DNA of 64,000 nucleotides from Clostridia bacterium. GTDB taxonomy: Bacteria; Bacillota; Clostridia; Lachnospirales; Anaerotignaceae. A program made the position numbers and the translations under genes. The DNA is taken from the NCBI GenBank assembly GCA_022651385.1, contig JALCQR010000003.1, positions 182,967 to 246,966 on the forward strand, written 5' to 3'. The notes beneath the pieces are model-generated. The model saw nothing but the letters and a program-made list of their open reading frames with translations. It ran no database searches and was not told where the DNA came from. This document shows positions 1 through 64,000 of this stretch, piece after piece (within the stretch, counting starts at the first letter, position 1; every line of letters starts with the position of its first letter).

Positions 1-96
1 TGTTAAGAAAAATTTTCTAAACAGAGAAGCGATCAAAATCAATGTAAAACTCAATTGATTAAAATATTATTTACAGTGTTTTAAAAACACTCGATA

Positions 97-1116
97 TTAG
101 GCATTATCAACCTCATACATATGACTGATAAGCTCGAGGATTTTAGTTGAATATCCCCACTCATTGTCATACCATGCAATAAGCTTTACAAAAGTATCAT
201 CAAGCATTATTCCGGCTTTTTCATCAAATATACATGTATGCGGCTCGCCTATCATATCAGATGAAACAACTTCATCTTGAGTGAAAGCAATTATACCCTT
301 CATATAAGTTTCAGACGCTTCCCTGATAGCCTTGCAAATTTCCTCATAATTTGTAGATTTTTTAAGTCTGCAAGTAAGGTCCACAACCGATACATCATTT
401 GAAGGCACTCTGAAAGACATGCCCGTTATTTTGCCCTTAAGCTCAGGGATTACCTCTGCGCAGGCTTTGGCAGCACCTGTAGTTGAAGGTATAATGTTTC
501 CGAAAACAGAACGTCCTGTTCTTCTGTCACGTCCTGCTCTGGCATCAACTGCTTTCTGTTTTGCCGTAGCAGAATGAATTGTAGACATAAGAGCCTGTTC
601 AATGCCGAACTTATCCTGAATAACTTTTGTAAGAGGAGCAAGGCAGTTTGTTGTGCAAGAAGCATTTGAAACAACTTTATATTCTTTTTTGTAATCCATA
701 TGATTTACGCCCATAACAAATGTAGGTGTTACACTGTCTTTTGATGGAGCTGAAATTATTACTTTTTTGGCACCGCCCACAAAATGCGCCTGTGCCTTTT
801 CTGCTGTTCTGTATACTCCTGTTGATTCTATTATGTATTCTGCGCCGCAGCTTTTCCAATCAATTTTGGTAGCGTCGCTTTCTGAAAATACTTTTATTTT
901 CTTTCCGTTTGCAATTATAACCCCGTCTCCCGGCTCAATTTCTCCTGTATATCTGCCGAAAACAGAGTCATATTTAATCATGTAAACCATATCGTCCGTA
1001 TCTGCATTTCTGAGGTTGATACCGCAAAGTTCGAACTTATCAGGGTTATTCATTATTATCCTGAATACAACTCTGCCTATCCTTCCGAAACCATTGATAC
1101 CGATTTTTATTGACAT
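97..1116 (-). CDS. gap: Glyceraldehyde-3-phosphate dehydrogenase (type I)
   Basis: Cytosolic glycolytic enzyme that oxidises glyceraldehyde-3-phosphate with NAD and phosphate to 1,3-bisphosphoglycerate. At 339 residues it has the family's usual length. The NAD-binding motif GFGRIG is at residues 9-14 and the catalytic cysteine is C154 in SNASCTTNCLAP. The conserved C-terminal WYDNEWGYS is also present. The ATG follows a GGGAAG ribosome binding site, and a consensus promoter lies just upstream. It stands alone here; the rest of lower glycolysis (pgk, tpiA, gpmI, eno) is a separate operon about 42 kb away in this window. Identification is secure. Confidence 0.97.
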   Translation of the reverse strand: MSIKIGINGFGRIGRVVFRIIMNNPDKFELCGINLRNADTDDMVYMIKYDSVFGRYTGEIEPGDGVIIANGKKIKVFSESDATKIDWKSCGAEYIIESTGVYRTAEKAQAHFVGGAKKVIISAPSKDSVTPTFVMGVNHMDYKKEYKVVSNASCTTNCLAPLTKVIQDKFGIEQALMSTIHSATAKQKAVDARAGRDRRTGRSVFGNIIPSTTGAAKACAEVIPELKGKITGMSFRVPSNDVSVVDLTCRLKKSTNYEEICKAIREASETYMKGIIAFTQDEVVSSDMIGEPHTCIFDEKAGIMLDDTFVKLIAWYDNEWGYSTKILELISHMYEVDNA

Positions 1117-1168
1117 CTTGTATACTTCCCTTCTGCGTAATAATTTTACTGTATTTGTTTACAATTTT

Positions 1169-1197
1169 AATATAACCAAAATTGTAATATATGTCAA
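1169..1197 (-). promoter_or_regulatory. Sigma-A-type promoter of gap
   Basis: On the minus strand TTGACA (1197-1192) and TATATT (1174-1169) are separated by exactly 17 bases, about 55 bases upstream of the gap start codon. This is a near-consensus housekeeping promoter. Confidence 0.75.
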
Positions 1198-1612
1198 TAA
1201 GTTTAACGTTTTTTAATGCTATTTATTTAAAATGACAGATTTAATATTTTATGTGTAAATTTAAGTATGTTAATTAATTTTCTTTTTTAATTTTATGTAC
1301 ATTTTTATTATAAATATTAAAAAAATACCATATTGATTTTGTATTATGTGCATAATAAATAAAACAATAGTATTAAATTACAGCAAAATACTGCTATATG
1401 CTTTTCGTATTTCACATTACTCTGCAACAAATTTAACACTAAAAAATTTTAAACAATATAATTTTAAATACAAAACAAAAATTTAGTACAAAAACAAATA
1501 GTAATTTTATTACTGTTAGTTTAGTTCAACAGTAATAGCAATACAATAAAAAACGTTGATAAATCACCGAATCTATAATTCTATAAAATAAAACGTATAT
1601 ACATGGCGTTTT
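1198..1612. other. AT-rich intergenic stretch without a gene
   Basis: About 415 bases of very AT-rich sequence between the gap promoter and the 3' end of the UPF0291 gene. I see no ORF with a ribosome binding site on either strand and no clear RNA fold or repeat. Confidence 0.6.
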
Positions 1613-1641
1613 TGTATACAACACTATAAGCATGTTGTATT
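1613..1641 (-). terminator. Weak hairpin after the UPF0291 gene
   Basis: TACAACA and TGTTGTA arms pair around a 9-base loop immediately after, and touching, the stop codon of the minus-strand gene. A short A/T-rich tail follows. It is plausible as a weak terminator. Confidence 0.35.
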
Positions 1642-1846
1642 ATTTCTTTTTTAACGGACGTTTGTTTCCGTTTTCGTCCATTATAAATGTATTATCAAGC
1701 TGAGATTTGAAATTTTTTCTGAATTCTGCAATAAATTCCTTTCTCAAAACATCTCTTTCTTTTATTTCCTCAGGCGTAAGTCCCTCAATTTTGGCTTTAT
1801 GGGCAAGAAAATTTATTCTTTTGTTTCTCTCTGTCATTTCTTCCAT
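1640..1846 (-). CDS. UPF0291 (DUF896) family small protein
   Basis: A 68-residue basic cytosolic protein resembling the DUF896/UPF0291 family (Bacillus YnzC type). Those are small two-helix proteins of unknown function, associated with SOS or sporulation genes in some Firmicutes. Visible family features are the N-terminal R-I-N-x-L-A-x-K-A-K helix, then LTPEEIKERDVLRKEF, and the DENGNKR segment near the end. I chose the ATG at 1846 because GGAGG lies 6 bases upstream; a longer reading frame extends upstream without a site. It is divergent from the next small gene. Function unknown. Confidence 0.8.
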   Translation of the reverse strand: MEEMTERNKRINFLAHKAKIEGLTPEEIKERDVLRKEFIAEFRKNFKSQLDNTFIMDENGNKRPLKKK

Positions 1847-1927
1847 TATATCCTCCAAACTATTAATCAAATTTCGTAGACATTTCAATATATATATAGT
1901 AAAATCAAATAAAAGGGGGTGTTTCAT

Positions 1928-2227
1928 ATGCCTACAATAGGTATATTTTATTGTATAGTATTATTATTTTTAATTATAAGTGTGAGCAAAAAGAAAAATC
2001 AGATAAATCAATCCCAAAAAACTCACACTAATCAGTCGTATAATCAAAAAACTCAGCAGTACAGTAATCCTTATCAATCTTATAGCAGACAAAGACATTT
2101 AAGTGAAAAAGATATTTTTAAATCACCTAAAAAATCATTTCATATTTTTAACAGAAATCATGAAATTGACTGTGGTCTTGATGAACGAATATTTGGGCCC
2201 AGAAATCAGCATAAAGACGTATTTTAA
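1928..2227 (+). CDS. Small protein with N-terminal membrane segment, unknown function
   Basis: A 99-residue protein I do not recognise. Residues 1-18 are a hydrophobic segment (IGIFYCIVLLFLIISVS). A Gln/Asn/Ser/Tyr-rich stretch follows at about 22-55, then a polar tail containing FKSPKKSFHIFNRNHEIDCGLDE. It looks like a single-pass membrane-anchored protein with its tail on one face. The ATG at 1928 follows AAAGGGGGTG at good spacing; an in-frame GTG at 1919 overlaps that site and is rejected. It is convergent with lepB and shares a terminator hairpin with it. Confidence 0.6.
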   Translation: MPTIGIFYCIVLLFLIISVSKKKNQINQSQKTHTNQSYNQKTQQYSNPYQSYSRQRHLSEKDIFKSPKKSFHIFNRNHEIDCGLDERIFGPRNQHKDVF

Positions 2228-2231
2228 TCTA

Positions 2232-2266
2232 AAATGTGCCCTGTTTTTTATACAGGACACATTATT
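2232..2266. terminator. Bidirectional terminator between convergent genes
   Basis: An ATGTGCCCTG arm pairs with CAGGACACAT across a T-rich loop, with one bulge, and is followed by TATTTTATTT. It sits between the plus-strand small gene and the minus-strand signal peptidase gene. Confidence 0.7.
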
Positions 2267-2809
2267 TTATTTCAGTATTTCAAAGCCTTTAAAATATTTA
2301 AAATATACTTTTCCGAGTATTTTGTCTCTTTTTACAAATTTATTTACCCAAAAACGTGAATCGAGGGAATTGTTTCTGTTGTCCCCCATCATAAAGTAGC
2401 AGCCTTCAGGTACCTGATACGGCCCGAAATCCCCAACGGCTTTTTCTTTTATATAGCTGTCGTCAAGAGGTGTATCGCTTCCGTTTATATAAACTTCTCC
2501 ATCGTTTACTTCAACGGTTTCTCCCGGAAGTCCTATTACCCTTTTTACGTATAAAGTCGATTCATCATCAGGATATTTGAAAACAACTATATCCCCTCTT
2601 TTGGGGTTTGAAAAATAATATGTCAGTCTAAGTGCTACAATTCTGTCATGAGGCATTATTGTATTTTCCATTGAACCTGTCGGAACCGTGGCGTTTACTA
2701 TAACAAAATTGTTTATAGCCAACGCTATCAAAATCGCAAATACAATGGTTTTTACCCAGCTTAAAATTTCAGAACCAGCGCTTTTGTTCTCTTTGTCTTC
2801 ATTACTCAT
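2267..2809 (-). CDS. lepB: Signal peptidase I
   Basis: Membrane-bound serine protease that removes signal peptides from Sec-exported proteins. The 180-residue form with a single N-terminal membrane segment (about residues 19-40) is typical of Gram-positive bacteria. The nucleophile is S46 in the motif GSMENTI, and the general base is K89 in STLYVKRVIGLPGE. The conserved GDNRNNSLDSRFW box lies near the C-terminus. It is the last gene of a minus-strand run and starts 17 bases after the YvlB-like gene. Identification is secure. Confidence 0.95.
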   Translation of the reverse strand: MSNEDKENKSAGSEILSWVKTIVFAILIALAINNFVIVNATVPTGSMENTIMPHDRIVALRLTYYFSNPKRGDIVVFKYPDDESTLYVKRVIGLPGETVEVNDGEVYINGSDTPLDDSYIKEKAVGDFGPYQVPEGCYFMMGDNRNNSLDSRFWVNKFVKRDKILGKVYFKYFKGFEILK

Positions 2810-2826
2810 TATTATGTCTCCGGATG

Positions 2827-3285
2827 TCAGTCTTTTTTATTGTCACTATTATCACTATTGCCATTATTATTATCACTATTTTCTTTATTTTCGGTATCTT
2901 TTTTCTGTTCATTGCCTGAAAGCGGCATTATTGTAACATCCTGCTCAAAATCGTCGTCATTTAAATCATCTTTTTTTTCTTTTTTCATGTCTTCATATGA
3001 TTTTTTTAATGCCTCGGCTTTTTCTCTAACAGCATCGGAAGCCTTTTTTACAGCAGGCTTTGCGTCATCAGCAACTTTTTTAACAGCAGGTTTTGCGTCA
3101 TCTATAAATTTTTCTGTTTTTTCGGCAGCGTTTTTGGCAATTTCGCTTGCTTTTGAAAAAACATTTGAAAATTTCTTTTCAGTATCAGTAAAACCGTTTA
3201 CAGCTTTTAAAAGCCTTTCGGCTTCATCTACATTTATTATTCCTTTTTCCACCATTGATAATATTGCAAGTCTTTCTTCTTTCAT
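2827..3285 (-). CDS. YvlB/SHOCT-like N-terminal domain protein with Lys/Ala-rich helical repeats
   Basis: A 152-residue protein. The N-terminus (about residues 1-30, ERLAILSMVEKGIINVDEAE) matches the short helical module seen at the start of YvlB-type proteins, which are envelope-stress-associated in Bacillus. The middle contains a near-perfect internal repeat of KPAVKKVADDA / KPAVKKASDA, followed by a helical KAEALKKSYEDMKKEKK segment. The C-terminal 30 residues are Asn/Asp/Ser-rich and probably disordered. There is no signal peptide. The ATG at 3285 has GGAGG 9 bases upstream; an extended upstream start is rejected. A regulatory or envelope role is inference only. Confidence 0.6.
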   Translation of the reverse strand: MKEERLAILSMVEKGIINVDEAERLLKAVNGFTDTEKKFSNVFSKASEIAKNAAEKTEKFIDDAKPAVKKVADDAKPAVKKASDAVREKAEALKKSYEDMKKEKKDDLNDDDFEQDVTIMPLSGNEQKKDTENKENSDNNNGNSDNSDNKKD

Positions 3286-3313
3286 TAATGACTGCCTCCT
3301 TTTATTTTTAAAC

Positions 3314-4141
3314 TCACAGTTTTCGGCCAAATATTGCCTGCATAACAGTGATTATTATTGTTTCAAAATCCATGCGCATTTTTAACTTGAAAATCAGTAA
3401 AACTACCAAAACAAACGCAAGAAGTACAAAAAGCGCTCTGTTCCTAAGAAGTTTTTTTATCCTCCTTTTTTTTCTTTCATGATTTGAAAAATTATTTAAA
3501 ACATATATTCCGCCAAGCACACCGTTTTTAACACTAAATTTAAAATTTTTTTCATTCTTAAACAGATAAAAATAAAGTTTATCAGCATAAAATTTGTACT
3601 CTGCGCCGTTATTCACTCCTCTAATAGCAGAAGATGAGAAAAAGTTCAATTTCTTTTTAACAGGCGTGCATTTTATTATTATAAATGTCCCTTTTTCAGA
3701 AAAATATTTATCAAATGCCGTCATTAATATGCTATTCATTAAAAGTGCGGCTACCACAGATATTAATAAAACAGCTGAAGATAGCAGTTTTTCATTTAAG
3801 CCAAAATTCAAATATCCGTTGTTGAAGCACTGATAGAAAAAATACATTGAAATTATGAGCATCAGAATAAAAAATATAAATTTGAATCCATGTTTTTTAT
3901 CTCTGACATTCACATTCCACATTGCGTATCCGCTTAGAGAATATATGATTAAAAACATCATTGCTATGCCTATGAGAACAACAAGGCCGTTAATTGTAAT
4001 ATCAGATGATGAAAAATAAACCATTCCAAGCAGCGGCACCGACCAAAGCCAGAGCAATAGATTTTTCCACCTGCCTGTATATACAGCCCTTATAAGACCG
4101 TAAATTACCGCTGATACAGATGCCAACCCAATTAAAAACAT
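3314..4141 (-). CDS. Polytopic membrane protein, unknown function
   Basis: A 275-residue protein of unrecognised family. Hydrophobic segments lie at about residues 1-18, 28-45, 51-72, 85-104, 117-138 and 237-254. A soluble basic region at about 145-235 is rich in Lys, Phe and Asn and includes the cluster NHERKKRRIKKLLRNR just before the last membrane segment. It lies between a radical SAM gene and the YvlB-like gene, 23 bases downstream of the former, and is probably cotranscribed. No catalytic motif is visible. Confidence 0.6.
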   Translation of the reverse strand: MFLIGLASVSAVIYGLIRAVYTGRWKNLLLWLWSVPLLGMVYFSSSDITINGLVVLIGIAMMFLIIYSLSGYAMWNVNVRDKKHGFKFIFFILMLIISMYFFYQCFNNGYLNFGLNEKLLSSAVLLISVVAALLMNSILMTAFDKYFSEKGTFIIIKCTPVKKKLNFFSSSAIRGVNNGAEYKFYADKLYFYLFKNEKNFKFSVKNGVLGGIYVLNNFSNHERKKRRIKKLLRNRALFVLLAFVLVVLLIFKLKMRMDFETIIITVMQAIFGRKL

Positions 4142-4164
4142 TTTTTCCTCCCTGACAAATTTAA

Positions 4165-5037
4165 TCAGATACCTCTGAACATTTCAGGTTTGAATCTGCC
4201 TGCTTTCTTAGCCTTTTCTATCTGAGCAAGCATTATGTCTTTATCTTTGTTAAAAGTACCCCTGAGAGGAACATAATTTGATGCGTGGTTTGCACGGAAA
4301 ACCGTACCCTCCGAGTCAACATTTTTTATAAATACTTCCAATTCCTGAAGCACCTCTACAGGACCGAGAAGCTCAAACTTTCCGGCTTTATAATCATCAT
4401 AAAGCTCTGTTCCCGGCTCAACTATAAGAGTAAGAAAACCCAAATACTCAGGTTTAATTTCAGAAATCAGCTTTGCCGAATTTATTGCATGTTCATAAAC
4501 TCTCTCTTTTCCGCCAAGACCGGAAATAAGTGTTATTGAAACAAGCATGCCGGCTTTTTTTAGTTTTTTGCCGGCCTTTATAATTTCGGCTGCTGTAACT
4601 CCTTTTTTTACATCAGCAAGCACTTTGTCGTCTCCGCTTTCGGCCCCCATGTATATCATGTCAAGACCTGCTTTTTTAAGCTGAGCCAACTCCTCGTCTG
4701 TTTTTAAATTAACATCAGCCGGAGCACCATACGCGGAGATACGCTCACATTCAGGAAAAATAGCATGTATTTTATCTATTATATAAAGCAAGTCCTTTGT
4801 TTTGACTATAAGAGCGTCTCCGTCAGCCAAAAAAAGTCTTCTTACATGATAATCTTTATAGTATTCCCTCGCCATTTCAAGGTCTTCAACCACTTCGTCA
4901 AGTTTGCGTATCCTGAATTTTTTGTCTTTAAACATATTGCAGAATGTGCATTTATTTCTCGCACATCCAATTGTAAGCTGTATAATAAGACTTCCGGCTT
5001 CACTTGGAGGTCTGTATACCGTTCCTTCATATCTCAT
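4165..5037 (-). CDS. Radical SAM protein with a CX4CX2C cluster motif
   Basis: A 290-residue stand-alone radical SAM enzyme of unassigned reaction. The cysteines expected to bind the 4Fe-4S cluster are C25, C30 and C33 (GCARNKCTFC). The first spacing is four residues rather than the usual three, as I recall for a subgroup with a CxxN(K/R)CTxC signature. GAPADVN and MGAESGDDKVL fit the SAM-binding strands of the barrel. There is no B12-binding or SPASM extension. The start follows AAAGGAAA, and the gene heads the run ending in lepB. The substrate cannot be told from sequence. Confidence 0.8.
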   Translation of the reverse strand: MRYEGTVYRPPSEAGSLIIQLTIGCARNKCTFCNMFKDKKFRIRKLDEVVEDLEMAREYYKDYHVRRLFLADGDALIVKTKDLLYIIDKIHAIFPECERISAYGAPADVNLKTDEELAQLKKAGLDMIYMGAESGDDKVLADVKKGVTAAEIIKAGKKLKKAGMLVSITLISGLGGKERVYEHAINSAKLISEIKPEYLGFLTLIVEPGTELYDDYKAGKFELLGPVEVLQELEVFIKNVDSEGTVFRANHASNYVPLRGTFNKDKDIMLAQIEKAKKAGRFKPEMFRGI

Positions 5038-5146
5038 TTTTTGTTTCCTTTCTTGTTTTTTATATTATTATAAATATATACAAAGATTTAATCAACAAGA
5101 ATTTTACAAAGACATTAAGGCTTATTTCAATTCTTTGTGATATTGC

Positions 5147-7486
5147 TTAGTATTCAGCATATATTCTGTATACTTTTCCCTCATAAAATCTAAATTCCAG
5201 TTTATAATCACAGCCGTCATAATACCAGCCTGAATATAAATCTTTTATAGTATAGTCTCTGTCATTTCCGTTTATCCTTATTACAAGTTTTTTGTCACTG
5301 TTGTCCTCATCAATTAAATCATATGTTGACTCGTAATTATTGCCTATAATAGAAATTTTATTATTTTGAATATTAGACACAGTTCCTTTTACAGACTTAA
5401 GTTCAGCAGATATTATAATTGCCTTGTCATCTTTGGTCTTTACAACTGCTTTAAAAACTTCTCCGTTTGCCGCCCTTCTATAAAAATCGTATGCAGCAGC
5501 ACTTTCTCCGTCAATTGTAATTTCAGCCGAGCTTCCATATGAAATGTCATTTCCGTCAACTTCAAAATCAGAGGACGTAATATTCTCAAGCGTACCGGAA
5601 TATGAGTTATAATCACTGTCGTCATATATAATTATTCTTTTTACCTCATCGCCGCTAATCTCAAGTTTAACTTCCGTCTTATCCGGAATATACATATCTT
5701 CAAGAGTTGAAAGGTCGTCATCAGAGCTGTCGTCTGTATAATCAATGTCAACATCACTTCTCATGTAATATTTTATTGTTTTTCCTGATTCAGTAGTTAT
5801 AGTTATGTAATCATCGGTCAGTTTTGATATAACGCCTGCGGTGTCGTCATCAAGTTCAGCCTCTATTTTTGTAACTTTCCCTTTGCTGTTAAGATAAATT
5901 TTAAGTGAAAGAGTATCGCCTCTGTCAACAAGGCTTTCCAATTTGCCCAACGAAGACACATCATCCTGATAAATTACATAAGGTGTACCTGCCAACTGAT
6001 ACGCTTTTGATGTCCCGTCCGGAAAAGCAAGTGATACTTTTTCGTCTGATATTTTTTTTGATGAACCGCTTACACTTCCCCCATCTGTAGGAATATCGGC
6101 GTCAAGCTCAGTTACTTCAACGCTGTCATTAAGCTTTGCCGTAATCTCGATTTCATCATATTTGTCAAGGTAGTCACTTAAATCGGAATATTTTGCCGAT
6201 TCACCCTCAAATTTCATTTCATAATTATATGCAAAATCAAAATCTTTTTCGTAACTGCTATAGCATTTTACTGATATGCCGTATTTGTCAATATCTGTAA
6301 GTGTGCCCTTTACCGTATCTTTATCACCTTTAACAACAACAGAATCGGCCATTCCGCTTTTAAGCCCAACTGTAACATTAAGTGTGTTGCCGTTTTCTAT
6401 GCTTCTCAGCACCTCCCGTACACTTGAAAGTTTGCCGTTAAAAGTTATTACAGCATTTGAATTAAGATTATATATATCGGTCGCACCTGAAGAAAGGTCA
6501 ACAACAATGTTTGAAGATGAAATATTATTTATTGTGCCTTTAACCTCACCTGCAGAATTTTGAGCTGAATTGCTGTTTAACATTGATACTCTTATAATCT
6601 CGCTGTCATCATACGTGATATTAACTTTATCTCCAGTTGTAATATCCATAAAGTCGGCGCTGCTGCCGTTATAGGTTGTGGCTGTGCTGCTGCCGCCTTT
6701 AAATGTTTTAATATTTCCGTTTGAGTCTTTAACCTTTAAGCTTTTGTTGTCACCGTCAATTTCAGTTTCAGTAACTGTACCTTCAAATGTACTTGTAGCA
6801 ACAGAATCGGCCCCGCCGTTTATTACCGAATATGTTTTAAACACAACAACGGCCATCTCTGCCCTGTTTATGTATGCCGAAGGATTAAAGTTTGCGTTGT
6901 TGTCACCTACTAAAATATTAAGTTTAGACAGCAGATTAACATATTTTTTTGCGTCGTCGCTTATTAAATTATCATCATTGAATGTTACACTGCTGCCGCT
7001 GCCCGTGTCATAGACTTTAGAGAGAGCCTTACCGAAAATCACAGCCACACCCTCTCTTGTGGCATATACACTGTTATTATTTTTATCCACATATCCTGAC
7101 AATTCAGATATAGAAACCAGTTTGTTTTCAAGTGCGTAAGCCGTCGACTCGTATGCCCATAACGGTACATCATACCCCATTAAAACAGTAGCCCATTTTT
7201 CAGTAACAGCCTTTGACTTTACAGCTTTTTTTTCTTTTAGAAGAATATTGTATGCAAGCTGAATAGTTTCAAAGTATGTAACTTTATCTCTTGCTCTGAA
7301 AAGATTTGTGCCATCGCCGTTATCCTCGCCTATCATAAGCCCAAGGTCCGCAACTTCGGCTATGTACGTCTTTGCGCCTTCCCAAGGCACATTGTTTTCG
7401 TCAGAAAAACGCACTGAAGCCAAAGAAGATGAAGCAGTGGCAATAATAATCGCTGCCGCAATAACCAGTGTTGCTTTCTTCTTCAT
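5147..7486 (-). CDS. S-layer homology (SLH) domain surface protein with repeated beta-rich modules
   Basis: A 779-residue exported protein. A signal peptide (MKKKATLVIAAAIIIATASSS) is followed by about three SLH domains within residues 25-220. The first has WEGAKTYIAEVADLGLM and the last has FNPSAYINRAEMAVVVFKTY; these anchor proteins to secondary cell-wall polymer. The remainder is built of repeated modules of about 70-80 residues with the pattern KGTLxxI...I.V...Y....L..GD.V, rich in Asp and Ser. I chose the ATG at 7486 because AAGGAGG is 7 bases upstream; the longer frame has none. It is probably a cell-surface structural protein. Ligand and role are unknown. Confidence 0.85.
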   Translation of the reverse strand: MKKKATLVIAAAIIIATASSSLASVRFSDENNVPWEGAKTYIAEVADLGLMIGEDNGDGTNLFRARDKVTYFETIQLAYNILLKEKKAVKSKAVTEKWATVLMGYDVPLWAYESTAYALENKLVSISELSGYVDKNNNSVYATREGVAVIFGKALSKVYDTGSGSSVTFNDDNLISDDAKKYVNLLSKLNILVGDNNANFNPSAYINRAEMAVVVFKTYSVINGGADSVATSTFEGTVTETEIDGDNKSLKVKDSNGNIKTFKGGSSTATTYNGSSADFMDITTGDKVNITYDDSEIIRVSMLNSNSAQNSAGEVKGTINNISSSNIVVDLSSGATDIYNLNSNAVITFNGKLSSVREVLRSIENGNTLNVTVGLKSGMADSVVVKGDKDTVKGTLTDIDKYGISVKCYSSYEKDFDFAYNYEMKFEGESAKYSDLSDYLDKYDEIEITAKLNDSVEVTELDADIPTDGGSVSGSSKKISDEKVSLAFPDGTSKAYQLAGTPYVIYQDDVSSLGKLESLVDRGDTLSLKIYLNSKGKVTKIEAELDDDTAGVISKLTDDYITITTESGKTIKYYMRSDVDIDYTDDSSDDDLSTLEDMYIPDKTEVKLEISGDEVKRIIIYDDSDYNSYSGTLENITSSDFEVDGNDISYGSSAEITIDGESAAAYDFYRRAANGEVFKAVVKTKDDKAIIISAELKSVKGTVSNIQNNKISIIGNNYESTYDLIDEDNSDKKLVIRINGNDRDYTIKDLYSGWYYDGCDYKLEFRFYEGKVYRIYAEY

Positions 7487-7678
7487 TCGATTACCTCCTT
7501 TTCCTCTTGAATATTGTAACATAATCTTACAAGACTTCATACCAATTACGCCAAAATTTACAAAAATGTAATAAAAAGGACAAAAACAAAGTAAAAAAGT
7601 ATATGCAGCGTTTTTTTCAGAATACAATAACAAAAAATATAAACAATTTATAAATTTACAAACTCCAAAAAACAGTAA

Positions 7679-7840
7679 TTACCACATGTCATTTCCCATG
7701 TCTTCAATAGCATCTCCGGCTTTTTCAGCCATTCTTCTGCCTTTTTTTACCATGTGTCTTTTCATAGACGGATCCATATACATAAGCCCAGCAATCATAA
7801 GAGCAGAGCCTATAATCATACCGGAAGCAAATCTTTTCAT
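7679..7840 (-). CDS. Small YtxH-like membrane-anchored protein
   Basis: A 53-residue ORF: a hydrophobic N-terminal segment (about residues 5-22, SGMIIGSALMIAGLMYM) followed by a basic, Met-rich amphipathic helix (MKRHMVKKGRRMAEKAGDAIE). The layout resembles YtxH/YtxG-type small general-stress proteins, but the match is too short to assign. GGAGG lies 8 bases before the ATG. It lies in its own transcription unit between the SLH gene and the divergent serine T-box. Confidence 0.65.
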   Translation of the reverse strand: MKRFASGMIIGSALMIAGLMYMDPSMKRHMVKKGRRMAEKAGDAIEDMGNDMW

Positions 7841-7997
7841 AAATTTTTACCTCCTTCTTTTTTCAACAAAAATCACTTAAAAAAAAGCGCTGCATATAAT
7901 GTTATTATCACTTTCAAATACTTAATTTATCCCGTTAAAATAAGCCAGAAATTTGAACAAGTTAAAAAAAATATATAAAAAAATTTTAAAAATACTC

Positions 7998-8025
7998 TTG
8001 CATTATTGATTTTGTGTGCTATAAT
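7998..8025 (+). promoter_or_regulatory. Promoter of the serC-serA operon
   Basis: TTGCAT (7998-8003) and TATAAT (8020-8025) are separated by 16 bases. They are placed so that transcription starts about 8032, just before the T-box leader. Confidence 0.7.
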
Positions 8026-8031
8026 CGTTTT

Positions 8032-8287
8032 ATCATTCAATTTTGAAAAGACAAATGTATACGACAAAATGACAATGACAAAAACTAAGCCTTTGAGACT
8101 GTTAAGAGAGACAGCGGTTGGTGTGAGCTGTTCAGCGTAGATGGTGTTCCATTTTTGTAGTCGCCGGTGATAAATCGGAAGGGAAAGCCCTTTAAAGCTT
8201 AAATGAGCGGCTTTTATTTTAAAAGCAATTCGGGTGGCACCACGGTTATTTCGTCCCAGATTATTATTATCTGGGGCGTTTTTTTAT
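8032..8287 (+). ncRNA. T-box leader, serine (UCC specifier)
   Basis: A tRNA-sensing riboswitch that lets transcription into serC-serA proceed when uncharged tRNA-Ser binds. Stem I carries AAGAGAG (8104-8110) and GGTTGGTGTGAGC. The antiterminator T-box GGGTGGCACCACGG lies at about 8232-8245. The terminator pairs CGTCCCAGAT with ATCTGGGGCG before a T-run (8252-8287). Aligning stem I with the leucine and threonine T-boxes elsewhere in this window places TCC (8148-8150, followed by a purine) in the specifier position, a serine codon that fits the downstream genes. The exact 5' end is inferred from the promoter. Confidence 0.9.
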
Positions 8288-8348
8288 ATCTAAAAATTTT
8301 TAGAGTAGTTGAAGTTAAGCAAATTAAATTTCAAGGAGGAAATAATTT

Positions 8349-9437
8349 ATGGAAAGAGTTTATAATTTCTCGGCAGGACCTTCAATGCTGCCTCTTGAGG
8401 TACTTGAACAGGCTCAAAAAGAATTTGTTAATTATAAGAACACAGGGATGTCAGTTATGGAAATGAGTCACCGCTCAAAAGATTTTGAAGATATTATTTT
8501 TAAAGCTGAAGATGATTTAAGAGACCTTATGGCCATTCCTGATAATTATTCCGTTCTGTTTCTTCAGGGCGGAGGCTCAACACAGTTTGCAATGATTCCG
8601 CTTAATCTTATGAACAAAAATCATAAGGCCGACTATGTTAAAACAGGCCAGTGGTCGAAAAAAGCAATTGCTGAAGCTAAAAGGTACGGCAATGTAAATG
8701 TTGTTGCTTCATCAGAGGACAAAACATTCACATATATACCAAAGCTTGACCCGGCTAAATTTGATAAAGACGCTGATTATTTTTATATGACTTTAAACAA
8801 CACAATTTACGGCACACATATTCCGGACAATATGATTCCGGACACAGGGAATGTACCGAGAGTAGGAGACATGAGCTCAAATATACTTGCAGAAAGATAT
8901 GACGTTTCAAAATTCGGCCTTATATTTGCCGGAGCTCAGAAAAACCTTGGCCCTGCCGGGGTAACAATTGCCATTGTCAGAAAAGACCTTATGGGAAATG
9001 CAATGGATTTCACTCCTACAATGCTCAGATATGACACCCATGCCGAAAAGCGTTCGCTTTACAATACACCGCCGACATATTCAATTTATTTTGCAGGCCT
9101 TGTGTTCCAGTGGGTAAAGAAAATGGGCGGCATTGACGCAATGCAGAAAATAAATGAAGAAAAAGCAGCTATTGTTTACAAATTCCTTGATGAATCCGAC
9201 TTTTTCAAAGGAACGGTAGTACCTGAAAACCGCTCGCTTATGAACGCACCGTTTGTTCTTCCTACAGAGGAACTTAACGCAAAATTTATTGCCGAGGCAA
9301 AGGCAAAAGGATTTGTAAATTTAAAAGGCCACAGAACAGTAGGCGGCATGAGAGCATCAATGTATAACGCAATGCCAATTGAAGGCGTTAAAAAACTTGT
9401 GGAATTTATGAAAAAATTCGAAACGGAAAACAAATAA
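8349..9437 (+). CDS. serC: Phosphoserine aminotransferase
   Basis: PLP enzyme converting 3-phosphohydroxypyruvate and glutamate to phosphoserine, the second step of serine synthesis. At 362 residues it has the family's length. The N-terminus ([11 protein letters not shown]) is characteristic, the PLP lysine is K198 in [12 protein letters not shown], and LQGGGSTQF forms part of the cofactor site. AAGGAGG precedes the ATG. It is first in an operon with serA, 23 bases away, and is controlled by the serine T-box. No serB is present in the window. Confidence 0.97.
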
Positions 9438-9460
9438 ATCATAATTTAAGGAGAGTAAAA

Positions 9461-10633
9461 ATGTATAATATTTTGACATTAAACGCAATATCACCAAAGG
9501 GACTTAATAAACTCCCATCCGATGAGTTTTGCATTTCAGATAAAAGCGAAAATCCAGACGGCATAATAGTAAGAAGTGCTGACATGCACTCATATGAATT
9601 ACCTAAAACACTTCTTGCAATAGCAAGAGCCGGTGCCGGAACAAACAATATTCCTTCTGACAAATGCGCCGAAAAGGGTGTCGTAGTATTTAACACACCC
9701 GGAGCAAACGCAAACGCCGTTAAAGAACTTGTAATATGCGGACTTCTTCTTTCATCAAGAAAAATTGTTGAAGCCTATGAATGGACAAAAACATTAAAAG
9801 GCCAGCCTGATATGTCAAAACTTGTGGAAGCCGGCAAAAAGAAGTTTGCCGGTCCTGAAATACTCGGCAAAAAACTTGGTGTTCTCGGTCTCGGAGCCGT
9901 AGGCGTACAGGTAGCAAATGCCGCTGTGGCACTCGGAATGAAGGTAGTAGGTTATGACCCTTTCCTTTCTTTAAGCAACGCTTGGCATATTTCATGCGAG
10001 GTTTGTCTTGCAACTACAGTTGAAAAAGTATTTGAAGAATGTGATTATGTTACAATACATATCCCTCAAAATCCTTCAACAATTGGAATGTTTAATAAGG
10101 AAGTTTTATCCCATGCCAAAAAGGGCTGCCGTCTTCTTAATTTTTCAAGAGGCGGTCTTGTAGTTGACGACGATATCAAAGCCGCTCTTGAGGACGGAAC
10201 CCTTGCTAAATATGTAACCGACTTTGCAAGCGAAACCCTTCTCGGTCTTGAAAATGTAATAGCTTTGCCTCATTTGGGCGCTTCGACACCGGAGTCTGAG
10301 GAAAACTGTGCCGTAATGGCCGCTCTTGAGGTAAGCGATTTCTTAAAATACGGAAACATTAAAAATTCAGTTAATTACCCTAACTGCGAAGCTCCATACA
10401 CAGGCAAGGCAAGAGTCACAATAGCACATAAAAATATACCTAATATGGTAGGTTCAATAACAAGTGTATTTGCAAAATATAATTTGAACATTGATAACAT
10501 GATAAATAAAAGCAAAGGAAACTGGGCATATACAATACTTGACCTTGACACACTTGATGGGAAAAACAGTATAGCAAATGAGCTCGGCAAATTAAACGGC
10601 GTTGTTAAAGCAAGAATTGTAAGAGAAAATTAA
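9461..10633 (+). CDS. serA: D-3-phosphoglycerate dehydrogenase (short form with ACT domain)
   Basis: Oxidises 3-phosphoglycerate to 3-phosphohydroxypyruvate, the committed step of serine synthesis. At 390 residues this is the short type. A substrate domain is followed by the Rossmann motif GLGAVG at 143-148, the catalytic Arg in NFSRGGLVVDD near 229 and the catalytic His in ALPHLGAST near 278. A single C-terminal ACT domain starts near residue 318 and is presumably where serine feedback acts. The order serC-serA, reversed from pathway order, is common in Clostridia. Confidence 0.96.
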   Translation: MYNILTLNAISPKGLNKLPSDEFCISDKSENPDGIIVRSADMHSYELPKTLLAIARAGAGTNNIPSDKCAEKGVVVFNTPGANANAVKELVICGLLLSSRKIVEAYEWTKTLKGQPDMSKLVEAGKKKFAGPEILGKKLGVLGLGAVGVQVANAAVALGMKVVGYDPFLSLSNAWHISCEVCLATTVEKVFEECDYVTIHIPQNPSTIGMFNKEVLSHAKKGCRLLNFSRGGLVVDDDIKAALEDGTLAKYVTDFASETLLGLENVIALPHLGASTPESEENCAVMAALEVSDFLKYGNIKNSVNYPNCEAPYTGKARVTIAHKNIPNMVGSITSVFAKYNLNIDNMINKSKGNWAYTILDLDTLDGKNSIANELGKLNGVVKARIVREN

Positions 10634-10645
10634 GTTTGTTCTCTT

Positions 10646-10680
10646 TTGCCGCTGACGGATTTCCGTCGGCGGTTTTTTAT
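10646..10680 (+). terminator. Hairpin terminator or attenuator after serA
   Basis: GCCGCTGACGGA pairs with CCGTCGGCGG, followed by a TTTTTT run, 12 bases after the serA stop and just before the ribosome binding site of the DUF1015 gene. It would separate expression of serC-serA from the third gene, with partial read-through possible. Confidence 0.75.
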
Positions 10681-10696
10681 CAGAGAGGTGATTATT

Positions 10697-11920
10697 ATGG
10701 CAGTAATTAAGCCATTTATGGCTGTACGTCCAAAAGATGAATTGGTAAAACAAGTAGCGTCATTGCCATATGATGTACTTAGCAGTGACGAAGCAAAACA
10801 TGCGGTTGAAAGCAACCCGTATTCATTTCTTCATGTCGGAAAAGCGGAAATTGACACAAACGATACATCGGGAAACAACATATATAAAAAGGCTTCCGAA
10901 AACCTTAAATATATGATTGACACCGGAATATTAGTCAAGGAAAACAAGCCTTGCCTTTACGCATACCGTCTTATAAGAAACGGGCATGTTCAGACAGGCA
11001 TAGCTGCCTGCACATCAATAGACGAGTATTTAAACGGCACAATTAAAAAACATGAGCTCACAAGAACTGAAAAAGAAAACGAGCGTTTAAAATATATTGA
11101 ATACTGCAGCGCTCAGACAGGCCCAATTTATTTAACATATGCCCCAAACGAGAATATAAAAGAGATAACCGAAAAAATAACACAGGCAAATCCGTTATAT
11201 GATTTCACATCATTCGGAAATGTGCGCCATACCGTTTGGAAAATAGACGACGTAAAGACAATAAACGAACTTGTGAAAAATTTCAAGCATGTAAAAAATC
11301 TGTATATAGCCGACGGTCATCACAGAAACGCAGCAGCCGCAAAATACGCTATTGAAAGACGAAATTACGGTGATTCTGACAATGAGTATAATTACTGTAT
11401 GTCGGTGCTGTTTCCGTCAGATGAGCTGGAGGTTTTAGAATATAACAGACTTGTAAAAGATTTAAACGGGCTTGACACAGACAGCTTTTTTGAAAAATTA
11501 AGCGAGAAATTTTATATCTGCCCTTTAAATACCGATAAACCGTTTCACCCTCTTATGCCTCATCAGTTCGGAATGTTTCTTGACGGAAAGCGGTATATGC
11601 TCACAGCCGCCGAGGGAACAGTTCCAAACGATACTATAGGAGGTCTTGATGTGTCAATACTTCAAGACTGTGTTTTTGAGCCGATACTTGGCATAACCGA
11701 TACAAGAAATGACAGCCGCATAAGTTTTATGGGCGGAGTAAGAAGTCTTGAGGAGCTTGAAAAAAAAGCACTGACTGAAAATTACAGACTTGCGTTTTCA
11801 TTATACCCTCCTGAAATTAAGGACATAAAAGAGATTGCCGATGAAGGAAAAACCGTTCCTCCTAAATCCACATGGTTTGAGCCAAAACTTTTAAGCGGTC
11901 TTTTTGTTCATATAGTCTGA
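10697..11920 (+). CDS. DUF1015 family protein
   Basis: A 407-residue soluble protein of the DUF1015 family, which is often found next to serA/serC in anaerobic Firmicutes and whose activity is, as far as I know, not established. Conserved stretches visible here are the N-terminal IKPFMAVRP, PYDVLSSDEA, the central LYIADGHHRNAAA (a His-rich, probably catalytic or metal-binding signature) and the C-terminal PPKSTWFEPKLLSGLF. The ATG at 10697 follows AGAGAGG; the upstream frame overlaps the terminator and is rejected. Context suggests a role related to serine or phosphoserine metabolism (inference). Confidence 0.85.
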   Translation: MAVIKPFMAVRPKDELVKQVASLPYDVLSSDEAKHAVESNPYSFLHVGKAEIDTNDTSGNNIYKKASENLKYMIDTGILVKENKPCLYAYRLIRNGHVQTGIAACTSIDEYLNGTIKKHELTRTEKENERLKYIEYCSAQTGPIYLTYAPNENIKEITEKITQANPLYDFTSFGNVRHTVWKIDDVKTINELVKNFKHVKNLYIADGHHRNAAAAKYAIERRNYGDSDNEYNYCMSVLFPSDELEVLEYNRLVKDLNGLDTDSFFEKLSEKFYICPLNTDKPFHPLMPHQFGMFLDGKRYMLTAAEGTVPNDTIGGLDVSILQDCVFEPILGITDTRNDSRISFMGGVRSLEELEKKALTENYRLAFSLYPPEIKDIKEIADEGKTVPPKSTWFEPKLLSGLFVHIV

Positions 11921-12243
11921 AAATTTATAAGTTTTACTGCACGGCCTCAAGTGTTGGTGCCGAAGGCTATTAAAATTTACGGCCGCACTTTTTAAAGGGC
12001 GGTCAGGGTTTTGTGAGGAAGTCCCAAGGTCTTAAATTAAATATGTTTCACTTATTATTCCGCAAGGATAACAATGTTTAAAAAAATGTGCAGGAAAACT
12101 TTTCTTTAAAAATACGCCAATAGCAGTTTAAAACCAGTGGGACTCCGTCCCACCGACCTTGCAAGCCTTTAAAAAGGCTTGACCTAAACTTTAATAGCCT
12201 CCGGCACTCAGCCGGAATAATCCAACAAAACTTATACTTTCAA
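11919..12243. repeat. MITE-like inverted-repeat element, copy A
   Basis: A gene-free 325-base segment with imperfect terminal inverted repeats of about 65 bases. The outer arms share TATAAGTTTT (11926-11935 against 12236-12227). The inner arms share the GTGCCG.AGGCTATTAAA type sequence (11957-11979 against 12207-12185). Inside are the palindromes AAGCCTTTAAAAAGGCTT and GTGGGACTCCGTCCCAC. Its right part, read on the minus strand, matches the core of copy B at 35.8 kb. It encodes no transposase. Confidence 0.65.
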
Positions 12244-12248
12244 GCAAT

Positions 12249-12284
12249 AAAAAAACAGGGTAAATACATACCCTGTTTTGTTTT
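12249..12284. terminator. Terminator of rny
   Basis: AACAGGGTA and TACCCTGTT arms around a 6-base loop with A and T tracts on both sides, so it can act in either direction. It lies 20 bases after the rny stop. Confidence 0.8.
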
Positions 12285-12302
12285 CAGTTTTAATTTATTT
12301 TA

Positions 12303-13868
12303 TTATTTTGCGTATTCCGTTGCTCTTGTTTCTCTAATTAGACTAACTTTTATCTGTCCCGGATAATCTAGCTCTTCCTCTACCCTTTTTGCAATGTCTC
12401 TTGCAAGCAAAGTAAGCTCATCATCGTTTATCTCTTCTGGTATTACTATAATGCGGAGTTCACGTCCCGCCTGTATAGCAAATGATTTTTCAACACCCTT
12501 AAACGAGTTTCCGATTTCCTCAAGTTTTTCAAGTCGTTTAATATAGCTTTCAAGTGTTTCTCGTCTTGCACCAGGTCTCGCTGCAGAAATAGCATCGGCA
12601 GCCTGTACAAGAACCGCAATGACGCTCTGAGGATCAACATCACCATGATGTGCCTCAACAGCATTTATAACTATGTCAGATTCTTTATGCTTTTTAAGTA
12701 TGCTTACGCCAATGCTTACATGCGAACCCTCTACCTCATGATCAATGCTCTTGCCTATATCATGAAGAAGACCAGCACGTTTGGCTAAATTAACATCAAC
12801 ACCAAGTTCCGCTGCCATTATACCGGCAAGATGTGAAACTTCAATTGAATGTTTAAGTACATTCTGTCCATAGCTTGTCCTGTATTTCAGCTTTCCGAGA
12901 AGTTTAATAATTTCAGGATGAAGGCCGTTAACACCTGTTTCAAATGTAGCGGACTCACCTTCTTCGCGGATAGTGGTTTCAACTTCTTTCTTAGCCTTTT
13001 CAACCATTTCCTCAATTCTTGGCGGGTGAACACGTCCGTCAACAATAAGCTTTTCAAGTGCTATTCTGGCAACCTCACGCCTTACCGGATCAAAGCCTGA
13101 AAGTATTACAGCTTCAGGAGTATCATCTATAATAAGATCAATTCCTGTAAGTGTCTCAAGAGCCCTTATGTTACGTCCCTCACGTCCTATTATTCTTCCC
13201 TTCATTTCGTCGTTTGGAAGCTGTACAACAGATACCGTAGTTTCCGTAACATGATCCACAGCACATCTTTGAATAGCATTGGCAACAATTTCTTTTGCCT
13301 TTCTGTCGGCATCCATTTTTGCCCTGCCTTCGATGTCTCTTACCATAATAGCCGCTTCATGCTTCACATCGTTTTCGATGTTATTGAGCAGATAATTCTT
13401 TGCTTCTTCTTTAGTGAGTCCTGAAATTCTTTCAAGTTCAGCAAGCTGTTTTTCATGAATTACTTGAATCTCTTCTTTCTTCTTTTCCAAGTCCTCCACT
13501 TTTTTACTCATTTGCTCTTCTTTCTTTTCAAGTGAGTCAGCTTTTCTGTCGAGAGAATCCTCTTTCTGAACAAGACGTCTTTCTGTTCTTGAAAGTTCAT
13601 TTTTCCTTTCCCTGACTTCTTTTTCAAGCTCATTTTTCGTCTTCAGACTTTCTTCTTTGGCTTCCAGCAGAATTTCTTTTTTCTTTGCCTCAGCTTCTTT
13701 TTTAGCATCGTTTACAATTTTTTCCGCTTTATCTTCAGCAACGCCTAATTTCGCTTCAGCAACATGCTTTCTATAGGCAATGCCTATTGCAACGCCAAGA
13801 AGGATTCCAATAACTGCACCAATAATAACTATCGGAAACACCCCCTTTATTAAATTTTCAATGAACAT
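12303..13868 (-). CDS. rny: Ribonuclease Y
   Basis: Membrane-anchored endoribonuclease that initiates mRNA decay in Gram-positive bacteria. The 521 residues are in family order: an N-terminal membrane helix (about 10-30), a long charged coiled coil (about 35-160), a KH domain with [15 protein letters not shown] near 215-230, then an HD domain with [12 protein letters not shown] near 362-375. The ATG at 13868 lacks a clear ribosome binding site. A GGGGGTG sequence sits nine codons inside, beside an in-frame GTG at 13841, so a slightly shorter protein is possible. It is monocistronic. Confidence 0.94.
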
Positions 13869-14054
13869 TTACACGGCACAAAGCCGCTTTTATTATATTA
13901 TATCATTTCAACAATTATGTCAAGTCTGTTTTAGTTTTGCAATTATCTGAAATAAAAAAATGCACAAATATCTTATAAAACATCAATATTTTTTAGACTT
14001 TATATATAAAAATCGTCTGTTGTAATATTATGTCTTTTTATACAATTATAAACT

Positions 14055-15107
14055 TTACACAATAAATGAATTTATGTTATCAATGTCAATTGCCGGATTC
14101 AAAACAATGTTAACTGCATCTGCTATAACAACTGACAATCTGTCGATAACCGCGTCAACTTCCTTAGGAGTGACAAACATATTTCCTGAATAAGGGCTCA
14201 TGGCGTCACATATAGCGTCGTATTTTTCTTCTTCGCAAAGCTGCGAAAGTGTCTGATAAAAAAGCTCGCCTTTTTTTGTGCTTTTAATCATATCCTCAAG
14301 AATACTGTCAAGAGTGTCGTTTACAAGTGTTGCCGCGTCAACAACGGTAGGAACCCCTATGGCTATAACAGGTATACCGAGTGTTTCATTATTTAAAGGC
14401 ATTCTGCCGTTTCCGACTCCGGCTCCGGGATTTATGCCGGTATCAGAAATCTGTATAGCCGAATTTATTCTGCTTACACTTCTTGCGGCAAGAGCGTCAA
14501 TTGCTATGACAACATCCGGTTTTGCCCTTTCCACAATTCCCCTTATTATTTCTCCGGTTTCTATTCCTGTTATACCCAGCACTCCCGGCGAAACGGCAGA
14601 CACATTTCCCACTTTTCCTTTCATCTCATCAGGCAGAGTATCCTTAATATGGCGTGTAACAAGTATCTTTTCGGCGGCTTTTGGCCCAAGAGCATCCGGC
14701 GTTACGTTCCAGTTTCCCAAACCCACTACCAAAACCTTAGGATCTTTATAATCTTTTAGCAATGTTTTAAGGCTACCTGCAAGGGCTTCAGTTACTTTCT
14801 TTTTGTAATAAACATCATTGTTTCTAAGCTCCCTGCATTCAATGGTTATATAGCTTCCTATTGGTTTTTTCATTTTCATGCTGCCTTTTTCGTTTAGTAT
14901 ATAAACGCTTGTAACAGTCATTTTCTCGTCTTCATACGTATCCACGTCGACGCCGTCAGGCCCATGTCCGTACTTCTTGTTTAAATACTCATGGTTTTCA
15001 ACGGCAAGGTCAGTTCTTACATTATCTCTTTTTTCATTTTCTTTATATTTAATATCTTTAATGTCTTTGTTATTTTTCTCATCTTTGTTTTTAGTGCTTT
15101 TTGACAT
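14055..15107 (-). CDS. gpr: GPR germination endopeptidase
   Basis: Spore protease that cleaves small acid-soluble spore proteins (SASPs) at germination; family A25, made as an inactive zymogen. 350 residues. VRTDLAVE (about 30-37) marks the usual pro-peptide junction, so the pro-peptide here is about 30 residues, very Lys/Asp/Asn-rich and longer than the Bacillus one of about 15. Conserved core stretches include VVGLGNWNVTPDALGPKAA, DVVIAIDALAARS and GINPGAGVGN. It is divergent from sigK. Its likely substrate, a SASP with a matching cleavage motif, is encoded at 49.0 kb. Confidence 0.95.
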   Translation of the reverse strand: MSKSTKNKDEKNNKDIKDIKYKENEKRDNVRTDLAVENHEYLNKKYGHGPDGVDVDTYEDEKMTVTSVYILNEKGSMKMKKPIGSYITIECRELRNNDVYYKKKVTEALAGSLKTLLKDYKDPKVLVVGLGNWNVTPDALGPKAAEKILVTRHIKDTLPDEMKGKVGNVSAVSPGVLGITGIETGEIIRGIVERAKPDVVIAIDALAARSVSRINSAIQISDTGINPGAGVGNGRMPLNNETLGIPVIAIGVPTVVDAATLVNDTLDSILEDMIKSTKKGELFYQTLSQLCEEEKYDAICDAMSPYSGNMFVTPKEVDAVIDRLSVVIADAVNIVLNPAIDIDNINSFIV

Positions 15108-15227
15108 GTTTTTCCCTCCTAACAGTTTATACTATTTTCTTCACAGTACGTACTTTTTATGCATAGACAAACACAAATATGTTTTTTTCGAATATATATA
15201 TAGTATCTTGCTTTCAGGAGGTATCTT

Positions 15228-15914
15228 GTGACAGGATTTGCTTTTTTGATGCTTTTTTTTATGGCATGCACAAGCGCATTTCCAAAACCTCTTTCTCGCA
15301 GTGAGGAAGAAAAGTACCTCAGACAGTATTTTGACGGCAGCACAGAAGCCAAAAACATTTTGATTGAGCATAATTTACGGCTTGTGGCGCATGTTTCCAA
15401 AAAGTATATATCTTCCGGCATAGATAACGACGACCTTATATCTATAGGAACCATAGGATTAATCAAAGGAATATCATCTTTTGATGAAAACAGAAAAACC
15501 AGACTTGCAACTTATTGTGCCAAATGTATCGAAAACGAGATACTCATGTATTTAAGGTCACTGAGAAAATCCGCAAACGATATTTTTTTGCAGGAACCAA
15601 TAAGCAAAGACAAAGACGGCAACGAAATAACAGTAATGGAGATGATAGCCGACCAAGGCGATACAGTATCCGACAAAGCGGAAACCAATCTCCAAACAAA
15701 GCAGCTTTATCAAAAACTTGATTCTGTGCTTACAAAACGTGAAAAACTTATACTTTGCCTAAGATACGGAATAGGCGTAAAAAAAGAACTTACACAGCGT
15801 GAAATCTCAAAAAAACTTGGTATATCGAGGTCTTATGTTTCAAGAATTGAAAAGAAAGCGATTAAAAAACTATCCGATGATTTTAAAAAGAGCAAAAAAA
15901 ATAGCCGAAGGTAA
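15228..15914 (+). CDS. sigK: Sporulation sigma factor K, with pro-sequence
   Basis: Late mother-cell sigma factor directing coat and cortex genes. 228 residues. The first 20 or so (MTGFAFLMLFFMACTSAFPK) are hydrophobic, like the membrane-tethering pro-sequence removed by SpoIVFB in Bacillus. Region 2 follows with NILIEHNLRLVAHVSKKY, DLISIGTIGLIKGI and LATYCAKCIENEILMYLR. Region 4 ends with the helix-turn-helix LTQREISKKLGISRSYVSRIEKKA. The start is GTG at 15228 with CAGGAGG 7 bases upstream. The gene is continuous, with no skin-type insertion. It is divergent from gpr. Confidence 0.95.
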   Translation: MTGFAFLMLFFMACTSAFPKPLSRSEEEKYLRQYFDGSTEAKNILIEHNLRLVAHVSKKYISSGIDNDDLISIGTIGLIKGISSFDENRKTRLATYCAKCIENEILMYLRSLRKSANDIFLQEPISKDKDGNEITVMEMIADQGDTVSDKAETNLQTKQLYQKLDSVLTKREKLILCLRYGIGVKKELTQREISKKLGISRSYVSRIEKKAIKKLSDDFKKSKKNSRR

Positions 15915-15946
15915 AATAACCCTCGGCGGTACATATAGGTTTATAA

Positions 15947-16207
15947 TTAAAGAGCGTTTACTTGTTTTGTAAGGCTTGATTTCTTTCTTGCAGCAGCGTT
16001 TCTGTGAAGTATGCCTTTGCTGTAAGCCTTGTCAATTGCAACGATAGCCGGTGCAAGAGCAGCTTTTGCAGCATCCTTGTCACCTGCATTTATAGCAACT
16101 GCAACTTTCTTCATTGCAGTTTTTGTGCTTGATTTAATCATTTTATTTCTCATTGCTTTTTTAGCAATAATTTTAACTCTTTTTTTAGCTGATTTGATAT
16201 TTGCCAC
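15947..16207 (-). CDS. rpsT: 30S ribosomal protein S20
   Basis: An 86-residue basic helical protein that binds 16S rRNA in the small subunit. The N-terminus ANIKSAKKRVKI and the Lys/Ala-rich helices with KGILHRNAAARKKS near the C-terminus are diagnostic. GGAGG precedes the start. It lies downstream of rplT, 28 bases away, an unusual partner, and may be part of the same transcript. Confidence 0.96.
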   Translation of the reverse strand: MANIKSAKKRVKIIAKKAMRNKMIKSSTKTAMKKVAVAINAGDKDAAKAALAPAIVAIDKAYSKGILHRNAAARKKSSLTKQVNAL

Positions 16208-16235
16208 GTGTATTTCCTCCCAATCCTATTTAAAA

Positions 16236-16592
16236 TTAATTTAACTGTGCTTTTGCAGCGTCAACAAGCTGTGTAAATCCTGCTGCATCACATACAGCAA
16301 GGTCTGCAAGCATTTTTCTGTTTATATCTATGCCCGCAAGCTTTAATCCGTGCATAAGCTGGCTGTAAGAAATACTGTTTGCTCTGGCAGCAGCATTGAT
16401 TCTTGTAATCCAAAGAGATCTGTATTCTCTTTTTGTCTGTTTTCTTCCGGCAAATGCGTAAGCCATTGCCTTCATTACAGACTGTTTTGCCACTCTATAT
16501 TGTTTTGATCTTGCTCCTCTGTAACCTCTTGCAAGTTTAATTACTTTCTTATGTCTTTTTCTCGCGTTAAGCGCACCTTTAACTCTTGCCAT
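16236..16592 (-). CDS. rplT: 50S ribosomal protein L20
   Basis: A 118-residue large-subunit assembly protein that binds 23S rRNA. In Bacillus it represses its own operon by binding the infC leader. Characteristic stretches are [42 protein letters not shown] and [18 protein letters not shown]. It is the third gene of infC-rpmI-rplT, with GGAGG upstream. The leader upstream of infC has the fold expected for L20 control. Confidence 0.97.
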
Positions 16593-16624
16593 TATAAAAC
16601 TCCTCCTTCAAATTCCGGGTAAAA

Positions 16625-16825
16625 TTAATCGTAAGGTAATAATTTCTTTTTGATGCTTGTAAGAACAGTCTTGTCTGTCAATGTAGACTTTCTCAAGTTT
16701 CTTTTTCTCTTAGTTGATTTTTTACCAAGAATATGCTGAGTATTAGCTTTATGTCTTGAAAGCTGACCTGTACCTGTTACTTTAAAACGTTTTGCAACTG
16801 CTCTCTTTGTTTTTAACTTAGGCAT
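16625..16825 (-). CDS. rpmI: 50S ribosomal protein L35
   Basis: A 66-residue basic large-subunit protein; the N-terminus [20 protein letters not shown] is diagnostic. I chose the ATG at 16825, with AGGAGG 8 bases upstream, rather than a longer frame running into infC. It lies between infC and rplT in the conserved order. Confidence 0.96.
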
Positions 16826-16862
16826 TTTAAAAATCCTCCTTAAATGTTTACAAATATATATA

Positions 16863-17369
16863 TCAAGCTTTAGGAGCAAGGAACATAACAAGACTTCTTG
16901 CTTCCATTTTAGGAGCCTTATCAATTACGCCAAATTCAGCGATCTGAGAAGCAAAATCATCAAGTATGGCCTCGCCTGATTTTGAATGTCCAATCTCACG
17001 TCCCCTGAAACGGATACTAACCTTAACTTTATCACCATTTTTCAAAAATTCTATGGCTTTCTTTACCTTGACCTGAACATCATGAGTATCGATACTTGGG
17101 GAAAGTCTTAGTTCCTTAATTTCTATGACCTTTTGCTTCTTTTTAGCCTCTTTTTCTTTTTTAGCCATATCAAAACGGTATTTTCCGTAATCCATAATCT
17201 TGCATACAGGCGGTTTTGCGCCCGGCGCTATTTTTACAAGATCAAGTCTTCTGTCATCGGCAATTTTCTGTGCCTCTTTTGATGGAACAATTCCAACCTG
17301 CTTGCCGTCATAGTCTATAAGTCTAACTTCTTTGTCCCTTATTTGTTCGTTTATCATTAACTCAGTAAT
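16863..17369 (-). CDS. infC: Translation initiation factor IF-3, probable ATT start
   Basis: Binds the 30S subunit, prevents premature 50S joining and proofreads initiation codons. The sequence has the N-domain ([19 protein letters not shown]), a Lys-rich linker ([12 protein letters not shown]) and the C-domain ([33 protein letters not shown]). An in-frame ATG lies at 17357, but AGGAGG is 21 bases from it. An in-frame ATT at 17369 is 9 bases from the same site, giving a 168-residue protein beginning (M)TELMINEQ. Non-ATG starts such as AUU are a known feature of infC, because IF-3 discriminates against them and so regulates itself. Confidence 0.93.
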
Positions 17370-17393
17370 AGCTCAGCACCTCCTAAAAATAAT

Positions 17394-17520
17394 AAAAAAA
17401 AGTGGATAGACAGACTATCCACATAAAACGCATTTACATTCTTGAAAAAATCAAGAAACCGTATTAACCAAGACCGCCTTATGCGGCAAGGTGAGAAGTG
17501 GATACTTCTTCTTTGTTACC
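17394..17520 (-). promoter_or_regulatory. L20-type leader with attenuator upstream of infC
   Basis: A terminator hairpin (GTGGATAG, 17422-17415, pairing with CTATCCAC, 17409-17402, then seven T on the minus strand) precedes infC. An upstream copy of the 3' arm, TATCCACTT (17504-17496), can pair instead with GTGGATAG and form an antiterminator. Mutually exclusive folding of this kind is how the Firmicute L20 leader works; L20 binding would favour termination. Confidence 0.8.
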
Positions 17521-17526
17521 TAAAGC

Positions 17527-17555
17527 AGTATACCACTTTCATCCGCTGCCGTCAA
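17527..17555 (-). promoter_or_regulatory. Promoter of infC-rpmI-rplT
   Basis: TTGACG (17555-17550) and TATACT (17532-17527) with a 17-base spacer on the minus strand, about 10 bases before the L20-type leader and just downstream of the thrS stop codon. Confidence 0.75.
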
Positions 17556-17571
17556 GGACAATTTATCAGAA

Positions 17572-19482
17572 TCACAAACAATTTTTTCTGCTTTTGATTT
17601 CATCAGTAATATTTGCAATAAACTCGCTAAGGTCCATTTGGCCCTCTTCGCCTTTTTCTCTTGAACGAACAGATACTTTTTTGGCTTCTGCATCTTTTTC
17701 GCCTACTATAAGCATATAAGGAACTCTTTCATTTCTTGCTTCTCTTATCTTAAAGCCAATTTTTTCAGCTCTGTAGTCGGTTTCAACTCTTATGCCGGCT
17801 TCATCAAGGGTTTTTGCAACGCTTTGGGCATAATCTGAGAATTTATCGGAAATAGGAAGTACTTTTACCTGTACAGGAGCAAGCCATGTCGGGAACATTC
17901 CTGCATAATGCTCAATAAGGATACCTATAAATCTCTCTATAGAACCAAAGCATACACGGTGAATCATAACAGGACGTTTCTTTGAACCGTCTTTGTCTGT
18001 ATATGTGAGGTCAAATCTTTCAGGAAGGTTCATATCAAGCTGAATAGTGCCGCACTGCCATGTTCTTCCTATAGAATCTGTAAGATGGAAGTCAATCTTA
18101 GGTCCGTAGAAAGCACCGTCGCCTTCATTTACGATATAGTCCATATTGTTTGCCTTAAGAGCACCTATAAGACCGTCTGTAGCAGCTTCCCAAGCCTCAT
18201 CTGAACCCATGCTGTTTTCAGGCCTTGTCGAAAGCTCTACGTGATATTTGAATCCGAAAAGTTTATATACTGAATCTATAAGCTTTATAACATTTGTAAT
18301 CTCGTCTGTTATCTGATCAGGAGTCATGAATATATGAGCATCATCCTGAGTAAAGCATCTTACTCTCATAAGGCCGTGAAGCTCTCCGCTCTTTTCATGT
18401 CTGTGAACAATACCAAGCTCGCCTACTCTTAAAGGAAGATCTCTGTATGAATGAAGTTCCTGTTTGTAAATAAGCATGCCGCCCGGGCAGTTCATAGGTT
18501 TGATTGCATAATCTTCATTGTCTATAACAGTTGTGTACATGTTATCTTTGTAGTGGTCCCAATGTCCGCTTCTTTCCCAAAGCTGTCTGTTAAGGATAAT
18601 AGGTGTTGAAACCTCAACATAGCCTGCTTTTTTGTGAATTTCTCTCCAGTAATCAATAAGAGTGTTCTTTATAATCATACCTTTTGGAAGGAAGAATGGG
18701 AATCCAGGGCCTTCTTCAAGAAGTGCGAAAAGCTTAAGCTCTTTTCCGAGTTTTCTATGGTCACGTTTTTTGGCTTCTTCAAGCATATTAAGATATGCTT
18801 CAAGGTCAGATGCCTTAGTAAAAGCAGTGCCGTAAATTCTTGAGAGCATTTTGTTCTTTTCGTTTCCTCTCCAGTAAGCACCGGCAACGCTCATAAGCTT
18901 GAATGCCTTAATAGGCTTTGTGCTCATAAGATGAGGTCCGGCACAAAGGTCGGTGTATTCTCCCTGTTTGTAGAAAGAAATAACTGCATCCTCAGAAAGG
19001 TCCTTAATAAGCTCTACTTTATAAGGCTCTTCTTTTTCTTCCATAAACTTAATTGCCTCTGCTCTCGGAAGCTCATATCTTTCAAGAGGAATATCTTCTT
19101 TTACTATTTTTTTCATTTCTTCCTCAATATGTTTAAGGTCATCTTCGGTAAAAGGAACTTCCCTGTCAAAGTCGTAATAAAATCCGTCGGCTATGGAAGG
19201 ACCGATTGCAAGTTTTGTTTCAGGGAAAAGTCTTTTTATTGCCTGAGCCATAACATGGCTTGCTGTATGACGGAAAGCTCTCTTTCCTTCCTCATCATCA
19301 AAAGTACAGATTTTAACCTTTGAGTCTTGATCAACTACAAAACGAAGATCTTCGGTTTTACCGTTTACAATGCCGCAGCATGCCTTTCTTGCAAGACCGT
19401 CGCTTATGCTTTTAGCTATTTCCAATACGGAAACAGGAGCATCAAATTCTTTTACAACATCATCTTTAAGAGTAATCTTCAT
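17572..19482 (-). CDS. thrS: Threonyl-tRNA synthetase
   Basis: Class II synthetase charging tRNA-Thr. 636 residues, full length: an N-terminal TGS domain (about 1-62), an editing domain with H72 and H76 in RHTASHVMAQA, then the catalytic core with the zinc-binding Cys in MNCPGG, motif 2 around HRHEKSGELHGLMRVRCF and motif 3 in CFGSIERFIGILIEHYAG. The C-terminal anticodon-binding domain contains YRAEKIGFKIREA. The ATG at 19482 follows AAAGGAGAG; the longer frame runs back into the T-box and is rejected. Confidence 0.97.
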   Translation of the reverse strand: MKITLKDDVVKEFDAPVSVLEIAKSISDGLARKACCGIVNGKTEDLRFVVDQDSKVKICTFDDEEGKRAFRHTASHVMAQAIKRLFPETKLAIGPSIADGFYYDFDREVPFTEDDLKHIEEEMKKIVKEDIPLERYELPRAEAIKFMEEKEEPYKVELIKDLSEDAVISFYKQGEYTDLCAGPHLMSTKPIKAFKLMSVAGAYWRGNEKNKMLSRIYGTAFTKASDLEAYLNMLEEAKKRDHRKLGKELKLFALLEEGPGFPFFLPKGMIIKNTLIDYWREIHKKAGYVEVSTPIILNRQLWERSGHWDHYKDNMYTTVIDNEDYAIKPMNCPGGMLIYKQELHSYRDLPLRVGELGIVHRHEKSGELHGLMRVRCFTQDDAHIFMTPDQITDEITNVIKLIDSVYKLFGFKYHVELSTRPENSMGSDEAWEAATDGLIGALKANNMDYIVNEGDGAFYGPKIDFHLTDSIGRTWQCGTIQLDMNLPERFDLTYTDKDGSKKRPVMIHRVCFGSIERFIGILIEHYAGMFPTWLAPVQVKVLPISDKFSDYAQSVAKTLDEAGIRVETDYRAEKIGFKIREARNERVPYMLIVGEKDAEAKKVSVRSREKGEEGQMDLSEFIANITDEIKSRKNCL

Positions 19483-19506
19483 ATTATTCTCTCCTTTAAT
19501 TATACA

Positions 19507-19743
19507 AATAAAAAAACTCCCGCACCTTTTCAAAAAAGAAAAGGGACGAGAGATAAATTCCCGCGGTTCCACCCAGATTGTATAAAACCACTTAATTATA
19601 GCTCTAACGCTGCCAAGCGTGCCGGATTGGGACAACTCCGAGTTAGTTTTCATAAGGCAGGACAATAAAAACAATTTCAGCTACCATGTTTTCTCTCTAT
19701 AAAGCCAACCAAATTACTCTTCTCATCAACGATTTAACGATAT
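19507..19743 (-). ncRNA. T-box leader, threonine (ACU specifier)
   Basis: A tRNA-sensing leader of thrS. The minus strand shows AGAGAG near 19697, the T-box GGGTGGAACCGCGG (19575-19562) and a terminator of CTCTCGTCCCTTTTC against GAAAAGGTGCGGGAG followed by seven T (19550-19507). By alignment with the leucine T-box, the specifier triplet is ACT (19647-19645), ten bases before the conserved GGAGT end, a threonine codon. Confidence 0.9.
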
Positions 19744-19749
19744 AGGTGT

Positions 19750-19778
19750 GTTATAACACATAAAAGCTTTGATGTCAA
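19750..19778 (-). promoter_or_regulatory. Promoter of thrS T-box
   Basis: TTGACA (19778-19773) and TATAAC (19755-19750), 17-base spacer on the minus strand, immediately upstream of the T-box leader. Confidence 0.75.
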
Positions 19779-19818
19779 CAAATAACTTAAAATATTTAAA
19801 ATATTTTTAAGTCGGATT

Positions 19819-19847
19819 TTGTATATAAGATAAAAATATGCTATACT
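19819..19847 (+). promoter_or_regulatory. Promoter of the PHP phosphatase gene cluster
   Basis: TTGTAT (19819-19824) and TATACT (19842-19847) with a 17-base spacer, about 40 bases before the PHP phosphatase start, divergent from the thrS promoter. Confidence 0.65.
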
Positions 19848-19886
19848 TTTCACGTAAAACAAAAACACATTTTGGAGGACATTAAA

Positions 19887-20690
19887 ATGTTTATCGCAGA
19901 TTATCATACACACTCAAATTTTTCATCAGACAGCAACACGCCTCTTGAGGAAAACATAAAAAAAGCCGTATCACTGGGACTTAAAGAAATTGCCTGCACG
20001 GACCACATCGACTATGATTATCCGGACCCGGAATATCCTTTTTTGTTTGAATATGAACCATATATAAAAGAGATTGACCGTCTTAAGAAAAAATATACCG
20101 AAATTAAAATAAAAACCGGTGTTGAAATTGGCATACAGCCTCATGTAATTGATAAAATAAACAGCCTTGTTTCAAATAATTTTTTTGATTTTGTAATTGC
20201 TTCAACTCACGTTGCGCAAGACGGGCTTGACCTTTGCGCAAATGAATTTTTTGAAGGCAAAAGCAAGCATCAGGCATATACCGATTATTTTGAGGAAGTT
20301 CTGTCGAATGTAAAAAACTATGACTTTTTCAATGTGTACGGGCATATAGATTTTATAAACCGATACGGCAGCTACGAAGACAAGACAATGGATTATTATG
20401 AATTTAAGTCTTTAACCGACGAGATTTTAAAAACCATTATTTCTAAAGGCAAAGGAATTGAAATAAACACTTCCGGCTACAGATACGGTCTCGGACACCC
20501 TCATCCGCAGTTTGAGCTAATAAAAAGATACAAAGAACTGGGCGGCGAAATAATAACCGTAGGCTCCGATGCCCACAAGCCTGAGCAGATAACGTTTAAG
20601 TTTGATAAAGCCTACGAAATGCTTAAAGAAGCCGGTTTTAAATACATAACGCTTTTTACTGACAGAAAGCCTGAGTTTGTTAAATTCTAA
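19887..20690 (+). CDS. PHP-domain phosphatase, histidinol-phosphatase-like
   Basis: A 267-residue cytosolic metal-dependent phosphoesterase of the HisK/HisJ type, which removes phosphate from histidinol phosphate. Metal ligands are visible in DYHTHSNFSSD (H7, H9), ACTDHIDYDY, GVEIGIQPH, ASTHVAQDG, YGHIDFINRYG and VGSDAHKPEQI. No other his gene is nearby, so the true substrate is not established by context. The ATG at 19887 follows TTGGAGG. It is followed by a HAD phosphatase 24 bases away. Confidence 0.8.
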   Translation: MFIADYHTHSNFSSDSNTPLEENIKKAVSLGLKEIACTDHIDYDYPDPEYPFLFEYEPYIKEIDRLKKKYTEIKIKTGVEIGIQPHVIDKINSLVSNNFFDFVIASTHVAQDGLDLCANEFFEGKSKHQAYTDYFEEVLSNVKNYDFFNVYGHIDFINRYGSYEDKTMDYYEFKSLTDEILKTIISKGKGIEINTSGYRYGLGHPHPQFELIKRYKELGGEIITVGSDAHKPEQITFKFDKAYEMLKEAGFKYITLFTDRKPEFVKF

Positions 20691-20714
20691 AATATATAAA
20701 TGTGAGGAAATAAA

Positions 20715-21365
20715 ATGAAAAAATACGATACCCTGCTGTTTGATTTTGATGGTACACTTATAGACAGTATAGGCGACTTAAATATGGCCTGCAATCATGT
20801 GCTTGAAAATTACGGTTTTCCAAAACGTTCTGTTGAGGAGACACGTACTTTTATAGGCAACGGACTGCGGGTGCTTGTATACAAATCCCTGCCCGAAAGC
20901 AAAAAAGATATTCTTGATGAGGTATACCCTATTTTCAGGAATTATTATTTTAAAAACTGCTGTGTCAAAACAAAGCCTTATGACGGCATAATATCAATGC
21001 TTGAGCATTTTAAAAAAGCTGGTTTAAAAATGGCTGTTATCACAAATAAACCTGATACTGCGGCTAAAGAAATTACCGATTGTTTTTTAAGCAGTTATAT
21101 AACACATGTTTTTGGGGAACGAGAAGGAGTAAAAAGAAAGCCTGACAGCCAAATGGTTTTTATGGCTTTGGATGAGCTTAAAAGCAGCACTGAAAAAGCC
21201 GTGTACATAGGAGATTCGGAAGTTGATATACTTACTGCCGAAAACTCCGGCCTAAACTGCATAAGCGTGGATTGGGGCTTCAGAAACCATGAGGAGCTTG
21301 TAAAAAGCGGTGCCAAAACAATAATGTCTTCACCAAAAGAGCTTGAAGATTATATTTTAAAATAA
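20715..21365 (+). CDS. HAD-family phosphatase (phosphoglycolate phosphatase-like)
   Basis: A 216-residue haloacid dehalogenase-type hydrolase. Motif I is LLFDFDGTLIDS (nucleophile D10, acid D12), followed by a helical cap domain, then motif II in MAVITNKP, the Lys in KRKPDSQM and motif IV in YIGDSEVDILTAENSG. This pattern fits Gph/PpaX phosphatases acting on phosphoglycolate, pyrophosphate or similar small phosphates, but the substrate cannot be fixed from sequence. TGAGGAAA precedes the ATG. Confidence 0.85.
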   Translation: MKKYDTLLFDFDGTLIDSIGDLNMACNHVLENYGFPKRSVEETRTFIGNGLRVLVYKSLPESKKDILDEVYPIFRNYYFKNCCVKTKPYDGIISMLEHFKKAGLKMAVITNKPDTAAKEITDCFLSSYITHVFGEREGVKRKPDSQMVFMALDELKSSTEKAVYIGDSEVDILTAENSGLNCISVDWGFRNHEELVKSGAKTIMSSPKELEDYILK

Positions 21366-21383
21366 CAAAAGGAGATGTTTTAA

Positions 21384-22481
21384 ATGAAACCATTTACCTA
21401 TTGTATGCCTGCGAAATTATATTTCGGAGAAAACTGTATTTCTAAAAACAGCGATGTCTTTGGGAAATTCGGCAAAAAAGCCATAATACTTACAGGCAAA
21501 GCTTCAGCAAAGAAAAACGGTTCATTAAAAGATGTAACGGACGCACTTGATAAAAACAAAATTGCGTATACTGTTTTTAACAAGATTGAAGAAAATCCCT
21601 CTGTTGAGACAATTGTTGAGGCCTCAAAAACCGCTGTAGCCGAAAAAGCCGATTTTATAATAGGCATAGGCGGCGGCTCACCTATGGATTCCTCAAAAGC
21701 CGTTTCTTTTCTGGCAGCCAATCCTGACAAAGGTTCCGATTTCCTTTTCGAGGCAAAAGAAGCATCTCACTTACCAATAGTGCTTGTCCCTACAACGGCC
21801 GGCACAGGTAGCGAAGCAACTCAGTATGCCATACTTACAAACCATGTTAAAAAGACAAAAACCGGTATTTCAAAAAGAACATTTGCTGATGTGGCTTTTC
21901 TTGACGGGAAATATATGCTTAACCTTCCTCTGCAAATTACAAGAAACACTGCAGTTGACGCTTTTACACATCTTATTGAAGCATATCTGTGCAACGAATG
22001 CGGATTTTTAAGCGATATGCTTTCAGAAACGGGAATGAGATATTTTAAAGAAATAAAAAGCTGTCTTGCAAAAGGTGAGTTTACATTGGAGGACAGAGAA
22101 AAACTTCTTCTTATATCCACTCTTGCCGGCATGGCTATAGCTCAAAGCCAGACATCACTGCCTCATGCAATGGGATATTACCTCACGTATTTCAAACATC
22201 TGTCACATGGTCCTTCAAATGCCGTTTTCACAAAAGCATTCCTTGATTTTGTGCCTGAACAGGACAAAGTCTCAAAAATAATGGAGCTTACAGGCTTTAA
22301 GGACAGCAGTGATTTAGACTCATTTGTAAAATCAATAGTTCCTACCGTAACGGCAACCGAGGAAGAAATTAATTACTATACAGACGAAATGATGAAAGTA
22401 ACAGGCAAGCTTAAAACAGTAAATAAACCTATAACAAGAGACGACATGTACAAAATGTTTAAACAGAGTCTGCAAAAATAA
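21384..22481 (+). CDS. Iron-containing alcohol dehydrogenase
   Basis: A 365-residue NAD(P)-dependent dehydrogenase of the iron-activated family. The dinucleotide motif is GIGGGSPMDSSKA (96-106). LVPTTAGTGSEATQYA and the metal-binding segment AVDAFTHLIEAYL, followed by LPHAMGYYLTYFKHLSHGPSNA, are typical. The aldehyde or alcohol used is unknown; fermentative roles are common in Clostridia. AAAGGAG precedes the start. It is third in a plus-strand run with two phosphatases. Confidence 0.88.
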   Translation: MKPFTYCMPAKLYFGENCISKNSDVFGKFGKKAIILTGKASAKKNGSLKDVTDALDKNKIAYTVFNKIEENPSVETIVEASKTAVAEKADFIIGIGGGSPMDSSKAVSFLAANPDKGSDFLFEAKEASHLPIVLVPTTAGTGSEATQYAILTNHVKKTKTGISKRTFADVAFLDGKYMLNLPLQITRNTAVDAFTHLIEAYLCNECGFLSDMLSETGMRYFKEIKSCLAKGEFTLEDREKLLLISTLAGMAIAQSQTSLPHAMGYYLTYFKHLSHGPSNAVFTKAFLDFVPEQDKVSKIMELTGFKDSSDLDSFVKSIVPTVTATEEEINYYTDEMMKVTGKLKTVNKPITRDDMYKMFKQSLQK

Positions 22482-22504
22482 ATACATCATAAATAAACAG
22501 ATAT

Positions 22505-22550
22505 AAAAAAAGTGATGGGACTTTTAAAAAGCACCCACCGCTTTTTTATA
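22505..22550. terminator. Bidirectional terminator between convergent genes
   Basis: AAAAAAGTGATGGG pairs imperfectly with the CACCCACCGCTTTTTT side, with A and T tracts at the ends. It lies between the alcohol dehydrogenase and the convergent carbon-nitrogen hydrolase gene. Confidence 0.6.
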
Positions 22551-22571
22551 TGAAAAAGAGAGTATATAGGC

Positions 22572-23477
22572 TTATTTTCCGTATTCCGGATTATCAAGTG
22601 CATCTTTAAACATATCAATATATTTATCAGGGCGCCAGTCAGTTCCGTTTACAGACGGATTGTGTTTGAACAAAAATCTTGTGGCAAGTGACAAATCAAT
22701 TGTAGCTGTGAACATTTCCGATTCATCCGCGATTTCATCTGTAAACTTATGTCCGGCATAATAATATGGCTCCCATGTTTTTCTGCTTGGTCCTATAATA
22801 GAGCTTCCGCCCCAGAAATAGTTTTCAACATCAAGTCCGCCAAGGTTTGCGGAAGCTATGTAAATTCCCTGCTGAATTACCGCTGCTTCAAGGGTATATG
22901 AGCCGAGACATCTTCCGTGGCAGTGTGCCAGAGCTGTACTGTTTATATATAATCTGCATCCCTTAGCTGCATAGTATCGCATAAGTTCAGGGAAACAATA
23001 AGAATCATAGCATATAGCACATCCTACAGGTCCCCACGGGGTATCAACTATAAACGGTTTATCGCCCCTTGTTGCCCAATTCGGCTCAGGTGAAGGCAAA
23101 TGCATTTTATGATATGAACCGGCTAATCCATCAGGAGTAAAAATTGCAAGTGCGTTATAAATTGTTGACGGGTCCTTATCGTCTTTTGCAGGCATGCCCA
23201 TTACTACATAAACGCCAAGTTCCTTAGTAAGTTCAGCAATTTCATCAGTTGTAGGCCCCGGAATTGTTTCAGCAAGCTTATACTGCATTTTTTCTTCAAT
23301 CGGCTTATCTGCTTCGTCATCGTAGCCTGTAAGCGCCATTTCCGGAAAAACAATAAAATCGCTTCCCCTTTTTGCAGCACACTCAATATAACCTTTGATT
23401 CTGTTGAGATTTGCCGCCTTATTTCCCCAAATTGCGTTAAATGTTACTACCGATACCGTCAAAACATCTTTGTTCAT
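22572..23477 (-). CDS. Carbon-nitrogen hydrolase (nitrilase superfamily), second amidohydrolase of the amide locus
   Basis: A 301-residue cytosolic amidase/nitrilase. The catalytic triad is E46 (VFPEMALTG), K124 (YHKMHLP) and C156 (AICYDSYCFPE). It is shorter than AmiE and clearly a different subfamily, nearer to those hydrolysing N-carbamoyl or omega-amide compounds. It is the last gene of the amide locus, separated from the AraC-type regulator gene by a terminator-like hairpin, so it may have its own promoter or depend on read-through. Context suggests it hydrolyses a related amide taken up by the Urt-type transporter (inference). Confidence 0.82.
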   Translation of the reverse strand: MNKDVLTVSVVTFNAIWGNKAANLNRIKGYIECAAKRGSDFIVFPEMALTGYDDEADKPIEEKMQYKLAETIPGPTTDEIAELTKELGVYVVMGMPAKDDKDPSTIYNALAIFTPDGLAGSYHKMHLPSPEPNWATRGDKPFIVDTPWGPVGCAICYDSYCFPELMRYYAAKGCRLYINSTALAHCHGRCLGSYTLEAAVIQQGIYIASANLGGLDVENYFWGGSSIIGPSRKTWEPYYYAGHKFTDEIADESEMFTATIDLSLATRFLFKHNPSVNGTDWRPDKYIDMFKDALDNPEYGK

Positions 23478-23549
23478 ATTTTTTCCTCCTTGAAATAAAT
23501 TTATTTAAGCATGAAATTATAAATAATATAAGAAAATATAAGAAACGTT

Positions 23550-23598
23550 ATAAAACAAAAAAAACACACTTTACGCTTTTTCCACGCCGTTGTGTTTA
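23550..23598 (-). terminator. Terminator after the AraC-family gene
   Basis: On the minus strand AAACACA pairs with TGTGTTT through an interrupted stem and is followed by a run of T. It lies downstream of the regulator and upstream of the nitrilase gene. Confidence 0.5.
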
Positions 23599-23617
23599 AA
23601 TAAAAAATATATGAAGT

Positions 23618-24583
23618 TTATATTATTTGCTCTTTAAAGCTTGTTGGTGTAAGGCCATGCACTTTCTTAAATAAACGTCCCATGTATTTATAATCATCAT
23701 AACTTAACTTTTCCGCTATCTCTGACATGTTCAAATCTGTCTCCAAAAGCAGTTTTTTAAACATCTGCATCTTAAGACTTATTATATATTCCACATATGA
23801 TTTTCCCATATTTTTTTTAAAGCTGTGGCTTAAATAGGCTTTGCTCACAAAACATTTTTCAGCCGCGTTGGACAATGTAAGTTTTTCATAAGGATGTTCA
23901 AGAACATATGCCACAACCTTTTTTGAAAGAGCCGTCATTCCCGAAGGGTAATATGTTTTAACCGATGTATACATTTCTCTGAGAAATTGTTCAAATACTG
24001 TACATGCCGTATAATTATCATCAGACTGTAATATTTTTCGTGTTATCCAATTTATATCGGAAACAATCAGCTTAAGCCATTTCATTTTTTGTGTAACGGC
24101 TTTGAAAATATATTTTTCTGTACGGGCCAGCAGCACATTTGTTTTAATAAAATCATGATTTACAGATGCTCGGCATTTTTGTGTCAAATTTGATACTAAT
24201 TTCTCAAAGTTATTGGAACTGTTTATAATACATTCAGCTACTGCTGTTCTTTCATAAAAAGTATTATCCTCAATTTTTGATGACAAGCTTAAATCATCCT
24301 GTGCCTTGTTTTGTAAATTAATTACTTCATTGCTGTAATTCATCGTTTTATTTACCGAATTTACTAATTCACATAAATCTTTATTTTTAGATTTTTTCAG
24401 GCGCATATGCTTCATAAGCTTTAAAGCAGGCAAAATTTCCTTTAGATTTACTCTCAGCATAAGGCCTTTTTTATCTTTGCCATCCGTTTCGCCCTCAATA
24501 ACACATTGGGACTGGTCTTGACAATATTTCTGCAGATGATTCAGCAGAATCATGTAGTCGTCAACTAACATTACATAATGCAT
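23618..24583 (-). CDS. AraC-family transcriptional regulator
   Basis: 321 residues. The C-terminal 100 residues are a typical AraC DNA-binding domain with two helix-turn-helix units (LTLSNAAEKCFVSKAYLSHSFKK and MSEIAEKLSYDDYKYMGRLFKK), ending in the GLTPTSFK signature. The N-terminal 210 residues match no sensor domain I recognise; they are Lys/Asn-rich and mostly helical. The ATG at 24583 follows GGGGTGG; an in-frame GTG three codons upstream overlaps that site. It sits directly after the urtE-like gene and is the obvious candidate to control the amide locus, in place of the AmiR antiterminator used in Pseudomonas. Confidence 0.85.
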   Translation of the reverse strand: MHYVMLVDDYMILLNHLQKYCQDQSQCVIEGETDGKDKKGLMLRVNLKEILPALKLMKHMRLKKSKNKDLCELVNSVNKTMNYSNEVINLQNKAQDDLSLSSKIEDNTFYERTAVAECIINSSNNFEKLVSNLTQKCRASVNHDFIKTNVLLARTEKYIFKAVTQKMKWLKLIVSDINWITRKILQSDDNYTACTVFEQFLREMYTSVKTYYPSGMTALSKKVVAYVLEHPYEKLTLSNAAEKCFVSKAYLSHSFKKNMGKSYVEYIISLKMQMFKKLLLETDLNMSEIAEKLSYDDYKYMGRLFKKVHGLTPTSFKEQII

Positions 24584-24616
24584 AGATACCACCCCAATCT
24601 AAAAAGTATTCTTTTT

Positions 24617-25312
24617 TTATACAGCTAAATATTTTTTAACCATATCATCCTTCATTTCATTTGTTTTGCCGCTTGCCACAATTTGACCTTTCTGCATTAT
24701 AACAAATCTATCCGCTATTTTTTTCGCAAATTTTAAATTTTGCTCAACAATCACAACTGTAACTTTCATCTCTGTCTGTACACGCTTTAGTATATTAGAT
24801 ATCTCCGCCACTACATTTGGCTGAATTCCTTCTGTAGGCTCATCAAGCAGCAGTATTTGGGGACTTGACATAAGCGCACGTCCTATAGCAAGCTGCTGCT
24901 GTTGGCCGCCGGACAATACCCCGCCTTTTCTTTTTAGATGTTCTTTTAATGCAGGAAACAAATCCAAAACCTTAGCTTTCTGTGACTCCAAATTCTTTGT
25001 ATGCGCATAACCTCCAAGATCAAGATTTTCTTCAAGTGTTAAATCCGGAATAATTTCCCTTCCCTGAGGAACATAAGCTATTCCTAATCTTGAACGGGCA
25101 TTTGCCGCATATGACGAAACCTCTGTATCGCCAAACTTTATAGTTCCCTGCTCAAGCGGAAGAACGCCTATAATCGACTTTAGCAATGTAGTTTTTCCTA
25201 CTCCGTTTCTTCCGAGGATTACTAATTTTTCACCCTCTTCCACATTAAGGCTCAATCCGTTAATAACTTTACTTTTGCCGTAATTTACTTTAATATCGGT
25301 TATTTCAAGCAT
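24617..25312 (-). CDS. urtE: Urea/short-chain amide ABC transporter ATPase (UrtE type)
   Basis: A 231-residue ATP-binding subunit. Walker A is GRNGVGKTTLLKS, the signature is LSGGQQQQLAIGRAL and Walker B is ILLLDEPTEGIQPNVV; the PTEGIQP form is typical of UrtE within the branched-chain amino acid (LivF) family. Its start overlaps the urtD stop by one base, indicating translational coupling. It works with UrtD, the two permeases and the lipoprotein binding proteins encoded upstream. Confidence 0.88.
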   Translation of the reverse strand: MLEITDIKVNYGKSKVINGLSLNVEEGEKLVILGRNGVGKTTLLKSIIGVLPLEQGTIKFGDTEVSSYAANARSRLGIAYVPQGREIIPDLTLEENLDLGGYAHTKNLESQKAKVLDLFPALKEHLKRKGGVLSGGQQQQLAIGRALMSSPQILLLDEPTEGIQPNVVAEISNILKRVQTEMKVTVVIVEQNLKFAKKIADRFVIMQKGQIVASGKTNEMKDDMVKKYLAV

Positions 25313-26070
25313 CAGTATCCCTCCCCGTTTTCATCCTGAAGATAAACCTGTATTACTTTAGGATTGTTTTTTATTTCTTCAAATGTACCTTCGGCAAGCA
25401 CTTTCCCCTGATGAAGCACAGTAACCGTCTGGGCTATCTGTTCCACAAATTCCATATCATGCTCAATTACAATCATCGTGTGTTCTCCGGCCAGCTGTTT
25501 TACCATTTCGCCGGTCTTATATGTTTCCACATCCGTCATGCCGGCAACCGGTTCATCCAAAATTATTAATTTCGGCGACTGCGCCATAACCATTCCAATT
25601 TCAAGCCACTGTCTTTGTCCGTGGGAAAGTTCCGAAGCCATCATGTCTTTTTTATCAAAAAGCTGAATAGCTTCCAAAATTTCCTTAATTTTGTCTTTTT
25701 TATCTTTAGTTCTTTTGTATGTAAGTGCCTTTAGTATAGTAGTATAGCCTTTAAGTGCAATTTCCACATTTTCATAAACCGTCATATTGTCAAATACATT
25801 CGGGCCCTGAAATTTACGTCCTATATGATATTTGGAGGCAATTATTCCGGGCTCCTTTCCCGTAATGTTGTTTCCCTCAAATAAAACCTGCCCGCTTGTA
25901 GGCTTAGTTTGGCCTGTAAGCAAATCCATAAGGGTGCTTTTGCCTGCTCCGTTAGGCCCGATTACAACATGAATTTCTCCTTCTTTAACATTCAAATCTA
26001 CATCGCTAACCGCATGAAAACCGGAAAAAGACACATTTAATTTTTTTATCTCGAGAAGATTTGTCTCCAT
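25312..26070 (-). CDS. urtD: Urea/short-chain amide ABC transporter ATPase (UrtD type)
   Basis: A 252-residue ATP-binding subunit. Walker A is GPNGAGKSTLMDLLTG, the signature is the variant LSHGQRQWLEIGMVMA, and Walker B is LIILDEPVAGMTDVET. The VAGMTD form distinguishes UrtD from LivG. The gene starts 25 bases inside the end of the urtC-like gene, so it is probably translationally coupled. Confidence 0.88.
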   Translation of the reverse strand: METNLLEIKKLNVSFSGFHAVSDVDLNVKEGEIHVVIGPNGAGKSTLMDLLTGQTKPTSGQVLFEGNNITGKEPGIIASKYHIGRKFQGPNVFDNMTVYENVEIALKGYTTILKALTYKRTKDKKDKIKEILEAIQLFDKKDMMASELSHGQRQWLEIGMVMAQSPKLIILDEPVAGMTDVETYKTGEMVKQLAGEHTMIVIEHDMEFVEQIAQTVTVLHQGKVLAEGTFEEIKNNPKVIQVYLQDENGEGY

Positions 26071-27143
26071 AGTCCCGCCCCCTTATTTGCATTGGACTGC
26101 TCTTTTATTTTTACTCCTTCAACAGTTCTGCGTCTCTGTAGTTCAATTATCTGACCGATTATCCCGTTAGGTATAAAGAATATAATCGCTAACAGCACAC
26201 CGCCCAAAATAAGCTGCCAGTATGACGAGAAATGCTCCGACAGAAGGCTTTGCGCCCAGTTGATAAAAAGTGCCCCGAATACAGCACCTGTAAGATTTCC
26301 TCTTCCGCCTACGGCTATCCATACTACAACGGCTGTTGAAGCAGCAACTCCAATGTCCTGTGTTGTAATTGAGCTTGTTGCCGGTGTATACAGTACTCCT
26401 GCAAGGCCTGCCAAAGCCCCGGAAATAGTATAGATTAATATTTTATAATGCGATGACTGATAACCGAAGAATCCAAGTCTTGCTTCATTTTCACGAATTG
26501 ATGTTGCGATTTTTCCTATTCTGCTTCTTGACAGCCACAAACAGAATATAAATACCAACACTGCTATTGCCAAAACTATATAGTAATACTGAACTTTTCC
26601 AAGCTGTTCCCCGCCGTTAATTGCAAAACGTTTTACACCTTGAAGTCCGTTAAACCCGTTTGTATATTTCTGAACATTTATGATAAATTCGCTGAATATC
26701 TGAGCAAGAGCAAGCGTAATAATTGTAAAGAAAACGCCTTTTATCTTACTTGAAAACATAAAAAATCCAAGAAGCATTGCAAATAATGCCGGAATTAAAA
26801 TTCCTATAGCCGCTGCCGCAATCGGATTTTTTAGAGGAATGTAAAACCAAGGAATCTGTGTCAATCCCTCTCTTGTCATAAATGCCGGAAGGCCGTTTTG
26901 TATCTGATAGCATATGCCTATCATATATCCTCCCATGCCAAACAGCACCGCATGCCCAAGACTTAACAGTCCGGTATAGCCCCATAATAAGTCAAGAGAA
27001 AGCGCAAAAATGGCAAAGCACAGATAACGCGACATCATTTCCACTCTGAATGTCTTTACAAACAGCGGGAAAAAAATAAGAAAAATCAGCAGTGCAATAT
27101 CAATATAATGATTCACCGGAAAATCTTTTAATTTGCTTTTCAT
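26046..27143 (-). CDS. urtC: Urea/short-chain amide ABC transporter permease (UrtC/LivM type)
   Basis: A 365-residue inner-membrane permease with about nine or ten hydrophobic segments. Family features include LLWGYTGLLSLGHAVLFGMG, the SIRENEARLGFFGY coupling helix that contacts the ATPase, and GGRGNLTGAVFGA. It forms the translocation pore with the UrtB-like subunit encoded 5 bases upstream. The 3' end overlaps urtD. Confidence 0.88.
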   Translation of the reverse strand: MKSKLKDFPVNHYIDIALLIFLIFFPLFVKTFRVEMMSRYLCFAIFALSLDLLWGYTGLLSLGHAVLFGMGGYMIGICYQIQNGLPAFMTREGLTQIPWFYIPLKNPIAAAAIGILIPALFAMLLGFFMFSSKIKGVFFTIITLALAQIFSEFIINVQKYTNGFNGLQGVKRFAINGGEQLGKVQYYYIVLAIAVLVFIFCLWLSRSRIGKIATSIRENEARLGFFGYQSSHYKILIYTISGALAGLAGVLYTPATSSITTQDIGVAASTAVVVWIAVGGRGNLTGAVFGALFINWAQSLLSEHFSSYWQLILGGVLLAIIFFIPNGIIGQIIELQRRRTVEGVKIKEQSNANKGAGLWRQIFSR

Positions 27144-27148
27144 AATTC

Positions 27149-28015
27149 TTACCTTCTTTCCTTAGCAAATAAGCCCTCAGGCTTAAATCTGATAAGTATA
27201 ATTACTGCTAAAAATATCATTATCTTTGCCCATGTGTCATTGGAAACACCGGCTAAAACCGTTCTGCCTTCACCTATAATTGTTGATGAGAAAGCTGCTC
27301 CTATAAGTGACTGTACGCCGCCAACTACTACCGTCATAAAAGAATCTGTAAGATATGTCGAGCCCATATCATATGAAACACCTGTTGTCGGTGCCAAAAT
27401 ACAGCCGGCAATTCCTGCAAGGCCTGCGCCATATGCAAATGTAAGCGTATCAATAGTTGATGTCTTTATTCCAAGGCATTCCGTCATCTGCCTGTTTTGT
27501 GTAATCGCTCCTATTTTCTTTCCAAACTTAGTAAACCTAAAGAATATAATTGTAAATGTAAGAAGCAGTATAGCCATAATTACAACGAAAATATTATAAC
27601 GCGGAACAATTACTCCGCCTAACGATATTGTTCCCGGAAACGGCATATTTACATTTTGGGACAAAGGCCATATAATTCTCGCTATTTCCTTTAATATAAT
27701 AGACAGGGCATATGTCGCCAATATGGTTTCTGTCGGTTTTGAGTACAGCTTCTTAATTATTGTTACTTCAGTAAGTGCACCAAAGAGCGCCGTTACCACA
27801 AAAGAAAGAACAAGTGCAATTAAAAAAGGTATATTCAGTATACTGGTTGCGATATATGTTACAAAAGCGCCAACCATAATCATTTCTCCGTGTGCCATAT
27901 TAATAACGTTCATTAATCCGAAAATAATCAGAAGCCCCAATGTAGCTATCAGCAAAACCGCCGACTGATTCAGTCCGTTTATAATCTGAGATATAAAAGT
28001 TAACATATCTTTCAC
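27149..28015 (-). CDS. urtB: Urea/short-chain amide ABC transporter permease (UrtB/LivH type)
   Basis: A 288-residue membrane permease with about eight hydrophobic segments. Typical stretches are GLLIIFGLMNVINMAHGEMIMVG near the N-terminus and TQNRQMTECLGI, the loop thought to contact the ATPase. Unlike proteobacterial UrtB it has no long N-terminal extension. It is preceded by a stable intergenic hairpin that separates it from the binding-protein genes. Confidence 0.88.
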   Translation of the reverse strand: MKDMLTFISQIINGLNQSAVLLIATLGLLIIFGLMNVINMAHGEMIMVGAFVTYIATSILNIPFLIALVLSFVVTALFGALTEVTIIKKLYSKPTETILATYALSIILKEIARIIWPLSQNVNMPFPGTISLGGVIVPRYNIFVVIMAILLLTFTIIFFRFTKFGKKIGAITQNRQMTECLGIKTSTIDTLTFAYGAGLAGIAGCILAPTTGVSYDMGSTYLTDSFMTVVVGGVQSLIGAAFSSTIIGEGRTVLAGVSNDTWAKIMIFLAVIILIRFKPEGLFAKERR

Positions 28016-28052
28016 TCCTTTCTGTTACTTTTGTAATCTTTTTAAATTCCGG

Positions 28053-28076
28053 CTGCCATACCTTTCGGTACGGCAG
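28053..28076 (-). promoter_or_regulatory. GAAA-tetraloop hairpin between binding-protein and permease genes
   Basis: On the minus strand CTGCCGTACC, loop GAAA, GGTATGGCAG forms a ten-pair stem with no following T-run, in the 72-base gap between SBP2 and urtB. Stable hairpins of this kind often protect upstream binding-protein mRNA and so raise its level relative to the permeases. That role is inferred here. Confidence 0.6.
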
Positions 28077-28087
28077 CAGAATTAATC

Positions 28088-29371
28088 TTATTGCGGATAA
28101 CAAATAGGATCATCCCAGTCCGGCATAAAGTTTGTGTCTTTATACTGTGGGTATAAAACAGCCGGCCACGGTTCAGGTCTTATCGCTTTATCTGAAGAAT
28201 AAATAATATCAAATTTGCCGTCATGTATTTTTGCAAATCTCGAGTAAACCCATGTACAGTGATTGTAATCATCAACTTTAATCTTGCCTTGAGGTGCATC
28301 GAATTCAAGACCGTTGAATGCCTTAATCAAAGCGTCTGTATCAGTAGGGTCATCAACTTTTTTAAGAGCCTCCGCCAGCAGATAGCAGCTTGAATATGCC
28401 GATTCCGTAAGAACCGTAACAACTGTGCCGTCGTTGAACTTCTTATTATATTTATCTACAAACTCTTTAGAAGCCGGCGCATCAAGAGATGAGAAATAAG
28501 GCATAGACGCGTAATTGCCTTCTGAATATTCAGTACCAATTGCCTGAAGAACGCTTTCCTCAATACTAATTGTGCATATAGGGCAAGTTTCAGGATTTAA
28601 ACCATACTGCTTATAGTCTTTGTAAAATGAAACATTAGATTCTCCAACTACAGTTGAATAAACAAGGTCCGCTCCGGACTGCTTGATTTTATTGCAGATT
28701 GTTGAGAAATCTGTCTGGCCGAGAGGAGCATATTCCTCACCTACTACTTCGCCGCCGTTTTGCTCGATTAAAGCCTTTGCCTCTTTATTGCATGTTTTCG
28801 GAAATACATAATCAGAGCCTACAAGAAATACTTTCTTGCCTATATTCTGTAATAAATACGGTATAAAATCCACTGCCTGCTGATTCGGCATAGCGCCTAC
28901 GTAAATTACATTCGGATGTATTTCTTCACCTTCCGTATATGTAGGATAAATAAGAAGAGAGTCATCATCTTTTAAAGTAGTTAGCGTAGCCTGACGGCTT
29001 GCAGACGTACAGCATCCGACGGTTGCCACAACTTCGTCCTGTTCAATAAGTTTTTTAATTTTTTCAGTGCATTTTGCAGGGTCGGAAGCATAATCCTCGT
29101 GAATATACTCAATTTTGCGTCCGTTAATGCCCCCTGCCGCATTAATTTCATCAAACGCCATTATACAGGCATTTGTCATTGTCTTTTCATTTATGGCTGT
29201 TGAACCTGTTGCTGAAAAAAGAACGCCTACTTTAATTGGATCTCCGTCTGATGAAGAATCCGATGAACCGGAACTTTTTGCAGCCGAAGCCGATGAAGTT
29301 GAGCCGCATCCCGCCAATGATGCCATCAAAACCATTGACGCGGCCAAAGCTATAATTCTTTTCATTTTCAT
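28088..29371 (-). CDS. Amide/urea-binding lipoprotein, copy 2 (UrtA/FmdD type)
   Basis: A 427-residue exported lipoprotein of the periplasmic-binding-protein fold I family. The signal peptide ends in the lipobox LAGC with lipid-bearing C22, then a Ser-rich linker. The mature part begins IKVGVLFSATGSTAI, the usual UrtA/AmiC-type opening, and ends in PWPAVLYPQYKDTNFMPDW. It is very similar along its length to copy 1 immediately upstream, indicating tandem duplication. The start is probably the ATG at 29371, which leads straight into the signal peptide, although an in-frame ATG lies four codons upstream next to AGAAGG. Confidence 0.88.
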   Translation of the reverse strand: MKMKRIIALAASMVLMASLAGCGSTSSASAAKSSGSSDSSSDGDPIKVGVLFSATGSTAINEKTMTNACIMAFDEINAAGGINGRKIEYIHEDYASDPAKCTEKIKKLIEQDEVVATVGCCTSASRQATLTTLKDDDSLLIYPTYTEGEEIHPNVIYVGAMPNQQAVDFIPYLLQNIGKKVFLVGSDYVFPKTCNKEAKALIEQNGGEVVGEEYAPLGQTDFSTICNKIKQSGADLVYSTVVGESNVSFYKDYKQYGLNPETCPICTISIEESVLQAIGTEYSEGNYASMPYFSSLDAPASKEFVDKYNKKFNDGTVVTVLTESAYSSCYLLAEALKKVDDPTDTDALIKAFNGLEFDAPQGKIKVDDYNHCTWVYSRFAKIHDGKFDIIYSSDKAIRPEPWPAVLYPQYKDTNFMPDWDDPICYPQ

Positions 29372-29501
29372 AATATCTACCATCCTTCTGATATTTTTTA
29401 GTTTCGGTATAAAATTTCTTTAATAGGTGCCAATTTGCCTCAAAATATTAATGCATTGTAATTTTTGCTGAATCCCCGCAGCTTAAATTGCTGTATGCTC
29501 T

Positions 29502-30785
29502 TTATTGAGGATAACAAATAGGATCATTCCAGTCCGGCATAAAGTTTGTGTCTTTATACTTTGGATATAATACTGCCGGCCACGGTTCAGGTCTTATTGC
29601 TTCATCGGAAGAATAAATTATATCAAATTTGCCGTCATGTATCTTTGCAAACCTCGAATAAAGCCATGTGGAATGGTTATACTCATCAACTTTAATTTTG
29701 CCCTGAGGAGCATCAAACTCAACTCCTGCAAATGCTTTAATTAAAGCGTCCGTGTCGGTAGGGTCATCAACTTTTTTAAGTGCTTCCGCCAGCAGATAGC
29801 AGCTTGAATATGCTGACTCGGTAAGAACTGTAACAACCGTTCCGTCATCAAATTTTTCATTGTATTTTTCTACAAAATCTTTAGATGCCTGTGTATCAAG
29901 TGTTGAGAAGTAAGGCATTGAGGCATAATTTCCCTCGGCATAGTCGGCTCCGATTGCCTGAAGGTTGCTTTCGTCAATGCCTATAGCGCAAATCGGGCAT
30001 TTTGCAGGGTCCAGACCATATTGTTTGTATGCCTTATAAAAAGCTGTGTTTGAATCTCCTATTACAGTTGAATAAACAAGGTCCGCTCCTGAATCTTTAA
30101 TTTTGTTGCAGATTGTTGAAAAATCTGTCTGGCCGAGAGGAGCATATTCCTCACCCACAACTTCGCCGCCGTTTTGCTCAATTAAAGCCTTTGCCTGTTT
30201 GTTGCATGTTTTCGGGAACACATAATCAGAACCTACAAGAAATACTTTCTTGCCTACATTTTGCATTAAGTACGGAATAAAGTCTGTAGCCTGCTGGTTT
30301 GGCATACAGCCTACATAAATTACATTCGGATGTACTTCCTCGCCTTCCGTATATGTAGGATAAATAAGAAGTGAGTCATCATCCTTTAAAGTAGGAAGTG
30401 TTGCCTGACGGCTTGCTGATGTATAGCAGCCGACTGTAGCCACAACTCCGTCCTGTTCAATAAGCTTCTTTATTTTTTCAGTGCATTTTGCTGGGTCCGA
30501 AGCATAATCCTCGTGAATATACTCAATTTTGCGTCCGTTTATGCCCCCTGCCGCGTTAATTTCATCAAATGCCATTGTACAGGCATCAGTCATTGTCTTT
30601 TCAACCAATGCCGTTGAACCGGTTGATGAAAAAAGAACGCCTATTTTAATTGAATCTCCTGATGAAGAATCAGATGAACCAGAAGAAGCGGAACCTTTTG
30701 AAGCTGAAGCCGATGAGCCGCACCCTGCCAATGACGCCATAAGCACCATTGATGCAGCCAGAGCTATAATTCTTTTCATTTTCAT
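29502..30785 (-). CDS. Amide/urea-binding lipoprotein, copy 1 (UrtA/FmdD type)
   Basis: 427 residues, same architecture as copy 2: lipobox LAGC, Ser-rich linker, then the two-lobed ligand-binding domain. Differences from copy 2 are scattered and conservative (for example SNTAFYKAYKQYGLDPAKCP against SNVSFYKDYKQYGLNPETCP), so the pair may have slightly different ligand ranges. It starts about 30 bases after amiE and is probably cotranscribed with it. It most resembles FmdD/UrtA proteins, which bind urea and short-chain amides (family knowledge; the ligand here is inferred). Confidence 0.88.
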   Translation of the reverse strand: MKMKRIIALAASMVLMASLAGCGSSASASKGSASSGSSDSSSGDSIKIGVLFSSTGSTALVEKTMTDACTMAFDEINAAGGINGRKIEYIHEDYASDPAKCTEKIKKLIEQDGVVATVGCYTSASRQATLPTLKDDDSLLIYPTYTEGEEVHPNVIYVGCMPNQQATDFIPYLMQNVGKKVFLVGSDYVFPKTCNKQAKALIEQNGGEVVGEEYAPLGQTDFSTICNKIKDSGADLVYSTVIGDSNTAFYKAYKQYGLDPAKCPICAIGIDESNLQAIGADYAEGNYASMPYFSTLDTQASKDFVEKYNEKFDDGTVVTVLTESAYSSCYLLAEALKKVDDPTDTDALIKAFAGVEFDAPQGKIKVDEYNHSTWLYSRFAKIHDGKFDIIYSSDEAIRPEPWPAVLYPKYKDTNFMPDWNDPICYPQ

Positions 30786-30815
30786 AGTATCTACCATCCT
30801 TCTTTAGTTTAAAAA

Positions 30816-31841
30816 TCAATCCTCGTAAGGAATATTATCAATAGGTGCCCATTTTACACCCGGCATTTTTCTTGTTATTTCCTCAACTTTTTTCTGTGTG
30901 CCTATAGGATCTTTAACCCAGTTGTTGTAAAACTCAAATTGGCAAGTCGGTTCTCCGAATCTGTCTTCTTTTGAATTAATCGTTCCTGTATAGCCTCTGT
31001 GTAAAAGTTTATATAAATGGTTCTGTGACTGCCAATTTGCTCTTGCGTCCCTAATTGCGCTTACTGAAAGCTGTGCATATTGATAGCTGTTTTCCTCTGC
31101 GCCGCAAATTCCAAGCACTCTGCCGTCAAAACCGCAGATTGACGAATGTCCGAAATATGAATATACACCGTCATTTCCGGTGCCGTTTGATACAGCGGCA
31201 TAAACATTGTTGCACCATGCCATAACCGGAATCAAATTTACTTCCTGCTGATTTGCCGGATACATATATCCCTGACATCTTATTACAAGCTCTGCTCCTC
31301 TCATTGCACAGTCGCGCCAAATTTCAGGATAGTTTCCGTCATCACATATAATAAGGCTGATTTTCAAGCCTTTCGGCCCTTCGGAAACATATGTCCTGTC
31401 TCCCGGATACCAGCCCTCAATCGGTGTCCAAGGAATCATTTTACGGTATTTTTGAACTATTTCACCTTTGTCATTGATAAGAATCAATGTATTATAAGGA
31501 ACTTTTTTCGGATGTTCTTCATGCCTTTCGCCTGTAAGTGAAAATACACCCCAAACCTTATTTTCAATACATGCCTGTTTAAATATAGCTACTTCCTCAC
31601 CGTCAACAGTTGTTGCAAGCTTCATCATTTCATCAAAGTCATACATTATTCCATGTGTGCTGTATTCCGGAAACACAACCAAATCAAGTCCGGGAATTCC
31701 GGTTTTTAAACCCTTGATATAATCGGAAATTTTATGACAGTTATCAATGATTTCTTCCTTTGTATGAAACCTCGGTATTTTGTAATTAACGACAGCAATT
31801 CCTACATTATCTTTACTTGATGAAATATCTCCATGTGTCAT
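30816..31841 (-). CDS. amiE: Aliphatic amidase
   Basis: Hydrolyses short-chain aliphatic amides (acetamide, propionamide and the like) to the acid and ammonia. 341 residues. The N-terminus [19 protein letters not shown] and long blocks such as [20 protein letters not shown] closely follow known AmiE sequences. The triad is E59 (VFPEYS), K134 (KYRKMIPW) and C166 ([15 protein letters not shown]), with E142 also conserved; these numbers match the characterised enzymes. A formamidase (AmiF) would start differently. It is first in the locus, with GGGAGG upstream of the ATG and an attenuator-like hairpin just before it. Confidence 0.93.
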
Positions 31842-31867
31842 ATTAATTCCTCCCTTATAAATGCAAG

Positions 31868-31901
31868 TAAAAAAACAAGGTGTGCTTTTTTAGCACACCT
31901 T
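31868..31901 (-). terminator. Terminator-like hairpin in the amiE leader
   Basis: On the minus strand AAGGTGTGC pairs with GCACACCTT around a short A-rich loop, followed by a run of seven T, ending only about 27 bases before the amiE ATG. A terminator placed between promoter and gene implies attenuation or antitermination control. Confidence 0.7.
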
Positions 31902-32307
31902 TGTGTTATAAATTATTTGTATGAGTTTTTAGCAAAGCAATTTAATAAAAGTTGAAAAATAATTATATTTTATGTTTTGCTGACTTTTTACTCCATTTTA
32001 TAACTTATATTATAAACAAAATAAGGATGTGTTTATAAACACATCCTTGTATTTTATTTATCTATTAAGTTTTTTAACATGCATATATGATAACCCCTCA
32101 TACTATTTAAGTAAACGGATTTTTTTTAGATTGAAGAGGAATATTTTTATATTTGTGCATTTTATTAATAAATATCACACCTGTACACAATTAATTTAAC
32201 AATGCCGGTTAATTTTTTCACCGTATTTTTCACATAAAAACTTAGCAGAATTTTATATACATAATAAATAATATTTATTTAATTTAATAATATACTAAAA
32301 TCACTAT
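31902..32307. other. amiE upstream region
   Basis: About 400 AT-rich bases without a convincing full-length gene. It holds a 26-base perfect palindrome (32023-32048) and a possible eight-codon leader ORF on the minus strand (32084-32058, MHVKKLNR) with GAGGGG 9 bases upstream. I could not assign a convincing -35/-10 pair. The amiE promoter probably lies here. Confidence 0.45.
32023..32048 (-). promoter_or_regulatory. Perfect palindrome in the amiE leader
   Basis: AAGGATGTGTTTA followed directly by its inverted copy, 13 bases each. It is either an operator for a dimeric regulator or a second RNA hairpin; a T-rich stretch follows on the minus strand. Its AAGGATGTG arm resembles AAGGTGTG of the downstream hairpin. 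Confidence 0.5.
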
Positions 32308-32332
32308 ACAAAAAAGCGGAAATTTCCGCCAT
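32308..32332 (-). terminator. Terminator of the secreted SH3-like protein gene
   Basis: GCGGAAATTTCCGC palindrome followed by a T-run on the minus strand, starting 12 bases after the stop codon. Confidence 0.8.
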
Positions 32333-32344
32333 TTTGTTTGTTTA

Positions 32345-33376
32345 TCATTTTGATACGTCAATGTCTTTTACCAAAACATATCCGACATTTGTATTGTCTT
32401 TTGTGTCAAATACAATCTGATACCATGATAGCACTTTCTTTTTAATTTGGACTGTATCTTCCTTTTTAAGTTCACCAAGTGACACACATCCGCTCATAGG
32501 ATGGCTTTTCACAAAAACAGAGTCTTTGTTTATTATTCCTGTAAAACCAAGACTGTCACCGCCGAAAGAAACACCGCTTGAAGACTTATCTGACAGGGAA
32601 GTTCCTATAATCCAGCCATTATCTACCCTGTACCACAGTTGTCCTTCAAGATTTGTAGTGTATCCCGTAACATTTATAGGATATGCGCTTGGATTTTCAA
32701 TAGCGACTATATTCGAACCTGTATACGGAAGCGAATAAACTCTGCCTCTTAATACAGCCACGTATTTTTTCTCGTTGCAATCTGTTATTGTGCCGTTTTT
32801 CGGCTTTCCGCATGAGCAATACCCGTCTTTATTGTATGAATGGATATGATTTATACTTTTGTAATTTTTGCTGTGAAGTATAACAAATGTGCCATCTTTA
32901 AACCTTCCGTCCATAAACTTACTGTCGTCGCCTTTATATAAGTCAACATCTTTTGTGTATGGGAAAATGTTTATGTCATAATATTCTATATCTTTATGGT
33001 CTCCGGACGTATAAAGCATATAATACGAATCTTCATTTTTTGTAAAAACAATCACGTCACCGCATTCGGCTTTTTCACTTATAGTTTTAAGACTTCCCAT
33101 ACCGTATTTAGGCTGGGCTGCCGGAATTGTAAGGTCAGTTCCGTAAATATATTTCCATGCATCCTCTACAAATTCTTTCTGACTTTCATTTTCCGTCTTA
33201 TCTGAAGAAACATATTTACTTTTTCCATCGCATTGTGTAATAAAATCAATAATTTTATTTTTTACGTTACTTAAATTATCGACATCTACAGTATCAGCAT
33301 ATGAGGTTATGCAAAATGTCCCCATACAAAACATTACAGACAGTATCAAAATAAAAAATTTACGCATTTTTTTCAT
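32345..33376 (-). CDS. Secreted protein with NlpC/CHAP-like region and two SH3-like domains
   Basis: A 343-residue protein with a signal peptide (about residues 1-27, FILILSVMFCMGTFCITSYA). Residues 30-175 resemble a divergent cell-wall amidase fold, with FVEDAWKYIYG and AECGDVIVFTKNEDSYYML. However, the position where NlpC-type enzymes carry the catalytic Cys (DCSGF) reads SQKEF, so it may be inactive. A short Cys/His segment (HIHSYNKDGYCSCGK) follows, then two bacterial SH3-like domains (about 200-262 and 275-343) likely to bind cell wall. Monocistronic. Role inferred only. Confidence 0.6.
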   Translation of the reverse strand: MKKMRKFFILILSVMFCMGTFCITSYADTVDVDNLSNVKNKIIDFITQCDGKSKYVSSDKTENESQKEFVEDAWKYIYGTDLTIPAAQPKYGMGSLKTISEKAECGDVIVFTKNEDSYYMLYTSGDHKDIEYYDINIFPYTKDVDLYKGDDSKFMDGRFKDGTFVILHSKNYKSINHIHSYNKDGYCSCGKPKNGTITDCNEKKYVAVLRGRVYSLPYTGSNIVAIENPSAYPINVTGYTTNLEGQLWYRVDNGWIIGTSLSDKSSSGVSFGGDSLGFTGIINKDSVFVKSHPMSGCVSLGELKKEDTVQIKKKVLSWYQIVFDTKDNTNVGYVLVKDIDVSK

Positions 33377-33532
33377 ATGATGTATTCCTCCCAGATAATA
33401 TTATTCATATTTAAGAGTACATTTTTTTCCCATTTATGTCAATAAATATTAACAAACCTTCAATTAAATTACACATTATCGACACATTTCAAAAAAACGT
33501 GCCCCAAAAAATGAAGCACGCTTTAAAAAAAT

Positions 33533-35368
33533 TTATTCAACAGTAACGGATTTTGCAAGATTTCGAGGCTGGTCGATATCCGTTCCGAGAAGATATGCAA
33601 CATAATACGCAAAAAGCTGTGCCGGTATAACTGCAAGAAGCGGAGCCAGCATCCAGCTGCTGTGCGGAATATAAATCACATCATCCACCTCGTCGCCTAT
33701 AAGCTTATTATCATTTAATGTTATGGCAATAACCTTTGCTCCTCTTGCCTTTACTTCTTTTATATTGCTGAGTGTTTTTTCATATAGTCTCTCCTGAGTC
33801 ATTACCGCTATTACAAGAGAGCTTTCCTCAATCATTGCAATAGGACCGTGTTTAAGTTCTCCGGCAGCATATGCCTCACTGTGAAGATAAGCTATTTCCT
33901 TAAGTTTAAGCGAGCCTTCTTTTGAGATTATATAATCAAGCCCTCTGCCTATGAAAAACACGTTTTTTGACTGTACATATTTTTTGGCAAGCTCTTTTTC
34001 TGTAATACTTTTTTGCAGTATAGCAGATACTTTTGAAGGTATTGAGTAAAACTCTTCTTTTATTGCCTTAAATTCCTCGGCGGACATTCTGCCTATTTCC
34101 ATAGCCATGTGGCAGGCAATAAGTTCCATAGCTATTACCTGAGCCGAAAAAGCCTTAGTTGAAGCAACTGAAATTTCAGGGCCTGCATGAATATAAAACA
34201 CGTCGTCCGCTTCTCTTGCAATAGAGCTTCCCACAGCATTGACAACTGCAAGAACTCTTGCTTTATTTTTCTTAGCTATTCTAAGCGCTTCAAGAGTGTC
34301 GGCGGTCTCTCCAGACTGTGAAACAACAATAAGCAGAGTTTTTTCATCCAAAATAGGGTCTTTATACCTAAATTCACTTGCTACATCTGCAATAACAGGT
34401 ATCCTTGTAATTTTCTCAATTATATTTTTGCCAACAAGTCCGGCATGATATGCCGTACCGCAGGCAACTATATATATTCTGCTTATGTAATCTATATCGT
34501 CTTTTTTAAGCTTTATGCCGTCCATATCAATCCTGTTTCCGTTTTCAGGCATACGATGCTCAATTAAATCACGAATTATCTTAGGCTGCTCATTTATTTC
34601 CTTTATCATGAAGTGCTCATAACCGTCTTTTTCAGCAGCTTTTATATCCCACTTTACCTCATAAACATCATGGTGTACCTTTTCATGATTTCTGTTGTAT
34701 ATTTCAACACTGTCGGCTTTTACAAAAGCAATTTCATTATCGTTAAGAAAATATACTTTTCTTGTACGGTTAAGTATTGCCGGAATATCGGAAGCGATAT
34801 AGTTTTCGCCTTCTCCAAGCCCTACTATAAGCGGGGCGTTTTTCCTTGCCGCAATAAGCATATCCGGATAATCTTTGCAAATTATGCCGAGAGCGTAAGC
34901 CCCTTCAATTCTTTCAAGTGTTTTGAATACGGCTTCTCTGAAATCAAAGCCTGATGTATAATAATAATCAATAAGATGAGCTACCGTTTCGGTATCTGTT
35001 TCAGATATAAACTTGTATCCTTTAGCGGTCAGTTCTTTTTTTATTTCCATGTAATTTTCTATTATTCCGTTATGTACAACGGCAATAAGATTGTCACTGC
35101 TAAGGTGTGGATGAGAATTTATGTCACTTGGAGCCCCATGTGTTGCCCATCTTGTATGTCCAATTCCAAGGCAGCCAGTAAGAGGTGTGTTTTCAAGCTT
35201 GCCTGCAAGATTTACAAGCTTGCCCTTTGACTTAAGCGAGCATAACTTTGCACCGTCATGTACCGCTATACCGGCGGAGTCATAGCCTCTGTATTCAAGT
35301 CTTTTTAACCCGTCCATAAGTATAGCAGGCGCCTGCTGTGAACCAATATAACCCACTATTCCGCACAT
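33533..35368 (-). CDS. glmS: Glutamine-fructose-6-phosphate aminotransferase
   Basis: Makes glucosamine-6-phosphate from fructose-6-phosphate and glutamine, the entry to peptidoglycan and amino-sugar synthesis. 611 residues. The N-terminal glutaminase domain starts MCGIVGYIG, so the nucleophile is C2. Two SIS sugar-isomerase domains follow (VACGTAYHAGLVGK, SQSGETADTLEAL), and the C-terminus DQPRNLAKSVTVE is the conserved active-site tail. The start at 35368 follows GGAGG and is fixed by the need for Cys at position 2. No glmS ribozyme fold is seen upstream. Confidence 0.97.
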   Translation of the reverse strand: MCGIVGYIGSQQAPAILMDGLKRLEYRGYDSAGIAVHDGAKLCSLKSKGKLVNLAGKLENTPLTGCLGIGHTRWATHGAPSDINSHPHLSSDNLIAVVHNGIIENYMEIKKELTAKGYKFISETDTETVAHLIDYYYTSGFDFREAVFKTLERIEGAYALGIICKDYPDMLIAARKNAPLIVGLGEGENYIASDIPAILNRTRKVYFLNDNEIAFVKADSVEIYNRNHEKVHHDVYEVKWDIKAAEKDGYEHFMIKEINEQPKIIRDLIEHRMPENGNRIDMDGIKLKKDDIDYISRIYIVACGTAYHAGLVGKNIIEKITRIPVIADVASEFRYKDPILDEKTLLIVVSQSGETADTLEALRIAKKNKARVLAVVNAVGSSIAREADDVFYIHAGPEISVASTKAFSAQVIAMELIACHMAMEIGRMSAEEFKAIKEEFYSIPSKVSAILQKSITEKELAKKYVQSKNVFFIGRGLDYIISKEGSLKLKEIAYLHSEAYAAGELKHGPIAMIEESSLVIAVMTQERLYEKTLSNIKEVKARGAKVIAITLNDNKLIGDEVDDVIYIPHSSWMLAPLLAVIPAQLFAYYVAYLLGTDIDQPRNLAKSVTVE

Positions 35369-35593
35369 ATTTAAAACCTCCGTTACAAACATATATAATA
35401 ATATGATTTACAAAACCAAATTTTTCATTTAATTGTTATATTATATCATTATTATTTTAATACTACAACACAATATTTATGCTGCAAATCCCCTATAGAG
35501 ACTATGCATTGCGATATGATATAATTAAATGAATTTATATTTTACATATAATGGTATACTTAATAAAATCCGACAATATGAGGAAGTGAAAAA

Positions 35594-35773
35594 ATGGGAC
35601 TATTTGATGTTTTTAAAAAGCCTAAAAATAATAATGAAAATGATGTTTATATATATGAAGACGGAATTGGGTTTTCGTCTGGAAGCTTCTATATCTATGA
35701 AACAAATTACAAAAATACTCAATATGAAACATATTCTTTTAGTACATATCCTGATGAAGAATCCTGTGATTAA
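35594..35773 (+). CDS. Small acidic protein, unknown function
   Basis: A 59-residue ORF: MGLFDVFKKPKNNNENDVYI, then a Gly/Ser/Tyr-rich stretch and a Tyr/Thr-rich acidic tail ending DEESCD. GAGGAAG lies 8 bases before the ATG and codon use looks coding. I do not recognise the family; the MGLFDxFKK start is seen in various small bacterial proteins. A longer overlapping frame (35529-35843) has no ribosome binding site and reads as a shadow. It is followed by a hairpin that is duplicated beyond repeat B. Confidence 0.6.
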   Translation: MGLFDVFKKPKNNNENDVYIYEDGIGFSSGSFYIYETNYKNTQYETYSFSTYPDEESCD

Positions 35774-35795
35774 GCCCTTATTTCAGGGCTTCTTC
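35772..35795 (+). terminator. Hairpin after the small acidic gene
   Basis: AAGCCC TTATTTCA GGGCTT followed by CTTCC. The same 23-base sequence recurs at 36052-36074. There is little T-run on this side, so it may be a weak terminator. Confidence 0.45.
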
Positions 35796-35819
35796 CAGAC
35801 TGTCGAAAAAGTTATTGTT

Positions 35820-36018
35820 AAAAGTAATTTTGCACAAAAATAATTATTTGGGCGAAGCCCGTTAAAGTTTAGTTCAAGCCTTTTTAAAGGCTTGCAGAGT
35901 TTGAGACAGAGTCTCAAGGTCTTATTTTACTTATAAGCGCTTTTTTAAAGGGTCAGGAGGAGCTTTTTGCAAGTGAAAAAGCTCTCCTAAATTTATTCTT
36001 TTGTGCAATTTTAATTTT
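35820..36018. repeat. MITE-like inverted-repeat element, copy B
   Basis: About 200 bases with imperfect terminal inverted repeats of some 27 bases sharing ATTGCACAAAA (left, about 35820-35845; right, about 36018-35990). The interior carries the palindromes AAGCCTTTTTAAAGGCTT and GAGACAGAGTCTC plus a hairpin at 35956-35988. The core GTTAAAGTTTAG.TCAAGCC and its palindrome match copy A at 12 kb in the opposite orientation. No coding capacity. Confidence 0.65.
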
Positions 36019-36047
36019 AATATAGGTTTTTCTATCTACACGCTGAA

Positions 36048-36075
36048 AAAAAGCCCTTATTTCAGGGCTTCTTCT
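36048..36075 (-). terminator. Terminator of spoVG
   Basis: On the minus strand AAGCCC TGAAATAA GGGCTT followed by a run of seven T, directly after the spoVG stop. Its stem and loop are identical to the hairpin at 35772. Confidence 0.8.
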
Positions 36076-36082
36076 TTTAATT

Positions 36083-36370
36083 TTACTCTTTACTTTTTTC
36101 TTCTCTTTCAAGTTCTGCAAGAGCCTTTTTATAAGCATCTATAACTGCCGTCTGTATCATTTCTCTTGCCTGAGAATTTATTGGATGAGCAATATCTTTA
36201 AATTCCCCCTCAGCAGTTTTCCTGCTCGGCATGGCAATAAAAAGCGAGTCCTCCCTCTCTATTACCTTAATGTCGTGAACAACAAACTCGTTGTCAAACG
36301 TAACCGAAACAACTGCTTTCATCTTTCCCTCTTTGTTGATTTTTCTTACTCTTGTGTCCGTTATCTGCAT
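36083..36370 (-). CDS. spoVG: SpoVG family RNA/DNA-binding regulator
   Basis: A 95-residue regulator. In Bacillus it affects asymmetric septation and sporulation, and homologues bind nucleic acid and control varied genes. The N-terminus ([19 protein letters not shown]), the central [20 protein letters not shown] and [11 protein letters not shown] are typical. A helical Lys/Glu-rich tail follows. It lies downstream of glgD, 24 bases away, and may share its transcript. Confidence 0.95.
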
Positions 36371-36394
36371 ATATACACCCTCTGTCCCTTTATG

Positions 36395-37510
36395 TCAAAT
36401 AGAAGATCCTTTTTTATATACTACAGGATTTCCTTCAGAACCGTAAACATGCTTGCCGTCGGAAACAACAACCTGTTTATCGAATATAGCATTTTCGATA
36501 GTACAGTTATTTCCGATGTAACAGCCCTCCATCAGTATAGAATTTTTTACAACCGAGTTTTCTCCTATGTACACTCTTCTGAAAAGCACTGAATGATATA
36601 CACACCCGTTTATTATGCTTCCTCCTCCTATAATAGTGTCATTTACTTCAGCGCCGTCATTATATTTTACTGGAGGCTCATCTTTAGCTTTTGTAAAAAT
36701 ATAAGGATATTGTTTTGTAAACATGTCGCGTATATCCTTTTTAAGAAAATCCATGTTAGCGTTATAGTAATCCATTATCCCCCCGCCAACAGAACTCCAA
36801 TAGCCGTTAAATCTATAGGCATATATTTTAAGCCTTCTGCGGTATCTTGTTATAATATCCTTTGCTATATCATATCTTCCCTCAGGCACAATTTTCTCAA
36901 GAAGACTTATAAGAAGTGTTCTTGAGATAATATATATCCCGAGAGAAGCAATATCGCTTTGGGGCTCAATTGGTTTTTCCTCAAAATCTATTATTCTGTC
37001 ATTTTCATCAAGCTGCATAACTCCCAGCTTTGTAAGGTCTTTGCCGACCATTTTTTTGCATACTACAGTAATATCTGCTTTTTTCTGTACATGATAATCT
37101 ATAATATTTCTGTAATCCATTTTATAAATGGAATCTCCGGAAGTAATGACAACATAGCTTTCATTGCTCCTTTTAAGATAAGATATATTTTGATATATGC
37201 TGTCGGCCGTTCCCCGAAACCAAAATGAGTTTTCGCTGCTTATATACGGCGTAAACACATAAAGACCGCCTTGTTTTCGTCCGAAATCCCACCATTTTGA
37301 GGATGACAGATGGTCGGTCAAAGAACGGGGATTATACTGTGTTATTACAGCAACTTTGTTTATCATGGAATTTGACATATTGCTGAGAGGAAAATCAATC
37401 GCTCTGTAGCAGCTTCCCACAGGCATTGCAGAAGCTGCACGTGTGCTTGCAAGTTTCCCAAGACGCAGTTCGCTGTTTCCGCCTGCCAATATCACACCTA
37501 TAGCTTTCAT
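36395..37510 (-). CDS. glgD: GlgD, regulatory or inactive subunit of ADP-glucose pyrophosphorylase
   Basis: A 371-residue partner of GlgC in Firmicutes, raising its activity in glycogen synthesis. It has the nucleotidyltransferase fold, but the usual nucleotide-binding loop is altered to ILAGGNSELRLGKLA; the C-terminal left-handed beta-helix (GGGSIINGCVYHSVLF, SILMEGCYIGNNCTIENAIF) is kept. Two starts are possible: an ATG at 37516 overlaps the glgC stop as ATGA, while the ATG at 37510 has AGGAGG 7 bases upstream and gives the usual MKAIGVILAGG. I prefer the latter. Confidence 0.92.
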   Translation of the reverse strand: MKAIGVILAGGNSELRLGKLASTRAASAMPVGSCYRAIDFPLSNMSNSMINKVAVITQYNPRSLTDHLSSSKWWDFGRKQGGLYVFTPYISSENSFWFRGTADSIYQNISYLKRSNESYVVITSGDSIYKMDYRNIIDYHVQKKADITVVCKKMVGKDLTKLGVMQLDENDRIIDFEEKPIEPQSDIASLGIYIISRTLLISLLEKIVPEGRYDIAKDIITRYRRRLKIYAYRFNGYWSSVGGGIMDYYNANMDFLKKDIRDMFTKQYPYIFTKAKDEPPVKYNDGAEVNDTIIGGGSIINGCVYHSVLFRRVYIGENSVVKNSILMEGCYIGNNCTIENAIFDKQVVVSDGKHVYGSEGNPVVYKKGSSI

Positions 37511-37512
37511 GT

Positions 37513-38790
37513 TCATGCCTCCTCCCTTATCAGAGATTTTCCGCTACTAAGATTTGAGTCTGGATAATCTCCGATGTTTGTTTTGCCGTAAAGCACACAA
37601 TTTTTGCCTATCACAACACCGTCTGGTACTGATGTGTGCTCTCCCAAAACAGTAATTCCCGTATTGTATATTTTAGGTTTATCTTCATTTGCAATATTTT
37701 CGCCCACACCCATTTTGACATTTGAGCCTATATTTCCGTACTCATCCATAATACATCTGTCTATAACGGTTCCCTTGCCTATTGTGCATCCCGTCATAAG
37801 AATTGAATCTCTTACAACGGCACCTTTTTCTATACATACATTGGGGCTTAACACCGAGTCTATTACCTCGCCGTATATTTCGCATCCGTCCGACACAATG
37901 CTTTTTTTAACTTTTCCGCCGTTTCCTATATACTGCGGCGGCTGATTTCCTGTATTGGTATATATTTTCCAGAAATCCTCATATAAATTAAAAGACGGCA
38001 GCGTCTTTATAAGCTCCATGTTTGCCTGCCAATAGCTTTCAATAGTGCCCACGTCTTTCCAGAAATCTTTAAATCTGTAAGCGTAAAGCGTCTGCCCCTC
38101 ACTGAGCATTCTCGGTATTATATGCATACCGAAATCGCTGTCGGGATGTATTTTATTATCTTTAATAAGTACCTCTCTTAGCTTGCTCCACGTAAATATA
38201 TATATACCCATCGATGCCAAGTTGCTTTTCGGATTTGCGGGTTTTTCCTCAAACTCGTATATTCTGTCGTTGTCTTTAGTATTCATTATTCCGAATCTGC
38301 TTGCTTCTTCTGCAGGTACTTCAAGAACCGCAATTGTGGCAGCACAGTTGTTTTTCTTATGAAAATCAAGCAATTTGGAATAATCCATTTTATAAACATG
38401 GTCTCCTGACAGTATAAGCACATATTCAGGGTCATTAGCGTCTATGTATTCAATGTTTTGATAAATTGCATTGGCGGTACCCATAAACCAGTTTCCGCTT
38501 TCATCCCCGCTTTTAACATGCGGAGCAAGTATTGTCACACCGCCGCTTTTGCGGTCAAGGTCCCACGGAATACCAATTCCTATATGCTGGTTAAGTCTCA
38601 AAGGCTGATATTGTGTAAGTACTCCCACATTATATACACCTGAATTTACACAATTGCTTAAAGGAAAATCTATGATACGGTACATACCTCCGAACGCCAC
38701 CGCCGGTTTTGCAATCTTGCGTGTAAGAACACCGAGACGGCTTCCTTGTCCGCCAGCCAAAAGCATAGCTATCATCTCATTTTTGCTCAT
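37513..38790 (-). CDS. glgC: Glucose-1-phosphate adenylyltransferase
   Basis: Makes ADP-glucose from ATP and glucose-1-phosphate for glycogen synthesis. 425 residues. The nucleotide-binding loop is [17 protein letters not shown], the substrate site holds [13 protein letters not shown] and [11 protein letters not shown], and [20 protein letters not shown] is conserved. A C-terminal beta-helix follows ([31 protein letters not shown]). I chose the ATG at 38790 because GGAG lies 8 bases upstream. Its stop overlaps the start region of glgD, so the pair is cotranslated. No glycogen synthase is present in the window. Confidence 0.95.
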
Positions 38791-39177
38791 ACCACCATCT
38801 CCAAACCAATTGAATTTTTTCATTATATAAACAAACCTTATTCAACTATATGTATAATTTATTTTAACATATTTTTGTAATACAATAAATAAATTTCTAA
38901 AAAATTTATATAATAAATACGTATAAATTTAACGTGTATTTTTTGTCTAAACTTATATTTTTATACATTTTCACAATTACATAACCAAAATTTTACCGAA
39001 TAACTTAAAAAAACCATAATTATTATATTTAGTTTTTGGGCATAATTATTTTATAAGTATATTTATGGGAAATATGCCAAAATGGTACAAATTTATTTTC
39101 AATAATGTGGACTTATAAACATCTAAGTAGTATACTTTTTGTTGGCATCAAAAATATGGATTGGGGAGTATATATAT
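38791..39177. other. AT-rich divergent region between glgC and murC
   Basis: About 390 very AT-rich bases. It must hold divergent promoters for glgC and murC. TATACT at about 39131 is a candidate -10 for murC, but no convincing -35 is present. No ORF or repeat seen. Confidence 0.5.
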
Positions 39178-40557
39178 ATGAAACTTGATTTTAACAAATA
39201 CAAAAATATTTATTTTATAGGCATCGGCGGGGTAAGCATGAGCGGTCTTGCTGAAATTTTATATATAAAAGGCCTTAATGTTTCCGGTTCTGATATGAAA
39301 GAATCGGATGCCACAAAAAAACTTGTTTCAAGTGGAATAACCGTACACATTGGTCACAGCGCCAAAAACATAACCGATGATATTAATCTTGTTGTTTATA
39401 CAGCTGCTATAAAGAGCTCTAATCCCGAAATAATAGCGGCAAAGGAAAAGGGAATACTTACAGTAGAAAGAGCAGTGCTCCTTGGAAACATAATGGATTG
39501 GTACGAAAAATCAATAGCAGTTGCGGGCACGCACGGAAAAACAACTACATCTTCAATGATTTCCGAAATAATGATTGCCGCAAAAAAGGACCCTACTATT
39601 ACAATAGGCGGCAACCTGTCCACAATAGGGGGCAACATAAAAATAGGCAAAAGCGAATACTTTGTAGCCGAAGCATGCGAATACCACGACAGCTTTTTAA
39701 AATTTTATCCTTTTACAGCAGTAATACTTAATGTTGAGGCCGAACACCTTGATTATTTCAAAGATATAACCAATATAAGAACATCTTTTCATAAATTTGC
39801 TTTAAACGTGCCTGAATGCGGATACGTAATAATAAAAAGCACAGACCCCGGAAAAAGCACAATAACAGCAAATTTAAAATGCAATGTGATAACATTCGGA
39901 ATGGATGGCTCAAATTCAATGTGGTATCCTCTAAATATAAGTATGGATGATTCCGGCCGTGTTTCATTTGACGCATGTTTCTGCGGCATGCCAAAGCTTC
40001 ACGTAAACTTAAAAGTACCGGGAAAGCACAATATATTAAACGCTCTTGCAGCATGTGCAGCGGCCACAACAGTTGGCGTAAGCCCTGAAAAGATAGCCGA
40101 AGGCCTTGAAAATTATACCGGAGTAGACAGGCGTTTCCAATATAAAGGCACATTTAACGGTATAACTGTTGTTGACGACTACGCACATCATCCTACGGAA
40201 GTAAGAGCAACTCTTGCAGCAGCCAAAAACGTTAGGCACAACACTATATGGTGCCTGTTTCAGCCGCATACCTATTCAAGAGCAAAGACACTGCTTGCTG
40301 ATTTCGGCAAAGCTTTTAAAGACGCCGATAAAGTATTGCTTGCCGATATATACGCGGCAAGAGAAAAAGACACAGGTATTATAAGTTCAAAAGATGTTGC
40401 AGAGGAAATATGCAAAAACGGTACAGATGCATTATATCTCGGCGATTTTGAGAGCATAAAGCAATATGTGCTTGATAATGCCAAACCGGGTGACCTTGTA
40501 ATTACAATGGGAGCCGGAGATATTTATAAAGTCGGAGACATGCTCTTAACAAAATAA
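39178..40557 (+). CDS. murC: UDP-N-acetylmuramate-L-alanine ligase
   Basis: Cytosolic ligase adding L-alanine to UDP-MurNAc, the first peptide step of peptidoglycan synthesis. 459 residues. The N-terminal Rossmann part is IYFIGIGGVSMSGLAEIL, the ATP loop is AGTHGKTTTSSM (117-124), then EADEC-like VAEACEYHDSFL, and HPTEVRATLAAA and FQPHTYSR in the C-terminal domain. The ATG at 39178 follows GGGGAG; an upstream frame is rejected. Monocistronic with a strong terminator. Confidence 0.96.
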   Translation: MKLDFNKYKNIYFIGIGGVSMSGLAEILYIKGLNVSGSDMKESDATKKLVSSGITVHIGHSAKNITDDINLVVYTAAIKSSNPEIIAAKEKGILTVERAVLLGNIMDWYEKSIAVAGTHGKTTTSSMISEIMIAAKKDPTITIGGNLSTIGGNIKIGKSEYFVAEACEYHDSFLKFYPFTAVILNVEAEHLDYFKDITNIRTSFHKFALNVPECGYVIIKSTDPGKSTITANLKCNVITFGMDGSNSMWYPLNISMDDSGRVSFDACFCGMPKLHVNLKVPGKHNILNALAACAAATTVGVSPEKIAEGLENYTGVDRRFQYKGTFNGITVVDDYAHHPTEVRATLAAAKNVRHNTIWCLFQPHTYSRAKTLLADFGKAFKDADKVLLADIYAAREKDTGIISSKDVAEEICKNGTDALYLGDFESIKQYVLDNAKPGDLVITMGAGDIYKVGDMLLTK

Positions 40558-40563
40558 AATTTC

Positions 40564-40597
40564 GGCGTATATCTTAGGATATACGCTGTTTTTTTGA
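40564..40597 (+). terminator. Terminator of murC
   Basis: GCGTATATC, loop TTAG, GATATACGC, then TG and seven T. Confidence 0.9.
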
Positions 40598-40656
40598 CTG
40601 TTTTTAAATAATTTGGTATACTGTTTACATCTTAGCTGCTTTGGGAGGGAACTGTT

Positions 40657-41538
40657 ATGATTGACGGCAAAAAACTTTATACAATTGGTGACATATCAAA
40701 AATATGCGGCGTCCCAATAAAAACGCTCAGATATTATGATGAAATCAGCCTTCTTGTGCCAAGCCGGCGCGATACGGAAACTAACTACCGATATTATACC
40801 GAAAGCCAAATGCTTATACTGCACAATATAAAAAAGCTTCAAAATTACGGTTTTTCCCTTGATGAAATAAGAGAACTTATATATAACGGCAGTCTGTCGT
40901 CTCTCGGTGAAAACCTTGATAAAAGGCTTAACGAAATACATAAAAAAATCGAGAGCCTTCAAAGTCTTTACGACAAAATAAAATTCGAGCTTTGCATGAT
41001 TAAAACCCAGCAGGAATTTTCTCAAAACAAAGACAATCCCGACACCTGCAAAAACGATACTCCCTTTGGCTTAAAAGTTGAAACCATACCCGAAAGAAAG
41101 CTTGTATACACAAGACGTGTTGAAAAAAACTATGAAAACTCAAGAATACTAATTTCCCGTTGGTTTGAGCTTTTTAACCTTGTGCGCAAAAACGGGCTTA
41201 ATGTGATAGGTTCAATAACCGAAACCTATAACAATTCCCCTCTTGAGCAGTTTCTGAAAAAAGACTGTGACGTACAGACAGCCCTACCCATAAGCGAATT
41301 TACAGGCGATTATCCTTTTTTCAAAACAGAACCCGAATTTAAGGCAGTAACGGCAATGCACAGCGGAAACTACGAAAACATTATAAGCACTCATGTTACA
41401 GCTTTAAAATGGCTTAACAAAAATGGATTTGAGGTCTGCGGACCTGTAATGCAGGAATATATAATTTCCCCTGTCGATGTAAAAAACAGGGACGAGTTTC
41501 TTACAAAAATAATAATTCCGGTTAGTGAAAACAAATAA
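40657..41538 (+). CDS. MerR-family regulator with GyrI-like effector domain
   Basis: A 293-residue transcription factor. The N-terminal MerR helix-turn-helix (YTIGDISKICGVPIKTLRYYDEISLLVPSRR) is followed by a dimerisation coiled coil at about 80-125. The C-terminal GyrI/BmrR-like domain of about 155 residues probably senses hydrophobic or cationic small molecules. The layout equals that of BmrR-type multidrug regulators. No efflux gene is adjacent, so its target is unknown. GGGAGG precedes the ATG. Confidence 0.88.
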   Translation: MIDGKKLYTIGDISKICGVPIKTLRYYDEISLLVPSRRDTETNYRYYTESQMLILHNIKKLQNYGFSLDEIRELIYNGSLSSLGENLDKRLNEIHKKIESLQSLYDKIKFELCMIKTQQEFSQNKDNPDTCKNDTPFGLKVETIPERKLVYTRRVEKNYENSRILISRWFELFNLVRKNGLNVIGSITETYNNSPLEQFLKKDCDVQTALPISEFTGDYPFFKTEPEFKAVTAMHSGNYENIISTHVTALKWLNKNGFEVCGPVMQEYIISPVDVKNRDEFLTKIIIPVSENK

Positions 41539-41582
41539 AAGTAATTCTAACTGTGCTGTTGCCAGAATAATTTTATTTGGTG

Positions 41583-41611
41583 TTGACAGAATGTACCAAT
41601 CGGTTTATAAT
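41583..41611 (+). promoter_or_regulatory. tetR promoter with operator in the spacer
   Basis: Perfect TTGACA (41583-41588) and TATAAT (41606-41611) with a 17-base spacer. Within it is TACCAATCGGTTTA, which on the other strand matches the operator-like site at 42231. A repressor there would block RNA polymerase, which fits autorepression. Confidence 0.8.
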
Positions 41612-41643
41612 GTCGTTAATATTTTTTGCAGAGGATATAACAA

Positions 41644-42210
41644 ATGAAATCAGCTAAAGGTTTACAGGCAAAACAGCATTTGATTGAAACAGCTTCAAAA
41701 TTATTTCTTAAAAACGGATATTCAAATACGGGAATAAATGAGATATTAAAAGAAGCTAATATGTCAAAAGGTTCATTTTATTTTTATTTTTCGAGTAAGA
41801 AAGAACTTGGATTAGAAGTAGCAAATTACTACGGAAAAAGTTTACTAAGTAATTGGTTAGAGCCTCTGTCAAATTATAAATGGGACATATTTGTAAATAA
41901 GTTAGTGCATGATATAAAAAGCTCCGTATCAGCTGGTAATTATTTTGGATGTCCTATAGCTGTATTAGGTTTAGAAACAGCATTTACCGAAGACAAACTT
42001 TCCGAGGCATATGCGGCAGCAATAACAAAACTAATTAATATTTTTTCAAAGTCTCTGCAAGTTTCGGGGTTAGAAAAAGAAAAAGCAGATATTCTTGCCA
42101 GAAAGGCCTTTGCTATTTATGAAGGACATGTTCTCTATTATAGAATATGCAAGGATATAAGTTCTTTTGATTGTATTAAAAATGATTTACTATTATTAGT
42201 TAATAATTAG
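41644..42210 (+). CDS. TetR-family transcriptional repressor
   Basis: 188 residues. The N-terminal helix-turn-helix is LIETASKLFLKNGYSNTGINEILKEANMSKGSFYFYFSSKKEL, the classic TetR pattern. The ligand-binding C-terminal domain resembles the YcdC/LmrA-type group, with GNYFGCPIAVLGLE. It is bracketed by two matching operator-like sites, one in its own promoter and one before the tautomerase gene, so it most likely represses both. The inducer is unknown. Confidence 0.88.
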   Translation: MKSAKGLQAKQHLIETASKLFLKNGYSNTGINEILKEANMSKGSFYFYFSSKKELGLEVANYYGKSLLSNWLEPLSNYKWDIFVNKLVHDIKSSVSAGNYFGCPIAVLGLETAFTEDKLSEAYAAAITKLINIFSKSLQVSGLEKEKADILARKAFAIYEGHVLYYRICKDISSFDCIKNDLLLLVNN

Positions 42211-42230
42211 GAAATGATTTTAAGTCTTTA

Positions 42231-42250
42231 ATAAACCAACCGGTCTATTA
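42231..42250 (+). promoter_or_regulatory. Operator-like site before the tautomerase gene
   Basis: ATAAACCAACCGGTCTATTA. Against the reverse complement of the tetR promoter site (ATAAACC.A..GGT..ATT) 13 or more of 20 positions agree, including both ACC/GGT half-sites. It overlaps the TATTAT (42246-42251) that is the likely -10 of the next gene. Confidence 0.7.
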
Positions 42251-42282
42251 TACAATTCTATTTTAAAGAAAGGAATATGAAT

Positions 42283-42708
42283 ATGCCTTATGCTGAAGTA
42301 TCAATAACGAAAAATTTTATTGAAGATAACAAAATGTCGGTTTTACTGAAAAGCCTTACAAAAATACTTATTGAATCAGAAGGATTGAAAGATAACCATA
42401 TCTCAAATTCACTTGCTTTGATTGATGTCAAAGAATTTGATAACTTGTATGTTGGAGGCGAAAAAAGCAAACAGGATAAAGCTGTAATAAAAATATATGG
42501 ATTTTCAGACGCTTTCAATGAAGAAATTAAAAAGAAACTGTTCAACAAAATTACCAATGCTTTTATTTCCGTAAGCGAAAAAGCCCAGTTGCAGAACGGA
42601 AAAAATATATGGTGTATTATAACTCCTTTGGGCAAATCGGATTTTGGTGTAGGCGGAATACCAGTAACATTAGAACTTACAAAGAAAATTGTTTCTTCGC
42701 ATACATAA
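42283..42708 (+). CDS. 4-oxalocrotonate tautomerase-like protein (double-length)
   Basis: A 141-residue member of the tautomerase superfamily. These enzymes use an N-terminal proline as catalytic base, and the chosen ATG at 42283 gives MPYAEVSI, so Pro1 is exposed after Met removal. An ATG two codons earlier is rejected because it would bury the Pro and lies too close to AAAGGA. At 141 residues it is twice the 4-OT monomer of about 62, as in MSAD/cis-CaaD-type or fused forms, but the second half lacks an obvious Pro start. Substrate unknown; it is paired with the TetR repressor. Confidence 0.7.
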   Translation: MPYAEVSITKNFIEDNKMSVLLKSLTKILIESEGLKDNHISNSLALIDVKEFDNLYVGGEKSKQDKAVIKIYGFSDAFNEEIKKKLFNKITNAFISVSEKAQLQNGKNIWCIITPLGKSDFGVGGIPVTLELTKKIVSSHT

Positions 42709-42715
42709 GAACATA

Positions 42716-42745
42716 AAAAGAACTCCTTTTAAAGAGTTCCCTTTA
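42716..42745. terminator. Terminator between tautomerase and eno
   Basis: GAACTC CTTTTAAA GAGTTC with a T-run on the minus-strand side and a shorter one on the plus side. It serves the convergent eno operon and probably the tautomerase gene. Confidence 0.75.
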
Positions 42746-42773
42746 TGTACCTCATGGTATTTTTAAAATATAT

Positions 42774-45643
<2,870 letters not shown>

Positions 45644-45653
45644 TTGTTCACCC

Positions 45654-46394
45654 TCAATAGTTTACTATCTTTTCAAAGTCGGCCTTGAGACTTGCACCGC
45701 CTACAAGTCCGCCGTCTATGTCAGCCATGGTAAAAAGTTCAGCTGCATTTTTGCCGTTGACACTGCCGCCGTACATTATACGCATTTTTTCAGCGGTATC
45801 TCCGAAAATTTCGCCGAGCACCGTTCTTATGGCATGGCATACCTCCTGAGCCTGATTGCTTGTAGCTGTCTTTCCTGTGCCTATTGCCCATATCGGCTCA
45901 TATGCAATAATTACTTTTTCAGCATCGGAAGCGCTTAAATCACGTAGGCCTTTTTTAACCTGTATGCGTATATGCTCTATTGTAATGCCTGCTTCCCTTT
46001 GCTCAAGGGTTTCGCCGCAGCACATTATAGGAATCATGTCATGTTCAAGTATTTTTTTAACCTTTTTGTTTACTGTTTCATCGGTTTCAGCAAAATACTG
46101 ACGTCTTTCGCTGTGGCCAATTATTACATATTTCACGCCTACTTCTTTAAGCATGGAAGGCGAAATTTCGCCTGTGTATGCCCCGCTTTCCTCATAATAC
46201 ACGTTTTCGGCACCGAGAGATATATTGGTGCCTTTCAACACCTCGCCTACAGGTATTAAATCTATGGCCGGAACGCAAAAAACAACATCGCTTTTATCAG
46301 TGTCTACAAGGCCTTTAAGCATTCTTGTAAGCTCTACAGCTTCTTTTGGGGTTTTGTTCATCTTCCAGTTTCCGGCTATTATCTTTTTTCTCAT
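45654..46394 (-). CDS. tpiA: Triose-phosphate isomerase
   Basis: Interconverts dihydroxyacetone phosphate and glyceraldehyde-3-phosphate. 246 residues. Catalytic residues are visible: K11 in AGNWKMN, His in IIGHSERRQ and Glu in [13 protein letters not shown], with the phosphate loop [15 protein letters not shown] precedes the ATG. It follows the polysaccharide deacetylase gene by 19 bases. Confidence 0.97.
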
Positions 46395-46413
46395 TCTGCA
46401 ATTCCTCCAAAAC

Positions 46414-47244
46414 TCAATTAAATGTTCTTGCAGCGGCTTTTTTTATTTCTTTTATAAGCTGCTGCCCGTCCTCGCCTGACGAAACCGTTATTCTCGGTAC
46501 GCCGTATAACGGAGTCGTTCCGCAAACAACCTTGCTTTCGGTTGTAAGCTGCATATCAAAACCATATTTCTTAAGCTGCTTTTGCATCCAAGGTGTGGTA
46601 AATCCGTTGGGATATGTAAAAACATGTATTTTTCTCTTAACGGTAAGGTTCCAGTTAAGCTGGTCCTCCGCTTTTAAAGCCTTTTGAATAAATTCCCAGC
46701 CATGATTTACATTAAATTTTTCATGGTCAAGAGAATGGTTATAAACTTGTACAAGACCGCTTTGTGCCATTTCATTAAGCGTGCTCCAGTCCATTTTAGG
46801 GTTTTCGCCCTCATTCGGCACATAACTGTCGTAACATCTCGAAGTAATTACAGACACATCGGCCTTTATACCGTATTTTTTAAGCAGCGGATATAAATAT
46901 TCATAATTGCTCTCATATCCGTCATCAAAAGTCAGACAAACGTATTTTTCCTTGTTGTTCATTTTTTTATTATTCCAGTCACGGTTTACTTTCAGATTAT
47001 ATAAATCATAAAGCGAAATAAACTTGTATCCGGCACCTAAAAGAGTTTTTATCTGTTCTTCCAGTTGACTTTCAGAAATAACTGTACCGTCACCTGCTTT
47101 AACATTTATGCCAACAATATGGTGATACATAAGGACTGGAACATAATCATATTCAGTATAATTGTCTGCGGCAAATCCCTGTGCCGGAAAAATTAGCACA
47201 AGGAAGAAACATAAAACAGCACGCAGAATTTTTTTTATATTCAT
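46414..47244 (-). CDS. Secreted polysaccharide deacetylase (NodB fold) inside the glycolytic operon
   Basis: A 276-residue exported enzyme. The signal peptide covers about residues 1-26 ([18 protein letters not shown]). NodB motif 1 is CLTFDDGY with D107 and D108; motif 2 is YNHSLDHE with the metal ligands H170 and H174; FTYPNG is motif 3. These enzymes remove N- or O-acetyl groups from peptidoglycan, chitin-like or other surface polysaccharides; the substrate here is unknown. Its ATG directly follows the pgk stop codon with no gap, so it is translated from the pgk transcript. An odd place for a secreted enzyme. Confidence 0.88.
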
Positions 47245-48438
47245 TTATTTATCGTTTACAGCTGCAACACCCGGAAGTTCCTTGCCTTCAAGGAATTCCA
47301 GAGAGGCTCCTCCTCCCGTGGATATATGGCTCATCTTTTTGCCGAAGCCCAACTGATTTACGGCAGCAGCCGAGTCACCGCCGCCTATAATTGTTGTGGC
47401 GTCAAGCTCCGAAAGCGTTTTTGCAATTGCATATGTGCCTTTGGCAAAGTTTTCAAACTCAAATACCCCCATAGGACCGTTCCAAACAACCGTTTTTGCG
47501 CTCTTTAAAGCTTCTGTAAAAATCTGTCTTGTCTTTTCGCCTATATCAACGCCTTCCCAATCGGCAGGTATTTCGGAAATAGGCACTGTCTTGAAGTCTG
47601 TATCATTTTTAAATTCTTTTACAATTACCGTATCAACAGGAAGAAGAAGTTTAACACCTTTTTCCTTGGCTTTTTTAATCATTTCCTTTGCAAAATCAAT
47701 TCTTTCCTCATCCAGAAGTGATTTTCCGACTTCGTAGCCCTGAGCTTTTACAAATGTATATGCCATTCCGCCGCCTATAATAAGAATATCCACTTTTTCA
47801 ATAAGGTTTCCTATAACGTTAATCTTGTCGGCAACTTTAGCTCCGCCCAAAATAGCCGCAAACGGCCTTACAGGATTATTTACGGCATTGCCGAGGTAAT
47901 CAATTTCCTTCTCCATAAGATATCCTACAGCACTTTCTTTTACAAATTTAGTTACGCCCACAGTTGAGCAGTGTGCCCTGTGGCTTGTACCAAAAGCATC
48001 GTCAACATAAATATCCGCAAGAGATGCAAGTTCCCTGCTGAAATTTTCCTCGTTTTTTGTTTCTTCTTTTCTGAAACGTGTGTTTTCAAGCAAAACCACA
48101 TCTCCGTCTTTCATTTGAGATACAGCCTTTTTTGCATTTTCGCCTACAACCGTATCATCTGGTGCAAACACCACGTCTTTTCCAAGAAGTTCAGATAGTC
48201 TTTTTGCTACAGGAGCAAGAGAAAGTTCAGGTTTTACCTCGCCCTTCGGTTTTCCCATATGTGAGCAAAGTATTACTTTTCCGCCGTCTGAAATAAGTTT
48301 CTTTATTGTAGGAAGTGCTGCTGTAATTCTGTTTTCATCAGTAATTTTGCCGTCTTTTATAGGGACATTAAAGTCACATCTTACCAGCACTTTTTTGCTT
48401 TTTACATCAATGTCATCTACCGTTTTTTTGTTTAGCAT
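47245..48438 (-). CDS. pgk: Phosphoglycerate kinase
   Basis: Transfers phosphate from 1,3-bisphosphoglycerate to ADP. 397 residues, full length. Diagnostic stretches are [79 protein letters not shown] and the C-terminal [13 protein letters not shown] / [14 protein letters not shown]. It is the first gene of the operon, with GGGGGAG before the ATG and a good promoter about 90 bases upstream. Confidence 0.97.
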
Positions 48439-48528
48439 ATAATTTCTCCCCTCATGATTAATATAAATTTATATTAACCAATCAAAAATTTTAAATTCTT
48501 TTTTTCCAAAATTTAAAAGCGTATTTCT

Positions 48529-48557
48529 ATTATACAACAGCAAATACTAACAATCAA
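48529..48557 (-). promoter_or_regulatory. Promoter of the pgk operon
   Basis: TTGATT (48557-48552) and TATAAT (48534-48529) with a 17-base spacer on the minus strand. About 20 bases upstream of the -35 lies the inverted repeat TGTCA-N7-TGACA (48578-48594), a candidate operator. Confidence 0.7.
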
Positions 48558-48637
48558 GTAAAGCAAAGTATGCATAGTGTCAAAAAAAATGACATTTATA
48601 TTACAAAAAAATTTTTATTTTAAAAAGGGTGATTATA

Positions 48638-48877
48638 TTGAAAAAAACAGGTTTATGTAAAAACCCAATTACAATGTCTAATAAAAATTATAAAAAAAAT
48701 GGTTTTAAAGAAATCAATAAAAAAAACATGTATACACATGATTATATGCCGGAATTAGTATTTCCAATACAAAAACATGAAAGTATTTTAGACATAATAA
48801 GCACACTTAAAAACCATGTGCTTGACTTTCCGCCGAAAAACAAACAGTGGCTAAAAGAAATTAAAATTAATTTTTAA
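48638..48877 (+). CDS. Small basic protein, unknown function (TTG start)
   Basis: A 79-residue, Lys/Asn-rich protein that I do not recognise. The C-terminal half is better structured: MPELVFPIQKHESILDIIST, then LKNHVLDFPPKNKQWLKEIK. I prefer a TTG start at 48638 because AAGGGTGA sits 6-8 bases upstream; an in-frame GTG at 48629 lies inside that site. It is located between the pgk promoter and a SASP gene. No signal peptide. A spore-related role is possible from the neighbour only. Confidence 0.55.
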   Translation: MKKTGLCKNPITMSNKNYKKNGFKEINKKNMYTHDYMPELVFPIQKHESILDIISTLKNHVLDFPPKNKQWLKEIKINF

Positions 48878-49017
48878 GTCAGACTCTATATTTAATAACT
48901 AATACAATAAAATAAACTTCTTCCAGAATTGCCGAAAACTGTCTGAATATAAGAAAACATATGAGTAATAATAACTTTGCAACACAAATTAATAAATTCG
49001 TAAAGGAGGAACAGAAA

Positions 49018-49248
49018 ATGTCATCTAATAATTCAGGATCAAACAGAACAAATGTACCTGAAGCAAGAGAAGCTCTCAACAGATTCAAGTACGAAGTTGC
49101 AAACGAAATAGGAGTGCCTTTAAAACAGGGTTACAACGGTGATCTCACATCTGCTCAGAATGGTTATGTTGGCGGATATATGGTCAAGAAAATGATTGAA
49201 GAGCAGGAAAGAAAAATGGCAGGAAAATCAGATACTACTACAAGATAA
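49018..49248 (+). CDS. Small acid-soluble spore protein, alpha/beta type
   Basis: A 76-residue DNA-binding protein that saturates and protects spore DNA and is degraded at germination. The family signature is present: RFKYEVANEIGVPLKQGYNGDLTS, then NGYVGGYMVKKMIEEQE. The expected GPR cleavage site (Glu, hydrophobic, Ala, x, Glu) reads YE/VANE at residues 25-29. The ATG at 49018 follows AAAGGAGG; the longer frame is rejected. Such genes are normally under the forespore factor sigma-G, but I could not place a convincing promoter. Confidence 0.95.
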   Translation: MSSNNSGSNRTNVPEAREALNRFKYEVANEIGVPLKQGYNGDLTSAQNGYVGGYMVKKMIEEQERKMAGKSDTTTR

Positions 49249-49267
49249 ATAGATAATTTGACTTTCT

Positions 49268-49317
49268 GAAAAAAAGCAGGGTATGCGAAAGACTTACTTA
49301 CGCATACCCTGTTTTAT
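49268..49317. terminator. Bidirectional terminator between SASP and TRAP genes
   Basis: CAGGGTATGCG and CGCATACCCTG, an 11-pair stem, with an A-run before and TTTTAT after. Confidence 0.85.
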
Positions 49318-49318
49318 A

Positions 49319-51280
49319 TCATATTTTTTCTGTGCTGACTTTTTTTCTCTGCAGCATTTGTATAGCAAAAATAATTATAATCGCAATTACTCCAACCAAG
49401 TCAGTAACTGTCTCAGGATAGATAAGCATAAGCCCAACAACCAGAGACAATATTCTCATAGGCACATTAAGCTTATAAAGCATATATCCCTCAAGGCCCC
49501 CAGAAATTGCTACCATTCCTAAAAATGAAGTGACTATAATTGATATTACGTCAATCGGCGTTGTATTTATAAAAAGCATAGCTGGATTAAGAGCAAACAT
49601 ATACGGAATAATGAACGCCGCTATCGCAAGACGCGAGGCATTAACAGCCGTCTTCATTGGGTTTGACTTCGCTATGGCGCTTCCCGCATAAGCCGCAAGA
49701 GCAACAGGCGGTGTAATATCCGCAACAATACCAAAATAAAATACAAACATATTAGCAGATATTGGGTTAAGATTCATACCTGTTATAAGTATAGGCGCAC
49801 ATGTTGTAGCCATAATTACATAGTTGGCCGTAGTCGGAACACCCATACCGAGAATGATACAAGTAATCATGGTAAGGAAAAGAGCAATTATAAGCTTTCC
49901 GCCGGCAACCGACACAATAGCCGCAATAAGCACCTGTCCAAGTCCGGTAACTGTAACAACTCCGGCAATTATTCCGGCAACACCGCAGGCAATTGCCACA
50001 GAAAGAGTGTTTCTGCCGCCGTTTTCAAGAGCAGTTACAAATTTTTCCCCGTTCATTCTGTTGTCTTTATTTATAAAGCTTACGGCAATAGCTACAAGCA
50101 TTGCAAATATTGCCGAACGAGACATTGTAAAGCCTTTAATTATCATAAATACAAGTATAACAAGCGGAAGAAGAAGATAGCCTTTTGATAACAAAAGTTT
50201 TCCTAATTTTGGCAGTTCTTCTCTATTAAGACCTTTAAGGCCAAGCTTTTTAGCCTCAAAATGCACCATAAGAAAAATACCGGTAAAGTATAAAAATGCC
50301 GGAAGTATTGCTTTTACCGCAATTGTGGCATACGGCACTCCCACCATTTCAGCAAGCAGAAATGCAGCTGCGCCCATTATAGGCGGCATAATCTGTCCGC
50401 CTGTAGACGAAGCGGCTTCAACCGCACCGGCAAACTCCGGAGCATATCCTGTTTTTTTCATAAGCGGAATAGTGACCGAGCCCGTTGTAACAGTGTTTCC
50501 TACAGAGCTTCCCGAAACCATACCGCATAATGCGCTTGATATTACCGCAACTTTTGCAGGTCCGCCGGATGAGGCACCGGCTATAGAGTTGGCACACTGG
50601 ATAAAAAATTCCGATATTCCCGTTGTTTCAAGAAAAGCGCCAAACAAAATAAAAAGTGCTATAAATGTTGAACATACTCCTATAGGTGTTCCAAGAACAC
50701 CGGTTGTAGTATAAAACAGATTATATATTACGGATTTTACACTCATTCCCGTCCAAAAAGCGTAAATTACAAAACATGTAGATACAATTAAAATAGGAAG
50801 CCCGACAACTCGCCTGCATGCTTCTGCAAGCACCAAAATACCTATAATTCCGATTATTATCTCAACTTGAGATATTCTTGTGGCATGCTTAATTATAGTG
50901 CTGAAATTAAAAACAAAGAAAAAATAACTTCCGGAACCTAAAATTCCTATTACAGCATCATACCACGGTATATGATTTTTTTTGTGGTTTCCTTTTTTTA
51001 TCGGGAAAATAATGAAAACCAAAATAATTACCATTCCTAAAAAAAGACATCGTCTTATTCTTTCATCCCATACCGAAAACAAGTTCATCCAAATCAGAAA
51101 AAGTGAAAATGCCGCAAGAAGATATCTAACAATTTTGCGAGGCACTCCATCATAATCACGGGTATTTGACTCACGGTCGAATTTTTTCATTATCTCAGAA
51201 ACTGCCTCAGGTGATTCAGACGATGTATCATTAGCCGAAGGTATATGAAAATCTTCGGTATGTAGTTTATTTTTAAACAC
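49319..51280 (-). CDS. TRAP transporter fused permease (4TM/12TM, TAXI type)
   Basis: A 653-residue membrane protein fusing the small (DctQ-like) and large (DctM-like) TRAP permease subunits, as is usual for TAXI systems. About 16 or more hydrophobic segments are visible. Conserved blocks of the large subunit include FGAFLETTGISEFFIQCANSI, SGSSVGNTVTTGSVTIPLMKK, SSTGGQIMPPIMGAAAFLLAE and GMGVPTTANYVIMATTCAPI. It drives sodium- or proton-coupled uptake of an organic acid delivered by the TAXI binding protein. The substrate is unknown. Confidence 0.93.
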   Translation of the reverse strand: MFKNKLHTEDFHIPSANDTSSESPEAVSEIMKKFDRESNTRDYDGVPRKIVRYLLAAFSLFLIWMNLFSVWDERIRRCLFLGMVIILVFIIFPIKKGNHKKNHIPWYDAVIGILGSGSYFFFVFNFSTIIKHATRISQVEIIIGIIGILVLAEACRRVVGLPILIVSTCFVIYAFWTGMSVKSVIYNLFYTTTGVLGTPIGVCSTFIALFILFGAFLETTGISEFFIQCANSIAGASSGGPAKVAVISSALCGMVSGSSVGNTVTTGSVTIPLMKKTGYAPEFAGAVEAASSTGGQIMPPIMGAAAFLLAEMVGVPYATIAVKAILPAFLYFTGIFLMVHFEAKKLGLKGLNREELPKLGKLLLSKGYLLLPLVILVFMIIKGFTMSRSAIFAMLVAIAVSFINKDNRMNGEKFVTALENGGRNTLSVAIACGVAGIIAGVVTVTGLGQVLIAAIVSVAGGKLIIALFLTMITCIILGMGVPTTANYVIMATTCAPILITGMNLNPISANMFVFYFGIVADITPPVALAAYAGSAIAKSNPMKTAVNASRLAIAAFIIPYMFALNPAMLFINTTPIDVISIIVTSFLGMVAISGGLEGYMLYKLNVPMRILSLVVGLMLIYPETVTDLVGVIAIIIIFAIQMLQRKKVSTEKI

Positions 51281-51311
51281 CTATATAATTCCTCCTTCTT
51301 TCATATTCCGG

Positions 51312-51827
51312 TTATATGCCGCCGGTAAGCAGTAATTTAATTGGGTGAAAACCATATGAAAATCTTACAAGTGTACCTCTGCCGCATAAAGCACGGAGGC
51401 CGATTTTTTTATCTCCTATCTGAAGGGTATGGTCGGACACCATTCCTATACAGTATACAAGGTTATCCATCTCCTTATTAAAACCGCTTACAATCATTGA
51501 GCCGTCGTCTCCATATGACAGCGTCTGACCTTTTTCAACCTCTGTCTGCACTCCGGCTCCAAAATCATAATATTTGGTCTGAATAACGTAAATTTTTTTA
51601 TCATGTATTTTGTAATAGTCTATTACCGGACTTTTATTTACCGAGTGTACAAAACCAATTGAAAACACGTCACCCTCAGACATTCGGTAACACGCATATA
51701 TTTTTCCGGTATCTCTGTTTGAAAGCGTCAGACACCATCCTCCGCCTTCAACAAATAAAATGGCAACCGCTATCAATACCAATAAAATCGCTGCAGCTGC
51801 CATTTTCAGTAATAATTTTTTACTCAT
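51312..51827 (-). CDS. DUF1850 domain protein of a TAXI TRAP system
   Basis: A 171-residue protein with one N-terminal membrane anchor (about residues 6-25, LKMAAAAILLVLIAVAILFV) and an extracytoplasmic domain of the DUF1850 type. Visible features are DVFSIGFVHSVNKSPVIDYY and YYDFGAGVQTEVEKG. Genes of this family nearly always sit between TAXI binding-protein and permease genes, as here, so it is taken to be an accessory part of that transporter; its molecular role is not established to my knowledge. Confidence 0.82.
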   Translation of the reverse strand: MSKKLLLKMAAAAILLVLIAVAILFVEGGGWCLTLSNRDTGKIYACYRMSEGDVFSIGFVHSVNKSPVIDYYKIHDKKIYVIQTKYYDFGAGVQTEVEKGQTLSYGDDGSMIVSGFNKEMDNLVYCIGMVSDHTLQIGDKKIGLRALCGRGTLVRFSYGFHPIKLLLTGGI

Positions 51828-52847
51828 TTATTTAATGATGCCCTGTTCCTTATAATACTTTTCTGCACCTGGGTGAATAGGAACCTGTATACCGTTTAAG
51901 GCATCCTGAAGCGAAAGCTCGCCGAATTTTGAATGGCCGGCTACAAGCTCATCCTTGTTTTCAAACAAAGCCTTTGTAAGCTCATATACAACATCTTCCG
52001 AAAGCTTGTTTGAAGCTATAAGAGTAGCACGCACTGAAACTGTAGGTACATCCGTGTCGACACCTTTATATGTTCCGGCAGGAATTGTTTTTTTTGTATA
52101 GAAAGGATAATCTGCAATAAGTTTGTCGGCATGTTCATCATCAATAGATACTATATTTATATTTTTTGTGGTAGAAAGGTCTGTTACTGCTGTTGTAGGA
52201 GCACCGGCAACAACAAATGCAGCATCTATCTTTCCGTCTTTTAATGAGTCTGCCGAATCACCAAAGCTTGCGTTTACCACTTTAATATCATCAAATGTAA
52301 GGCCATAAGCAGCAAGTATCTGACGGGCGTTAAATTCAACTCCGCTTCCTGCGTCTCCTACCGATACGGTTTTGCCTTTAAGGTCTGCAACCGATTTAAT
52401 ATCGCTTGTAGCTATTATCTGGCATGTTTCGGCATAAAGTCCGGCAACAGCTGAAAAGTTTGAGTAAGCACCCTCATCTTTAAAAAGGTCTGTGCCTTTG
52501 TAAGCATAATACATAACATCATTTTGAACTGTAGCAAGGTCGGCTTCTCCGTCTTCAACCATCTGTATATTTGCCTTTGAAGCACCTGTCGATGTAACAG
52601 TAATGTCTGAAAGCGTAAGCTTAGGATTAAGAACCGTGGCCATAACTCCGCCTACCGCATAATAAGTACCTGTAGTACCGCCGGTACCGAGTGTCACTTT
52701 CTGCTTAGACGCTGATGCCTGAGCCCCGGAGCCTGATGCCGCCGAGCCGTTTTGAGAAGCAGAGCCTGATGATGAATTTCCGCATCCTGTCGCAAACATC
52801 ATTAAAGCAATAGCACACGATAATATTACTGCTAATTTCTTTTTCAT
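51828..52847 (-). CDS. TAXI-family TRAP transporter binding lipoprotein
   Basis: 339 residues. The signal peptide ends in the lipobox FATGC (lipid-bearing C22), followed by a Ser/Gly/Ala-rich linker. The mature domain starts VTLGTGGTTGTYYAVGGVMATVL, the usual TAXI opening, and holds DLKGKTVSVGDAGSGVEFNARQIL. It delivers an organic anion to the fused permease encoded two genes downstream. The stop is immediately followed by the DUF1850 start. Confidence 0.93.
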   Translation of the reverse strand: MKKKLAVILSCAIALMMFATGCGNSSSGSASQNGSAASGSGAQASASKQKVTLGTGGTTGTYYAVGGVMATVLNPKLTLSDITVTSTGASKANIQMVEDGEADLATVQNDVMYYAYKGTDLFKDEGAYSNFSAVAGLYAETCQIIATSDIKSVADLKGKTVSVGDAGSGVEFNARQILAAYGLTFDDIKVVNASFGDSADSLKDGKIDAAFVVAGAPTTAVTDLSTTKNINIVSIDDEHADKLIADYPFYTKKTIPAGTYKGVDTDVPTVSVRATLIASNKLSEDVVYELTKALFENKDELVAGHSKFGELSLQDALNGIQVPIHPGAEKYYKEQGIIK

Positions 52848-52913
52848 TAATTTATCCCTCCGAACCCAATATTTTTATATGTTGCCTTGCATAAAAAAAC
52901 ATATACTTGAACT

Positions 52914-52942
52914 ATTATACATTGTGTCAATAAAAAAAGCAA
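52914..52942 (-). promoter_or_regulatory. Promoter of the TAXI TRAP operon
   Basis: TTGCTT (52942-52937) and TATAAT (52919-52914) with 17 bases between them on the minus strand, about 65 bases before the start codon. An overlapping TTGACA is also present and could serve as an alternative -35. Confidence 0.6.
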
Positions 52943-53227
52943 CTAAAAATAAATTGCAAACGGCCGATTAATGGCGGTTTTACAGAAATGTTCTAAAAAA
53001 AGAACCATTTTAAAACAAAACTTTACATCAAACTTTAAAAAAGTTTAATGAACTATTTTTCATATTTTTTAATTAAAATGTCAGTCATTAAATCATTTTA
53101 ATCAGCTGTACTTTTTGATTAAATATATCAGTTTAAATAAAATGCATTTCACTTTTATAATTGGAATTTTTCAGTTCATACCGCAAAGATATGTGAACGC
53201 CAAAGGCGTATCAGGCTTTGCCCAAAC
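52943..53227. other. Intergenic stretch without a gene
   Basis: About 285 AT-rich bases between the TRAP promoter and the leuB terminator. A reading frame near 53115-53348 has no ribosome binding site and runs through the terminator. I see no other structure. Confidence 0.5.
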
Positions 53228-53264
53228 TAAAAAAATACCTGTGAAAATTTCTTCCACAGGTATC
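53228..53264 (-). terminator. Terminator of the leu operon
   Basis: On the minus strand ATACCTGTG pairs with CACAGGTAT around an 11-base loop, then a run of seven T. It lies about 110 bases after leuB. Confidence 0.85.
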
Positions 53265-53372
53265 CGGCCGCCAATATGGCAAGTCAAAGTATATATTATA
53301 ACAAAGGTATGCAAATTTAAGATGTTTACCTGTATAATAATTACTTAGGCAAACATAAACTTTGTCCAAAAA

Positions 53373-54449
53373 TCAGATTTCCGCAATTATTGCGTCACCC
53401 ATTTTGTCAGTGCCAACCTTTATAGAATCTTCTTTTGCTATATCTGTTGTTCTGATATTTTTTTCGAGCACTTTTGTTACACCATCCTCAATTGCCTGTG
53501 CCTCGTTATTGAGTCCAAACGAATATCTTAGCATCATAGCTCCGCTTAATATTGTGGCAATAGGATTTGCAATATTCATTCCTGCTATATCCGGAGCAGA
53601 GCCGTGTATAGGCTCATAAAGACCGAACGAGCCGTCTCCGAGGCTTGCAGAAGGCAGCATGCCTATTGAGCCTGTAATCTGGCTTGCTTCATCAGACAGT
53701 ATATCGCCGAAAATATTAGATGTAAGTATAACGTCAAACTGTTTCGGGTTTCTTACAAGCTGCATGGCAGCGTTATCCACATACATATGGTCAAGCTCTA
53801 CCTCAGGATAATCTTTTGACATCTCGATTACCGTTTTTCTCCAAAGCCTTGAGCTTTCAAGCACATTTGCCTTATCAATGCTTGTTATTTTTTTATTTCT
53901 CTTCATTGCAGTCTCAAAAGCAACTTTTGCAATTCTTTTTATTTCAAACTCGCTGTAGTTTTCGACATCATAAGCTTCCTCTCCGTATTTTCCCTTGCGG
54001 TAGCCCTTTTCGCCAAAATACATACCTCCTGTAAGCTCTCTTACAACAAGTATGTTAAGACTGTCACCTATTATTTCCTTTTTAATAGGGCTTGCGTCAG
54101 CCAAAGCCTTGTGCATTATTGCAGGACGAAGATTTGCGTAAAGTCCAAGCTTGCTCCTAAGCCCAAGAAGCGCACCTCTTTCAGGACGTTTTTCTCCGGG
54201 AAGATTATCCCATTTAGGTCCGCCTACAGCACCAAGAATAACACTGTCGCTTGCCTTGCAAACCTTTACCGTCTCATCAGGAAGCGGTGTACCGCAGGCA
54301 TCTATTGCGGCACCCCCTGCAAGAACCTCCGTAAAATTAAATTTGTGGCCGAATTTCTCACCTATTTTTGTAAGTACCCTCATTTCTTGGTTTACAATAT
54401 CTGGACCTATGCCGTCGCCCTTAATTACTGCTATATTATATGTAGACAT
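53373..54449 (-). CDS. leuB: 3-isopropylmalate dehydrogenase
   Basis: Oxidatively decarboxylates 3-isopropylmalate to 2-ketoisocaproate, the third leucine step. 358 residues. Visible are [27 protein letters not shown], the substrate-binding [40 protein letters not shown] and the NAD-binding [18 protein letters not shown]. Last gene of leuACDB, two bases after leuD. Confidence 0.97.
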
Positions 54450-54451
54450 TT

Positions 54452-54952
54452 TCAGACCTCCCCGTTAATCTTCTTTGACACATATTTTACAAGCCCGCCT
54501 TGGGCTATAATTTTCTGCATAAATTCAGGAAACGGCTCGGCTTTATATGTCTTTTTCGAAGTTTTGTTTGTAATAACGCCTGTTGAAAAATCAACCGCAA
54601 CCCTGTCTCCGGCATTTATTTCTTTTGCTGCTTCTGGACATTCCATAATAGGCATGCCTATATTAACAGCGTTTCTGTAAAAAATTCTCGCAAACGAAGG
54701 CGCTATTATGCACCCAACTCCGGCACATTTAATGGCCAGAGGCGCATGCTCTCTTGAGGAGCCGCAGCCGAAATTTTTTCCTGCCACTATTATATCACCC
54801 TTCTGTACATTTGAGGCAAAATCAGCGTCTATATCTATCATGCAGTATTTAGCAAGCTCATCGCCGTTAGATACATTTAAGTATCTTGCAGGAATTATAA
54901 CATCGGTATCCACATTATCGCCGTATTTGAAAACTTTTCCCTCTGTATTCAT
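54452..54952 (-). CDS. leuD: 3-isopropylmalate dehydratase small subunit
   Basis: Forms the swivelling domain of isopropylmalate isomerase together with LeuC. 166 residues, the short HacB/LeuD2-type length. [35 protein letters not shown] and [16 protein letters not shown] are conserved. Its ATG overlaps the leuC stop by one base (TAATG), so the subunits are translationally coupled. Confidence 0.95.
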
Positions 54953-56229
54953 TATTCATTGCCTCCAATCATTTCAGGACTGCATATATAGCCTTTAAGC
55001 GCAGAAGCCGCAGCAACTGCCGGACTTGCAAGATAAACCTCTGAGTCTTTGGCTCCCATTCTGCCTACAAAATTTCTGTTTGTCGTAGAAACACATTTCT
55101 CGCCTGAGGCAAGTATTCCCATATATCCGCCGAGACATGGGCCGCATGTAGGAGTGCTGAACACTGCTCCCGCCTTTACAATATCTTCGGCATATCCAAG
55201 CCTTATACAATCAAGATATACCTGCTGGGTTGCCGGTATTACTATTGTTCTTACGTTTTTGTTTACTTTCTTTCCCCTTAAAATGTCGGCAGCAATTTTC
55301 ATATCAGAAAGCCTGCCGTTTGTACATGAGCCTATTACTGACTGGTCAACATACACTTTTTCCTTTTCGGCCTCGTCAATAGTTTTTGTGTTTTCAGGCA
55401 GATGCGGAAATGACACCGTAGGCCTTAACTTGCTTAAATCTATAGTTATTACATCATCATATTCTGCGTCATCGTCGGCTTTATATATAACCGGCTCTTT
55501 GGCGCCGTGTTCCTTTGCGTAACTTATAGCTTTTTCATCTGCCGGGAAAATACCGTTTTTGGCGCCGGCTTCAATTGCCATATTTGCCATTGTAAATCTT
55601 TCATCCATTGAAAGATAGTCTATTCCGTCACCCACAAATTCCATTGATTTATATAAAGCCCCGTCAACGCCGATTTTTCCTATAATGTGAAGAATTATAT
55701 CTTTTCCGCTTACCCACGGAGCAGGTTTTCCGGTAAGCACAAATTTAATTGCTGAAGGCACCTTAAACCAAGCCTGACCTGTGGCCATACCTATTGCCAT
55801 ATCAGTTGAGCCAACGCCTGTTGAAAAAGCACCCAAAGCTCCATATGTGCATGTGTGTGAGTCGGCGCCTATTATCGCCTGTCCGGGAGAAACTATTCCT
55901 TTTTCAGGCAGAAGCGCATGTTCGATACCCATTTCGCCTACATCAAAGAAATTTTTCACATCCATACTGTGAGCAAATGTACGGCAAGCTTTGCATTGCT
56001 CAGCGGCTTTTATATCCTTGTTCGGTGTAAAATGGTCAAGCACAATTACAACTTTGTCTTTATCAAAAACACTTTTCGCGCCTGTCTTTTTGAATTCCTT
56101 TAAAGCAACCGCGGTTGTGATATCGTTTCCCATTACTATGTCAAGCTTTGCCTCAACAAGCTGTCCGGCTCTCACGCTTTTTTCTCCTGCGTGTGCGGCT
56201 ATTATTTTCTGAGTCATTGTCATTCCCAT
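54952..56229 (-). CDS. leuC: 3-isopropylmalate dehydratase large subunit
   Basis: 4Fe-4S aconitase-family enzyme isomerising 2- to 3-isopropylmalate with LeuD. 425 residues. Cluster Cys residues lie in [11 protein letters not shown] and [27 protein letters not shown] and [23 protein letters not shown] are further landmarks. Several Met codons cluster at the N-terminus; the ATG at 56229 fits the GGGGAG site best (10 bases), though a GTG at 56235 is possible. It starts 22 bases after leuA. Confidence 0.95.
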
Positions 56230-56251
56230 TTCCACTACACTCCCCTTTTAA

Positions 56252-57904
56252 TCAAGCAAGCATTTTGTTTGCCGTGCTAACTATAGCTTTAAGTGACGAT
56301 TTTATTATGTTGCTGCTTGTTCCCACACCGTAATATACACCGTTTTTGCCTGAAATCTGTATATACGATATTGCTCTTGCTTTTGTACCGTATTCCATCG
56401 AGTGTTCGCTGTAATTTACAACCTCAAGACGCATATTAAAGTGCTTTTCCATAGCGTGGCAGAAAGCCGCGATTATACCGTTTCCCTCGCCTGATATCAT
56501 TTCCCGTTTGCCGTTTACTGATATATCGGCTTCAATTCCGACTTTGCTGCTGCCGTCTGTTATTTCCTTATAGCCTTCAAGCACAACAGGATTTGCAATA
56601 TTCATATATTCTTTTTTAAATATGTCCAAAATCTCCTGCGGGGTAATGTCTGAATGTTTTTTATCGGAAACATTTGTCACGACATAGCTTAAATCCTGCT
56701 GGAAAGCCTTTGGAAGATATAATCCGAAGTTTTGCTCAAGTACAAAGGCAACCCCGCCTTTTCCGCTTTGGCTGTTTATTCTGACAATCGGGTCATATGT
56801 CCTTCCCACATCCTTAGGGTCAATTGCAAGATAAGGCACTTCCCATCTGTCAGGATGAGTTTTCATTGCTTCCATGCCCTTTCTGATTGCGTCCTGATGC
56901 GAGCCGGAAAAAGCCGTGTAAACCAAAGCCCCGGCATAAGGATGTCTTGGGTGTATAGTCATTCTTGTTGATTTTTCGTACATCGCTACGGCATCGTCAA
57001 TGTGGCTGAAGTCAAGCATTGGGTCCATGCCCTGAGCAAATATGTTCATAGCCACTGCCATAATGTCAGTGTTTCCGGTTCTTTCGCCGTTTCCGAAAAG
57101 CGTTCCCTCAACTCTGTCGGCGCCTGCCATTAAGCCAAGCTCCGTTTCTGCTATTGCAAGGCCCTTGTCGTTATGAGCATGAAGGCTTACAAGCAAACTG
57201 TCACGTTTTTTGAAATGCTCGCAGCAGTATTCAATCTGGTCGGCGTAAACGTTTGCTGTTGCCATTTCAACGGTAGACGGAAGATTTATTATTATTTTAT
57301 TTTCCGGTGTCGGTTTCCAAACATCTATAACGGCGTTGCAGATATCAACGGCAAAATCCATTTCTGTTCCCGTAAAGCTTTCAGGCGAATATTGAAAAAC
57401 AAAATCCGTCTCCGGCTGTTTTGCGGCTTCTTCCACAATAAGTTTTGCGCCTGCAACGGCAAGGTCGATTGTAGCCTGTTTTGAGTTATGGAAAACAACG
57501 TCTCTCTGAAGTGTTGAAGTTGAGTTATAAAGATGAATTATAGCTCTTTTTACACCTTTGAGAGCCGCAAATGTCTTTTTGATTATATGTTCTCTTGACT
57601 GCGTAAGCACCTGAACCGTAACATCGTCAGGAATAAGATTATTTTCAATAAGATAACGCGCAAATTCAAATTCGGTGTCGCTTGCGGCAGGAAAACCGAT
57701 TTCTATTTCCTTAAACCCTGTTTTGACAAGGAATTTGAAAAATCCGAGTTTTTCTTCAAGATTCATAGGTATTTCAAGAGCCTGATTTCCGTCGCGAAGG
57801 TCAACGCTGCACCATATAGGGGCATGCTTTATAACATTGTCCGGCCACTTTCTGCCAGGCATATTCATAGGCGGGTAAGGTCTGTATTTTGTATAGTTCA
57901 TCAT
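56252..57904 (-). CDS. leuA: 2-isopropylmalate synthase (long actinobacterial-type LeuA)
   Basis: Condenses acetyl-CoA with 2-ketoisovalerate, the committed leucine step. 550 residues. The N-terminus YTKYRPYPPMNMPGRKWPDN marks the LeuA group related to the Corynebacterium and Mycobacterium enzymes. The catalytic barrel has WCSVDLRDGNQAL and the metal-binding HAHNDKGLA, and a C-terminal regulatory domain of about 110 residues should bind leucine. GGAG lies 9 bases before the ATG at 57904, and a second Met follows directly. The longer frame upstream crosses the T-box and is rejected. Confidence 0.95.
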   Translation of the reverse strand: MMNYTKYRPYPPMNMPGRKWPDNVIKHAPIWCSVDLRDGNQALEIPMNLEEKLGFFKFLVKTGFKEIEIGFPAASDTEFEFARYLIENNLIPDDVTVQVLTQSREHIIKKTFAALKGVKRAIIHLYNSTSTLQRDVVFHNSKQATIDLAVAGAKLIVEEAAKQPETDFVFQYSPESFTGTEMDFAVDICNAVIDVWKPTPENKIIINLPSTVEMATANVYADQIEYCCEHFKKRDSLLVSLHAHNDKGLAIAETELGLMAGADRVEGTLFGNGERTGNTDIMAVAMNIFAQGMDPMLDFSHIDDAVAMYEKSTRMTIHPRHPYAGALVYTAFSGSHQDAIRKGMEAMKTHPDRWEVPYLAIDPKDVGRTYDPIVRINSQSGKGGVAFVLEQNFGLYLPKAFQQDLSYVVTNVSDKKHSDITPQEILDIFKKEYMNIANPVVLEGYKEITDGSSKVGIEADISVNGKREMISGEGNGIIAAFCHAMEKHFNMRLEVVNYSEHSMEYGTKARAISYIQISGKNGVYYGVGTSSNIIKSSLKAIVSTANKMLA

Positions 57905-57997
57905 AATTAAAATCTCCTTTTTGCTAAGTCTTATTGGTTTTTGACTTTTACAACAAAGTATGAAACAAATACTTTTTATCTTTCCCGGCCGAAGAAA

Positions 57998-58300
57998 AAT
58001 AAAAAAAGCCTTCGTCTTCTGATTAAGAAGACGAAGGCTTGTAAGCGTCCGCGGTACCACTTCAATTTATCCCAAATGGGAACTCTGTCAGATACAGGCA
58101 ATTAAGCCGATATCCTGTCACTATAACGGTTGACGTCCGGTTTAACCTATTCCGCTAAGCGTTTTCAGCAAACCACTCCAAGGCGAGTTCAATTTTTATT
58201 ACCTGATATCTCACACCAAACGATATCTCTCTGAAAGGATTTAAAAAATCTACTATTCCTCATCACAGTGTTGTAAAAGCTAATATAATTTTGTTTGATG
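57998..58300 (-). ncRNA. T-box leader, leucine (CUC specifier)
   Basis: Minus-strand tRNA-sensing leader of leuACDB. Stem I has CAGAGAGATATCG and TTTGGTGTGAG, and GAACTCG contains the specifier CTC (58187-58185), a leucine codon. The T-box motif reads GTGGTACCGCGGA (about 58058-58046). The terminator is a 15-pair stem AGCCTTCGTCTTCT... (58040-58006) followed by seven T. Binding of uncharged tRNA-Leu would favour antitermination. Confidence 0.93.
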
Positions 58301-58306
58301 TGACTG

Positions 58307-58335
58307 ATGTTAGCATAAAAAAAAATGGGTGTCAA
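58307..58335 (-). promoter_or_regulatory. Promoter of the leu T-box operon
   Basis: TTGACA (58335-58330), 17-base spacer, TAACAT (58312-58307) on the minus strand, just before the T-box. Confidence 0.65.
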
Positions 58336-58446
58336 TACTTTTTTTAAATAACAGCATTGAAATTTTTAATAAATTATATTATTTTTATTAATTTAAATGC
58401 ATATATAAAATCAGTCAGTGGACTTTTTTAATTTCATAAAAAATAT

Positions 58447-58474
58447 TTGCACATAAGTTTTATTGTAGTATAAT
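58447..58474 (+). promoter_or_regulatory. Promoter of the Ldh2-type dehydrogenase gene
   Basis: TTGCAC (58447-58452), 16-base spacer, TATAAT (58469-58474), about 60 bases before the start codon. Confidence 0.7.
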
Positions 58475-58537
58475 TGGGTTGTTATGGTTTACAAAACATA
58501 TTAATTTTCCAAAAGTTATAATAATCGGAGGTTTTTT

Positions 58538-59632
58538 ATGGGATACGTAAAAATACAGTACGAAACATTAAAAACATTTTCAAATGTTGTGTTTGAAAAA
58601 ATGGGCTTTAATAAAAATGACGCCGGCATAATCACGGATGTTTTGCTTACAAGCGACATGTACGGAATCGAAAGCCACGGCGTTCAAAGAATGGTTCTTT
58701 ATTATAAAACGATAAAAAACGGCCGTATACACATGGACGCAAAATGGGAAATAGTTCACGAAACTCCTTTAAGCGCCGTAATCGACAATCATTTCGGAGT
58801 CGGACAGCTTGTAGGCAATTTTGCAATGAATATGGCGATAGACAAAGCTAAAAAAAGCGGTATAGGCATTGTTTCCGTAAGAAACTCAAACCATTACGGC
58901 ATTGCCGGATATTATGCAAAAATGGCATGCAAAGAGGGACTTATAGGCTTTTCAACAACAAACAGCGAGGCCATAATGGTTCCAACCTACGGCAGAATGG
59001 CAATGCTCGGCTCAAATCCTATAGCCGTTGCCGTTCCGGCAGAGCCATATGATTTTCTTTTTGATGCCGCAACCACAGTTGTAACAAGAGGCAAAGTTGA
59101 GGTATACAACAAAAAAGGCGAGCCTCTTCCTGATGGCTGGACACTTGGCGCAGACGGTCTGCCGGCTACAAACGCTCCCGACATACTTAAAAACATAAAC
59201 GAAAAAAGAGGCGGAGGCATACTTCCTCTCGGCGGCGCAACTGAACAGTTCGGCGGTCACAAAGGCTACGGCTGGGGCATGGTTGCCGAAATATTTTCAT
59301 CCATTCTTTCAATGGGGCTTACATCTAATCATACGCATATCGGCTCAACAAGCGGCACATGCCATTGTTTTGCGGCAATAGATCCTTCTCTTTTCGGCAA
59401 TCCTGAAGAAATAAAAGAGCACTTTTCAAACTTTTTAAAAGAGTTGAGAGAGTCACCTAAAGCACAGGGCCAGACACGTATTTACACTCATGGCGAAAAA
59501 GAAGTTGAGGCATACAACAGGATTTTAAAAGAAGGCATACCTGTTAACCAAAACACACTTAAGGAAATGAAGCTTATTTGTGACGAATACGGTATTGATA
59601 TGGAAAAATATCTCGGAAAACTTGAGTTTTAA
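58538..59632 (+). CDS. Malate/L-lactate dehydrogenase family (Ldh2) oxidoreductase
   Basis: A 364-residue NAD(P)-dependent 2-hydroxyacid dehydrogenase of the LDH2/MDHG2 family, unrelated in fold to classical LDH. Landmarks are SDMYGIESHGVQRM (catalytic His), GVGQLVGNFAMNMAI, VSVRNSNHYGIAGYYA, GSNPIAVAVPA and GGHKGYGWGMVAEI. Family members reduce oxaloacetate, pyruvate, ureidoglycolate or sulfolactate-type substrates, so the substrate is open. AATCGGAGG precedes the ATG. It is divergent from the leu operon and followed by an ACT-domain gene. Confidence 0.88.
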   Translation: MGYVKIQYETLKTFSNVVFEKMGFNKNDAGIITDVLLTSDMYGIESHGVQRMVLYYKTIKNGRIHMDAKWEIVHETPLSAVIDNHFGVGQLVGNFAMNMAIDKAKKSGIGIVSVRNSNHYGIAGYYAKMACKEGLIGFSTTNSEAIMVPTYGRMAMLGSNPIAVAVPAEPYDFLFDAATTVVTRGKVEVYNKKGEPLPDGWTLGADGLPATNAPDILKNINEKRGGGILPLGGATEQFGGHKGYGWGMVAEIFSSILSMGLTSNHTHIGSTSGTCHCFAAIDPSLFGNPEEIKEHFSNFLKELRESPKAQGQTRIYTHGEKEVEAYNRILKEGIPVNQNTLKEMKLICDEYGIDMEKYLGKLEF

Positions 59633-59712
59633 AAAAATTAAACAGACGTTCAGGGTGTTTTTTTAACGCTCTGTATTTATACATATACGCGGCATTTTTT
59701 GAGGTGTTTTAA

Positions 59713-60078
59713 ATGAATTTAAAAGTTATTAAAGAGGATTTTTCAATATGCAAAGTTCAGTCTTTAAGCGATATAGATTTTGAAAGCAATTATTTATTCA
59801 TAGGAAAAACCGACGAGGAAATCTCAGTTGTATGCCCTTCTTTATGTACTCCAAAAAACACTTTGGAATGTGACCGAGGCTGGAAAGCGTTCAGGATAGA
59901 AGGCATACTTGATTTTTCGCTTATCGGGATACTGTCAAAAATAACGTCAATACTTGCTGAAAATAAAATCGGCATTTTTGCCGTATCAACATACAACACC
60001 GATTATGTGCTTACAAAAGAAAAAGATTTCAAAAAAGCTATTTCCTTACTTGAAAATTCCGGATATAAAATAATATAA
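59713..60078 (+). CDS. ACT-domain protein (CASTOR/ACT_7-like)
   Basis: A 121-residue protein. The C-terminal half (AFRIEGILDFSLIGILSKIT, then LAENKIGIFAVSTYNTDYVL) matches the small double-ACT proteins that bind amino acids, and the N-terminal half is a diverged ACT-like unit. No enzyme domain is present, so it probably senses an amino acid, perhaps one made by its neighbours (inference). GAGGTG precedes the ATG. Confidence 0.8.
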   Translation: MNLKVIKEDFSICKVQSLSDIDFESNYLFIGKTDEEISVVCPSLCTPKNTLECDRGWKAFRIEGILDFSLIGILSKITSILAENKIGIFAVSTYNTDYVLTKEKDFKKAISLLENSGYKII

Positions 60079-60117
60079 TTGACAATTTAAACGTAAAATA
60101 AGAAACATAAAACAAAA

Positions 60118-60166
60118 ATAAAAGTGTCGCAAACCATTGATTTTACTTGGTTTTCGGCACTTTTAA
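60118..60166. terminator. Terminator between ACT gene and tRNA-Pro
   Basis: AAAAGTGTCGCAAACCA pairs with TGGTTTTCGGCACTTTT with two mismatches. A and T tracts at the ends make it usable from both strands, for the ACT gene and for the minus-strand tRNA. Confidence 0.8.
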
Positions 60167-60170
60167 TAAA

Positions 60171-60244
60171 TCGAGGTGACAAGACTCGAACTTGCGGCCT
60201 CTGCGTCCCGAACGCAGCGCTCTACCACCTGAGCCACACCTCGA
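60171..60244 (-). tRNA. tRNA-Pro (CGG anticodon)
   Basis: A 74-base cloverleaf on the minus strand. The acceptor stem is TCGAGGT/ACCTCGA and the D arm contains GGCTCAGGTGGTAGAGC. The anticodon stem CTGCG/CGCAG carries the loop TTCGGGA, giving CGG with G37 as usual for proline. The T arm contains AAGTTCGAGTCTT. The 3' CCA is not encoded. Confidence 0.95.
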
Positions 60245-60600
60245 CAACAATCTTATTCTAAACATATTGATAGAAAATGTCAATAGAAAACTGTTATTTG
60301 TTTAAAAAATGCAAGTCAAAAGAGCATGTGTGTTATAAATAAAAAAGGAATTCCGGCAGCAGGCTAATTGTACCACGCTGGGATTCCTTTTTTGAATATC
60401 CATGTTTTCAATCACACACTTTCTCGGAAGGTTAAGCTTACATGCATCAATTAACGGGCTTATCACTCACCGCTTGCCCCGTGAATATAATGTAATTAAA
60501 TCAACATTTATTCCGAACTTCATTATGATCGCTGCAAGATAAGGCATGAGGCTGTAGCTTTCGTAAAAGTCCGAGATTCATTTTATTAGGAGAAAAATAT
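60245..60600. other. Upstream region of the beta-helix gene
   Basis: About 355 bases. It contains a strong hairpin at 60340-60396 and, beyond it, about 200 bases of less AT-rich sequence with a CGGGC...GCCCCG pairing near 60457-60483. I could not identify a promoter or a known RNA family. No ORF with a ribosome binding site is present. Confidence 0.5.
60340..60396. terminator. Hairpin with A and T tracts, terminator-like
   Basis: AAAAAAGGAATTCC pairs with GGGATTCCTTTTTT, extended by GCAGC/GCTGG, around a 20-base loop. It would stop transcription entering from either side. Confidence 0.7.
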
Positions 60601-63576
60601 ATGGCAGCGATTCAAGTAAAAACCGATTACCCGACTATCCAGTCAGCTGTTGATGCAGCATCTCCCGGGGATGAAATCCTTGTGGAAGACGGCACTTACC
60701 ATGAACAGGTGACGGTAAACAAAAGTTATATCAAAATCATTGGCGGAGAAAAAACGATTCTCGATGGGAAAATGAATCTCGACACCGGCGTTATTCTCAA
60801 TAACACAAGCGGTGTGGAAATCAAATCCCTTATCATAAAAAATTACAAAAGCGACGGGGTGGATATCTTAGGAAGCGGAAATTCTAACAGCATTTTCAAA
60901 ACTCATTTTTTAAACATCAATTATTACGGCGTTATGCTGGACTCTTCTACTTCAAGCGATAGAATCGTCGGATGCAGCATAAGCGGTGCGTATTACGGTG
61001 TCTATGACTCAGGCAGCTATCTTGTGATGAAAGACTGTGAAACCTCGTACTGCTTTAGAGGTTTCTATTCCACCGATGATTCAAATAACGCAAATATTAT
61101 CAATTGTATTATCAATTATAACAACGGCGGAATCTATGTAAACGGTATCGGCACTCATATCATCAAAAACAATATACTCGGAGCTGTTGACACAGGCATC
61201 TATGCACGTTCAAGTTGTTTCATTGAGGAAAATGTTATAAAAGACACTATTTATAATGACGGAATTTATCTCTCAGCAGCAAACAGCACCATCAAAGGAA
61301 ATCACGTGTGTTCAAACGGGCAAAATGGCATTTATGTTACCTCAAGAAATAATTCGGTAATCAACAATGAGGTAAACGATAATGCGGGCATCGGCATTCT
61401 TATTGTGTCTTACGGGTGTATTATCACTGGCAACTCAGCCTGCGGAAACGGAAGATATGACATTGCAAGAAAAATGTCAGATAATATTATACAGGATAAT
61501 GTCTGCAATAAATGTCTGCCGCCATGGATTTGCAGCAGCGGGACATCTGAAGGACAAGAAGATATGGTCATAAATCAGGAATTCTACTCAGCTGACATCA
61601 AAGTCCCTGAAGATTACCCAACCATTCAGGCTGCTGTTGATGCTGCCGTTTCGGGAGATATTATTTTTGTGGAAAGCGGCGTCTACAATGAACAGATTAC
61701 TATAAAAAAGGACTTTATCAAAATCATAGGCGGTAAAAAAGCTGTCTTAAACGGGGAAATGCGGCTCGACACCGGATTTATACTCAGTGACACCGTAGGT
61801 ACAGAGATTAAATCCTTTACCATCAAAAACTTCAGAATTGACGGCATTGACATTTTGGGCAACAGCAAAAGCAACGTCATTGAAGATACACAAATACTGG
61901 ATATAAACTATTATGGCATTTCTGTTGATACCTCTTCAGAAAACAACCAGCTTGCCTACTGCACAATAGATGGCAACTATGTAGGAATTGTAGACCGCAG
62001 CAACGGCCTGCGTATAGACAAAAGCAGTATTTCCTACAATGGACAATTCGGCGTCTACTGCACCGGCAACAATATGCGGATTAGCCAAAGCACGGTCCAA
62101 GGCAGCCTTATTGACACAGGCATTGAATGTATAGGAAGCGGTATTCAAATATCCGGATGCAAAGTTTCTCAAAATGGTTACTGTGGCATCTATATCAATG
62201 ACAGCAGCACCGTCAAAGAAAACGAGATATCCGAAAATGCATCTCACGGCCTTGTGTTAATCAGCTCGAATACCGCAAAAAATAATCGCATCTTGTCAAA
62301 TAAAGGTTACGGCATGTTTGCTTATGATAACAATTCCGTCATTGGCAATATCGTAAAAGGCAATGAATATACCGGAATAATTTTTTCAAATGATAATATC
62401 GTCGAGGATAATACTGCCCAAGAAAACAAGCCGTATGACATGGTTAGAATTATCTCGAATAACACAATCAGAAACAATACTTGCGGCAAATGCCTGCCGC
62501 CGTGGATTTGCGGAGAACAAAGCGAAAGCATGAAGGATAAGGAAATACCGCAGGATTCTGACGATGAAAATATTCTGGCAACAATTAATGTCCCGGCAGA
62601 TTATCCAACCATCCAGGCTGCTGTGGATGCTGCTTTTTCAGGAGATATTATTCTGGTTGAAAACGGCGTATACCATGAGCAGTTGACCATCAATAAGGGC
62701 TTTATTAAAATTATCGGCAAAAATAAAACGGTTCTTGACGGAGAGATGAAACTTGACAGCGGCTTTACACTCGACAATGCCGACGGTGTTGAAATTAGGT
62801 CATTTATAATTGAAAATTTTGCACTCTACGGAATCAATATTCTTGCAAGCAGCGGGGATACCATTTCAAAAACACGCATCTTGGACAATTACAATAACAT
62901 CTACTTAGAGGACACTGCCACAAACTGCGTAATCACAGACAGCATCGTTATGGGCGGAGGAATGGGAGGCATTACTAATTCAGGCAACAATATGCGTATT
63001 GAAAGATGCCAAATCTCGTATAACGGCAGCACAGGAGTCTATTTACGTGACTGCAATTTTTATGTCGGTCAAAGTGACATCAGCAACAACTTCGGTAATG
63101 GAATCAACTTTTATATTTCCGATTACAGCGCATGTATCATAGGCAATAAGCTATATGAAAATCGGAATCCGGCTTTGATTGCTAACGGCAGCTGCCTAAT
63201 CAAGGGCAACGAAATATGCAATACTTTTTCCAGCGCAGTTGGTGCCCTGACCAATAACTGTATTGTAGAGGAGAACCTTATTTGCTCAAACAAACAAGAC
63301 GGCATCATTATGAGGAACGGTTCCTCTGCTATCCGAAACAAAGTGCGTGATAACGGAAGATACGGCATCGCCGTCGAACAGGGCAATTTTGTTGAGGGCA
63401 ACACAGTCATGGGCAACAAATACTACGATATTAACAGAACATGGGCAAACAGTATCATTAAAAACAATATTTGCGTCAAAAGTTCGCCTCCATGGCTTTG
63501 CAAAGAATGCTGTCCGTCACCGGAAACAGACTTGAAAAATGAAGATTTAAACAAGGAGGAACAATATGAGAATTAG
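60601..63576 (+). CDS. Triplicated right-handed beta-helix repeat protein
   Basis: 991 residues made of three homologous units of about 330 residues, starting near residues 4, 332 and 662. Each opens with a D-Y-P-T-I-Q-(S/A)-A-V-D-A-A-x-x-G-D motif and the segment IKIIGG.K..L.G.M.LD, as in NosD/pectate-lyase-type beta helices. Many short N-N/G-rich rungs follow (NSVINNEVNDNAGIGI type). Each unit closes with a Cys/Pro/Trp motif: CNKCLPPWIC, CGKCLPPWIC, CVKSSPPWLC. There is no signal peptide or membrane segment. AGGAG precedes the ATG. ATC, CTC and TTC codons are more common than in neighbouring genes, suggesting transfer. Function unknown; it could be a spore-surface, phage-like or secreted-by-other-route protein. 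Confidence 0.8.
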   Translation: MAAIQVKTDYPTIQSAVDAASPGDEILVEDGTYHEQVTVNKSYIKIIGGEKTILDGKMNLDTGVILNNTSGVEIKSLIIKNYKSDGVDILGSGNSNSIFKTHFLNINYYGVMLDSSTSSDRIVGCSISGAYYGVYDSGSYLVMKDCETSYCFRGFYSTDDSNNANIINCIINYNNGGIYVNGIGTHIIKNNILGAVDTGIYARSSCFIEENVIKDTIYNDGIYLSAANSTIKGNHVCSNGQNGIYVTSRNNSVINNEVNDNAGIGILIVSYGCIITGNSACGNGRYDIARKMSDNIIQDNVCNKCLPPWICSSGTSEGQEDMVINQEFYSADIKVPEDYPTIQAAVDAAVSGDIIFVESGVYNEQITIKKDFIKIIGGKKAVLNGEMRLDTGFILSDTVGTEIKSFTIKNFRIDGIDILGNSKSNVIEDTQILDINYYGISVDTSSENNQLAYCTIDGNYVGIVDRSNGLRIDKSSISYNGQFGVYCTGNNMRISQSTVQGSLIDTGIECIGSGIQISGCKVSQNGYCGIYINDSSTVKENEISENASHGLVLISSNTAKNNRILSNKGYGMFAYDNNSVIGNIVKGNEYTGIIFSNDNIVEDNTAQENKPYDMVRIISNNTIRNNTCGKCLPPWICGEQSESMKDKEIPQDSDDENILATINVPADYPTIQAAVDAAFSGDIILVENGVYHEQLTINKGFIKIIGKNKTVLDGEMKLDSGFTLDNADGVEIRSFIIENFALYGINILASSGDTISKTRILDNYNNIYLEDTATNCVITDSIVMGGGMGGITNSGNNMRIERCQISYNGSTGVYLRDCNFYVGQSDISNNFGNGINFYISDYSACIIGNKLYENRNPALIANGSCLIKGNEICNTFSSAVGALTNNCIVEENLICSNKQDGIIMRNGSSAIRNKVRDNGRYGIAVEQGNFVEGNTVMGNKYYDINRTWANSIIKNNICVKSSPPWLCKECCPSPETDLKNEDLNKEEQYEN

Positions 63577-63772
63577 CAATATTGAAATTTTAAAGAGGGA
63601 TTTGGCCCTTCAAAAAAAGAAACTGGAAGACCTTAAAACCTGGGGAAGCGTGAGTATTCTAATCGAATCCCAGACCGCCCTTGTCGACAAGCTCGAAAAA
63701 CAGCTTGAAACAATCCAAGACAATAATAATTCTGATAATCCCGGACTTGATACAGTTGTTTCAAATTTATAA
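63566..63772 (+). CDS. Small coiled-coil protein overlapping the beta-helix gene
   Basis: 68 residues. A heptad-like helical pattern (IEILKRDLALQKKKLEDLK, then TALVDKLEKQLETIQ) is followed by an Asn/Asp/Ser-rich tail. Its ATG lies 11 bases inside the end of the beta-helix gene, with AAGGAGG properly spaced, so the two are translationally coupled and probably act together. I do not recognise a family. Confidence 0.65.
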   Translation: MRISNIEILKRDLALQKKKLEDLKTWGSVSILIESQTALVDKLEKQLETIQDNNNSDNPGLDTVVSNL

Positions 63773-63941
63773 GCAGCCTATGTAACATATTGGACTGAAG
63801 GAGCTTTCATTCTTGGCATATATATCCAGCGTAGTATAATTAGCCCGCTAAATGTGATATCCAGTCTATTGTCTTTTTTCCTCATTCAAATTGTAGCCTG
63901 AACTTTGTTCTTTAGGCTTGATGTGCAAACGTAACATAACA

Positions 63942-63990
63942 CAAGCAAGGCACTCTACAAAATTACATCGTATTGTGCCTTGCTTTTTAT
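63942..63990 (+). terminator. Terminator after the beta-helix operon
   Basis: AGCAAGGCAC (63944-63953) pairs with GTGCCTTGCT (63975-63984) and is followed by TTTTATT. The 170 bases between the small gene and this hairpin hold no ORF I can support. Confidence 0.75.
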
Positions 63991-64000
63991 TATCTTAATA

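Follow-up and report, generated by a model that had tools for sequence, protein, structure and literature searches.

Mannuronan C-5 epimerases of the AlgE and AlgG types carry a DPH(D/E) motif with a conserved histidine as their catalytic signature. Coat and exosporium proteins of spores are usually made in the mother cell and are deposited without secretion. DUF4183 proteins form F-type endospore appendages (F-ENA), as observed by cryo-EM (PMC11952670), and a clostridial anchor protein that combines DUF4183 with CsxA-like domains is on record (PMC11952670). Here, we analysed a two-gene locus from a Clostridia bacterium, located within a 64,000-nucleotide stretch of DNA hereafter called the window. 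The first gene encodes a leaderless protein of 991 residues made of three beta-helix units; the second encodes a 68-residue partner. The fold of the large protein recalls the epimerases, and single-unit relatives in three other genomes are found next to F-ENA genes.

Organization of the locus

The three units of the 991-residue protein are joined by short linkers, and the third is followed by a C-terminal tail (Table 1). Over 304 aligned positions, the units are 45%, 41% and 44% identical in pairwise comparison. Each unit matches the three-unit profile with E<1e-158, the units themselves being part of the model, and the Pfam matches of the whole protein are Beta_helix (PF13229, 3.3e-48), NosD (PF05048, 9.8e-34) and, weakly, Pectinesterase. 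The per-unit scores and the Beta_helix match exclude chance. Residues invariant between units belong to the N-terminal cap region, to the ladder Asn and Gly positions and to a Cys cap that closes each unit with the pattern C-x2-[CS]-x-PPW[IL]-C. The protein contains 31 cysteines, the highest Cys content (3.1%) among the 41 window genes compared. Of these, only the first and last cap cysteines recur in all three units.

A preliminary description of this locus had proposed a threefold beta-helix repeat with a terminal Cys motif, a partner ORF overlapping by 11 bases, deviant codon use and the absence of an export signal. All four observations hold. The units are ca 308 residues long and the third cap has diverged to CVKSSPPWLC; the overlap follows from the coordinates 63566 and 63576. 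Among the 41 window genes, this one ranks first in codon deviation (GC3 0.454 versus a median of 0.333), which suggests lateral arrival of the gene. No signal peptide is visible in the protein sequence.

Table 1 Features of the two-gene locus in the window
Feature	Position	Strand	Evidence or remark
991-aa leaderless protein, three beta-helix units	60601..63576	+	ATG start; Pfam PF13229 3.3e-48
Unit 1, 310 aa	60604..61533	+	Unit alignment; 127 bits full-length vs relatives' profile built without the window protein
Cys cap 1, CNKCLPPWIC	61504..61533	+	Closes unit 1
Linker 1, 19 residues	61534..61590	+	Between units 1 and 2
Unit 2, 307 aa, predicted right-handed beta-helix	61591..62511	+	Mean pLDDT 89.5, pTM 0.89; 113 bits vs relatives' profile
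Cys cap 2, CGKCLPPWIC	62482..62511	+	Closes unit 2
Linker 2, acidic, 22 residues	62512..62577	+	Between units 2 and 3
Unit 3, 308 aa	62578..63501	+	Unit alignment; 99 bits vs relatives' profile
Cys cap 3, CVKSSPPWLC, Ser in place of second Cys	63472..63501	+	Closes unit 3
C-terminal tail KECCPSPETDLKNEDLNKEEQYEN, acidic, contains Cys	63502..63573	+	After cap 3 of the 991-aa protein
68-aa partner ORF, predicted helical hairpin	63566..63772	+	11 bp overlap with upstream large ORF
AGGAG, ribosome-binding site of large ORF	60588..60592	+	Sequence upstream of ATG
AAGGAGG, ribosome-binding site of small ORF, inside large ORF	63553..63559	+	Sequence

Amino-acid and housekeeping genes surround the locus, and no spore genes are near. 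Between a tRNA-Pro gene and the beta-helix gene, an inverted repeat (AAAAAAGGAATTCC...GGGATTCCTTTTTT, window positions 60340-60396) is likely a terminator. Integration at the tRNA-Pro gene was considered and rejected: the 3' end of this gene points away from the ORF and the arrangement is therefore not the usual integration scar. Elsewhere in the window, Rfam identifies two T-box leaders and an L20 leader, at 8066-8261 (+), 58024-58275 (-) and 17388-17519 (-). Past the downstream end of the window, three TerD-like genes stand in a row with one TelA-like gene (L005, 14446-17423), an arrangement that, by eye, resembles a tellurite or stress operon.

The deviant codon use would also fit an adhesin or tailspike-like remnant that arrived laterally, perhaps from a phage, and serves no function in the host. 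The fold is common to many phage tailspikes, and a search of 35 genomes of the same taxonomic family found no relative of the window gene. Nevertheless, we regard such a remnant as very improbable: a tblastn search returned 0 matches among 50,697 phage records, no phage genes flank the locus, neither reading frame is broken, and distant genomes have kept the gene pair. The plasmid records searched gave only generic matches to the N-terminal part of the beta-helix.

Predicted folds and the enzyme question

Unit 2 was modeled with AlphaFold2 from an input of four sequences. The model, of high confidence, is a right-handed beta-helix throughout (Table 1). The closest solved folds are those of AlgE6, AlgE4 and AlgG (Z 31-32, rmsd 2.3-2.5), followed closely by phage tailspikes and NosD. 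A search of the PDB by sequence gave no match to the window protein. Assignment as a NosD copper-centre maturation protein was rejected, the TIGR04247 score of 104.5 bits falling short of the cut-off (300) and a signal peptide being absent.

The structural neighbours, together with the weak Pectinesterase matches, raise the possibility of a carbohydrate-active enzyme of the alginate epimerase or polysaccharide lyase type, triplicated for polymer binding. The preliminary description had pointed to a known enzyme family with a conserved active site as the finding that would speak against a novel protein. The search for one uncovered an epimerase-like fold, yet neither of its catalytic hallmarks: the DPH motif is absent from the 991 residues, and none of the six histidines is invariant between units. 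Sequence identity to the AlgE and AlgG folds is 14-17%, and what is kept between units is the N-terminal cap region, the ladder and the Cys cap. Moreover, the substrates of such enzymes are extracellular, whereas the protein lacks an export signal. Since neither the motif nor a histidine is preserved, the likeness in fold is uninformative about function. The enzyme reading is disfavoured, and we consider it improbable.

The 68-residue protein, modeled from its single sequence, is predicted with moderate confidence (mean pLDDT 75.9) to form a hairpin of two helices (residues 5-26 and 30-55). A fold search with this model found common helical hairpins only, with E about 1.

Single-unit relatives in spore-forming Firmicutes

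A search of contigs with the window units returned mostly generic beta-helices from many phyla, which do not have the cap. Likewise, the three-unit profile retrieved only distant beta-helices from 392 genomes of the order. Among the order genomes there was one outlier, G219, with a leaderless single unit of 315 residues overlapped by a small helical ORF. The profile was extended with G219 and two other leaderless units, then searched against the class and the phylum. This revealed a family of leaderless single-unit beta-helix proteins of ca 330 residues (about 311-345) across spore-forming Firmicutes. Carriers are G716, G563 (two copies), G411, G731, G444, G879 (two tandem copies), G1058, G1126, G844 and G911; decayed or partial copies occur in G804 and G435. 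The proteins begin with MA[IV]I.V or a similar sequence and have no signal peptide. Together with its hairpin genes, this family is undescribed.

Tandem duplication is seen in G731 and G879, so that internal triplication in the window protein fits a habit of the family. The G731 locus (L192, 7024-9328) contains two tandem pairs of beta-helix and hairpin genes, the second beta-helix gene being split by a frameshift, and a ferritin-like gene is adjacent. In G804 (L196, 7904-9119), apparent sigG (6543-7316) and sigE (9380-10114) genes enclose a copy of the beta-helix module that carries a frameshift. An apparent thiamine-gene fragment accompanies this copy, which by eye looks like an insertion that has decayed within the cluster of sporulation sigma genes. 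This neighbourhood was set aside as evidence of a spore function, the copy being frameshifted and beside fragments.

How near to these relatives does the window protein stand? All three units align full-length (positions 1-330) with the relatives-only profile, with the scores given in Table 1; after removal of G911 from the profile they still score 107, 92 and 77 bits. The best generic beta-helix from outside the clostridial group reaches 66 bits, or 52 without G911. Two membrane-anchored clostridial beta-helices, encoded at L101 (G203) and L135 (G426), reach scores similar to those of the window units; the L101 protein, too, has a Cys-containing cap at its end (NRCGNSVGTNVDCGN). Identity between the window units and the family is 21-28%. 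In the tree, the window units form one group (support 96/88) and the family another (90/85); the units stand beside the family, not inside it, and the junction between the two groups is unsupported. Scores, tree and identities together lead us to read the window protein as a divergent, triplicated relative from the same clostridial cluster and, more strictly, as a candidate member of the family.

A shared cysteine cap

Just after their last rung, most relatives end in C-x2-[C/H/N]-x6-C, usually as C-x2-C-x6-C, for example NIDKPCEPCESPSVVC or NLEEPCKPCELTFEDC. The first and last cap cysteines are kept in 10 of 12 full-length relatives. The middle one is lost in two of the twelve, and in G879 it is replaced as in unit 3 of the window protein. 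All three window units have the corresponding cap, C-x2-[C]-x(5,6)-C, after their last rung. Because the relatives share this ending and conserve its outer cysteines, the PPWIC ending is, as judged from the alignments, the window's variant of a wider family cap and not a stand-alone motif. In the preliminary description, no described family was known to end in this way. Within the databases and papers covered this still holds, but the ending itself is not unique to the window gene. Searched as an exact pattern in viral contigs, CLPPWIC gave 13 DNA matches, 0 of them within a beta-helix reading frame.

Metal binding or crosslinking had been suggested for the Cys motif. A metal site appears disfavoured, since the second cysteine is lost in unit 3 and in several relatives, leaving a pair of cysteines. 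Crosslinking through the cap cysteines is possible.

The small hairpin gene

Behind the beta-helix genes of ten relatives, overlapping them or within 25 bp, lie genes for helical hairpins of 57-65 residues. Their proteins align with one another, and none of them has a Pfam or NCBIfam match over cut-off. Against the profile of these hairpins, the 68-residue window protein scores 8.0 bits, a weak value that 7 of 1973 shuffled sequences also reached. Direct BLAST comparison with the G219 hairpin gave no alignment. Position and predicted fold agree with those of the relatives' hairpins; by position, the window partner is likely homologous to them, a relation that the sequence score does not prove.

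Adjacency to endospore-appendage genes

The beta-helix gene is the immediate neighbour of DUF4183 genes in three genomes, G563, G444 and G1058. One of these neighbours encodes an F-ENA-like fibre subunit of ca 122 residues. The product of the other, ca 455 residues long, contains three DUF4183 domains behind an N-terminus that resembles spore-coat proteins (NF052457, below cut-off). In G563 and G1058, the shorter DUF4183 gene, the longer one and the beta-helix gene follow in this order on one strand, with the hairpin gene next in G1058. In G444, the beta-helix and hairpin pair faces the same two DUF4183 genes. As G563 and G444 belong to the same genus, the adjacency represents two independent lineages.

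DUF4183 matches are found in 6 of 221 genomes of the class (five above cut-off) and in 3 of the 6 module carriers of the class. A rough hypergeometric estimate for this co-occurrence is 2e-4, with one genus partly double-counted. Four F-ENA loci (G397, G500, G527 and G731) have no adjacent beta-helix gene and the link between module and F-ENA is thus not obligatory. The window's genome has neither a DUF4183 gene nor a BMQ_0737-type gene, and Pfam finds no DUF4183 domain in the 991-residue protein. The spoIVA gene is present in 14 of 14 carrier genomes checked and in the window's genome. With spoIVA found in 281 of 391 genomes of the class, this association is weak when taken alone. Upstream of the window gene, the best sigma-E-like promoter score is equalled by 33% of random 300-nt windows, and the sigma-K and sigma-G consensus sequences score worse. 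A literature search on beta-helices with exosporium or spore found nothing relevant.

These observations bear on whether the protein could be a structural or scaffold protein of the cell interior with no spore link, for instance one nucleating an intracellular assembly together with its coiled-coil partner. The missing export signal and the distance of the window locus from spore genes would agree with this, and spore-surface genes adjoin the module in some carriers, not in all. On the other hand, endospore-appendage genes are adjacent in two lineages, carriers so far are all spoIVA-bearing genomes, and a Cys-capped design would be unusual in a reduced cytoplasm. We consider a purely intracellular role unlikely.

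Discussion

On balance, we read the window pair as a divergent, triplicated relative of this two-gene module, one that probably supplies the outermost layer of the spore with a structural protein. A structural role at the spore surface, read from synteny only, is the most likely one. The preliminary description had guessed at a spore-coat or appendage protein. This idea gains from the leaderless, Cys-capped relatives, their small helical gene and the F-ENA adjacency in three genomes, and is tempered by the link not being obligatory.

How might such a protein work? If it ends up on the spore, a protein with no signal peptide would be made in the mother cell. Each unit would be a rigid rod, and the window version would consist of three rods on flexible acidic linkers. 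A beta-helix usually rises by 0.48 nm per rung; with a dozen or so rungs, we estimate a rod length of roughly 5-6 nm per unit. The small hairpin protein, from a translationally coupled gene, may hold the rod at one end. Once the mother cell lyses and thiols oxidise, each rod could be locked into the assembly by Cys-Cys crosslinks at its cap. The rigid rod, the conserved outer cap cysteines and the coupled hairpin suggest end-to-end or lateral assembly of rods. A more specific version, which we put forward tentatively and hold to be doubtful, is that the pair forms an undescribed spore-surface fibre or spacer: hairpin-anchored, Cys-capped rods beside F-ENA in some Clostridia, with a three-rod stand-in here.

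Most of the spore surface of anaerobic Clostridia has yet to be mapped, and F-type appendage loci have been recognised only recently. A conserved, leaderless beta-helix with a coupled hairpin gene beside F-ENA genes is a concrete candidate for a spore component. It suggests that some annotations as "NosD-like" may hide structural spore proteins and not copper proteins or enzymes.

Among known systems, mannuronan C-5 epimerases AlgE and AlgG provide the best structural match to unit 2, but their catalytic motif and conserved histidine have no counterpart in the window protein. NosD-like and other right-handed beta-helix proteins (PF13229, PF05048) share its fold and ladder repeats; the window protein differs from them by its lack of a signal peptide and of adjacent NosF and NosY genes, and by its Cys cap and hairpin partner. 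The Cys-rich clostridial exosporium proteins CsxA and CdeC (PMC7333573, PMC7677010) are found at the spore surface, the place proposed here for the window protein. The likeness is one of proposed role and Cys richness. Finally, compared with F-ENA loci, DUF4183 is missing from the window protein and genome, and several such loci have no beta-helix gene, but in G563, G444 and G1058 single-unit relatives stand beside the fibre and anchor-like genes.
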